The notes below the pieces were generated by a model. That model ran no database searches. It was given only the letters and a program-made list of their open reading frames with translations, and was not told the DNA's origin. A program made the translations under genes and the position numbers. Positions 1-35,152 of a stretch of DNA of 35,152 bases are shown here, one piece after another; the stretch's first letter is position 1, and every line of letters starts with the position of its first letter. The stretch spans positions 1-35,152 of the forward strand of contig NZ_JABXYX010000081.1 of the NCBI RefSeq assembly GCF_017982655.1, read 5' to 3'. The DNA is from Brasilonema sp. CT11 (GTDB taxonomy: Bacteria > Cyanobacteriota > Cyanobacteriia > Cyanobacteriales > Nostocaceae).

Positions 1-1
1 C

Positions 2-646
2 CTGTCCCAAGCTCGTCACAGCGATGCTGAACCTCTCCTCATCAAAGCCTTGGAACTAAGGCGACGCTTGCTGGGAGAGGAGCATCCCGATGTCGCCGCC
101 AGTTACAATAATTTGGCAATGCTTTACTATTCCCAAGGACGGTACACTGATGCTGAACCTCTCTACATCAAAGCCTTGGAACTAAGGCGACGCTTGCTGG
201 GAGAGGAGCATCCCGATGTCGCCGGCAGTTACAATAATTTGGCAGCACTCTACCGTTCCCAAGGACGGTACACTGATGCTGAACCTCTCTACATCAAAGC
301 CTTGGAACTAAGGCGACGCCTGCTGGGAGAGGAGCATCCCGATGTCGCCGCCAGTTACAATAATTTGGCAGCACTCTACCGTTCCCAAGGACGGTACACT
401 GATGCTGAACCACTTCTTCTCAATGCTTTGGAACTATACCGACGCCTGCTAGGAGATTCGCATCCCCATGTCGCCGGCAGTTACAATAACTTGGCAGCAC
501 TCTACAAATCCCAAGGACGGTACACTGAAGCTGAACCTCTCCTTATCAATGCTTTGGAAATTGCTGAACGCAGCTTAGGGGAAAATCATCCCAACACAAT
601 CGCTACCCGTAAAAATTTGCAATTCTTACGCGATAATTATACTTAA
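2..646 (+). CDS. Tetratricopeptide (kinesin-light-chain-type) repeat protein, 5' end outside window
   Basis: The reading frame is open from the first bases of the window, so this is the C-terminal part of a longer gene; the first in-window start-like codon (TTG at 50) lies inside a repeat and is not the real start. The protein is an array of 42-residue TPR units (consensus LGEEHPDVAxSYNNLAxLYxSQGRYTDAEPLxxxALELxRRL). Such units form paired helices that make protein-protein contacts. The first three in-window units are nearly identical, the fourth is more diverged (GDSHPHV) and the array ends in a capping unit (GENHPNTIATRKNLQFL). In cyanobacteria these arrays often follow NB-ARC, CHAT or protease domains, but the N-terminal domain is not visible here. 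No specific partner can be inferred. Confidence 0.9.
   Translation: MSQARHSDAEPLLIKALELRRRLLGEEHPDVAASYNNLAMLYYSQGRYTDAEPLYIKALELRRRLLGEEHPDVAGSYNNLAALYRSQGRYTDAEPLYIKALELRRRLLGEEHPDVAASYNNLAALYRSQGRYTDAEPLLLNALELYRRLLGDSHPHVAGSYNNLAALYKSQGRYTEAEPLLINALEIAERSLGENHPNTIATRKNLQFLRDNYT
50..553 (+). repeat. Tandem 126-bp minisatellite encoding TPR units
   Basis: Four consecutive 126-bp units begin at 50, 176, 302 and 428, each at a TTG codon of the ALEL segment; a partial fifth begins at 554. The first three differ at only a few bases. The unit is a multiple of three, so gain or loss of units keeps the frame. The fourth unit is diverged, which suggests recent expansion from the 5' side. Confidence 0.9.
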
Positions 647-943
647 CGCCATAAACAGTGCTCTAGGTGCAGCACGTCAACGGTGTACGTTATCCTGACA
701 CTTATACTAAAAAATAACTTACTGGATGTTGTTGATTTCCCGGCGTTGTTTCCAATCTGTGCTGGTTCCTTGGGAAATATCGAGATCTGGCGGTTCGGGA
801 GTAGTTACAAATTAAAGCTTAATATTTCTTAGTATTTTTTATCACGAAAACTCTCAATAAAAATACTAAGAAACTTTAAAAGTTTTTTGCAATTTAGGAA
901 TTCAGTGAGACAATCAAACCTATTCTTTTCAATTTCAAAAGAC
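647..943. other. Intergenic region, no gene seen
   Basis: About 300 bp between the TPR gene and the DUF485 gene. It is AT-rich near 815-885, with no convincing ORF and no clear terminator hairpin. It probably holds the promoter of the DUF485-symporter pair, but I cannot point to a specific box. Confidence 0.5.
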
Positions 944-1219
944 ATGGACGATCGCACAAGGGCTATTCAAGCCCTCACTGCTCAACGCTGGCGCGTATCG
1001 CTGCTCCTAAGTGGAGCCATGATGTTAATCTACTTTGGCTTCATTTTGCTGATTGCTTTCAATAAGCCGTTATTGGGTTCACAAATCATTCCAGGACTCA
1101 GCCTTGGTATTTTACTGGGAGCACTGGTGATTGTCTCAGCATGGATATTAATTTTTATTTACGTGCGCTGGGCAAACAATAATTATGATGACAAAATTGC
1201 AAGACTAACACGTAAATGA
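944..1219 (+). CDS. DUF485 family inner-membrane protein
   Basis: 91 residues from the ATG at 944. A longer frame starting at TTG 887 exists but adds 19 residues unlike the family. The protein has a short cytoplasmic start (MDDRTRAIQALTAQRW) and two hydrophobic segments at about residues 18-40 and 52-76, followed by a basic tail. This is the DUF485 (YjcH-like) layout and length. In many bacteria DUF485 genes sit directly before actP-type symporters, as in the E. coli acs-yjcH-actP operon, and here the symporter starts 79 bp downstream on the same strand. An accessory role for the symporter is inferred from that pairing; its biochemical role is unknown. Confidence 0.85.
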   Translation: MDDRTRAIQALTAQRWRVSLLLSGAMMLIYFGFILLIAFNKPLLGSQIIPGLSLGILLGALVIVSAWILIFIYVRWANNNYDDKIARLTRK

Positions 1220-1298
1220 GGGGTAGTCGTTAGTCGAACAATCAATAACTCACAATTGTTCAATTCTTCAATCCAAAATTAGAAATCCAATATCAATT

Positions 1299-2870
1299 AT
1301 GAATAGTTTGTGGTGTGATCTGCCACTGGCTGAAGTGGATATTAATAACTATGGTCACTTCAACCCACTGGCAATATTTTTTTTCTTAGTGTTTGTCGTT
1401 AGTTCTCTTGGTATTACTTATTGGGCTGCAAGACATACTCATAGCACATCTCACTTCTATACTGCTGGCGGTAATATCAGCGGTTTCCAAAATGGGCTAG
1501 CTTTGGCAGGAGACTTCATGAGCGCCGCTAGCTTTTTGGGCATTACTGGACTAGTCGCACTCAATGGCTTTGACGGTCTTATTTATTCTATCGGCTTTTT
1601 GGTGGGTTGGCCGATCGTTATGTTCTTAATTGCAGAACCTCTGCGTAATCTAGGCAAGTACACCTTTGCTGATGTGGTGGCTTATCGTTTGCGACAAGCA
1701 CCAGTGCGAATAGCTGCTGCGATTGGTTCATTAGCAGTGATCAGCTTCTACTTAATTGCCCAAATGGTAGGTGCTGGCGAACTTGTGAAGCTGCTGTTTG
1801 GGCTTGACTATAAATTAGCTGTTGTCATTGTTGGTTGCGTGATGATGGCTTATGTGATTTTCGGTGGGATGATAGCTACGACTTGGGTACAAATTATCAA
1901 GGCAATTCTGTTGCTGGGTGGGACTGTCTTGTTGGCAATTTTAGTACTAGCAAAATTTGGCTTTAACCCAATGGCACTTTTTAGCAGTGCAGCTGCTAAA
2001 TATGCAGGTGTGTTGGCTCCTGGCAAACAAGTTTCTGATCCCTTCGATGCGATCTCTTTGGGAATGTCGTTGATGTTCGGGACAGCAGGATTACCCCACA
2101 TCCTGATGCGGTTCTACACAGTGCCTGATGCAAAGTCAGCGCGAAGTTCCGTAACATATGCCACAGCTTTCATTGGCGTTTTTTACCTTCTCACCTTCAT
2201 TCTTGGCTTTGGGGCAATGGTGCTAGTCGGGCAAGATGCTATCAAAAAAATTGGAACTGGTGGTAACATGGCAGCACCAATGTTAGCAGAATTCTTAGGT
2301 GGTGATGCCTTTTTAGGCTTTATTGCTGCTGTTTCCTTCGCGACGATTTTGGCGGTTGTTGCAGGGTTAACTCTTTCGGGTGCAGCAGCATTGTCTCACG
2401 ATTTGTGGGTGAATGTGGTGCGAAGCGGCCATGCTAACGAGACGGAACAGCTAAAGGTGGCTCGCTTTGCAACTATGATGCTGGGAGCATTGGCGATACT
2501 GTTAGGTATCTTGTTTGAAGGGCAAAACGTTGCTTATATGGTGGGTTTAGCATTTGCGATCGCCGCCAGTGCAAACTTCCCCGCCTTGCTTTTATCAATG
2601 CTTTGGCGACGCTTCACCACCAATGGTGCAGTAGCGAGTATGTTGGTGGGTACTATCTCCTCTTTGGTGCTGATTTATTTGTCACCCACAATTCAGGTGA
2701 CTATCCTCAAGCACGCTTCTGCTCCCTTCCCATTGAAAAATCCAGGGTTAATCACTATTCCTCTGGCGTTTTTGGTGGGTATTGTCGTTTCACTCTTAGC
2801 TAGCGAACAACAAGCGCAGGAAAAATTTGCAGAAGTTGAAAACCGCATTCATATTGGTTTCGACGGTTAA
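1299..2870 (+). CDS. actP: Solute:sodium symporter, cation/acetate (ActP-like)
   Basis: 523 residues, with about 13 predicted membrane segments, typical of the SSS family (TC 2.A.21). Visible family features are the FYTAGG segment after the first helix, [11 protein letters not shown] in the second, and FADVVAYR in the cytoplasmic loop that follows. There is a further segment [22 protein letters not shown], characteristic of the ActP/DhlC branch. The likely role is sodium- or proton-coupled uptake of acetate or another short monocarboxylate across the plasma membrane. The preceding DUF485 gene supports the acetate branch rather than proline or glucose transport. The substrate is inferred from family and context. 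The ATG at 1299 has no strong Shine-Dalgarno but gives a normal N-terminus. Confidence 0.88.
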
Positions 2871-2889
2871 GTTTATGTCCTTCCTTCAG

Positions 2890-2913
2890 GTGGGGGAATT
2901 TCGTTCCCCCCAC
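2890..2913 (+). terminator. Hairpin downstream of the symporter
   Basis: GTGGGGGAA pairs with TTCCCCCCAC (one extra C) around a short TTTCG loop, 20 bp after the symporter stop. There is no U-tract directly after it, so it may act as a 3' RNA-end hairpin rather than a classical intrinsic terminator. Confidence 0.4.
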
Positions 2914-3044
2914 TATTTCGGGGGAATTTCTCACTGTGCCAAAAACAAAGTATCAAATGGGTAAGAGCTGGTACCACGGGAATTGGGTGCTAGTTGGAAA
3001 CAAAACATAAATAACACCCAAAAATAGGAACCAGATCACGTGAG

Positions 3045-3222
3045 CAGGACTTACGCAGCGATGATTGGTCATTGCGAGTGGAACGCAGTGTAACGTAGAC
3101 GCGTTTGCGCAGCGCCCCCTTAGGGGCTAGCGGCTTCCCGCAGGGTAGCAATCCTGGTCTTGACGAGATTGCTTCGCTTCGCTCGCTGCGGACGAAAATA
3201 CGTTACCTTTGCGTAAGTCCTG
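3045..3222. mobile_element. MITE, 178 bp, with 13-bp inverted ends and 5-bp target duplication
   Basis: The ends CAGGACTTACGCA (3045-3057) and TGCGTAAGTCCTG (3210-3222) are perfect inverted repeats, flanked on both sides by GTGAG (3040-3044 and 3223-3227), a direct target-site duplication. The interior has no ORF and is made of hairpin-rich repeat DNA, including an ATTGCGAG...GCAATCC segment of the same type as that inside the NACHT gene at 33.4 kb. It is a non-autonomous element that must be moved by a transposase encoded elsewhere. The transposase family cannot be fixed from these ends alone. Confidence 0.88.
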
Positions 3223-3353
3223 GTGAGGTTAAAATCTTGCAAAACAAAAAAAAGCTGTACTAAGTACTGGAGGAGCTAAGAGTTATTGGATTTGGTTGGA
3301 GGTGTATTGGAGGTAGGATTAGATCAGAGTTAGTTATTGCTGGACTGAAACTG

Positions 3354-3548
3354 TCATCGTGCCAGGGTGAGTTGAGATGAGACTGGACGCTTTTGAATAC
3401 GTCTGTGAGTTAAGGAGTCTGTCTGATAGCTATGTAAAGGTGGCACTTCTTGCCAGCAGGACTGACAAAACCAGTATACTCCTGTGTGACGCACATGACG
3501 CAGTAAGTGACTGCCGCAACATGGACAACTATTTGTTGTCGTTTTCAT
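3354..3548 (-). CDS. Small zinc-ribbon protein
   Basis: 64 residues from the ATG at 3548, chosen because AGGAAG lies 6 bases upstream (3555-3560); the longer frame from 3644 lacks such support. The start is MKTTTNSCPCCGSHL, and C8-x2-C11 with C28-x2-C31 form a treble-clef or zinc-ribbon-like metal site around residues 8-31. The C-terminal half is polar and basic with no domain that I recognise. An overlapping plus-strand frame exists but has no ribosome-binding site or family signature. The gene lies downstream of the glycosyltransferase on the same strand, but 143 bp and a hairpin separate them, so it is probably expressed on its own. Function unknown; nucleic-acid binding or a structural zinc site are possibilities. 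Confidence 0.6.
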   Translation of the reverse strand: MKTTTNSCPCCGSHLLRHVRHTGVYWFCQSCWQEVPPLHSYQTDSLTHRRIQKRPVSSQLTLAR

Positions 3549-3623
3549 ATTTATCTTCCTTGGCTCGAAAGCTGATGATCGCAAAGCCTGCCGTACCCTC
3601 GACTCTGCACAGAGTGTAGATAC

Positions 3624-3641
3624 CCCCAGCTTTTGCTGGGG
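3624..3641 (-). terminator. Hairpin between glycosyltransferase and zinc-ribbon gene
   Basis: CCCCAGC-TTTT-GCTGGGG forms a perfect 7-bp stem with a 4-base loop, about 50 bp past the glycosyltransferase stop on the minus strand. No U-run follows on that strand, so termination efficiency is uncertain. Confidence 0.45.
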
Positions 3642-3691
3642 CAAGCCAAACGGAGTCTGGCTTAAAGCGTATACAGGCGATGATCGCAGTT

Positions 3692-4780
3692 TTACTTTAC
3701 AAAAGCTATCGATTCCAACGAGTTTTTCAAAGCATGAAGCAGTCCACCCTTGGCAGTACGTCCTTTGAGGATTTCTTCATACACGGCTTCATACGCATCC
3801 ACCATTTGCTTAACCGTGAATCTGTTTTCCACATATTCTCGGCAGGTTTGGCGATTTAATTCCAATGCAGCTGGAATCATTTGTGCCATCTGTTCATAGC
3901 TATCGCAAACAAAACCTGTTTTTCCGTGAGCAATGACTTCTGGTACCGAACCCATGTTAATTCCGATGACTGGTGTCCCAGTTGCCATTGATTCAATCAT
4001 GACTAAACCAAAGGGTTCTTGCCAAGTGATGGGGAACAGAGTTATCGATGCGTTACCCAACAATTCAACTTTGGCAGCATGATCTACTTCACCTAAAAAT
4101 TGTATTTGCTCACCATCTATGAATGGGGCAATTTCTTTTTCAAAAAACTCTGTGTCTACAATATCTACTTTCCCTGCCATTTTCAAGCGCCAACCCGCTT
4201 GTTTTGCTATGGCGATCGCATGTTGAGGCCCTTTTTCTGGCGAAAATCTACCCAAGAACGTCAGATATGGTGGCTCTTTCGGTTGCGCTACAAATGGGTA
4301 ATCTTCGATCTTGATACCATTGTAGACCGTACTGACGTAGTTCAAGTCTGGTTGACGCTGGGCATCACTAATACTGATGTATCGTTGCGTTCGATGAAGC
4401 GTATATACTCTGCTACTTTCATCCGTAAATGCGCCATGCAAGGTATGTACTGTGGGTGTTGACACCATACTTGTTAATTGCAACGCCCATATGCCTATAT
4501 GGGAATGAATGATGTCGAATTCCTCCGCTTGTTGGTAAACATTGCTAGCATGTAGCATTTCGTACATTATACCCTCTTTAACATTTGGGTCTAAGCGCAA
4601 TGCACGAGGATGAGTTGCTTCGAGTCTAGCTAATGTTTGCGAGTCGCCTGAAGCGAACAAAGTGACGTCGTGACCGCGACGCACCAGTTCATCAGTCAAA
4701 AGACTCACCACGAGTTCAATTCCTCCATAAGTCGCGGGCGGAACTCGTTCCCACAAGGGAGCTACTTGAGCGATTTTCAT
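3692..4780 (-). CDS. Glycosyltransferase family 4
   Basis: 362 residues with a GT-B fold. The N-terminal acceptor domain carries the glycine-rich YGGIE motif (residues 18-22) and an IIHSHIGIW segment. The donor-binding domain has LGRFSPEKGPQHAI and the retaining-GT motif EPFGLVMIESMATGTPVIG, whose two spaced glutamates contact the nucleotide-sugar. The length fits the family, which transfers sugar from a nucleotide-activated donor with retention of configuration in polysaccharide, glycolipid or small-glycoside synthesis. There are no other sugar genes nearby, so donor and acceptor cannot be inferred. The start is the ATG at 4780, giving the usual MKIAQVAPLWERVPP opening. Cytosolic or membrane-peripheral. 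Confidence 0.92.
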   Translation of the reverse strand: MKIAQVAPLWERVPPATYGGIELVVSLLTDELVRRGHDVTLFASGDSQTLARLEATHPRALRLDPNVKEGIMYEMLHASNVYQQAEEFDIIHSHIGIWALQLTSMVSTPTVHTLHGAFTDESSRVYTLHRTQRYISISDAQRQPDLNYVSTVYNGIKIEDYPFVAQPKEPPYLTFLGRFSPEKGPQHAIAIAKQAGWRLKMAGKVDIVDTEFFEKEIAPFIDGEQIQFLGEVDHAAKVELLGNASITLFPITWQEPFGLVMIESMATGTPVIGINMGSVPEVIAHGKTGFVCDSYEQMAQMIPAALELNRQTCREYVENRFTVKQMVDAYEAVYEEILKGRTAKGGLLHALKNSLESIAFVK

Positions 4781-5382
4781 ACGTTTTCTTGGTTCAGCTG
4801 GTTAAAGTGGACGTTGAACAAGGGTAATAGATACTCTTACCCATTAGGTAATTATACCTCCTTTTGCTGAATATACCTTTTTTTGCTGAAGTTGGAATTT
4901 ACCAAACTTCCGATGAACAAGGTATTTCCATCTCGTTTTGCACCCTTCTAAGCGCCACCTCCAATATGTTAAGCTGCTCAGTCACAATGCAGCTATTTTT
5001 TACTTTTACCCCACCTTTTTACCTGTCACATCTATCTTGAGGACTATATAAAAATTTTAAATCACCATACTGATTACGTGAAATTATCAGAAAATAAATG
5101 TTTTATTAGTATATGACGAATAATAAGTATTTAAGTAGGAAAAAGCAGAATTGAATGTCTGATCAATTCACACTTACTTCACTTTTGTATTCTTATTGAA
5201 AAGTGCGTCCATAATATTGAGATGCATCATGTATTGTTATGAATTGGCACTGATTTATAGGAATATTTTGAGGCTGATTGTTTGAGTCGTTGTGGGATTA
5301 TTTTTGTTAGCGATGCTATTCGGTTATAGACACAGTGTCTTGAAACCAAATAGCAATCAAAAATAGTATTTAAGTAATGATT
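4781..5382. other. Intergenic region, about 600 bp, no gene seen
   Basis: Holds the upstream region of the glycosyltransferase (minus strand) and the 3' flank of the FAD monooxygenase. Between about 4850 and 4890 a short imperfect direct repeat (TATACCT followed by TTTTGCTGAA) occurs twice in tandem. The rest is AT-rich; no ORF, RNA gene or strong hairpin is recognised. Confidence 0.5.
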
Positions 5383-6879
5383 CTACTGCAATGTCTCCAA
5401 TAGTTTGTTAAAATTGCGGCGATAGAGTTTTTGACTATAATCTTGCCACTCTTTATCTGACCAGTATAATCGTTCTAACGTTGCTTTTTGGATATCAACC
5501 ATGAAGGGACGACGAAGATGCTCATATTTATCAAAAGCTTCACTTATAGCTTGTGTATTATCCCAATCATGCTTATCTTTAATATTAGCTATCAGTGTTG
5601 CAATAGCTAGTGCATCTTCAAATCCTTGATTAGCTCCTTGAGCCATAAACGGAGGCATCCCATGAGCTGCATCACCTACTAAAACGACTCGCTGTGCCTT
5701 CCAAGCTGGTTGCATTTCCAAAGGATGAGTGTCAAGATTTAAGTTCGCCGTACTCGGAAATTGTAGACGATCACTAATCATAGCACGGTGAATGTAATAT
5801 GGACGCTGCAGCATATTGGCAGGAGGAGAAAGACTCACTAATTGTTTGAGACAAGTAGGAAAGTTAGCTTTTTCTAGTGAAAGCAAAGCTAAATCAATTA
5901 ACGCAGTTCCAGATTTATGTTTCAATGAGTCTAAAGGTAAAGCGAGATGGATAATATACCCAAGTTGACCACCTTTTCTTTGAAACAACATCATCCATAC
6001 CTGTTTCATACAGTCAGAATCTCTGGATATTTCATCATTAAAGATTGTCACAATTCGTGAGTTTTCAAAAAATTTCTCATTGAGTTCTGTGAGTAGTTTA
6101 TTTGAAACCTCAGATATTCCTTGACACCCCACTGCTGCAAAGCCGGAATACTCAGGTCGTGCAAAAGCTTGATACGGAGTATTTTTATAGAGAATCCGAC
6201 GAACTGTAGAATTGATTCCATCTGCTGCAACAACTAGCTTTGCGCGGAACGATTTTGTTTCTGATTGTTGGGAAATAATCTCTAAATTTTCAGGTTGTGC
6301 ATTTTCATGATTCTGTGCATTTTCCCAATGTGCGTAAGGGTTTTGTTCTCCCCCTAAATGAGAGACACAATCTACTCGAACACACTTATACTCTGGCTCA
6401 TAAACAACATTAATACAACGATGATTTGCTTTGACGCTATCTTCAGGGAGTAAATTTCTGAGTATGGTTTGTAAATCATACCAAGCGATTGACACTCGAC
6501 CTTCTCCATATTGCTGAAACCAATGATCGTATGAAAGAGGAGTTGCCCGAATTCGCTCTCCCTTAAAATTTTTTTGTACCCATTCGGGTGAAGTCTTTGG
6601 AGATTTTGGTTTCTGAGTTGTTTGGTTAGCGTTGTCATTAGACGGCGTTGAACTCAAGAAACTCATACCTTTTTTCTTGACTTCTTCGTAAGCTTTTAAA
6701 TCTATATATTTGAGAGCATTTAATCCATTAGGAAGAAGATCTATCACCTGACCAACTTGACGAAAGGCGCGAGTTTGATCGATGACTAAGATATTTTCAA
6801 TACCACGCTGGCGTAAGCCAAGGGCAGTTGCTAACCCAATTGGTCCAGCCCCAACCACTAAAACATCGTAGATATGCAT
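5383..6879 (-). CDS. FAD-dependent aromatic-ring-type monooxygenase
   Basis: 498 residues of the PHBH/UbiH-like flavoprotein monooxygenase fold. Visible motifs are the Rossmann GAGPIG at residues 10-15, the DG motif (VVAADGINSTVRR) near residue 220 that binds FAD and NAD(P)H, and the GD motif (VVLVGDAAHGMPPFMAQG) near residue 400 that contacts the FAD ribityl chain. The substrate-binding middle is divergent and contains a polar, low-complexity stretch around residues 80-95 and 185-205. The reaction is expected to be O2- and NAD(P)H-dependent hydroxylation or epoxidation of an aromatic or polyketide-like substrate, but the neighbours give no pathway. The start is the ATG at 6879; no clear Shine-Dalgarno is visible. 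Apparently monocistronic. Confidence 0.88.
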   Translation of the reverse strand: MHIYDVLVVGAGPIGLATALGLRQRGIENILVIDQTRAFRQVGQVIDLLPNGLNALKYIDLKAYEEVKKKGMSFLSSTPSNDNANQTTQKPKSPKTSPEWVQKNFKGERIRATPLSYDHWFQQYGEGRVSIAWYDLQTILRNLLPEDSVKANHRCINVVYEPEYKCVRVDCVSHLGGEQNPYAHWENAQNHENAQPENLEIISQQSETKSFRAKLVVAADGINSTVRRILYKNTPYQAFARPEYSGFAAVGCQGISEVSNKLLTELNEKFFENSRIVTIFNDEISRDSDCMKQVWMMLFQRKGGQLGYIIHLALPLDSLKHKSGTALIDLALLSLEKANFPTCLKQLVSLSPPANMLQRPYYIHRAMISDRLQFPSTANLNLDTHPLEMQPAWKAQRVVLVGDAAHGMPPFMAQGANQGFEDALAIATLIANIKDKHDWDNTQAISEAFDKYEHLRRPFMVDIQKATLERLYWSDKEWQDYSQKLYRRNFNKLLETLQ

Positions 6880-7066
6880 AACACAATGGGAAAAGACAAG
6901 AGATTTGCTTTTTATTCCATTGTACCGAGGAATTTAATTTTCTCTTTTCATTTTAATCTCTGCCCTTAAGTATACAAAAATAAAGTTATCCCACGCTGCT
7001 GCATGATTTGCAATTGTCAGGTAAGCTGACAACAGCAGCTAAAATCTGTTAATTAATTTAAAAACA

Positions 7067-7852
7067 ATGACGGCAAGCACTCCTACAATTCTCGCCCTAG
7101 ACTTTGATGGTGTTATTTGCGACGGATTAATAGAATATTTTGAAGTCGCTTGGCGTACCTATTGTCAAGTTTGGTCACCAAAGCAAGAAACACCACACAA
7201 TGATTTCGCATCAAAATTCTATCAACTCAGACCTGTGATCGAAACAGGTTGGGAAATGCCTGTTTTAGTCAAAGCCTTGGTAGAGGGAATTCCTGAAGAA
7301 AAAATTCTTCAGGAATGGACAACAATTGCCCAAGAACTTTTGTTAAAAGACAATCTCAAGGCGACAGACATTGGCCATCAACTAGATAAGATACGGGATG
7401 AATGGATTGCTACAGATTTAGATGGTTGGTTGAGTTTGCATAGATTTTATCCAGGGATAATCGAAAAAATTAAAGCAACAGTCGATAGCACAACTAACCT
7501 GTATATCATCACAACAAAAGAAGGGCGTTTCACACAGCAGCTATTGAAAAAAGGAGGAGTCGATTTACCGCGAGACATTATTTTTGGTAAAGAAGTCAAG
7601 CGTCCTAAACACGAAATTCTACGAGAATTAATTCAGAAAAAAAATACTTCACCAGAAAGAGTGTGGTTTGTAGAAGATCGACTGAAAACATTACAACTTG
7701 TTCAACAGCAACCGGGTCTTGAGGAAGTAAAATTATTTCTTGCAGATTGGGGTTACAATACTTCAACAGAAAAAGTAACTGCCCAAAATGATCCGGGAAT
7801 TCACTTATTATCACTCCCTCAGTTTCCGAAAGATTTCTCGCAATGGTTTTAA
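7067..7852 (+). CDS. HAD-superfamily hydrolase
   Basis: 261 residues. HAD motif I is DFDGVICDG with nucleophile D12 and acid/base D14. Motif II is the Thr after the YIIT strand near residue 148, the conserved Lys lies around GKEVKRPKHE near residue 174, and motif IV is VWFVEDRLKTL with acidic E203/D204. The helical cap sits between motifs I and II (about residues 20-135), so this is a C1-capped phosphatase-type enzyme. A phosphomonoester substrate is expected but not identifiable. A small perfect hairpin (7014-7032) lies in the leader, and the ATG at 7067 lacks an obvious Shine-Dalgarno, as is common in cyanobacteria. Confidence 0.85.
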   Translation: MTASTPTILALDFDGVICDGLIEYFEVAWRTYCQVWSPKQETPHNDFASKFYQLRPVIETGWEMPVLVKALVEGIPEEKILQEWTTIAQELLLKDNLKATDIGHQLDKIRDEWIATDLDGWLSLHRFYPGIIEKIKATVDSTTNLYIITTKEGRFTQQLLKKGGVDLPRDIIFGKEVKRPKHEILRELIQKKNTSPERVWFVEDRLKTLQLVQQQPGLEEVKLFLADWGYNTSTEKVTAQNDPGIHLLSLPQFPKDFSQWF

Positions 7853-7904
7853 GAGGATCTTTGGAAAGTCTAATTGAGTATAGAAAATTGTAGTAGATCC
7901 CCCC

Positions 7905-7926
7905 TACCCCCTTTTTAAGGGGGGTA
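7905..7926 (+). terminator. C-run/G-run hairpin repeat after the HAD gene
   Basis: TACCCCC and GGGGGTA pair around a T-rich loop about 50 bp after the HAD stop. This is the common cyanobacterial CCCCC-TTTTTAA-GGGGG interspersed hairpin and can serve as a 3' end for the upstream transcript. No long U-tract follows. Confidence 0.4.
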
Positions 7927-7943
7927 AAAGTCCCTATAACTAC

Positions 7944-8048
7944 TCAAAATTTGAATAGGTGTGCAGTCAACACATCTATACCTCGTCGGCGAAGTTGATC
8001 AGTAATTGCTTGAGGAACATGAATATCCATATATAAACGAATTGTCAC
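7944..8048 (-). pseudogene. Truncated DUF5615 (PIN-like) gene remnant
   Basis: The minus strand reads from a GTG at 8048 (or ATG at 8030) as VTIRLYMDIHVPQAITDQLR followed by RRGIDVLTAH, then leaves the family and stops at 7944. The LYMDxHVPxAIxxQLRRRGxDVLT segment is the N-terminal signature of the DUF5615 PIN-like family, usually about 110-120 residues and often found in toxin-antitoxin-like pairs. Only about 30 family residues remain; the break abuts the hairpin repeat at 7905-7926. Directly upstream (8049-8135), and stopping next to the GTG, is a tail of another ORF reading HTEWEQVQREKVQ and ending in RMRTKGIL. It is probably the remnant of the partner gene, and is itself broken by a stop. 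Non-functional. Confidence 0.65.
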
Positions 8049-8207
8049 TTACAAAATTCCTTTTGTCCTCATTCGCACAACAAATAGAGAAGCAGGAGAC
8101 TGAACTTTTTCCCGTTGTACTTGTTCCCATTCAGTATGTTACCTTACCTCAGAGCTTGCACCTTCACCTCAGTACGCCTTGAACTAAAGTCCAAGGCTCA
8201 TAGCCAA

Positions 8208-8338
8208 AGTCCGTTAAAACGGACTAGTTGAGATGGGGAAAACCCGGGTGAAGCCTGACAGGTTTTACCGAACTCAAATGTATATTCAGTGAGCTTTAGC
8301 TTACTTGAGCTTTCAGCCAAGAAATAAATTTCTTGGCT
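8208..8338. repeat. Pair of interspersed hairpin repeats
   Basis: Two perfect inverted repeats lie in a region without genes. AGTCCGTT-AA-AACGGACT occupies 8208-8225, and AGCCAAGAAA-TAAA-TTTCTTGGCT occupies 8315-8338. The surrounding text (AACTAAAGTCC, AGCTTTAGCTT) resembles the non-coding interspersed repeats common in filamentous cyanobacteria. No ORF. Confidence 0.6.
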
Positions 8339-8365
8339 GACGGAAAAGCTGGTGCAAGATCTCAG

Positions 8366-8602
8366 TTACCTTTCATACTTCTGATACTTCTTCTTATACT
8401 CCTCCAACTTCTTCCGCACGGCTTTAATTGTCTGTTCAGAACCAATTGTGACTAGTTCACCTTGATGATCTGCATTGTGCGAGAACGAGTAAATCACTTT
8501 AATAACATTCGCGCCACTTGTGTAGATTGCAAATTGCTGTACACCATTTACAGAATCCCTTATACCGTTAACGAAAGAGATATTTTTATTGACAGTCTTT
8601 AT
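8366..8602 (-). pseudogene. Decayed C-terminal fragment of an unrecognised protein
   Basis: The minus strand is open from a TAG just above 8602 down to a TAA at 8366-8368. Its last 55 or so residues look protein-like (QQFAIYTSGANVIKVIYSF, then GELVTIGSEQTIKAVRKKLE and a Lys/Tyr-rich end). There is no start codon, no Shine-Dalgarno and the first part looks like non-coding DNA, so I read it as a remnant. I do not recognise the family. A weak overlapping plus-strand frame (8462-8707) looks spurious. Confidence 0.35.
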
Positions 8603-8782
8603 CTACTGACACCGATTTTGTTCTACAATTCGGCTTATACTACATTTTATTATACGTGTATCTACTTTATAGACCAGTATAGTAAAAATTTTCTGGATAT
8701 CATTTGAAATCAAAACATTTCGCCCCTACTGGCTAGTGAGTATCACCACTGAGAAAACATCCTCTAAGATAGTGCTGAGTGC

Positions 8783-8820
8783 TGAGTTCTGAGTCTCTTT
8801 GTTTCAACACTCAGAACTCA
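8783..8820 (+). repeat. 12-bp-stem hairpin in the leader of the NurA gene
   Basis: TGAGTTCTGAGT (8783-8794) pairs perfectly with ACTCAGAACTCA (8809-8820), 27 bp before the NurA ATG. The sequence resembles an interspersed repeat. Its position in the leader could affect translation or mark a 3' end, but neither can be shown here. Confidence 0.6.
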
Positions 8821-8847
8821 TACTTCACAACTGGTAAACTTACGATT

Positions 8848-10038
8848 ATGCTTGACCTCACTAAACTGGCAAGACAAATGCAGGGCTTGAGTCAACATCT
8901 GACGCAAGAGGCGGCTGCTAGTCGCCAGCGTTTAGAATTGGCTCAAAAACATTTTCAAAATGCTGTGGGATGTCAGGACGAGTTGGTACAGCGACAGGAA
9001 AAATGGCGCGATCGCATCCTCTTTGCCAATGCGACTCCCCTAGAACCACTCAATACCTGTATTGATATCCCGGTTCCCCCTAAAATACACACCGTCATTG
9101 CAACCGATGGTTCCCAAATATCTCCCAGTCACCACGAAATTGCCTATTGTTATCTTCTAAATATTGGTAGAGTTGTCTTACATTACGGACAAAACCGTTA
9201 CCCACTTCTAGATAGTTTACCGGAGATATTTTATCGCCCCGAGGATTTATATTTTTCTCGCAAATGGGGTATTCGTACTGAAGAATGGATGGGTTTTTGC
9301 CGTACATCAAGTGAAGCAACGGTGCTGACAGAACTGGCTTGCAGTGTAAAAGAGGACAGGGGGATAGAAGAAGTCCCTACGTTAGCGATGGTGGATGGTT
9401 CGTTGATTTACTGGTTTTTAGAACAATTACCTTTAGAGGCACGTGATCGCATCTTACCCCCCATCTTGGAAGCTTGGCAAAAGTTGCGTGATGCTCAAAT
9501 TCCCCTGATGGGTTATGTGAGTGCTTCTCGCAATGTTGAAGGCATGAACTTTTTGCGTCTTTTAGCTTGTCCCCACACAGTACCAGATTGTGCAAGCTTT
9601 TGCCCAAATCAACTCGAAAAAGTCCCTTGCAAAGTCTTTGAACCTTTACGAGATACAACTCTTTTATCCACTCTACTTAAACCAGGACAACGCGGTTGCT
9701 TATGGCGCAGCAATGTTCGTATTCTTGACTTATACCAAGACCAACAAATTTACTTTTGTTACGTACATGTTGGTACCGAAATTGCCCGGATAGAAGTGCC
9801 ATCATGGGTAGCCCAGAACACAACAATGTTTGATCTAGCACTAGGACTGATGTTAGCACAAGTGCAGAAAGGATATGGGTATCCAGTGGCGATCGCCGAA
9901 GCGCATAATCAGGCGGTGGTACGTGGCGGGGATAAGGCGCGATTCTTTGCAATCCTTGAAAGACAGATGATCAAAGCTGGTATAAAAAATGTTGGTACTT
10001 CTTACAAGGAAGCTAGAAAGCGTGGCAGTATTGCTTAG
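8848..10038 (+). CDS. NurA-domain nuclease family protein
   Basis: 396 residues from the ATG at 8848. A TTG at 8779 in the same frame is rejected because the intervening DNA is a hairpin repeat. The N-terminal ~70 residues are helical and polar, likely coiled coil (QGLSQHLTQEAAASRQRLEL). The NurA core begins with IATDGSQISPSHHE (D87 of the conserved DGS motif) and a second acidic motif AMVDGSLIYW lies near residue 182; both are expected to bind Mn2+. The C-terminal IAEAHNQAVVRGGDK region supplies the remaining conserved His/Asp. NurA enzymes are 5'-3' exonucleases that work with the HerA translocase in archaeal break repair. No HerA-like gene is adjacent here, so the cellular role in this organism is open. 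Confidence 0.8.
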   Translation: MLDLTKLARQMQGLSQHLTQEAAASRQRLELAQKHFQNAVGCQDELVQRQEKWRDRILFANATPLEPLNTCIDIPVPPKIHTVIATDGSQISPSHHEIAYCYLLNIGRVVLHYGQNRYPLLDSLPEIFYRPEDLYFSRKWGIRTEEWMGFCRTSSEATVLTELACSVKEDRGIEEVPTLAMVDGSLIYWFLEQLPLEARDRILPPILEAWQKLRDAQIPLMGYVSASRNVEGMNFLRLLACPHTVPDCASFCPNQLEKVPCKVFEPLRDTTLLSTLLKPGQRGCLWRSNVRILDLYQDQQIYFCYVHVGTEIARIEVPSWVAQNTTMFDLALGLMLAQVQKGYGYPVAIAEAHNQAVVRGGDKARFFAILERQMIKAGIKNVGTSYKEARKRGSIA

Positions 10039-10402
10039 TCATTTCAGAATGATATGCAAATATCGACAGAAAAAAGTGATGACACCTGTAAAGTAATGTC
10101 TGGGGAACAGCGCCTACCCCGCCACGTTCCCTTGACGAACTACTAGCCGCTTAAAAGGACAATAAGCAATTTAAAATTCAAAATTTAAAGTTCAAAAAGA
10201 ATAAAAAAGGGTGCTGGCAAAGATCTTACCTGTGGACTGTGTGCAAATTAAAGGCGTGACGGGTTAGACATCGCAAAATTATACTGCAATGAGTATAGCC
10301 ACGCACACAGCGCAAATCTTACAATTTTTCAATCTTTATCTTCTGATTGCACTTGGCGTATAGTCATAATCTATGTCGGTGAGCAACAAGGCTTGATTAT
10401 CT
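10039..10402. other. Intergenic region upstream of nrdJ fragment
   Basis: About 360 bp with a TTTAAAATTCAAAATTTAAAG-like AT-rich direct repeat near 10165-10195 and scattered short hairpins. It probably includes the former promoter and leader of nrdJ. I looked for a cobalamin riboswitch, as B12-dependent enzymes are often so regulated, and could not recognise the conserved B12-box elements. Confidence 0.4.
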
Positions 10403-10573
10403 ATGGTTCGTGAACTTGAAAAGAAACGCCAAGGTGCAAAATTTCCACAAACTGCCCCAGCTGCCAATCCAGTGTTTTTTAGAACCTATAGCCGTCGTCA
10501 AGAGGCTGGAGTGAGGGAGACTTGGGAGCAGGTGTGCGATCGCACCTTAAAGATTCGATCAGTTTATTGTTGA
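10403..10573 (+). pseudogene. nrdJ: 5' fragment of class II ribonucleotide reductase (nrdJ)
   Basis: From the ATG at 10403 the frame reads MVRELEKKRQGAKFPQTAPA, then ANPVFFRTYSRR...RETWEQVCDRTL, matching the opening of cyanobacterial adenosylcobalamin-dependent ribonucleotide reductases. After about 50 residues it leaves the family and stops at 10573, whereas the intact enzyme is many hundreds of residues long. The loss of similarity falls right after a HIP1 octamer (GCGATCGC, 10536-10543). This cannot be a working reductase. An intact copy presumably exists elsewhere; the fragment could be a partial duplication or the residue of a gene broken here by deletion or rearrangement. Confidence 0.75.
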
Positions 10574-10595
10574 TTTCCTCGCTGATAAGTAAAAT

Positions 10596-10620
10596 TCCCA
10601 AACGCAGTTTGCGTTTGGGA
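10596..10620. repeat. 10-bp-stem perfect hairpin
   Basis: TCCCAAACGC (10596-10605) pairs with GCGTTTGGGA (10611-10620) around AGTTT, followed by GAAAAAG. It sits between the nrdJ fragment and the small membrane-protein gene, 31 bp before the latter's ATG. It could be a terminator for transcription from the nrdJ side or a leader structure. Confidence 0.5.
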
Positions 10621-10651
10621 GAAAAAGCACATTTATTTGCAAAAAAATATT

Positions 10652-10924
10652 ATGTCAAAAAATGGCAGTGAGTCGCAATTGGACAATTATGCAAGTTTCA
10701 GTCAAATCGAAGACAAGTTCAATCAAACAAAATTGACACAGAGGATTGCCATAGCAGGCAAGATTGTTGCCTTAGCTATGGTTATCTCGATTCATGGAGT
10801 TGGATTTGGTTTAATCTTTTCCAAAAGAATCGAGCTTGGGGTTACCATCTTGAGTTCTGGATTTCTGGCAAGTGTTGAGTGTCTTAAGTTGACGCAGGAT
10901 ACACAGAAACGAAAACCCAGATAG
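10652..10924 (+). CDS. Small two-helix membrane protein, unknown
   Basis: 90 residues from the ATG at 10652; the frame also opens at TTG 10637, which adds only five residues. The first 30 residues are polar (SKNGSESQLDNYASFSQIED). Two hydrophobic segments follow, at about residues 33-53 (IAIAGKIVALAMVISIHGVG) and 60-76 (LGVTILSSGFLASVECL), and the end is basic (TQKRKPR). I do not recognise the family. Well-formed hairpins flank it (10596-10620 upstream, 10940-10964 downstream), suggesting a compact single-gene transcript. It could be a membrane-anchored regulator or a small toxin-like peptide, but nothing here decides that. Confidence 0.5.
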   Translation: MSKNGSESQLDNYASFSQIEDKFNQTKLTQRIAIAGKIVALAMVISIHGVGFGLIFSKRIELGVTILSSGFLASVECLKLTQDTQKRKPR

Positions 10925-10939
10925 GGCAGGCGTTTTTGC

Positions 10940-10964
10940 TCACTCCGTTTTCAAAGCGGAGTGA
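10940..10964 (+). terminator. Hairpin after the small membrane-protein gene
   Basis: TCACTCCG pairs with CGGAGTGA around a 9-base loop, 13 bp past the stop codon, followed by AT-rich ATAATTAT. A plausible terminator without a strict U-tract. Confidence 0.5.
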
Positions 10965-11168
10965 ATAATTATCAGAAGCTGCTCTGGTTTTACGTTCCAA
11001 AAGTTGGTTTACAGACAACGAAGTCAAGGATTTTTGTTTATACCTCTTTGCCTTTGAAGATGTACAACTCCAAACAGTACCCTTACTGATATCCTTAAAC
11101 CAACAAGATGATGCTGCCAAGCAGCCGCTACGCGAACGCAAAAAAAATTGTCGAGGCAAAAGTAAACG

Positions 11169-12815
11169 ATGGAAATCTCAACAGTTAAGACTCCCCGCTG
11201 GTTTGTTCGCAGAGATATAGATGGTTTGTTTGGGCTTTTCCTCGACAACTTGATTCAAATTTTGTTGATTGTCAATTTGTGTCAAGGGGTACTTGGCTTT
11301 TCTCCTTCCCTGGTATACGGACGTATTCTGCCAGGAATTGCTTTGAGTTTAATTGTTGGTAACTTTTATTATGGGTGGTTAGCTTACAAACAAGGGCAGC
11401 GGGAACAACGGGATGATATCACTGCTTTGCCTTATGGTATTAATACAGTGAGCCTTTTTGCTTATGTTTTTTTGGTGATGTTGCCTGTGCGGTTGACGGC
11501 GATCGCCCAAGGTGTATCATCAGAACAAGCTGCTGAACTCGCATGGCAAGCCGGTTTGGTTGCTTGCTTAGGTTCAGGTTTGATTGAGTTAGTCGGTGCA
11601 TGGATTGGTAATCCTCTGCGTCGCCTTGTTCCTCGTGCAGCGATGCTTTCCACTTTGGGTGGTATTGCTATAACTTTCATTGCGATTGGCTTTCTATTTC
11701 GGACTTTTGCCAATCCCGTAGTTGGTTTAGTTCCTCTAGGCATTATCTTAATTACCTACTTTGGACAAGTTCGCTTTGCTATCCCTGGTGGATTATTAGC
11801 AGTGCTTTTGGGAATTGGTTTGGCGTGGGGTACAGGTTTGGTGAGTTGGGATAACGCCAAGTTCGCCACTGCACTACAACCGATAGGAGTTTACATACCA
11901 AGGTTATGGTTAGGGGATTTATGGAATAGTCGCGCAGTCTTACTCGACTATTTCAGCATCATCTTACCAATGGGATTATTTAACCTTGTCGGTAGCTTGC
12001 AAAACTTAGAAAGTGCTGAAGCTGCTGGAGATGCTTATCCTGTAGCCCCAAGTCTTGCGGCTAATGGTATTGGTACATTGGTTGCAGCTATTTGTGGTTC
12101 TTGTTTCCCAACAACCATTTATATTGGACATCCTGGTTGGAAAGCTTTAGGTGCAAGAGTCGGCTACTCCATTCTCAACGGTATTTTTATGGGCTTGCTG
12201 TGCTTAAGTGGAACCGTTGCCATCCTTGCCTATTTTGTCCCCGTTGAAGCTGGAATGGCAATTGTGTTATGGATTGGCATCGTCATTGTAGCTCAAAGCT
12301 TTACAGCAACTCCTTCTCACCATGCTCCGGCTGTTGTTGTTGGTTTGTTACCAGGTATTGCAGGTTGGGGCGCTTTAATTGCTAAAAATGCATTACGTGC
12401 AGCAGGTTTGGGAACACCGGAAAAACCCCTGACACCTGCTTTAATTGAACTGTTTAAATTGAGCGATACATATATTGATGGTGCTTTTGCTTTGGAGCAG
12501 GGCTTTATTTTTTCAGCTATGATTTTAGCTGCCATCACAGTTTATATTATTGAGCGAGACTTCCGCAAAGCTGCTTATTGGTCTATAGCCGCAGCTTTCC
12601 TCTCTTGGTTTGGCTTGATGCACAGCTATCGTTGGACTGTAGCAGATACTGTTGTCAATTTGGGTTTTGGAACTGGAACGCCTTGGGCTGTGGGCTACAT
12701 TTTACTAGCTATTCTCTTTTTCTACACCGAATGGCAAGCGCGTCGTCAGAAAGGAAATCAAAAGGTTGTTCCATCGTCATCACAAGATGCTTTTGATGGA
12801 AATTTAGAGAAATGA
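11169..12815 (+). CDS. NCS2-type (xanthine/uracil-like) permease
   Basis: 548 residues, strongly hydrophobic, with about 12-14 membrane segments. The ALPYGINT motif near residue 86, the long loop RDDITALPYG before it, and the AEAAGDAYPVAPSLAANGIG region (about residues 285-304) match the AzgA-like branch of the nucleobase-ascorbate transporter family. The second half keeps the inverted-repeat fold (AIVLWIGIVIVAQSF). It probably imports a purine, pyrimidine or related compound by cation symport across the plasma membrane. Substrate uncertain; some NCS2 relatives have quite different substrates. There is no adjacent purine-catabolism gene. The start ATG at 11169 has no obvious Shine-Dalgarno but directly precedes the first basic/hydrophobic segment. 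Confidence 0.82.
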   Translation: MEISTVKTPRWFVRRDIDGLFGLFLDNLIQILLIVNLCQGVLGFSPSLVYGRILPGIALSLIVGNFYYGWLAYKQGQREQRDDITALPYGINTVSLFAYVFLVMLPVRLTAIAQGVSSEQAAELAWQAGLVACLGSGLIELVGAWIGNPLRRLVPRAAMLSTLGGIAITFIAIGFLFRTFANPVVGLVPLGIILITYFGQVRFAIPGGLLAVLLGIGLAWGTGLVSWDNAKFATALQPIGVYIPRLWLGDLWNSRAVLLDYFSIILPMGLFNLVGSLQNLESAEAAGDAYPVAPSLAANGIGTLVAAICGSCFPTTIYIGHPGWKALGARVGYSILNGIFMGLLCLSGTVAILAYFVPVEAGMAIVLWIGIVIVAQSFTATPSHHAPAVVVGLLPGIAGWGALIAKNALRAAGLGTPEKPLTPALIELFKLSDTYIDGAFALEQGFIFSAMILAAITVYIIERDFRKAAYWSIAAAFLSWFGLMHSYRWTVADTVVNLGFGTGTPWAVGYILLAILFFYTEWQARRQKGNQKVVPSSSQDAFDGNLEK

Positions 12816-13418
12816 GGTTATGTTCATACCCACCGTCCAACCTCTGATATCTACTCCCATCAGCCAGATTTAAATAAGGTTGGATATTTTTTCGCGTGTT
12901 TGTGCCTTTATGTGAATCATATTGCTATAGCAGGGAACACTTAACAGACTTGAAAGCCTCTTGGTGACCGTGTTTTCTCATTAGTTCGTATCCTAATCTA
13001 CCTGGCGACTGCCATATATCTACTACTTATAATTGCTATATCTCTTACTTATAATAGCCACATCTTTGAGATTGAGACCAGTTCACTGTATCTATGCTCT
13101 TAAGCTAACTGAAAATCCAGCTTACTCCTTGAGGATTAGTCGGTTTATTCCTATGGTAGAAGGTTGAGAAAAACAATAGCAGGTATCGTACTAACTAGTA
13201 GTGTAAATTATACAAATAGCAGATTATGTTATTCGATTCCACAAAGGATCTTGCAGAGTTATTAAAGATAGCTATTGTTTCTATCGTAGGAAAAAAGCTT
13301 ATAAAAAGTTCAGATGAAGTTATAAGTCTCGAAAAAACTAGCAGTTTATAACAGTTCTCATTTTTAAAAAAGCAGACAATTTATCAATAAAACTTGCAAC
13401 ACAAAATCAACAAAAACT
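12816..13418. other. Intergenic region, about 600 bp, with one possible 41-residue ORF
   Basis: AT-rich upstream region of the Gly/Thr-rich secreted protein. TATAAT-like hexamers occur near 13025 and 13048. A short frame from ATG 13226 to 13351 encodes 41 residues (MLFDSTKDLAELLKIAIVSI then a Lys/Ser-rich end) but lacks a Shine-Dalgarno and has no recognised relatives, so I do not call it a gene. No terminator or RNA gene is recognised. Confidence 0.4.
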
Positions 13419-14231
13419 ATGAAACTTTCTCATTTATCTAAAAATGTTTGGGCTAGCGCCTTCGCTCTCGGTTTAGCTACTTTGACTTTAACTCTACCTG
13501 TTTCTGCCCAATCTGGTGGTGGAGGTGGTGGTAGTGGAGGATCAGGTGGTGCCAGCGGTGGTAGTGGTGCTGGCACTGGTAGTACAGGTACAGGTACAGG
13601 TACAGGCACTACCAGTACAGGTACAGGTACAGGCACAGGCACTACCGGTACAGGTACAGGCACAGGCACTACCGGTACAGGTACAGGTACAGGTACAGGC
13701 ACAGGCACTACAGGTACAGGCACAGGCACTACAGGTACAGGCACAGGCACTACAGGTACAGGCATGGGTACGGGCACTACAGGTACAGGTACGACAGATG
13801 GTACAGGAACGAGCGGTACCGGTACAGGTACAGGCACTACAGGCACTGGTACAACAAATGGGACGGGTACGACTGGTACTGGCACTGACACCACTGGTGG
13901 TGGCACTACAGGCACCGGTACAACAACTGGTAGTGGCGCTGGTGACACAACTGGTGGCACTACTGGAACTGGTACAACAAATGGTACGGGTACAACTGGT
14001 AGTGGCACTGACACCACTGGTGGGACAACTGGTACAGGTACTGGTAGCACCACAGACACGACAACAAATAATCAAGGTGTTAGAGGGGTGACAACCGAGA
14101 GCCATTCTGACTGGGGTTGGCTTGGTTTACTTGGTCTTGCAGGTCTTGCAGGTCTTATTCCTAAACGCTCTCAAACCCGAGTAGTTCGCGATCCCAATGA
14201 AGTAACGCGTCCTGGATCTACTAAGTTATAG
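13419..14231 (+). CDS. Secreted Gly/Thr-repeat protein with C-terminal WGxxGxxG-type segment
   Basis: 270 residues. An N-terminal signal peptide ([20 protein letters not shown], cleavage likely after VSA at residue 30) leads into a Gly/Ser linker. About 175 residues of near-perfect TGTGTG/TTGTGTG low-complexity repeat follow, then a short unique segment and a C-terminal hydrophobic stretch starting [16 protein letters not shown] (W232) with a basic end (PKRSQTR). The W-G-x-L-G-L-x-G pattern followed by a basic cluster is that of WGxxGxxG-type cyanobacterial proteins, in which the segment may act as a membrane or sorting anchor. The repeat probably forms a flexible extracellular or periplasmic spacer rich in O-glycosylatable Thr (inference). 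No catalytic domain. The ATG at 13419 is followed directly by the signal peptide. Confidence 0.8.
13578..14050 (+). repeat. Gly/Thr-coding minisatellite (GGTACA/GGCACT hexamers)
   Basis: About 470 bp built from six-base units GGTACA, GGCACA, GGCACT and GGTACG, with longer higher-order blocks such as GGCACTACAGGTACAGGCAC repeated in the middle. Being a multiple of three and free of stops, it keeps several frames on both strands open for most of its length; those other frames are artefacts of the repeat. It is prone to slippage, so length may vary between strains or in assemblies. Confidence 0.9.
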
Positions 14232-14442
14232 GGCTTTGCTGAAGGTAGGGGGTAAAGGGGAATAATAATTCCACACAAATTGAGTATCGTGAACTCTTTA
14301 CCGCCGCCTTGAGCCAATTCTTAGAGCATGACTTTAGATATTAAATTTAATTATTAGAAATTCTAAATAAGATAACCGCGCTCAGGTACAAACTGCGTTA
14401 CCCTGGTATACGCCTCGTGTTTTTCACTGGTGGGAAACGTAT

Positions 14443-17073
14443 ATGTCCTTTGTCCCTTTGCACATTCATAGTGATTACAGTCTGCTTGATGGAGCAAGCC
14501 AACTCCCAGATTTAGCAGATCGCGCCATAGAACTGGGGATTAAAGCAATAGCCCTGACAGATCATGGTGTGATGTATGGTGCGATCGAACTGATTAAAAT
14601 CTGCCGCAATAAAAATATCAAGCCAATTATTGGCAATGAAATGTATATCATTAACGGCGATTTTACAAAACAAGAACGCCGTCCCCGCTATCATCAAGTT
14701 GTTTTAGCCAAAAATACAAAAGGATATAAAAATTTAGTTAAGATCACAACAGTTTCTCATCTTCAAGGTGTACAGGGCAAAGGGATTTTTTCCCGTCCTT
14801 GCGTAAATAAAGAATTATTAAAAGAGTACCATGAAGGCTTAATTGTAACGAGTGCTTGTTTGGGTGGAGAAGTTCCGCAAGCAATTCTCAGTGGGAAATT
14901 AGAGGCCGCACGTAAAGTTGCTCGGTGGTACAAAGAAGTCTTTGGTGAAGATTATTATTTAGAAATTCAAGACCACGGATCGCAAGAAGACCGGATTGTG
15001 AATGTAGAAATTGTCAAAATTGCGCGGGAACTTGATATTAAAATTGTTGCCACCAATGACTCACATTTTATTTCTTGTTACGATGTTGAAGCACACGATG
15101 CTTTGCTATGCATTCAAACTGGCAAATTGATTGCTGAAGATAATCGAATGCGTTATAGCGGTACAGAATATCTCAAATCTGCTGAGGAAATGAAGGCGCT
15201 GTTTCGCGACCATTTGCCAGATGATGTTATTGAAGAAGCTGTAATAACTACAGTTGAAGTTGCAGAGAAAGTCGAACCTTACCAGATTTTAGGTGAACCT
15301 CGCATTCCCAATTATCCCATCCCATCTGGTCATACTGCTGATACATATGTTGAAGAAGTTGCTTGGCAAGGACTTTTACAGAAATTAAATCGTAAATCTA
15401 GAAATGAAATTGACCAAACTTATAAAGATAGGTTGGAGTATGAACTAAAAATGATTCAGAAGATGGGTTTCTCCAGCTACTTTTTAGTTGTATGGGACTA
15501 CATCAAATTCGCTAGAGACAAGAATATTCCTGTAGGTCCTGGTCGCGGTTCTGCTGCAGGGTCATTGGTTGCTTACACTATGGGAATTACTAACATTGAC
15601 CCCGTACATCATGGACTCCTCTTTGAAAGATTCCTCAATCCAGAACGGAAATCCATGCCTGATATTGATACAGATTTCTGTATTGAACAACGGGATAAAG
15701 TCATTGATTATGTTACAGAAAAATACGGTAAAGAGAGAGTCGCCCAAATCATTACCTTTAACCGCTTGACTTCTAAAGCAGTTTTAAAAGATGTTGCCAG
15801 AGTCTTAAATATTCCCTATGGAGAATCAGACAAAATGGCAAAGCTTATTCCTGTTTCCCGAGGGAAACCCACCAAACTCAAAGTGATGATTTCCGACGCA
15901 ACACCGGAACCAGAGTTTAAAGAAAAATATGATAGTGATCCAAGGGTACAGCATTGGGTTGATATGGCAATTCGTATTGAGGGAACAAACAAAACATTTG
16001 GTGTGCACGCAGCTGGTGTAGTGATTTCTGCTGAACCATTAGATGAGATTGTCCCACTACAAAAAAATAACGACGGTTCTGTGATTACCCAGTATTTCAT
16101 GGAAGATTTGGAATCACTAGGCTTGCTAAAAATGGATTTTCTGGGTTTAAAAAACTTAACTATGATTCAGAAAACCATCGATTTGATTTCGCAAAACAAA
16201 GGATTTAGAATTGATCCATACGACATCACGAGTCAAGAAAGAAAAGCTCAAAGAATTTTAGCCAAAGGCGAATATAACACCTTACCAAAAGACGTTCAAA
16301 AGACTTACGAACTATTAGAGGCAGGCGAATTAGAAGGTATTTTTCAATTAGAATCTTCTGGTATGCGGCAAATAGTACGCGATTTAAAGCCTTCCAATAT
16401 AGAAGATATTTCTTCAATTTTAGCACTTTATCGACCAGGTCCATTAGATGCAGGACTGATTCCCAAATTTATTAACCGCAAGCATGGTCGAGAAAATATT
16501 GACTATGAAACCCAAATTCTAGAACCAATCTTAGATGAGACCTATGGAATTATGGTCTATCAAGAGCAGATTATGAAAATTGCTCAAGATATGGCTGGAT
16601 ATTCTTTAGGACAGGCAGATTTGCTGCGCCGTGCAATGGGAAAAAAGAAAGTTGAGGAAATGATGAAGCAGCGAGAAAAGTTTGTGGATGGCGCTGCTAA
16701 AAATGGAGTCAAAAAACAAATTGCTGAAGAATTATTCGGGCAAATGTTGAAATTTGCTGAATATTGTCTCAGCTATGACACAGAAGTGTTAACGGTAGAA
16801 TATGGGTTTTTACCTATTGGGCAAATTGTAGAAAAAAGAATTGAATGTAGCGTGTACACAGTTGATAGTAACGGAAATATTTACACACAACCTATTGCTC
16901 AATGGCATAATCGTGGTCAACAAGAAGTTTTTGAATACTGTCTAGAGGATGGTTCTGTTATTCAGACAACAAAAGACCATAAATTTATGACGACTGATGA
17001 GCAAATGTTGCCTATTGATGAAATATTTGAACGGGGTTTGGAGTTGATGCAGGTCAAGGGTTTACCTAAATAG
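14443..17073 (+). CDS. dnaE-N: DNA polymerase III alpha subunit, N-terminal half, with split-intein N fragment
   Basis: 876 residues: 774 of N-extein plus a 102-residue N-intein. The PHP domain opens with [11 protein letters not shown] (H7, H9) and LTDHGVMYG (D40, H41). The polymerase palm includes [11 protein letters not shown] near residue 365, PDIDTDF with catalytic D407 and D409, and the third acidic residue D565 in [12 protein letters not shown]. The extein ends ...LKFAEY at 774. The protein cannot act alone. In cyanobacteria the C-terminal half is encoded by a distant dnaE-C gene beginning with the matching C-intein, and the two are joined by protein trans-splicing to give the replicative polymerase. 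The stop at 17073 is therefore genuine and not a truncation. The start [13 protein letters not shown] is typical for the family. Confidence 0.97.
16765..17070 (+). other. DnaE split intein, N-terminal fragment (Int-N)
   Basis: Codons 775-876 encode 102 residues from the nucleophilic Cys1 ([20 protein letters not shown]). The block B region TTKDHKFMT contains the TxxH-type Thr and His that assist the first N-S acyl shift, and the fragment ends [10 protein letters not shown]. Length and layout equal those of the fast-splicing Nostoc-type DnaE Int-N, with substitutions such as D5, V8 and F15 relative to the Npu form as I remember it. The matching Int-C must be on another locus. Confidence 0.96.
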
Positions 17074-17430
17074 CTATTAATAAGACATTTAAATATGATG
17101 ATTTTTAATGAATCGTTTATTTTAAATTAAAAATAACTATATATAGTTCCTGCTAAGTTCACTGATTCTTTATAAAGCAGAGTGAAATTTACTTATCCAC
17201 TAACTGAACAATATCGAAATCACGTTCATTTGTGACGTATTCTGCAGCTATATTGACTAATTGTAAAAAATACACTTTGTTTACTGCTAAATTTATGAGA
17301 TAATTTTGTGAACTGTTAAAACTCAGTGAAGACACTTAATTAATTTGTTTGCAAAGTATTAACTATTCTGGTTGATATCAGGGAATAATACTAGATTAGT
17401 GTAGAAATATAAACTACAACGATTGTTTCT
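17074..17430. other. Intergenic region after dnaE-N
   Basis: About 360 bp, AT-rich. On the minus strand, 17190-17330 is open and reads protein-like near its end (NIAAEYVTNERDFDIVQLVD), without a start codon or ribosome-binding site; possibly an old gene remnant but too weak to call. No clear terminator for dnaE-N is visible. Confidence 0.35.
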
Positions 17431-17874
17431 ATGTGTGTATTCTCTTCTTGGTCTTGGCTTGGAAAACGACTTCAGTGGCTGTGTTGCTTAACTGCACTAT
17501 CCTTGGTTTGTTTGATTATGGGTTGGTCACTTCCCACAAATGCAGCAAATTGCATCAGTCAGCAATTAGAACAGCAAAACGCCTTATTGACTCATGAAAA
17601 ACAATTTCGTGAGTTCCTGTGTTCAGGTATTGCCAAAGATTTTTTGGCTCTTGAAAGCAGTTCAACTGGCGGCGCACCGCCCGCTACGAATCGAAAAAAC
17701 ACTCTTTTCCCCCACACCCCGACTTCAGACACCTGGCGTTGTGGGGGTGTGGGGGAAACTACGCCAATTCCTACAATGGGACGCCAGATGCTACAAGTCG
17801 GCACAGCCGACGGCACATGCGACAGATTGCGGGAAGCCCTCCGGGTATCTCCTACGGAATGGAAAATGTATTGA
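17431..17874 (+). CDS. Exported hypothetical protein whose C-terminal half is repeat-derived
   Basis: 147 residues. Residues 1-39 form a signal peptide-like start (basic GKRLQ, then WLCCLTALSLVCLIMGWSLP and an ANA cleavage-type site), followed by about 40 polar residues (NCISQQLEQQNALLTHEKQF). From about residue 80 (TGGAPPATNRKN) to the stop, the coding sequence consists of interspersed repeat DNA with several inverted repeats, including a 15-bp stem. The original gene was therefore probably interrupted and its end replaced by repeat sequence that happened to be open. Whether the product is stable is doubtful. I do not recognise the N-terminal family. The neighbours (dnaE-N, CAP proteins) suggest no role. 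Confidence 0.45.
   Translation: MCVFSSWSWLGKRLQWLCCLTALSLVCLIMGWSLPTNAANCISQQLEQQNALLTHEKQFREFLCSGIAKDFLALESSSTGGAPPATNRKNTLFPHTPTSDTWRCGGVGETTPIPTMGRQMLQVGTADGTCDRLREALRVSPTEWKMY
17668..17867. repeat. Composite inverted-repeat cassette inside the exported ORF
   Basis: Contains GGCGG-CGCA-CCGCC (17668-17681). A 15-bp perfect stem joins 17706-17720 (TTTCCCCCACACCCC) to 17744-17758. Further on are GTCGG-CACAG-CCGAC and a GGGAAGCCCTCC segment near 17830-17845. These motifs are typical of short interspersed repeats that cluster together in cyanobacterial intergenic DNA. Here they are read in frame as the end of a protein. Confidence 0.65.
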
Positions 17875-18132
17875 ATCATCATCACTAGTTCTCAGTCTTC
17901 ATCGGGTTTTGCTTAGTATCAAAGTTGCGGATGTCTAAGTTTTTTGCATCTTGAGTCATCACTGATAATCCCTATTTGGCTAGGATTACTGTTTGTTGTG
18001 TTTAGTTCGCAAGGTTACAAAGGATGTTAAATGCCGAGACTAAAATGTGTATAGTTATACTACTACATGGTAAATATGAGCAAAACGCGATGCATTCCAA
18101 ATAACCCTATTAACTTCGGTGGAACAGAAATC

Positions 18133-18888
18133 ATGAAGTCATTAATGCGTTGCAGTGGATTTTCTGTGTTTTTTCCTATCGCTTTAGTCGCAAGTTACAG
18201 TTCTCAACTATTGATATCTAAGCAAGCGGTTGCAGAAGATACACAGAATCTCCCAACTGGAGTCCAAGAAGCTTATTCTACTGGAACGATACGGGCAAGT
18301 TACCTATCTCCATTAGAACAACAAGTCATTAATGAAATGAACAAAATACGGGCAAATCCCAAGGCTTATATTCCTGTGTTGGAGAATTATAAACAGCGCT
18401 TTCAAGGTAAGCTAGTAAAAGTCTACAATCAGCGCTTCCTGCAAACACACGAAGGGCTATCAGCCGTTGATGAGGCAATTAGGTTTCTTCAGTCAGCCAG
18501 TCCTGTTGCTCCTTTAACGATATCTAGGGGAATGTCTTTAGGTGCTAAAGATCATGTCAAAGATAATGGCTTAAGAGGTTCAACAGGTCACAAAGGTAGT
18601 GATGGTAGTAATCCATCTACTCGTATGGATCGCTACGGAAATTGGCAATCTACTGCTGGGGAAAATATCAGCTATGGCTCTAGTACGGCTGAAGATATCG
18701 TCATACAATTACTTGTTGATGATGGAGTGCCCAATCGTGGTCATAGAAGAAACATTTTTAACCCCGGTTTTAGAGTGGCTGGAGTTGCCTATGGGATTCA
18801 CGCTAAATACAAAACAATGTGCGTGATTAATTATGCGGGAGAATATCAAGACAAAGACATTGCTGTTTCGGCCAGCGATCATCGTTAA
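18133..18888 (+). CDS. CAP-domain (SCP/PR-1 family) secreted protein, copy 1
   Basis: 251 residues from the ATG at 18133 (frame also open from ATG 18067, but the signal peptide begins at [20 protein letters not shown]). After Sec-type export the mature protein is a CAP domain: [19 protein letters not shown] opens the first helix. [16 protein letters not shown] carries the first metal-ligand His, TAGENISYG the conserved Glu, and [17 protein letters not shown] the second His. CAP proteins are extracellular and often bind lipids or act on the cell surface; bacterial members are poorly characterised. A close paralogue lies 450 bp downstream on the same strand, clearly a tandem duplication, but an intergenic gap with its own hairpin suggests separate transcription. 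Confidence 0.87.
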
Positions 18889-19338
18889 ACATGGCTTTTT
18901 GAGCTTATAAACTCTCTATCCCACTGCTTTTTCTGAATGCGAGTGCGTGCCATAGTCATCAACAAGGAGTCTTCGTGTTTTCAGTTCGCAGTGGTATGAG
19001 TTACTAAGTTACCTGGAAACCAGTTATCAATTCATGCATCTAAAGACATATAGCGATTCTTACTCGCATAAAATACAGGTGTATGGTGGAAGCACGTTAT
19101 AGAACACTGGTGTCAACTTAGGCAAAACTAAAGTCTCACAGGACTTTCAGGTTCTCTCGTTGCCATCCTTCAAAGCAAGTTGGATGCCTGAAACCAGGCA
19201 TAACCTCTTAACGAAGAACAGGCTATCGACTTGGGTTTTTATTGTTAAATTGACATCAATAGCTATAGAACAGCTTTTATAAACAATCTGTATGACACCC
19301 AATTGGGAACTGCTATATTGACTGGTTGCTCCAAAGTT
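18889..19338. other. Intergenic region between the two CAP genes
   Basis: 450 bp without a gene. It holds a hairpin ATGCCTG-AAAC-CAGGCAT (19184-19201). The sequence does not look like a copy of the region upstream of the first CAP gene, so the duplication either did not include the promoter or is old. Confidence 0.5.
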
Positions 19339-20043
19339 ATGAAGTTGTTGATGCGTCAGATGGTATTTTGGATATTAACACTCGTCACCCTATCGACTAC
19401 ATCTTGTGATGTATTGTTTGAGCCTGACTCCTTTGTACCTAACATTCCCAAAGGAAATTCTGATGTGTCGCTAACCGGGAAAACTCTTTCTCGCCTTGAA
19501 CAACAAGTCATTGTAGAAATGAACAAGGCGAGAACGAATCCCACTGCTTATGCTGCTGTATTAAAAAACTATAGACAACGTTTTGAAGGTAGCCGAGTCA
19601 AAATTTCCCGTCATGTCTATTTACAAACAGAGGAAGGAGTGAAAGCCGTTGATGAAGCGATCGCCTTTCTCAAGTCAGTCACTCCAGTCGGATCTTTAAC
19701 AGCATCTAAAGGAATGTCACGAGCGGCGAAGGATCATGTCAAAGACCAAGGTTCAAAAGGAATTCTTGGTCACAAAGGAAGCGACAAGAGTGATCCCTTT
19801 ACTCGCCTAAGCCGCTACGGAACTTGGAAACTCACCGCCGGAGAAAATATTAGTTATGGTTCCCACACGGCGCAAGATATTGTCATGCAATTAATTATTG
19901 ACGATGGAGTTCCAGATCGCGGTCATAGAATAAATATGTTTAATCCTGGTTTTAAGGTAGCGGGAGTTGCTTTTGGAATTCACAACACATACAGGCAGAT
20001 GTGTGTGATTAATTATGCAGCAAGGTATGTAGAAAAGTCATAA
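19339..20043 (+). CDS. CAP-domain (SCP/PR-1 family) probable lipoprotein, copy 2
   Basis: 234 residues from the ATG at 19339; the longer frame from TTG 19303 is not needed. The N-terminus [20 protein letters not shown] ends in TTSC, giving a lipobox-like Cys at residue 23 (Thr at -3 is non-canonical), so it is probably lipid-anchored, unlike copy 1. The CAP domain follows the same order: [49 protein letters not shown] and [17 protein letters not shown]. It keeps both His and the Glu. The two copies share most residues in the CAP core and differ in the signal region and linker, consistent with duplication followed by different targeting. Function beyond the fold is unknown. Confidence 0.87.
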
Positions 20044-20147
20044 TTCTTAACTCAACGACCTTTGACAGATGAGTGATTCATGTGGTGCGTGGTACAAATG
20101 TACCCGGAATTTGCCTATGTGACATAATTATATAAAGCAACATAATA

Positions 20148-21005
20148 ATGATGAACTCTCGCCATAGCAACACAGCTTCATCTGCTGTTGACCTGAACGT
20201 TCACATTCAAGGTCAAGGCTTCCCAATTCTCTGCTTACACGGTCATCCTGGTTCCGGTTCTAGTCTTTGTGTCTTTACCAATCACCTGTCAAAACGCTTT
20301 CAAACTTTGGCTCCAGACTTGCGTGGATATGGCAAAAGTCGGTGTGATGGCAATTTTGATATGCGCGACCATTTGATTGACCTGGAAGCGCTTTTAGACC
20401 GTTTTAGAATTAAAAAATGTCTGATATTGGGCTGGTCGCTCGGTGGCATTTTAGCAATGGAATTAGCACTACAGCTACCTGAGCGAGTTACTGGACTGAT
20501 TTTAGTGGCGACAGCTGCCCGACCCAGAGGCAATCATCCGCCTATAACCTGGCAAGATAATGTTTACACTGGTGTTGCTGGACTGTTGAGTTACATTAAA
20601 CCAGATTGGCAATGGAATATTGAAACTTTTGGCAAGCGATCGCTCTTTCGCTACCTGATTCAACAACACACTCCTACAGCCTACGGCTACATAGCAAAAG
20701 ATGCAGTATCAGCCTACTTACAAACCTCTGCTCCTGCGACTCGCGCTCTTTTTTCGGCGATTGGGGCTGGGTACAATCGACTAACAGAGCTAGAAAAAAT
20801 TCAATGTCCTTCTTTAGTACTAGCTGGTGCATGCGATCGCCACATTACAGCTGACGCCAGCTTAGAAACTTCTCGCTACCTAAAAGATTGTCAGTCACAC
20901 TGCTATCCTAATACTGCCCATCTTTTCCCATGGGAAATCCCAAACCAGGTATTGAGCGACATTGACCACTGGCTTGAGAAAAACCAAAAAGTTGTCACTG
21001 TGTAG
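20148..21005 (+). CDS. Alpha/beta-hydrolase fold protein
   Basis: 285 residues. The oxyanion-hole strand reads ILCLHGHPGSGSS, the nucleophile elbow is GWSLGG with Ser97, the acid is in LAGACDRHIT, and the catalytic His is in YPNTAHLFPWE near residue 267. The DLRGYGKSRC segment is typical of the alpha/beta hydrolase 1 family. No signal peptide, so cytosolic. The substrate (ester, lactone or similar) cannot be predicted; a lid domain of about 60 residues (residues 125-190) lies between the elbow and the acid strand. It starts about 100 bp after the second CAP gene and is followed by a perfect hairpin overlapping its stop codon. Confidence 0.88.
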   Translation: MMNSRHSNTASSAVDLNVHIQGQGFPILCLHGHPGSGSSLCVFTNHLSKRFQTLAPDLRGYGKSRCDGNFDMRDHLIDLEALLDRFRIKKCLILGWSLGGILAMELALQLPERVTGLILVATAARPRGNHPPITWQDNVYTGVAGLLSYIKPDWQWNIETFGKRSLFRYLIQQHTPTAYGYIAKDAVSAYLQTSAPATRALFSAIGAGYNRLTELEKIQCPSLVLAGACDRHITADASLETSRYLKDCQSHCYPNTAHLFPWEIPNQVLSDIDHWLEKNQKVVTV

Positions 21006-21025
21006 TTACGCCTAAGCGTAACTAC
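21002..21025 (+). terminator. Perfect hairpin overlapping the hydrolase stop codon
   Basis: GTAGTTACGC pairs with GCGTAACTAC around CTAA; the left arm contains the TAG stop. It is one of the common cyanobacterial GTAGTTACGC repeats. No U-run follows, so it may stabilise the 3' end rather than terminate. Confidence 0.45.
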
Positions 21026-21060
21026 GAAATAGCCTTATAACCAGAAAAGAACTCAGCACA

Positions 21061-21115
21061 GTGAACAGTTATCAGTAAACAATGAACAGTGAATTGATAA
21101 CTGCTCACTGTTCAC
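21061..21115. repeat. Interspersed hairpin repeat between convergent genes
   Basis: GTGAACAG (21061-21068) pairs with CTGTTCAC (21108-21115). The same stretch can alternatively fold through CAGTTATCA/TGATAACTG or TGAACAGTGA/TCACTGTTCA. It lies between the convergent hydrolase and DUF1816 genes and may serve as a bidirectional 3' structure. Confidence 0.6.
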
Positions 21116-21134
21116 TGAATTCTCCTGAATTTAA

Positions 21135-21437
21135 TTACATTTGACCGCTAAAGACAGGCTGTACTTTGCGGTCAGTCCGTTCCCCCAGGTCATCAGCAAT
21201 CGTCAAAGCAGTTGGTTTACAGCGTTTTACATCAACCCCAATTCCTTGCGCTCCTTCCAGTTCCAAATCTTCTACGTAGCCTTGTATGGCCGCTTTTGCA
21301 TCAGCAGAACTGACAAACGGTCCAAAGTAGTAAGTGCAACGGGGGTTTTGTGTTACAATTTCCACCCACCAAGCCAAGCCAAAATTGTCGAATATATTAA
21401 TCAACAATTCCTTAAGGTTATTCCAAATAGTTTTCAT
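21135..21437 (-). CDS. DUF1816 domain protein
   Basis: 100 residues from the ATG at 21437 (a TTG four codons earlier is less likely, since the GAGA preceding the ATG can serve as ribosome-binding site). The core AWWVEIVTQNPRCTYYFGPF, then SSADAKAAIQGYVEDLELEG and the end CKPTALTIADD, match DUF1816, a small family nearly confined to cyanobacteria. Its members share features with phycobilisome CpcD-type linker modules, but a linker role for this protein is only a possibility. It starts 80 bp after rlmB on the same strand and might be co-transcribed. Confidence 0.8.
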   Translation of the reverse strand: MKTIWNNLKELLINIFDNFGLAWWVEIVTQNPRCTYYFGPFVSSADAKAAIQGYVEDLELEGAQGIGVDVKRCKPTALTIADDLGERTDRKVQPVFSGQM

Positions 21438-21517
21438 GGTTCTCGCCAATTTCTAAATGTGATACTCGGTTTTAAATGCTGCCAGTTTTGACTGCTTTAC
21501 ATTTCTTTATACTCTGT

Positions 21518-22492
21518 TTACTCTTGTTTTTTCAAAGAAATTTTTTGGAATTTATCCACGTATAGGGTATTTATCCAGCGATGACGATAAATTTCATAAA
21601 GCGCCATACCCGCTGCTACTGAGGCATTCAGGCTTGGAGTCTTACCTTGCAAGGGGATCGACACCAAAAAATCACAATGTCGTTGTGTCAAAATACTCAA
21701 ACCTTCACCCTCAGAACCAACTACCAAAACAATAGGACCGTTAAATTTCACGCTATGTATAGGTTCGCTTGCTTCTGTAGCAGTACCATAAATCCAAAAG
21801 CCAGCAGCTTTTAGTTCTTCCAAAGCACGTTGCAAGTTCACCGCTCTAACCACAAGAAAATTTTCTAAAGCACCAGCAGCCACTTTCATGACTGTAGAAG
21901 TGATACCAGATGCTCTGCGTTGTGGGATCACCATTCCTTGAGCACCCAATGCTTCTGCTGTGCGAATAATTGCTCCCAAATTGTGAGGATCAGTGATTCC
22001 ATCAGCCACAACAATCACAGGATCAGTTTCAGATTTTGCCCTGGCAATCAACTCATCCAAGTCAATGTAGGCATAGGGAGCAGTTTGCGCCGCTACACCT
22101 TGGTGGTTAGCTTGTTCTGTAATTTGGTCTAGGCGCTTAGGCTCAACTTCGTCGATAATTGTGCCATTTTCTTTCGCTCGTAAAATCAGCGAATGAAACC
22201 GGGGATCGTAACGGAGGCGGGAAGTAATCCAGATACGGTTAAGATCCCGCTCGCTTTCCAAAGCACTTAACACTGGATGACGACCGTAGATCAAATCTGT
22301 ATCTTCTGATTGCCCAGAAGAAGATGAATCAAAGAATTTCTGATGTGGGCGTGGGCTGTCTCTCAAACCGTTAGCACCCTTACCTCTGGGATTGGGACTC
22401 AGATGAGAAATGACACGCTTGCCCTTGACTCTCAAGGGTTGCGCACTATTGTTTTCGCCAGAAGTCTTAATTTTTCTTGGTTTATCTATCAT
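21518..22492 (-). CDS. rlmB: 23S rRNA 2'-O-ribose methyltransferase, RlmB-type (SpoU family)
   Basis: 324 residues. An N-terminal basic, low-complexity extension (about residues 1-60) is followed by the substrate-binding domain ([40 protein letters not shown]) and the SPOUT knotted domain. The latter has motif 1 [17 protein letters not shown], motif 2 [12 protein letters not shown] and motif 3 [20 protein letters not shown], which bind S-adenosylmethionine and RNA. RlmB methylates the ribose of a guanosine in the 23S rRNA peptidyl-transferase region (G2251 in E. coli). The mrnC gene lies 95 bp upstream on the same strand; a mrnC-rlmB neighbourhood is also found in Firmicutes, supporting co-expression in 23S rRNA maturation. 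Confidence 0.92.
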
Positions 22493-22587
22493 GTGAGTTA
22501 TTGGTAGAGCTTAATAGGTAAGCATTGTTGTGATCTCAATTGGTCTGAACCGACTCTGCAAGTTTTGCGACTCGTGAATTGAATTTC

Positions 22588-23088
22588 TTACGGCTTTTCT
22601 AAGTCAAGTTTTAGCAAAAGTTCGCTTAAGCGATCAAAATCGGTGAGATACAGGTAGCCAATTAAAGTTTCTAAACTAGTTGCTTGTTGATAGGTTGCCA
22701 GATCAACCCGTTTAGGGCGTCCGGTGGCAGCGTTGCGACCCCGTCGGACAATTTCTAACTCAGTGTTATTTAGATGAGGATACAGCGACTGCAACATTTT
22801 GGCTTGCGTCTCTGCCCTGACTTGTGCCACAACTAGACGATGGTATGCTTCGGGTCGCCTTGGTGGTAGTAGATAAAACATTCTAACGTAGAGCTCACAA
22901 ACTGCATCTCCCAAGTAAGCTAAAGCAGTAGGAGATATTTGTTGCAGTTGGGCTTGTGAAATTTCTTGGAATAATTGCTCTTTACTTGCCCTTAGTAGTT
23001 GACACCAAACTGAATCCTGACTAGGAATTTCATTTGAGCCATCTAGTAGGTTTTCCTCCTTTGATGTCACAAGTTGTTCTTTCCTCAC
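22588..23088 (-). CDS. mrnC: Mini-ribonuclease III (MrnC)
   Basis: 166 residues; an RNase III-like catalytic domain without the double-stranded-RNA-binding domain. The signature ALAYLGDAVCELYVR holds the acidic residues of the active site, followed by HRLVVAQVRAETQAKML, RRGRNAATGRPKR and the second acidic helix SLETLIGYLYL. In Bacillus MrnC matures the ends of 23S rRNA; a similar role is inferred here and fits the adjoining rlmB. The start is GTG at 23088, with a second in-frame GTG at 23070; there is no in-frame ATG before the domain, so the exact start is uncertain, but the domain itself is complete. Confidence 0.9.
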   Translation of the reverse strand: MRKEQLVTSKEENLLDGSNEIPSQDSVWCQLLRASKEQLFQEISQAQLQQISPTALAYLGDAVCELYVRMFYLLPPRRPEAYHRLVVAQVRAETQAKMLQSLYPHLNNTELEIVRRGRNAATGRPKRVDLATYQQATSLETLIGYLYLTDFDRLSELLLKLDLEKP

Positions 23089-23517
23089 AAGCTACATTAG
23101 GCAGGTTTACCTAAGCATAGTCAATGCTGAAAAATTTACTTGCTAAATTTTATATTTTTTTCAATTTTGGTTACCATTTCATATACTAAAAGCACTAAGG
23201 TGTGAAGTGTAAAAACCAGATAGATCCATAATTATTTATCTGGAACCTAAAAGTAGAAATGCTTTAAAAGCCTTAAATTATAAGGTATGACTTAATGAAA
23301 TGGAGTTTATATTTTTAGATTATAGCATACAATCACAGGTTTTTGAGCCTTCTACACTATTTATTTATCTTTCTCAACCCGAGATATTTGTACTTTACTT
23401 TTTCGCTCCGTATTTTATGAGTTAACGTTACGCAAAATCACAAATTCTAATTTCATAATAATTAAGCTATCCAGATTAAATTATCGGATAGCTATATAAG
23501 GTTCTCGGGTCAAGGAA
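23089..23517. other. Intergenic region between STAS gene and mrnC
   Basis: About 430 bp, AT-rich. An 8-bp hairpin (AGCTATCC, 23465-23472, with GGATAGCT, 23486-23493) lies 25 bp past the STAS stop and may end its transcript. The rest should contain the mrnC promoter; nothing else recognised. Confidence 0.45.
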
Positions 23518-23886
23518 TCAAGACGATTTGACGTTTTCTAGAGCCGTATCAACTGATTGTTGTAGGGCGAGAAACTTCTCCAAGCGAACAAGCTTGACCG
23601 TCTGAGTAACACGGGCATTAGTGACAATTTGGAAAGTGCCTTCGGAGTTTTGAGCCTGCTTGGCTAACTGTACCAAAGCACCCAAGCCAGAGCTATCAAC
23701 AAAATCGATTTGCGAGAGATCCAGAATAATGTGCCTTGGTCCCTCGTCAATCTTGCTCCCAAGAACCTTGCGAAATGTCGGTTCGGAAAAGGCGTCTAAC
23801 AAACCTGTGAGGCGGAATAGCTGGCAGTTATCCCGGACTTCACGAGTGCCTCTCAGGCTTACAGTTAGATTAAGTGGCTCAGCAAT
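23518..23886 (-). CDS. STAS-domain anti-sigma factor antagonist-like protein, probable ATT start
   Basis: 122 residues if read from the ATT at 23886. The STAS fold needs the strands encoded upstream of the first conventional start (TTG 23802), namely LNLTVSLRGTREVRDNCQLF then RLTGLLDAF. The frame is closed by an in-frame TGA further upstream, and no ATG, GTG or TTG occurs in between. AGGAGG lies 5 bases before the ATT. Later segments are GPRHIILDLSQIDFVDSSGL, with the serine pair at the usual phosphorylation site, and VTQTVKLVRLEKFLAL. Family members switch anti-sigma factors or other partners by serine phosphorylation; partner unknown. It follows carA on the same strand after about 290 bp. 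Confidence 0.85.
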   Translation of the reverse strand: MAEPLNLTVSLRGTREVRDNCQLFRLTGLLDAFSEPTFRKVLGSKIDEGPRHIILDLSQIDFVDSSGLGALVQLAKQAQNSEGTFQIVTNARVTQTVKLVRLEKFLALQQSVDTALENVKSS

Positions 23887-23891
23887 AATTC

Positions 23892-23897
23892 CCTCCT
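23892..23897 (-). promoter_or_regulatory. Strong ribosome-binding site fixing the ATT start
   Basis: AGGAGG (full match to the anti-Shine-Dalgarno) with 5-base spacing to ATT at 23886. An alternative ATT at 23889 would be only 2 bases away. Shine-Dalgarno sites this good are rare in this window, which strengthens the call. Confidence 0.7.
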
Positions 23898-24179
23898 CAT
23901 GAGTTATGGTGAACGCTCAAGTATAGATGGTTTTAGTATAGGTTGTCTACAACCTACTGGCAGGGAAGATGGGAGATAGGGGAAGTGAGGAAAGTAGAGA
24001 GCCACAGAGTAAGACTGGTGCTGGTTTGAGGTTACCCGACTGCTACCAACTGGCGTTAGCCATAGTCATACCCGAAGGGTAGGGGAAAATCCTCCTTGCC
24101 TTTTTCGCTCCCTCACTTTCTTACTTTCTCACTTTTGTTTGTTGTCCCCTTGTCCTCTTTTGTGCGACTTTCTTCATTT

Positions 24180-25358
24180 TTATCCTACTTTGGCAACTGT
24201 TGATCGACGAGCAGCTCGCATTGTTTGAACAAATTGCTCAAACAGATAGTCAGCATCGTGAGGACCAGGACTTGCCTCTGGATGATATTGTACGGAAAAC
24301 ACAGGCAAAGATTTGTGACGTAATCCAGCAACAGTCAAGTCGTTTAAATTAAGATGGCTAATTTCTACAACACTGTTAGGTAAAGTGTCTGGGTCAATTG
24401 CAAAGCTATGGTTTTGGCTGGTAATTTCTACTTTTTGTTGTAGACCAGCTGGCTGATTTAAACCACGATGACCAAATTTTAGTTTAAAAGTTTCCGCTCC
24501 TAGTGCATGACCCAATATCTGGTGTCCCATACAAATACCAAATATCGGTTTGTTACTCTCCAGTAACGCTTTCGTAGTTTTTATTCCTTCGGTGACAGAT
24601 GCTGGATCGCCAGGACCATTAGAAAGAAAGATTCCATCGGGATTATATTTCAGAATTTCTTCTGGTAAAGTATTTGCGGGAACAATAAGAACCCGACAAC
24701 CGTAACTTGCTAAACGACGCAAAATATTGCGTTTTACCCCAAAGTCAATGGCGACGACAGTAAAAGATTCCTCGGAATTTTCTTGACAAGCAGGGTTAAA
24801 CTCCCATACTGGCTGGGTGGGATCAGACCATTCATATATGTCTGGGGTGGTAACCTCGTGGACAAGGTTCAATCCTTTCATGTTAGGGGCTGCCTGTACT
24901 TGCTCTAGCAATTCAGCCTCATCCAGAATTTCTGTGGAAATACCACCATTCATGGCTCCGAACTCCCGAATTTTACGAGTTAATGCGCGGGTATCAATTC
25001 CATAGATACCAGGTATATGGTGCTGTTCTAGGTATTGTGGTAAAGATTGTGTTGAGCGCCAATTACTCGGTCGAGTACAAATATTGCGAGCAATAGCACC
25101 CCGCACCTGTGGTTTAGTTGATTCTTCGTCCTCTAGATTAACGCCAGTATTCCCCAATTCAGGATAAGTAAAAACAACTATCTGACCACAGTAACTAGGG
25201 TCTGTCAGGACTTCTTGGTATCCACTCATACCAGTGTTAAAGACAACTTCCCCAATCGTGGTTCTAGTGGCACCAAAAGACCAACCACGATATGTGGTTC
25301 CATCTGCCAAAACAAAAATAGCAGGTATTGCGTCAAAAACAGACATAGGCGATAACAT
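24180..25358 (-). CDS. carA: Carbamoyl-phosphate synthase small subunit (glutaminase)
   Basis: 392 residues from ATG 25358 (ATG 25346, [10 protein letters not shown], is an equally possible start). The N-terminal CPSase small-chain domain shows [34 protein letters not shown] and [12 protein letters not shown]. The C-terminal class I glutamine amidotransferase has SNGPGDP, the nucleophile Cys276 in [11 protein letters not shown], and the His/Glu of the triad in [13 protein letters not shown]. It hydrolyses glutamine and passes ammonia to CarB, which makes carbamoyl phosphate for arginine and pyrimidine synthesis in the cytosol. carB is not in the window; carA and carB are commonly unlinked in cyanobacteria. 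Confidence 0.96.
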
Positions 25359-25710
25359 TCCAAGATTTGTGATTAGGCGACAGATAAACAGTTCAAAATT
25401 TCAAATATGCCCTATGCCTTGGGCACACACTTTACGCTCATTCCAAATTTCAAATGAAAAAAAACAGTCTTGGTAACCATCCTGCTCGCTTGGTGTACGG
25501 AAATTTAATGGAGGATAGGTAAAACAGGAGCTACAAAATAATTAAGCTTTAATTTCATCATCACTTCACCTGTCCGTTTACACACTATGAAATTCTTACC
25601 CCGTACCTTACAAACTAAAATTTAAGAGCATGACATATAAAATCTTCCAACAATAATAGACAGTCGCAGAAAATTTCGACGCCGAAGCGCAAGTAAAATT
25701 ATAATTAATC
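25359..25710. other. Divergent intergenic region carA / aspartyl protease
   Basis: About 350 bp between divergent genes, so it should hold both promoters. A TATAAA-like element occurs near 25637 on the plus strand. No ORF, hairpin of note or recognised regulatory motif. Confidence 0.4.
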
Positions 25711-26889
25711 ATGCATCAGTTTATCTTATCCCGAGCAGCGCTGATTCTTCTGTCAACCACACTAGCGGTTTTGACTGTTGCCTGTAATGGAAAGCAACAG
25801 GTTAGCGTTACAAGTCATGAGGAGCAACCTGCGTCTAAAGATCAAAGCGTTGCATCCCCTGTAGCGACAATGGCACCTGCAAGTGTTACTCCACAATCAC
25901 AGCCGACGGTGCAACCCACCAGAGAGATGTCAGTTAACTATTTTGAACAGGGGCTGGACAAAGCTGTTGGAGCTCTCAACGTCAGCCAATCAGCTAAATC
26001 GAGTGAGGATTGGAATTTTGTGGCAATTCAACTTGCAGATGCGATCGCCTTGATGAAAAAAGTGCCAGCTGATAGTCCTGATTTCACAAACGCCCAAGCA
26101 AAAATTTTAGATTACCAGCTTGATCTCAAAAATGCAATACACAAAGCCGTCCCCCCTATCAATCCGGTACAACAAGCGCAACCAGAAAGGATAGCTACCG
26201 TTCCTCAAATTTCTGTGACACCAACTGTGACACCAGAGATTACCAAACCAACTATCACCAAAACACCTGCCGCAGCACCAGAAAAATTCCAACCACCATT
26301 ACCACAGGTGACTCCACTAACACCGCTTAAACAACAACAGGTGTTTGTTCCACCAACAATTAAACGACAAAACGAACAACAGGTGTATATAGCCCAGATT
26401 AAACGACGAATTGGTGGTACGCCAATTATCGAAGTCACCTTTAATGGCACTCAACCGTTTGAGATGATTTTAGATACAGGAGCTAGTGGCACAGTGATCA
26501 CCCAGAATATGGCAAATGCTTTGGGAGTGGTGCAAGTCGGAAAGGCTAAGGCAAACACAGCAAATTCTAAAGCAGTGGAATTTCCTATCGGTTATGTGGA
26601 TTCGATGGAAGTTGCTGGGGCGAAGGTGAATCATGTTTCTGTGGCGATCGCAGGCGCGGATTTAGAAACTGGGCTTCTCGGACATGACTTTTTTGGTGGC
26701 TACGATATCACCATTAAACGCGACATTGTAGAATTTCGTCCCCAATCGACTTCGCCTGTTTGGGGTGGGCGATCCGCGCCAATGCCCATTGGGCGGCTAA
26801 GAGATAACCCATCGCAAACCACTCCCAGAGTAACTGAGTTTAGTGCTCCAACTGCGCCCAAGCAACTCCCTTCTGTAACAGATCCTTAG
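25711..26889 (+). CDS. Retropepsin-like aspartyl protease, lipoprotein
   Basis: 392 residues. A lipoprotein signal peptide ends in LTVAC (Cys25), followed by a Ser/Thr/Pro-rich linker, a short helical region (about residues 72-145: VNYFEQGLDKAVGALN...), a second Pro/Thr-rich linker (residues 145-220) and a C-terminal retroviral-type aspartyl protease domain. This has the active-site motif MILDTGASGTVIT with D255 and the later strand LLGHDFFGGYDITI. Only one DTGA motif is present, so the enzyme should act as a homodimer like retropepsin. It is probably anchored in the periplasm or outer membrane, the linkers carrying the protease away from the membrane. Substrate unknown. The domain belongs to the clan that includes TIGR02281-like and gag-type bacterial proteases. 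Confidence 0.85.
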   Translation: MHQFILSRAALILLSTTLAVLTVACNGKQQVSVTSHEEQPASKDQSVASPVATMAPASVTPQSQPTVQPTREMSVNYFEQGLDKAVGALNVSQSAKSSEDWNFVAIQLADAIALMKKVPADSPDFTNAQAKILDYQLDLKNAIHKAVPPINPVQQAQPERIATVPQISVTPTVTPEITKPTITKTPAAAPEKFQPPLPQVTPLTPLKQQQVFVPPTIKRQNEQQVYIAQIKRRIGGTPIIEVTFNGTQPFEMILDTGASGTVITQNMANALGVVQVGKAKANTANSKAVEFPIGYVDSMEVAGAKVNHVSVAIAGADLETGLLGHDFFGGYDITIKRDIVEFRPQSTSPVWGGRSAPMPIGRLRDNPSQTTPRVTEFSAPTAPKQLPSVTDP

Positions 26890-27317
26890 TGCTTGTGACA
26901 AAACTCTCCACTCAACGCACTGTTATACTTGCCCAACTCTTGCTTGACACCTTTCAAATCTAAGAACAACTTATACCATTTTGGATTTTAGATTCTCAAA
27001 CAGTTACTAGTAATCGCTTAATGCGTTCCATCTGTCGCAAACATTTTTTGAATTGGTATCATTTCATTTAAAAAAACTTGACATTTGATACTTTTTGATC
27101 GTTAATTAAGTTTCTTAGCATGAGATTTTTTTACCTTGCCTTAACCTTTTCTTAACTTCTACTTAATATTGACGTTGTTTACTTATTACTAATTCACTTT
27201 TTGCTGCAACATTTAAGCCCTCCAAAATCTGATAACTCCAGAAATTGGAGGGTTGTTTCTGCTACTAAGTAGCAAGTAAACCTTTGCAATCCTATCGAAG
27301 CAATATTAGAACAGACT
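26890..27317. other. Intergenic region with hairpin
   Basis: About 430 bp, AT-rich. CCCTCCA (27218-27224) pairs with TGGAGGG (27246-27252) and is followed by TTGTTTCT, resembling a terminator or attenuator in front of the next ORF. A TTGACA box occurs near 27078, without a good -10 at standard spacing. No gene seen. Confidence 0.45.
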
Positions 27318-29153
27318 TTGAAGGATAATCACTTTCTCTTAGATACAGCCAAGTCCTACTTGCTCAAAGAAATTGTACCTCAAGCGAACAAGATAGACCA
27401 TGATCCAAATACTTTATTGTATGCACTCCAAGGTCTTGGCGAATTAGACCTTTTGGCACTCAAGGTTCCACATCACTGGAGTGGAAAAGAAGTTAGTGAA
27501 CAGACATATGGCGACTTTCAGGAACTAGTAGCACGCTATTCTGGTGCTTTAGTCTTTTTGCAAACTCAACACCAGAGTGCGGCTGGTATGCTTGTTGCTA
27601 GTGCCAACTCGTCGCTACAGGAAAGATACCTCCCCCGTATGGGCAACGGTGAAATTTTACTAGGTGTTGGTTTTTCCCAGTTGCGACGCGCAGGTGATCC
27701 CCTGACTGTAGCCACACCGGTTGCTGGGGGATATCAACTTAATGGGGTTGTTCCTTGGGTGACAGGATGGGAATTTTTTGGCGAATTTATCATTGCTGCC
27801 ACATTACCAGATGGTGGCGCTGTTTATGGTATTGTCCCGTTAGTCGAAACACATCAAGAGTCAGGAGGTACACTGACACTTTCACCTCCAGCACAGCTGG
27901 CGGCGATGACATCAGCTAATACCGTAACCGCTACCCTGAAAAACTGGTTCTTACCCACAGAAAGTGTTGTTTTCATTAAACCTGCTGGTTGGATTCACGA
28001 AAACGATAAAAAGAATATTCTTGCAGCTGTTTTTATGGCGACGGGATGCGCCCTTGCTGGTTTAGATATTGTGGAGTCCGTCGTCAGCAGAAAACCTCTA
28101 CCTTTTATCCAAAAAGCTTTTGATTCTCTGCAACAGGAATTGAATAACTGTCGCAACGCTGTTCGCGAAGCGCAAAATAATTCTAGTTTGGAATTTGCTG
28201 AACGCTTACAATTGCGGGCTTGGGCGATTGATCTTGCAGGACGAATAGCTCATGCAGCGGTGACTGTTTCTAGTGGTGCTGCTATATATAGTCATCATAA
28301 TGCACAACGGGTGTACCGTGAGGCGCTGGTCTTTACTGTGATGGGTCAAACTCCTGCAATTATGGAAGCAACTTTGGGGAGATTGACACGATCAGGTTTT
28401 GAGAATGAACCGCAGAGGCGCAGAGGAAGCAGAGAGGGAAGAGAAGAGGAGAAAAAGATCGTTTATTCGCGGGTGATACATTTAAGTCATGTCATTGACT
28501 CAGATATTCCTCAATGGCAAGGTGATCCACCAGTTGAATTTGAGACTGTGGCTCAACTGCATAAGGATGGTTATTATCTGCGGCGTTTTTCTCTAGGGGA
28601 ACACAGCGCGACTCATATTAATGCTTCCAACAGTTTTCACCTTGATGGTGTAGGAATTCACGAGTATTGTGCTGAGTCGTTGGTTGTCCCTGCGGTAGTT
28701 ATTGATATTCGGGAACAGGCGCTGGTAAATCCGGATTATACTCTTTGTGTTGAGGATATTCTGAGTTGGGAGGAACGCTACGGTAAGATTCCGCCTGGTT
28801 GTGTAGTGTTACTGTATACAGGTTGGCAAGAGAAATGGTCGGATCAACAAGCTTTTTTATACCAGGACGAGCAAGGAAGTATGCATTTTCCTGGGTTTGG
28901 TAGTGATGCGACACGCTTTTTACTAGAGGAACGTCAAATTGCCGGAGTCGGAATTGATACTCATGGAGTAGATTCAGGGCAAGATACTACTTTTGGGACT
29001 AATTCCTTAGTGTTGGAGAAACCCCGTATTGTATTGGAGAATTTAACGAATTTGGATCAGTTACCGCCAACAGGGGCGACTTTGGCAATTGGTGCGCTGC
29101 GGTTACGAGGTGGTTCGGGTTCTCCGGTTGGGGTGTTGGCGTTGATTCCATAA
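27318..29153 (+). CDS. Acyl-CoA dehydrogenase-like / cyclase-family fusion protein
   Basis: 611 residues, read from TTG 27318 (no ATG or GTG is available before the domain). Residues 1 to about 360 are an acyl-CoA dehydrogenase-like flavoprotein (VGFSQLRRAGDPLTVATPVA in the FAD-contacting middle domain, then the four-helix C-terminal domain ending MEATLGRLTRS). Residues from about 380 are a complete cyclase-family (kynurenine formamidase-like) domain with YSRVIHLSHVIDSDIPQWQG, the metal-site region GEHSATHINASNSFH, and GVGIDTHGVDSGQDTTFGTN. The usual HxGTHxDxPxH motif is altered: Asn for Asp and Ser for Pro. The joint is a charged linker encoded by an interspersed repeat, so this is likely a recent read-through of two adjacent genes. 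The physiological reaction is unknown. Confidence 0.75.
   Translation: MKDNHFLLDTAKSYLLKEIVPQANKIDHDPNTLLYALQGLGELDLLALKVPHHWSGKEVSEQTYGDFQELVARYSGALVFLQTQHQSAAGMLVASANSSLQERYLPRMGNGEILLGVGFSQLRRAGDPLTVATPVAGGYQLNGVVPWVTGWEFFGEFIIAATLPDGGAVYGIVPLVETHQESGGTLTLSPPAQLAAMTSANTVTATLKNWFLPTESVVFIKPAGWIHENDKKNILAAVFMATGCALAGLDIVESVVSRKPLPFIQKAFDSLQQELNNCRNAVREAQNNSSLEFAERLQLRAWAIDLAGRIAHAAVTVSSGAAIYSHHNAQRVYREALVFTVMGQTPAIMEATLGRLTRSGFENEPQRRRGSREGREEEKKIVYSRVIHLSHVIDSDIPQWQGDPPVEFETVAQLHKDGYYLRRFSLGEHSATHINASNSFHLDGVGIHEYCAESLVVPAVVIDIREQALVNPDYTLCVEDILSWEERYGKIPPGCVVLLYTGWQEKWSDQQAFLYQDEQGSMHFPGFGSDATRFLLEERQIAGVGIDTHGVDSGQDTTFGTNSLVLEKPRIVLENLTNLDQLPPTGATLAIGALRLRGGSGSPVGVLALIP
28404..28451 (+). 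repeat. GCAGAGGCGCAGAGG-type interspersed repeat forming the fusion linker
   Basis: The segment AACCGCAGAGGCGCAGAGGA and the following AG/GA-rich tail are the common cyanobacterial intergenic repeat usually seen between genes. Here it is read as a charged linker (NEPQRRRGSREGREEEKK) joining two enzyme domains. Confidence 0.75.
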
Positions 29154-29321
29154 AAAATCTTTGTTGGCTTTTGATTTTGTTGGTTTTTGATAAAAATAGG
29201 ACTTACGTATTTCGAGGAAGGAGACAAAGAAAGAGATTATCTCCTGCTGTCTCCTCCTCGATTGCTTTTTAAGTCCATTCAACTGTACGAAAGTTTTCTA
29301 CGAATCTGCTCACAGTTTATC

Positions 29322-29726
29322 CTATGCAAGCTTATCAAGCTGATTTATTATTCCAGCAATTTTTACCAGTCCTGAAGTTGGGCTTAAGATTACGCTAACA
29401 AGGTTCGTAAGATTCGTTAAGATTTCTACGAACTTATTCGGTTCTTTTAGTTCTTCGATCGCAGCGTCTAACTTCTGCGTGACTTTTTCTATTCTTTTTG
29501 CTGGTTGTTGCAAATCAGTCACGATTTCGTCAATTTGTCCAAGAGCTATCTTATTTAGACGATTATTAAGAGTAGTTACCCATTTTGATATTTCTAAGGA
29601 ATCTGCTTGACTTATCTTAGACTTCGTAACTAACTCTAGCCTCATATCGTTTATCGAGTCAGCAACTTCTCTTATAAGCTCGCCACACTCTTGCAAGTCA
29701 CTCGAATTAAAAGTAGATACTATCAT
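29322..29726 (-). CDS. Small helical protein, second gene of an uncharacterised pair
   Basis: 134 residues from the ATG at 29726, preceded by AAGGA at about 8 bases; the frame is also open from 29759. The protein is almost entirely helical: an N-terminal part with SSDLQECGELIREVADSIND, a central amphipathic, probably coiled-coil part (QPAKRIEKVTQKLDAAIEEL), and a C-terminal hydrophobic stretch (LTNLTNLVSVILSPTSGLVK) that could insert in or lie on a membrane. I do not recognise a named family. It follows the lipoprotein gene by 63 bp on the same strand and is very likely in one operon with it. It could be a partner, inhibitor or membrane-acting effector; this is inference only. Confidence 0.65.
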   Translation of the reverse strand: MIVSTFNSSDLQECGELIREVADSINDMRLELVTKSKISQADSLEISKWVTTLNNRLNKIALGQIDEIVTDLQQPAKRIEKVTQKLDAAIEELKEPNKFVEILTNLTNLVSVILSPTSGLVKIAGIINQLDKLA

Positions 29727-29789
29727 TTTACTTTTCCTTATTTGTTGGTAAATGAACAATGATGAAACCTGTTAATAGGGAGATTTAAA

Positions 29790-30872
29790 TTACAAACCTT
29801 TATCCATTTTCTGAATCAAAGGTTCTAACTTTGCTTCGGAATCGGATACTATTTTCCCAACTCTTTTTAGTTGTTCCTGATCGTATGTAACTGCTTTCTC
29901 TTTAGTCGCTGCTTTATCTGCGTTGGCTGTGTAAAGGTCTTGACAATAGTTTGGTAACTGGGCATCATCGATTTGATCTTTACCTTTACCTTGAAACTCT
30001 TTTTTCAGATTGCTATGCAGTGTGGCTATTGTCTGAAGTGTTTGTATATATTTTTCGGCTGCATCTCTTCTAACTCTGATAGAATCCATAGCGTTGTTAT
30101 ACTTTTCTTCTAGCGTGATGAAATCTAGAGTATGAGTTTCTGAAACTGGTGTCAGTCCACCTATGTAATCAGTAAAGTAGGTTCGGATTTGTCCCTCTTC
30201 TGCTGTCAAAATTCCATTAACATAAGCCTGTTTTGTCAGTGCTATTAAGCCTCCTGTTGCAGGTTGGTTAGAGGTTGAATCTTTTACATCAGATGTTGCA
30301 CCAATATAAGTCTGTATATCTTTATCAGTACACAAAATTGCTTTTTTCAACTTTTCGCGGCGAAATCCCCTTGTGAATGCATTCGTAAGAAATTTGGCTA
30401 TATTTATGCCTGCGTCAACATCAGGGCCTTTTAAACTAAAGAGTTGTCCGTTAGATTGGGAAATTTTTAAATTATTGAGTGATTCATCAAGAGCAGTAAA
30501 GTTTTTATCGAAAGATACAGTATCATCGCTAGCCAGCTTACCCAATGCTATTACATACTTTACAAGCACAGAATTTGCATCTTTAACCTTTGCAACAGCC
30601 GGTTTGTTTAAATCATCACAAGTTTGTTCTTCCCGTTGTCTTTCGGGAAATGAGCCAGAAGAACCCTTTTCTGTCAAAAAAGACATGTATTTTGTTCTTG
30701 TTATGCAAGAGTTATAAATGTCATTAGCTATTTCGGATGATTTTTGATCCAGCGTATCAGCCATTTTTCCTACATTTTTAACTGAGGGAAAATCACGACC
30801 ACAACTGTTAAGTAAAAGAGCAAGCGGAACTAGAGCAAATATTGCTCTGCGAGGTTTAAGATGAGGTGTCAT
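29790..30872 (-). CDS. Helical lipoprotein, first gene of an uncharacterised pair
   Basis: 360 residues with a lipoprotein signal peptide (MTPHLKPRRAIFALVPLALL, lipobox LNSC, Cys24). The mature part is rich in helix, with SVKNVGKMADTLDQKSSEIA and two cysteines in SCITRTKY and QTCDDL that could pair in the periplasm. A segment VKYVIALGKLASDDTVSFDK follows, and a charged coiled-coil-like C-terminus (QEQLKRVGKIVSDSEAKLEP). I do not recognise a named domain. It is exported and lipid-anchored, facing the periplasm. The downstream helical gene, 63 bp away, is its likely partner. The two genes stand alone between unrelated enzymes on the other strand, a typical arrangement for a mobile or accessory module. 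No transposase or integrase is adjacent. Confidence 0.75.
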   Translation of the reverse strand: MTPHLKPRRAIFALVPLALLLNSCGRDFPSVKNVGKMADTLDQKSSEIANDIYNSCITRTKYMSFLTEKGSSGSFPERQREEQTCDDLNKPAVAKVKDANSVLVKYVIALGKLASDDTVSFDKNFTALDESLNNLKISQSNGQLFSLKGPDVDAGINIAKFLTNAFTRGFRREKLKKAILCTDKDIQTYIGATSDVKDSTSNQPATGGLIALTKQAYVNGILTAEEGQIRTYFTDYIGGLTPVSETHTLDFITLEEKYNNAMDSIRVRRDAAEKYIQTLQTIATLHSNLKKEFQGKGKDQIDDAQLPNYCQDLYTANADKAATKEKAVTYDQEQLKRVGKIVSDSEAKLEPLIQKMDKGL

Positions 30873-31103
30873 GTAATTATTTATGCAGGTATAGTGGAGA
30901 AAGAAGTTAACTTGATTTGTCTTCCTTCTACATTCTTAATAGGTGCAACGGAAAGTGACTTATGCAGTGCTGAGATAAAAATAGATAAGATTTTGTTTTG
31001 TCTCTAGTTGGCGATCGCCCTCGGTGTGACTTGACTACAACTGATAAATCAAGCGAAACTGGTGCAAATGTTCCAGTGCATCTCAAATCCGGAGGTGTAT
31101 ATC

Positions 31104-32600
31104 ATGATCACTCCCCTGACTTGTCGCAATTACATCGCTGCTGAATGGGTGAATGCTGCTTGTGTTGACACCCTAGAAAGTCGTAACCCTGCTGATAATC
31201 GGGAAGTTGTGGCGACTTTCCCGCGTTCTGCAGCAGTTGATGTTGATACTGCAGTCGTAGCAGCCCGCAAGGCATACCGCAGTTGGCGACTCGTCCCTGC
31301 GCCAGCAAGAGCAGAATATATCCATAAAGTGGGAGAACTTTTACAAAAATATAAAGAAGAACTTGCCCATCTCATGAGTCGGGAAATGGGTAAACCCCTG
31401 ACGGAAGCACGGGGAGATGTTCAAGAAGGAATTGATTGCGCTTTTTACAATGCTGGTGAAGGACGACGATTGTTTGGGCAAACGACACCTTCAGAAATGC
31501 CCAACAAATTCGCGATGACTGTAAGAACGCCTGTTGGAGTTTGCGCCCTGATCACTCCGTGGAATTTCCCAGTCGCTATTCCCTGCTGGAAAATGATGCC
31601 AGCTTTGGTGTGCGGTAATACTGTTATCCTCAAACCCGCTGAAGATACCCCCGCCTGTGCAACGAAACTGATTGAGATTTTTGCAGAAGCTGGTTTCCCT
31701 GAAGGCGTTGTCAATTTGGTGCATGGAGTCGGACAAGAAGCGGGAAAAGCTTTAGTTGAACATCCTGATGTTGACTTGGTATCTTTTACGGGTTCTTCTG
31801 AAACGGGTGCTTTTGTCGCCTCGACTTGCGGACGCACTCACAAGCGAGTTTGTTTGGAGATGGGAGGCAAAAATGCTCAAATTGTGATGGAAGATGCAGA
31901 TTTAGAACTTGCTCTTGAGGGTGCAGTTTGGGGGGCTTTTGGGACAACTGGGCAAAGATGTACTGCAACCAGTCGTCTGATTTTGCACCGCGACATCAAA
32001 GAGAAATTTACCGCTATGCTCAAAGAGCGTACTAGCAAGTTACGCTTGGGCGCAGGAATTGATCCCAACATTGATATCGGTCCAATTATTAACGAAAAGC
32101 AACTTCAACGGGTGAACAAGTATCTAGATATTGCTCGTGAAGAAGGTGCAAAAGTGTTGATTGGTGGAGAAATCGCAACTGAGGGAGAATTACAACACGG
32201 TTACTTTTTTCAACCGACTATTCTTGATCAAGTCACTCCCAAAATGCGAGTCGCTTGTGAAGAGATGTTTGGACCTGTGGTGGCGGTGATAGAGGTGGGT
32301 TCATTTGAAGAGGCGATCGCCATCCTCAACAACACTCCCTACGGTCTTTCTTCTTCAATTTACACCCGCGATGTCAACCGCGCTTTCGCCGCTATGCGCG
32401 ATATTGAAGCCGGGATCACTTATATCAATGGTCCTACGATTGGTGCAGAAGTTCATTTGCCCTTTGGTGGTGTCAAACAAACTGGAAACGGACACAGGGA
32501 AGCTGGTTCTGCTGTTTTGGATGTGTTTACAGAATGGAAGACTGTGTACGTGGACTTCTCTGGAAGTTTGCAGCGTGCTCAAATAGATAATCGTAGTTAG
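31104..32600 (+). CDS. NAD(P)-dependent aldehyde dehydrogenase
   Basis: 498 residues from the ATG at 31104, chosen because GGAGG lies 8 bases upstream; the frame also opens at 31062 but without a site. The Rossmann region has GVCALITPWNFPVAIPCWKM and KPAEDTPACA, and FTGSSETGA the nucleotide-binding turn. The catalytic Glu252 is in VCLEMGGKNAQ and the nucleophile Cys286 in GTTGQRCTATSR. EEMFGPVVAV and the C-terminal PFGGVKQTGNGHREAG complete the family pattern. Length and motifs fit class I/II soluble ALDHs oxidising an aldehyde to the acid. The substrate could be a semialdehyde or aliphatic aldehyde and cannot be told here. An S4-domain gene starts 12 bp after its stop and is likely co-transcribed. 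Confidence 0.93.
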   Translation: MITPLTCRNYIAAEWVNAACVDTLESRNPADNREVVATFPRSAAVDVDTAVVAARKAYRSWRLVPAPARAEYIHKVGELLQKYKEELAHLMSREMGKPLTEARGDVQEGIDCAFYNAGEGRRLFGQTTPSEMPNKFAMTVRTPVGVCALITPWNFPVAIPCWKMMPALVCGNTVILKPAEDTPACATKLIEIFAEAGFPEGVVNLVHGVGQEAGKALVEHPDVDLVSFTGSSETGAFVASTCGRTHKRVCLEMGGKNAQIVMEDADLELALEGAVWGAFGTTGQRCTATSRLILHRDIKEKFTAMLKERTSKLRLGAGIDPNIDIGPIINEKQLQRVNKYLDIAREEGAKVLIGGEIATEGELQHGYFFQPTILDQVTPKMRVACEEMFGPVVAVIEVGSFEEAIAILNNTPYGLSSSIYTRDVNRAFAAMRDIEAGITYINGPTIGAEVHLPFGGVKQTGNGHREAGSAVLDVFTEWKTVYVDFSGSLQRAQIDNRS

Positions 32601-32612
32601 GTTATTAGATTT

Positions 32613-32822
32613 ATGGAGACAAGCGCCAGCACAATTAAACTCGACCAGTTTTTAAAGTTCGTGGGTATAGCACCGACTGGTGGGCAAGCTAAGCTACTCA
32701 TTCAAGGAGGTGATGTCAAAGTTAATAATACAGTTGAAACCCGACGAGGACGGAAATTAGTATCAGGCGACAAGGTGACGCTGGGAGGACAAACTTTTGA
32801 GGTTGATTTGGAGAATTTATAA
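32613..32822 (+). CDS. S4-domain RNA-binding protein (YbcJ-like)
   Basis: 69 residues, consisting of a single S4 domain: IKLDQFLKFVGIAPTGGQAK, LIQGGDVKVNNTVETRRGRK, then LVSGDKVTLGGQTFEVD. This is the YbcJ/YaaA-like group of small free-standing S4 proteins, which bind structured RNA. It follows the aldehyde dehydrogenase by 12 bp, so translation probably depends on that transcript. A functional link to the dehydrogenase is not obvious. No own Shine-Dalgarno is seen. Confidence 0.9.
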   Translation: METSASTIKLDQFLKFVGIAPTGGQAKLLIQGGDVKVNNTVETRRGRKLVSGDKVTLGGQTFEVDLENL

Positions 32823-33103
32823 TTGACAGCATGCCAAATGTTCGCTCTTTATGCCAGATGCTGTGCGAGCATATTGGTGGCTTGTCATAGTACGCGAGCA
32901 AGATGCTCGCACTACTTTCACACCATTGGAATGCTTTCTTTATAATTTTTCTAATACCGTTTCACGAAACACTTAATACAAATATATAATTTGTCCCTAA
33001 TTCTTTCCCCCTGCCCCCTGCTACCCATTTGTCTCAACCTTAAAGTAAAACAATATAATGGGTATAGGAAATCACATCAGCCATTAATCAGTCAACTTCC
33101 TGC
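32823..33103. other. Intergenic region with GCGAGCA hairpin repeat
   Basis: About 280 bp. GCGAGCA-AGA-TGCTCGC (32894-32910) is a perfect 7-bp hairpin, with a further GTGCGAGCATATTGG copy near 32863; such GCGAGC repeats are interspersed in cyanobacterial genomes. A CCCCCTGCCCCCTGC tract lies near 33007-33022. It includes the promoter of the NACHT gene; no box is recognised. Confidence 0.5.
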
Positions 33104-35077
33104 ATGAGCGCAGATTTTCAAAAATACCTGCAATCTGTGTGTAATGCCTACCAACATTGGTGGAATCTGTACACTATCACGGATGTGGAAGGGTCTAAAC
33201 CAGTACAGCGTACAAGTGTAGCGTCGCCTTTTGGTTTTGACTTGATGGTGCAAACAGTCGAGCAAAAGCAGCAGGATAAAGGCGAGACACCAGATAAAAC
33301 AGAGAAAACCGAACGCCTACCAGTGGAGGAAGGTTTACGTAAATATTCTGAAAATCATGTATTACTTGTCGGAAGACCAGGTTCCGGGAAGTCCACAGCT
33401 TTAGCGCGGCTATTGCTGGAAGAAGCAGGAAATTCTGTCATTGCGAGTGAAGCGAAGCGAAACGTTCGCGAAGCGTGTCCGAAGGACTCAGCAATCTCCT
33501 CCACAACCAAGTCTGTCATTGCGAGTGGAGCGAAGCGGAACGTTCGCGAAGCGTGTCCGAAGGACTCAGCAATCTCCTCAACAACAGCAATACCCATACT
33601 AGTAGAACTCCGCCAATACAACACCTCTGTCCTTGAGCTTATTCAAAACTTTCTCTTGCGCCACGATCCCAACTTAACCTTTGACAGCGAAACTTTAAAA
33701 ACTTGGTTGCGACAGGGGCGATTTTTGCTGCTGCTAGATGGAGTCAACGAGTTACCGAATGACGATGTACGGCGAGACTTAAAAACCTTTCGGCAGAATT
33801 ACCCGAACACGCCGATGATTTTCACCACGCGGGATTTGGGCGTGGGTGGCGATTTGGGGATTGAGAAAAAGCTGGAAATGCAGCCCCTGACAGAAGAGCA
33901 GATGCAGCAATTTGTCCGCGCCTATTTGCCAGAACAAGGTGAGGAAATGCTGTGGCGGTTGGGTGGAAGATTGCGAGAGTTCGGGCAAACGCCGTTGCTG
34001 CTATGGATGCTGTGTGAGTTATTTAGAACAACGGGCAATGTTCCACCAAATTTGGGTTTAGTGTTTCGCTGCTTTGCCCTGAGTTATGACGGCAAAATCA
34101 AAGATGATGTCCCGGTTTCTGGTGAGTCGCGCCGCTGGTGGCAGGAGTTATTGCAGCATTTGGCGTTTGCGATGATGCAGGGAGAAACGCGTACAGAGTT
34201 GCGAGTCACGATTGAGAGGCGAGAAGCGGAAGCAATTTTCACGAAGTTGCTTGAAGGTAAAGTTGATTATCCTGCGAGTCGGGCGAAAGAATGGTTAGAA
34301 GATTTGCTCAAGCATCATTTAATCCAAGTTGCCAGCAATAACCAAATAGAGTTTCGCCACCAGCTGCTTCAGGAATACTACGCGGCAGAATGTTTACTCC
34401 AGCAGCTTCCCAATATTAGTAATGAGAAGTTGAAACGGGATTATCTCAATTATTTGAAGTGGACAGAACCTTTAGCGCTGATGTTGGCGTTGGTGGAGAA
34501 AGAGGTGCAGGCGTTGCGGGTGGTGAAGTTAGCCTTGGATGTGGATTTGCAGTTAGGGGCAAGGTTGGCGGGAGAGGTGAAGCGAGAGTTTCAGGAAAAA
34601 ACAGTTGATTTAATTTTAAAGTTAGATGTTCCTGAATTACTCAAGATTGAGTTTTTGGGTATCACGCGCTCTGGGTATGGAGTCGGATTTTTAAGTGATA
34701 GATTACAAGATCAAGTTTCTCATGTGCGTAGGAGTGCCGCATCTGCATTAGGAGAAATCAAAGATACCCAGGCAGTACAAGCTTTGATTGGTGCTTTGAA
34801 TGATCAAGATTATTTTGTGCGTAGCAGAGCCGCATCTGCATTAGGAGAAATCAAAGATACCCAGGCAATACAAGCTTTGATTGGTGCTTTGAATGATCAA
34901 GTTTCTCATGTGCGTTGGAGTGCCGCATCTGTATTAGGAGAAATCAAAGATACCCAGGCAGTACAAGCTTTGATTGGTGCTTTGAATGATCAAGATTATG
35001 AACTGCGTAGGAGTGCCGCATCTGCATTATTGGACTTTGGACAAAAAAATGTGTTCGCGAATAAGGTACGCGAATAA
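33104..35077 (+). CDS. NACHT NTPase with C-terminal HEAT repeats, carrying in-frame repeat insertions
   Basis: 657 residues, a STAND-type signalling ATPase. The N-terminal ~75 residues (DFQKYLQSVCNAYQHWWNLY) precede the NACHT domain. Walker A is GRPGSGKST (residues 90-98) and Walker B is LLLLDGVNELP (D212), followed by sensor-like MIFTTRDLGVGG and a winged-helix/helical region with EFRHQLLQEYYAAE. The C-terminus is a HEAT array of four near-identical 31-residue units (LGEIKDTQAVQALIGALNDQ), probably the sensing or binding surface. Between Walker A and the next strand (IPILVELRQYN) are two 26-residue repeats that come from interspersed DNA. Related bacterial NACHT proteins act in antiphage defence, but no adjacent effector gene is seen and defence is inference. 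The array ends abruptly in QKNVFANKVRE, also repeat-like. Confidence 0.88.
   Translation: MSADFQKYLQSVCNAYQHWWNLYTITDVEGSKPVQRTSVASPFGFDLMVQTVEQKQQDKGETPDKTEKTERLPVEEGLRKYSENHVLLVGRPGSGKSTALARLLLEEAGNSVIASEAKRNVREACPKDSAISSTTKSVIASGAKRNVREACPKDSAISSTTAIPILVELRQYNTSVLELIQNFLLRHDPNLTFDSETLKTWLRQGRFLLLLDGVNELPNDDVRRDLKTFRQNYPNTPMIFTTRDLGVGGDLGIEKKLEMQPLTEEQMQQFVRAYLPEQGEEMLWRLGGRLREFGQTPLLLWMLCELFRTTGNVPPNLGLVFRCFALSYDGKIKDDVPVSGESRRWWQELLQHLAFAMMQGETRTELRVTIERREAEAIFTKLLEGKVDYPASRAKEWLEDLLKHHLIQVASNNQIEFRHQLLQEYYAAECLLQQLPNISNEKLKRDYLNYLKWTEPLALMLALVEKEVQALRVVKLALDVDLQLGARLAGEVKREFQEKTVDLILKLDVPELLKIEFLGITRSGYGVGFLSDRLQDQVSHVRRSAASALGEIKDTQAVQALIGALNDQDYFVRSRAASALGEIKDTQAIQALIGALNDQVSHVRWSAASVLGEIKDTQAVQALIGALNDQDYELRRSAASALLDFGQKNVFANKVRE
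33434..33579 (+). repeat. Two in-frame copies of an interspersed repeat inside the NACHT gene
   Basis: Each copy is 68 bp (33434-33501 and 33512-33579), starting TCTGTCATTGCGAGTG and ending GCAATCTCCTC; they are offset by 78 bp, exactly 26 codons. The translation of each is SVIASxAKRNVREACPKDSA followed by ISSTT. The same ATTGCGAG...GCAATC repeat occurs in the non-coding MITE at 3.1 kb. Both copies keep the frame and contain no stop. Confidence 0.9.
34709..35030 (+). repeat. Tandem 93-bp HEAT-coding minisatellite
   Basis: Units begin at 34709, 34802, 34895 and 34988 (the last incomplete). They are nearly identical except in the first third: units 1 and 3 share GATCAAGTTTCTCATGTGCG, whereas units 2 and 4 begin GATCAAGATTAT. 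The array therefore looks like a duplicated 186-bp pair. Confidence 0.9.
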
Positions 35078-35152
35078 TAAAAGAATATAAACTTTTCTAC
35101 CTCAGCCTTGCTCGTATGCTGAGTCAAACAACTGTATAACCAGAAAAATTAC

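Follow-up and report, generated by a model that had tools for sequence, protein, structure and literature searches.

A loop beside the Walker A helix of a Nostocales NACHT-HEAT protein family is probably a tolerant site that short, dispersed selfish repeats have colonised repeatedly, with open and hydrophilic reading frames surviving. Bacterial genes with in-frame repeats have been described before, mostly as isolated examples. The new element here is one loop used repeatedly by many repeat types, and this recurrent use goes beyond the single case described in an earlier note on the window, the whole 35,152-nucleotide stretch of Brasilonema sp. CT11 DNA that was analysed.

The window gene and its repeat array

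The host gene (33104..35077, forward strand) encodes a NACHT-HEAT protein of 657 aa, recognised with Pfam profiles and a profile of its relatives. The Pfam NACHT profile (PF05729) scored 40.1 bits on this protein, above the curated cut-off of 26.7, and HEAT_2 scored 109.9 bits. Walker A, GRPGSGKST (33371..33397, forward strand), is intact, as is the Walker B region, LLLLDGVNE (33725..33751, forward strand); residues G90, G93, G95 and K96 of the former and G213, N215 and E216 of the latter are invariant among 74 aligned sequences. Having passed the Pfam cut-off with both motifs intact, the protein is placed among the NACHT NTPases (STAND), and, judged from its sequence, the NTPase is most likely still working. 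A profile of family relatives matched NLRC4 (E 3.3e-16), and in that alignment the insert site is flanked by the Walker A helix and the strand LVFFIHLRS; the alignment and the variability in length together suggest that the loop would be exposed. The C-terminal HEAT repeats (34690..35029, forward strand), detected by repeat finding, TRF and Pfam, have a 93-bp period. Two orthologues, L002 and L003, have a longer HEAT array than the window gene, whose contig ends at 35152. PADLOC gave five matches in the window, to HEAT-rich and other partial profiles, and convincingly named no defence system.

Repeat finding detected two direct copies in the gene, 33431-33507 and 33509-33585, of 77 nt each, spaced by 78 and 95% identical, and TRF reported an array at 33434-33585 with a period of 78 and 95% matches. 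Together with the host-genome matches given below, these results bear out the earlier note, which had described an interspersed repeat doubled in frame by the Walker A helix; its period of 78 bp was right, but its copy length of 68 bp was slightly short. The 52 extra residues that it had counted are also there, between the Walker A helix, LARLLLEEAGN, and IPILVELRQYN. The loop core of the window gene is 81 aa long, versus the usual 37-38 aa in insert-free relatives, in agreement with the claim that this NACHT segment is normally short.

Alignment with five orthologues of the genus resolved the window unit into a 54-bp outer unit and a nested 24-bp element, the exact edges of which are ambiguous by a few bases. 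Unit 1 (78 bp, 33436..33513) and unit 2 (76 bp to the end of the loop, 33514..33589) both lie on the forward strand, as do the 24-bp core GTTCGCGAAGCGTGTCCGAAGGAC that marks the nested element in unit 1 (33464..33487) and the core that marks it in unit 2 (33542..33565). In the window this core occurs only as the two array copies, with 0 expected at up to three mismatches; an unrelated motif that was probed in the window gave no match. The same repeat type with another nested element is found on the forward strand at 3068..3150 (the end is approximate), where GTCATTGCGAG matches at 3068, and this is the copy that had been noted at 3.1 kb. Its nested element resembles that of orthologue L003. 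In the 8.8-Mb host genome (G000), a 74-bp unit gave at least 47 blastn matches at E <= 0.01, the window pair included and many of them partial.

Within the genus, the nested 24-bp element is also present in L007, the 54-bp unit lacks it in L002, L006 and units 1-4 of L005, and a different nested element, of 27 bp, is carried by L003 and by unit 5 of L005. There is one unit in L003, L006 and L007, two in L001 and L002, and five in L005. The nested lengths (24 and 27 bp) and the periods (54 and 78 bp) are all multiples of three. The DNA upstream of L002, L003 and L007 is 94-96% identical to the window over approximately 0.7 to 1.5 kb, and therefore at least these three are orthologues in place; that of L006 is 98% identical over 256 bp. 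Since the repeat is present across the genus orthologues, it is genus-wide and not new in this strain.

Outside the loop, dN/dS among six insert-bearing genus orthologues was 0.19-0.39 over 15 pairs, so that this part of the gene is under purifying selection. These values agree with the tolerance that the earlier note had proposed for an insert in a surface loop, the surface position itself being an inference. Its other proposal, a weakened NTPase or a decayed sensor, found no support, both Walker motifs being intact in the window gene. That the insertion marks a sensor becoming a pseudogene is indeed very unlikely in general. Three relatives have features expected of decay: a stop interrupts a longer C-type insert in L139 (G243), the gene L040 (G054) is broken in two within its type A insert, and the L033/L112 paralogue (G011:C33) combines a type A insert with a degenerate Walker A, GRPDSGNST. 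The window gene, however, is open and keeps its motifs, the dN/dS values above were obtained with insert-bearing genes, and the inserts are in frame in 49 of 108 loops; the pseudogene reading was rejected on the grounds of purifying selection and intact motifs. The broken L139 and L040 are also better evidence of selection for the open reading frame than the stop-free copies that had been cited for it, because the repeat unit is open in three of its six frames and openness alone is thus a weak sign of selection.

Insert types across the family

We searched 99 genomes, scoring up to 12 candidates in each, and 217 genomes of the family, 72 of which had a match at E <= 1e-30; part of the matches were fetched. 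A strict motif retrieved the loops of 99 distinct genes, and nine were added by hand to give 108. The motif missed 16 ids: nine of these were the further loops, L112 was a repeat of L033, and L036, L049, L050, L118, L119 and L157 yielded no loop. L138 starts inside its own insert, at a contig end. No recognised insert was present in 57 of the 108 loops, counting as insert-free L127, which has 17 extra and untypable aa; 49 carried an in-frame insert, including two weak members of type A, L031 (38-aa core) and L042 (44-aa core), and 2 were broken within the insert. Among the 99 genes, the core had a median length of 37 aa in untyped loops (middle half 37-38, range 31-54) and of 59 aa in typed loops (range 38-129), and it reached at least 45 aa in 45 of the 47 typed loops. 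Typed inserts occurred in 16 of the 32 genera represented by the 98 genes of the tree described below.

Eleven types were distinguished by their peptides: A, VIASEAKRN..AISS; B, SPLNPPLERG; C, PLPQPLPEAERG..PPSLAGKG; D, RAGILPA..DAHPTRQDA; E, TPNPSSLTWRR; F, NPLPVDGEGGQ; G, SRGAEEQ; H, SRSLALPGN; I, LKTTES..FQLTSAMSQG; J, TPLLAKERGGGE; and K, RDAIHRV. Nine of them (all but E and K) were searched with blastn, and each was dispersed in at least one carrier genome. The counts that follow include the query's copy and both strands of some palindromic sites; scoring was limited to 40 candidates per genome. Type A gave at least 47 matches in G000, 13 in G001, 29 in G006, 32 in G114, 12 in G239, 4 in G112 and 26 in G015; type B gave 28 in G250, 38 in G011 and at least 59 in G160; and type C gave at least 44 in G038, at least 50 in G249 and 35 in G119. 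There were at least 50 matches of type D in G149, at least 71 of type F in G090, 23 and 35 of type G in G005 and G185, respectively, and at least 67 of type J in G055. Dispersal was patchy for two types: H had 23 matches in G024 and in G113 matched nothing but itself (on both strands), and I had 24 in G235, mostly partial, and two in G028 (its own copy and one 35-nt piece). In the plasmid records, neither the type A nor the type C peptide had a match at E <= 0.01; one record held a relative of the whole NACHT-HEAT protein at E <= 1e-20.

Representatives of the nine dispersed types gave no mutual blastn match at E <= 0.01, whereas type E matches both F (85% over 33 bp) and C (over 17 bp). Types C, F and J, all C- and G-rich hairpins, could share a remote origin. 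In seven of the eleven types the representative aligns with its own reverse complement (the exceptions being A, E, G and the longer part of K), as would suit inserts that function as hairpins in the mRNA. We nevertheless consider such an RNA-level function very improbable, and rejected it: the two-unit array of the window folds no better than shuffled sequences (z 0.41) and does not show the stable RNA hairpin expected of an RPE-like repeat.

The ORF context of type A was examined in its host genome, G000. An ORF test could be applied to the 25 of 28 type A loci that had sufficient length, and an ORF of at least 150 aa spans five of these (L055 and L071 being one site) and not the other 20; the short locus L072 was examined outside this set. 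An alternative account takes the inserted peptide for an ancestral domain, an old part of a NACHT subfamily, and the type A peptide is in fact found in several genera (six, one of them through the weak L042, plus L033 and L040). The earlier note had named the same peptide in distant genera as the observation that would speak for this account; that condition did not arise, since what the other genera have at the site is other repeats or none. Moreover, the DNA is dispersed and mostly outside long ORFs, and type A requires eight changes on the tree. An ancestral domain is therefore scarcely credible, and we rejected it on account of the different inserts found at one site.

Arrival and turnover at the loop

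Ninety-eight genes were aligned with MAFFT, L139, with its stop in the loop, being left out of both alignment and tree, and length variation was counted with the ragged N-terminus excluded. The main loop accounted for 1243 extra residues, with 10 or more in 38 of the 98 genes, and the next internal site, after MMQGE, for 309, with 10 or more in 11 of 98. This second loop, MMQGE^TRTEL (34172..34201, forward strand), has no insert in the window gene; the inserts that its relatives carry there look like repeats too. At each of six other internal positions one gene had 10 or more extra residues, and one of these positions lies three columns from the main site.

On a tree of the 98 genes made with the loop excluded, in which 52 of 95 inner branches were well supported, insert type requires 29 changes and presence or absence 17; the type changes number 21 without E, K and I, and 20 without L031 and L042 as well. 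The sister genes L137 (type D) and L004 (type B) have completely different loops at a dS of 0.113, and the junctions of types B and C fall at almost one codon in separate clades. Some of the type changes may represent recombination or transfer and not fresh insertion, and the safe minimum of separate arrivals is therefore the nine dispersed types.

Type J preserves the traces of an insertion event. In G055 it has at least 40 same-strand copies with 91-100% identity, and its ends could be located at 22 of 24 loci chosen among the best matches. A perfect 3-bp flanking duplication was present in 21 of these 22 copies, in the form TNA in 20 of the 21, and the element was 102 bp long in 21 of 22 and 105 bp in the NACHT copy. 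Element and duplication together make 105 bp, or 35 codons, so that type J is in frame by nature. With its terminal inverted repeats and target site duplication, type J in G055 qualifies as a MITE. The frame was open throughout 400-450 bp at two (L198 and L201) of 20 further type J loci. In a relative, L041, the element is absent from the site, which reads CATAGTAAGTCGCC.

The short loops of L041 (from 929) and L082 (from 1836) start with TGTAGAGACGCG, as type K does in L034, and TGTAGAGACGCG was found in 14 of 217 loci, some of them overlapping. The stretch GTAGAGACGCG is common to L041, L082 and the type K insert of L034; in the type J gene, this stretch and TGTAGAGACGCG are each present with a single change. 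L041 and L082, counted here as insert-free, may thus hold remnants of an older repeat, and such a remnant was possibly in the loop before type J, which may have entered beside it. These observations would suit a hotspot, in which an earlier palindromic repeat draws later elements to the site, so that it is targeted as DNA and tolerance of the loop is secondary. The nesting of the 24- and 27-bp elements inside the 54-bp unit, the type A sequence on both sides of type I in L145 and the joining of several types at nearly one codon point the same way. On the other hand, the second loop of the protein gathers inserts too, which indicates tolerance at the protein level, and 20 of the 25 type A copies tested in G000 lie outside long ORFs. 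Targeting of the DNA is compatible with the colonisation of a tolerant loop, and we regard it as possible but doubtful.

Selection on the inserts was estimated from 16 chosen same-type pairs, not all of them independent (L141 and L144 were used twice). The inserts had a pS of 0.113 and a pN of 0.071 (ratio 0.63), versus 0.276 and 0.075 (ratio 0.27) in the flanks of the same pairs, and the insert differences were distributed over the codon positions as 36/39/54. The insert peptide thus looks weakly constrained, and the low pS of the inserts suggests recent arrival, gene conversion or homogenisation, or constraint on the DNA. The typed inserts have 235 alternative frames, 69 of them open; the 46 on the reverse strand were hydrophobic on average (+0.60) and the 23 on the forward strand hydrophilic (-1.31). 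The frames in use were hydrophilic on average in 45 of 47 inserts, the mean of all 47 being -0.8, and aromatic residues made up 2.5% of the inserts versus 8.9% of the flanks. This composition fits a filter for soluble, flexible peptide, and the same composition is expected of survivors in any neutral loop.

We propose that the repeats arrive by transposition, as the 3-bp target duplication of type J and the relative lacking the element show for that type, and that they nest in one another and vary in tandem number, both of which are seen in the genus of the window. Frame-breaking insertions, of which two broken copies were found, would mostly be lost or kill the gene, and open, mostly hydrophilic peptides would be tolerated because the loop is presumably exposed and flexible.

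Other recipients and known systems

Repeats of these types are also found outside the family. In G000, in-frame copies or pieces of type A occur in CHAT-TPR, AAA_35, RecG, TPR and HTH-PBP proteins, four of the five as pieces of 25-39 bp only; these are putative insertions. Over all genomes, the in-frame recipients were RecG, AcrB-family, HTH-PBP, AAA_35 and TPR proteins, two CHAT proteins (one of them CHAT-NACHT) and an NCH2-type NACHT protein. Five of these eight scanned recipients (the two CHAT, NACHT-NCH2, AAA_35 and TPR proteins) look like proteins of the conflict type; the TPR protein, in which Pfam shows TPR only, is one that we take to be so.

Such recipients would be expected if the loop were the hypervariable surface of an immune sensor, with repeat-driven turnover favoured because it alters oligomerisation, regulation or recognition by phage inhibitors. 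The wholly different loops of the sisters L137 and L004 also accord with this adaptive explanation, and multicellular bacteria, according to the accessible part of PMC10907252, diversify such sensors in another way, by means of retroelements. It is, however, at odds with the weak amino-acid constraint seen in the pN/pS ratio and codon positions of the inserts, with the lack of a recognised insert in about half of the loops, and with the presence of such repeats in RecG, AcrB-family and HTH-PBP proteins. We consider adaptive turnover unlikely, and it is equally improbable that the loop is a diversification device in which mobile repeats feed a fast-changing disordered segment beside the nucleotide switch of an immune sensor. 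If this were true, close strains would be expected to have different activation thresholds or to be unequally susceptible to phage inhibitors.

The names SDR, MITE and RPE are applied here by resemblance, save where the criteria were tested. The RPEs of Rickettsia are short palindromic repeats that lie in frame in unrelated genes and are thought to be compatible with protein structure (Ogata et al. 2000, 2002, cited in PMC10969869, as excerpted there). The window repeat is like them in being a short repeat in frame within protein genes, and most of the insert types are partly palindromic; the window repeat has many dispersed copies in its host genome and is in frame in several unrelated genes. 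The Rickettsia elements, as far as the accessible account goes, are the repeat families of one genus in many genes, whereas here many families from many genera share one loop, and in the NACHT-HEAT loop there is nesting as well as arrays of 1-5 units.

REPs of several phyla are also in frame in genes, according to parts of PMC10969869, PMC3733652 and PMC5896051. Among them, the intragenic GTAG/CGTC REPs are palindromic, lie within ORFs and are in some cases doubled (Di Nocera et al. 2013, PMC3733652), and the same paper, in its accessible part, argues that such inserts are possibly neutral in flexible linkers or loops. The window array resembles them as an intra-ORF repeat present twice, but the accessible part of PMC3733652 contains no cross-genus reuse of one loop, and the window units start with TGTC and have no CGTC tag.

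MITEs are described as very small mobile repeats in cyanobacteria in parts of PMC10969869 and PMC4390886. Type J, with its inverted ends and target duplication, is MITE-like in this sense, and the 24-bp nested element is likened by resemblance to the SDR families; the difference is that here the repeats are in the coding sequence of a NACHT NTPase. The NACHT sensors diversified by DGRs (PMC10907252, in its accessible part) likewise vary among putative immune sensors of multicellular bacteria, but there a retroelement mutates a lectin domain, whereas here repeats are inserted into the NTPase domain. Among the papers listed by our searches of the open-licence literature, none reports a loop used repeatedly in this manner. 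Cyanobacterial small dispersed repeats (SDR) were reportedly treated by Elhai et al. in 2008.

The loop amounts to a replicated natural experiment, with one site, nine dispersed types, alleles with and without an insert, broken alleles and arrays of 1-5 units. With it one can test how frequently selfish DNA turns into protein sequence and through which filters (frame, hydrophilicity and position), and whether variation beside an immune-type NTPase switch is neutral or useful.

Several minor observations were made in passing. Type C is in frame within the CHAT domain of a CHAT-NACHT protein, directly after NACQSGKQ (L169, 1501-1587), type D is in frame in another NACHT loop, before Walker B (L173, 1501-1563), and a repeat-derived segment forms part of the N-terminal portion of RecG in G000 (L069, 1501-1539). 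A DprA-like ORF, recognised by eye, lies beside an insert-free NACHT relative (L046, 2-1231). In the window, a 611-aa ORF (27318-29153) has two enzyme-like parts joined at approximately 28.4 kb through QRRRGSREGREEEKK, a sequence similar to insert type G and possibly a further linker of repeat origin. The end of the DnaE ORF (14443-17073) looks like what we presume to be the N-terminal half of a split intein, and tandem TPR-like coding repeats with a 126-bp period occupy positions 23-559.
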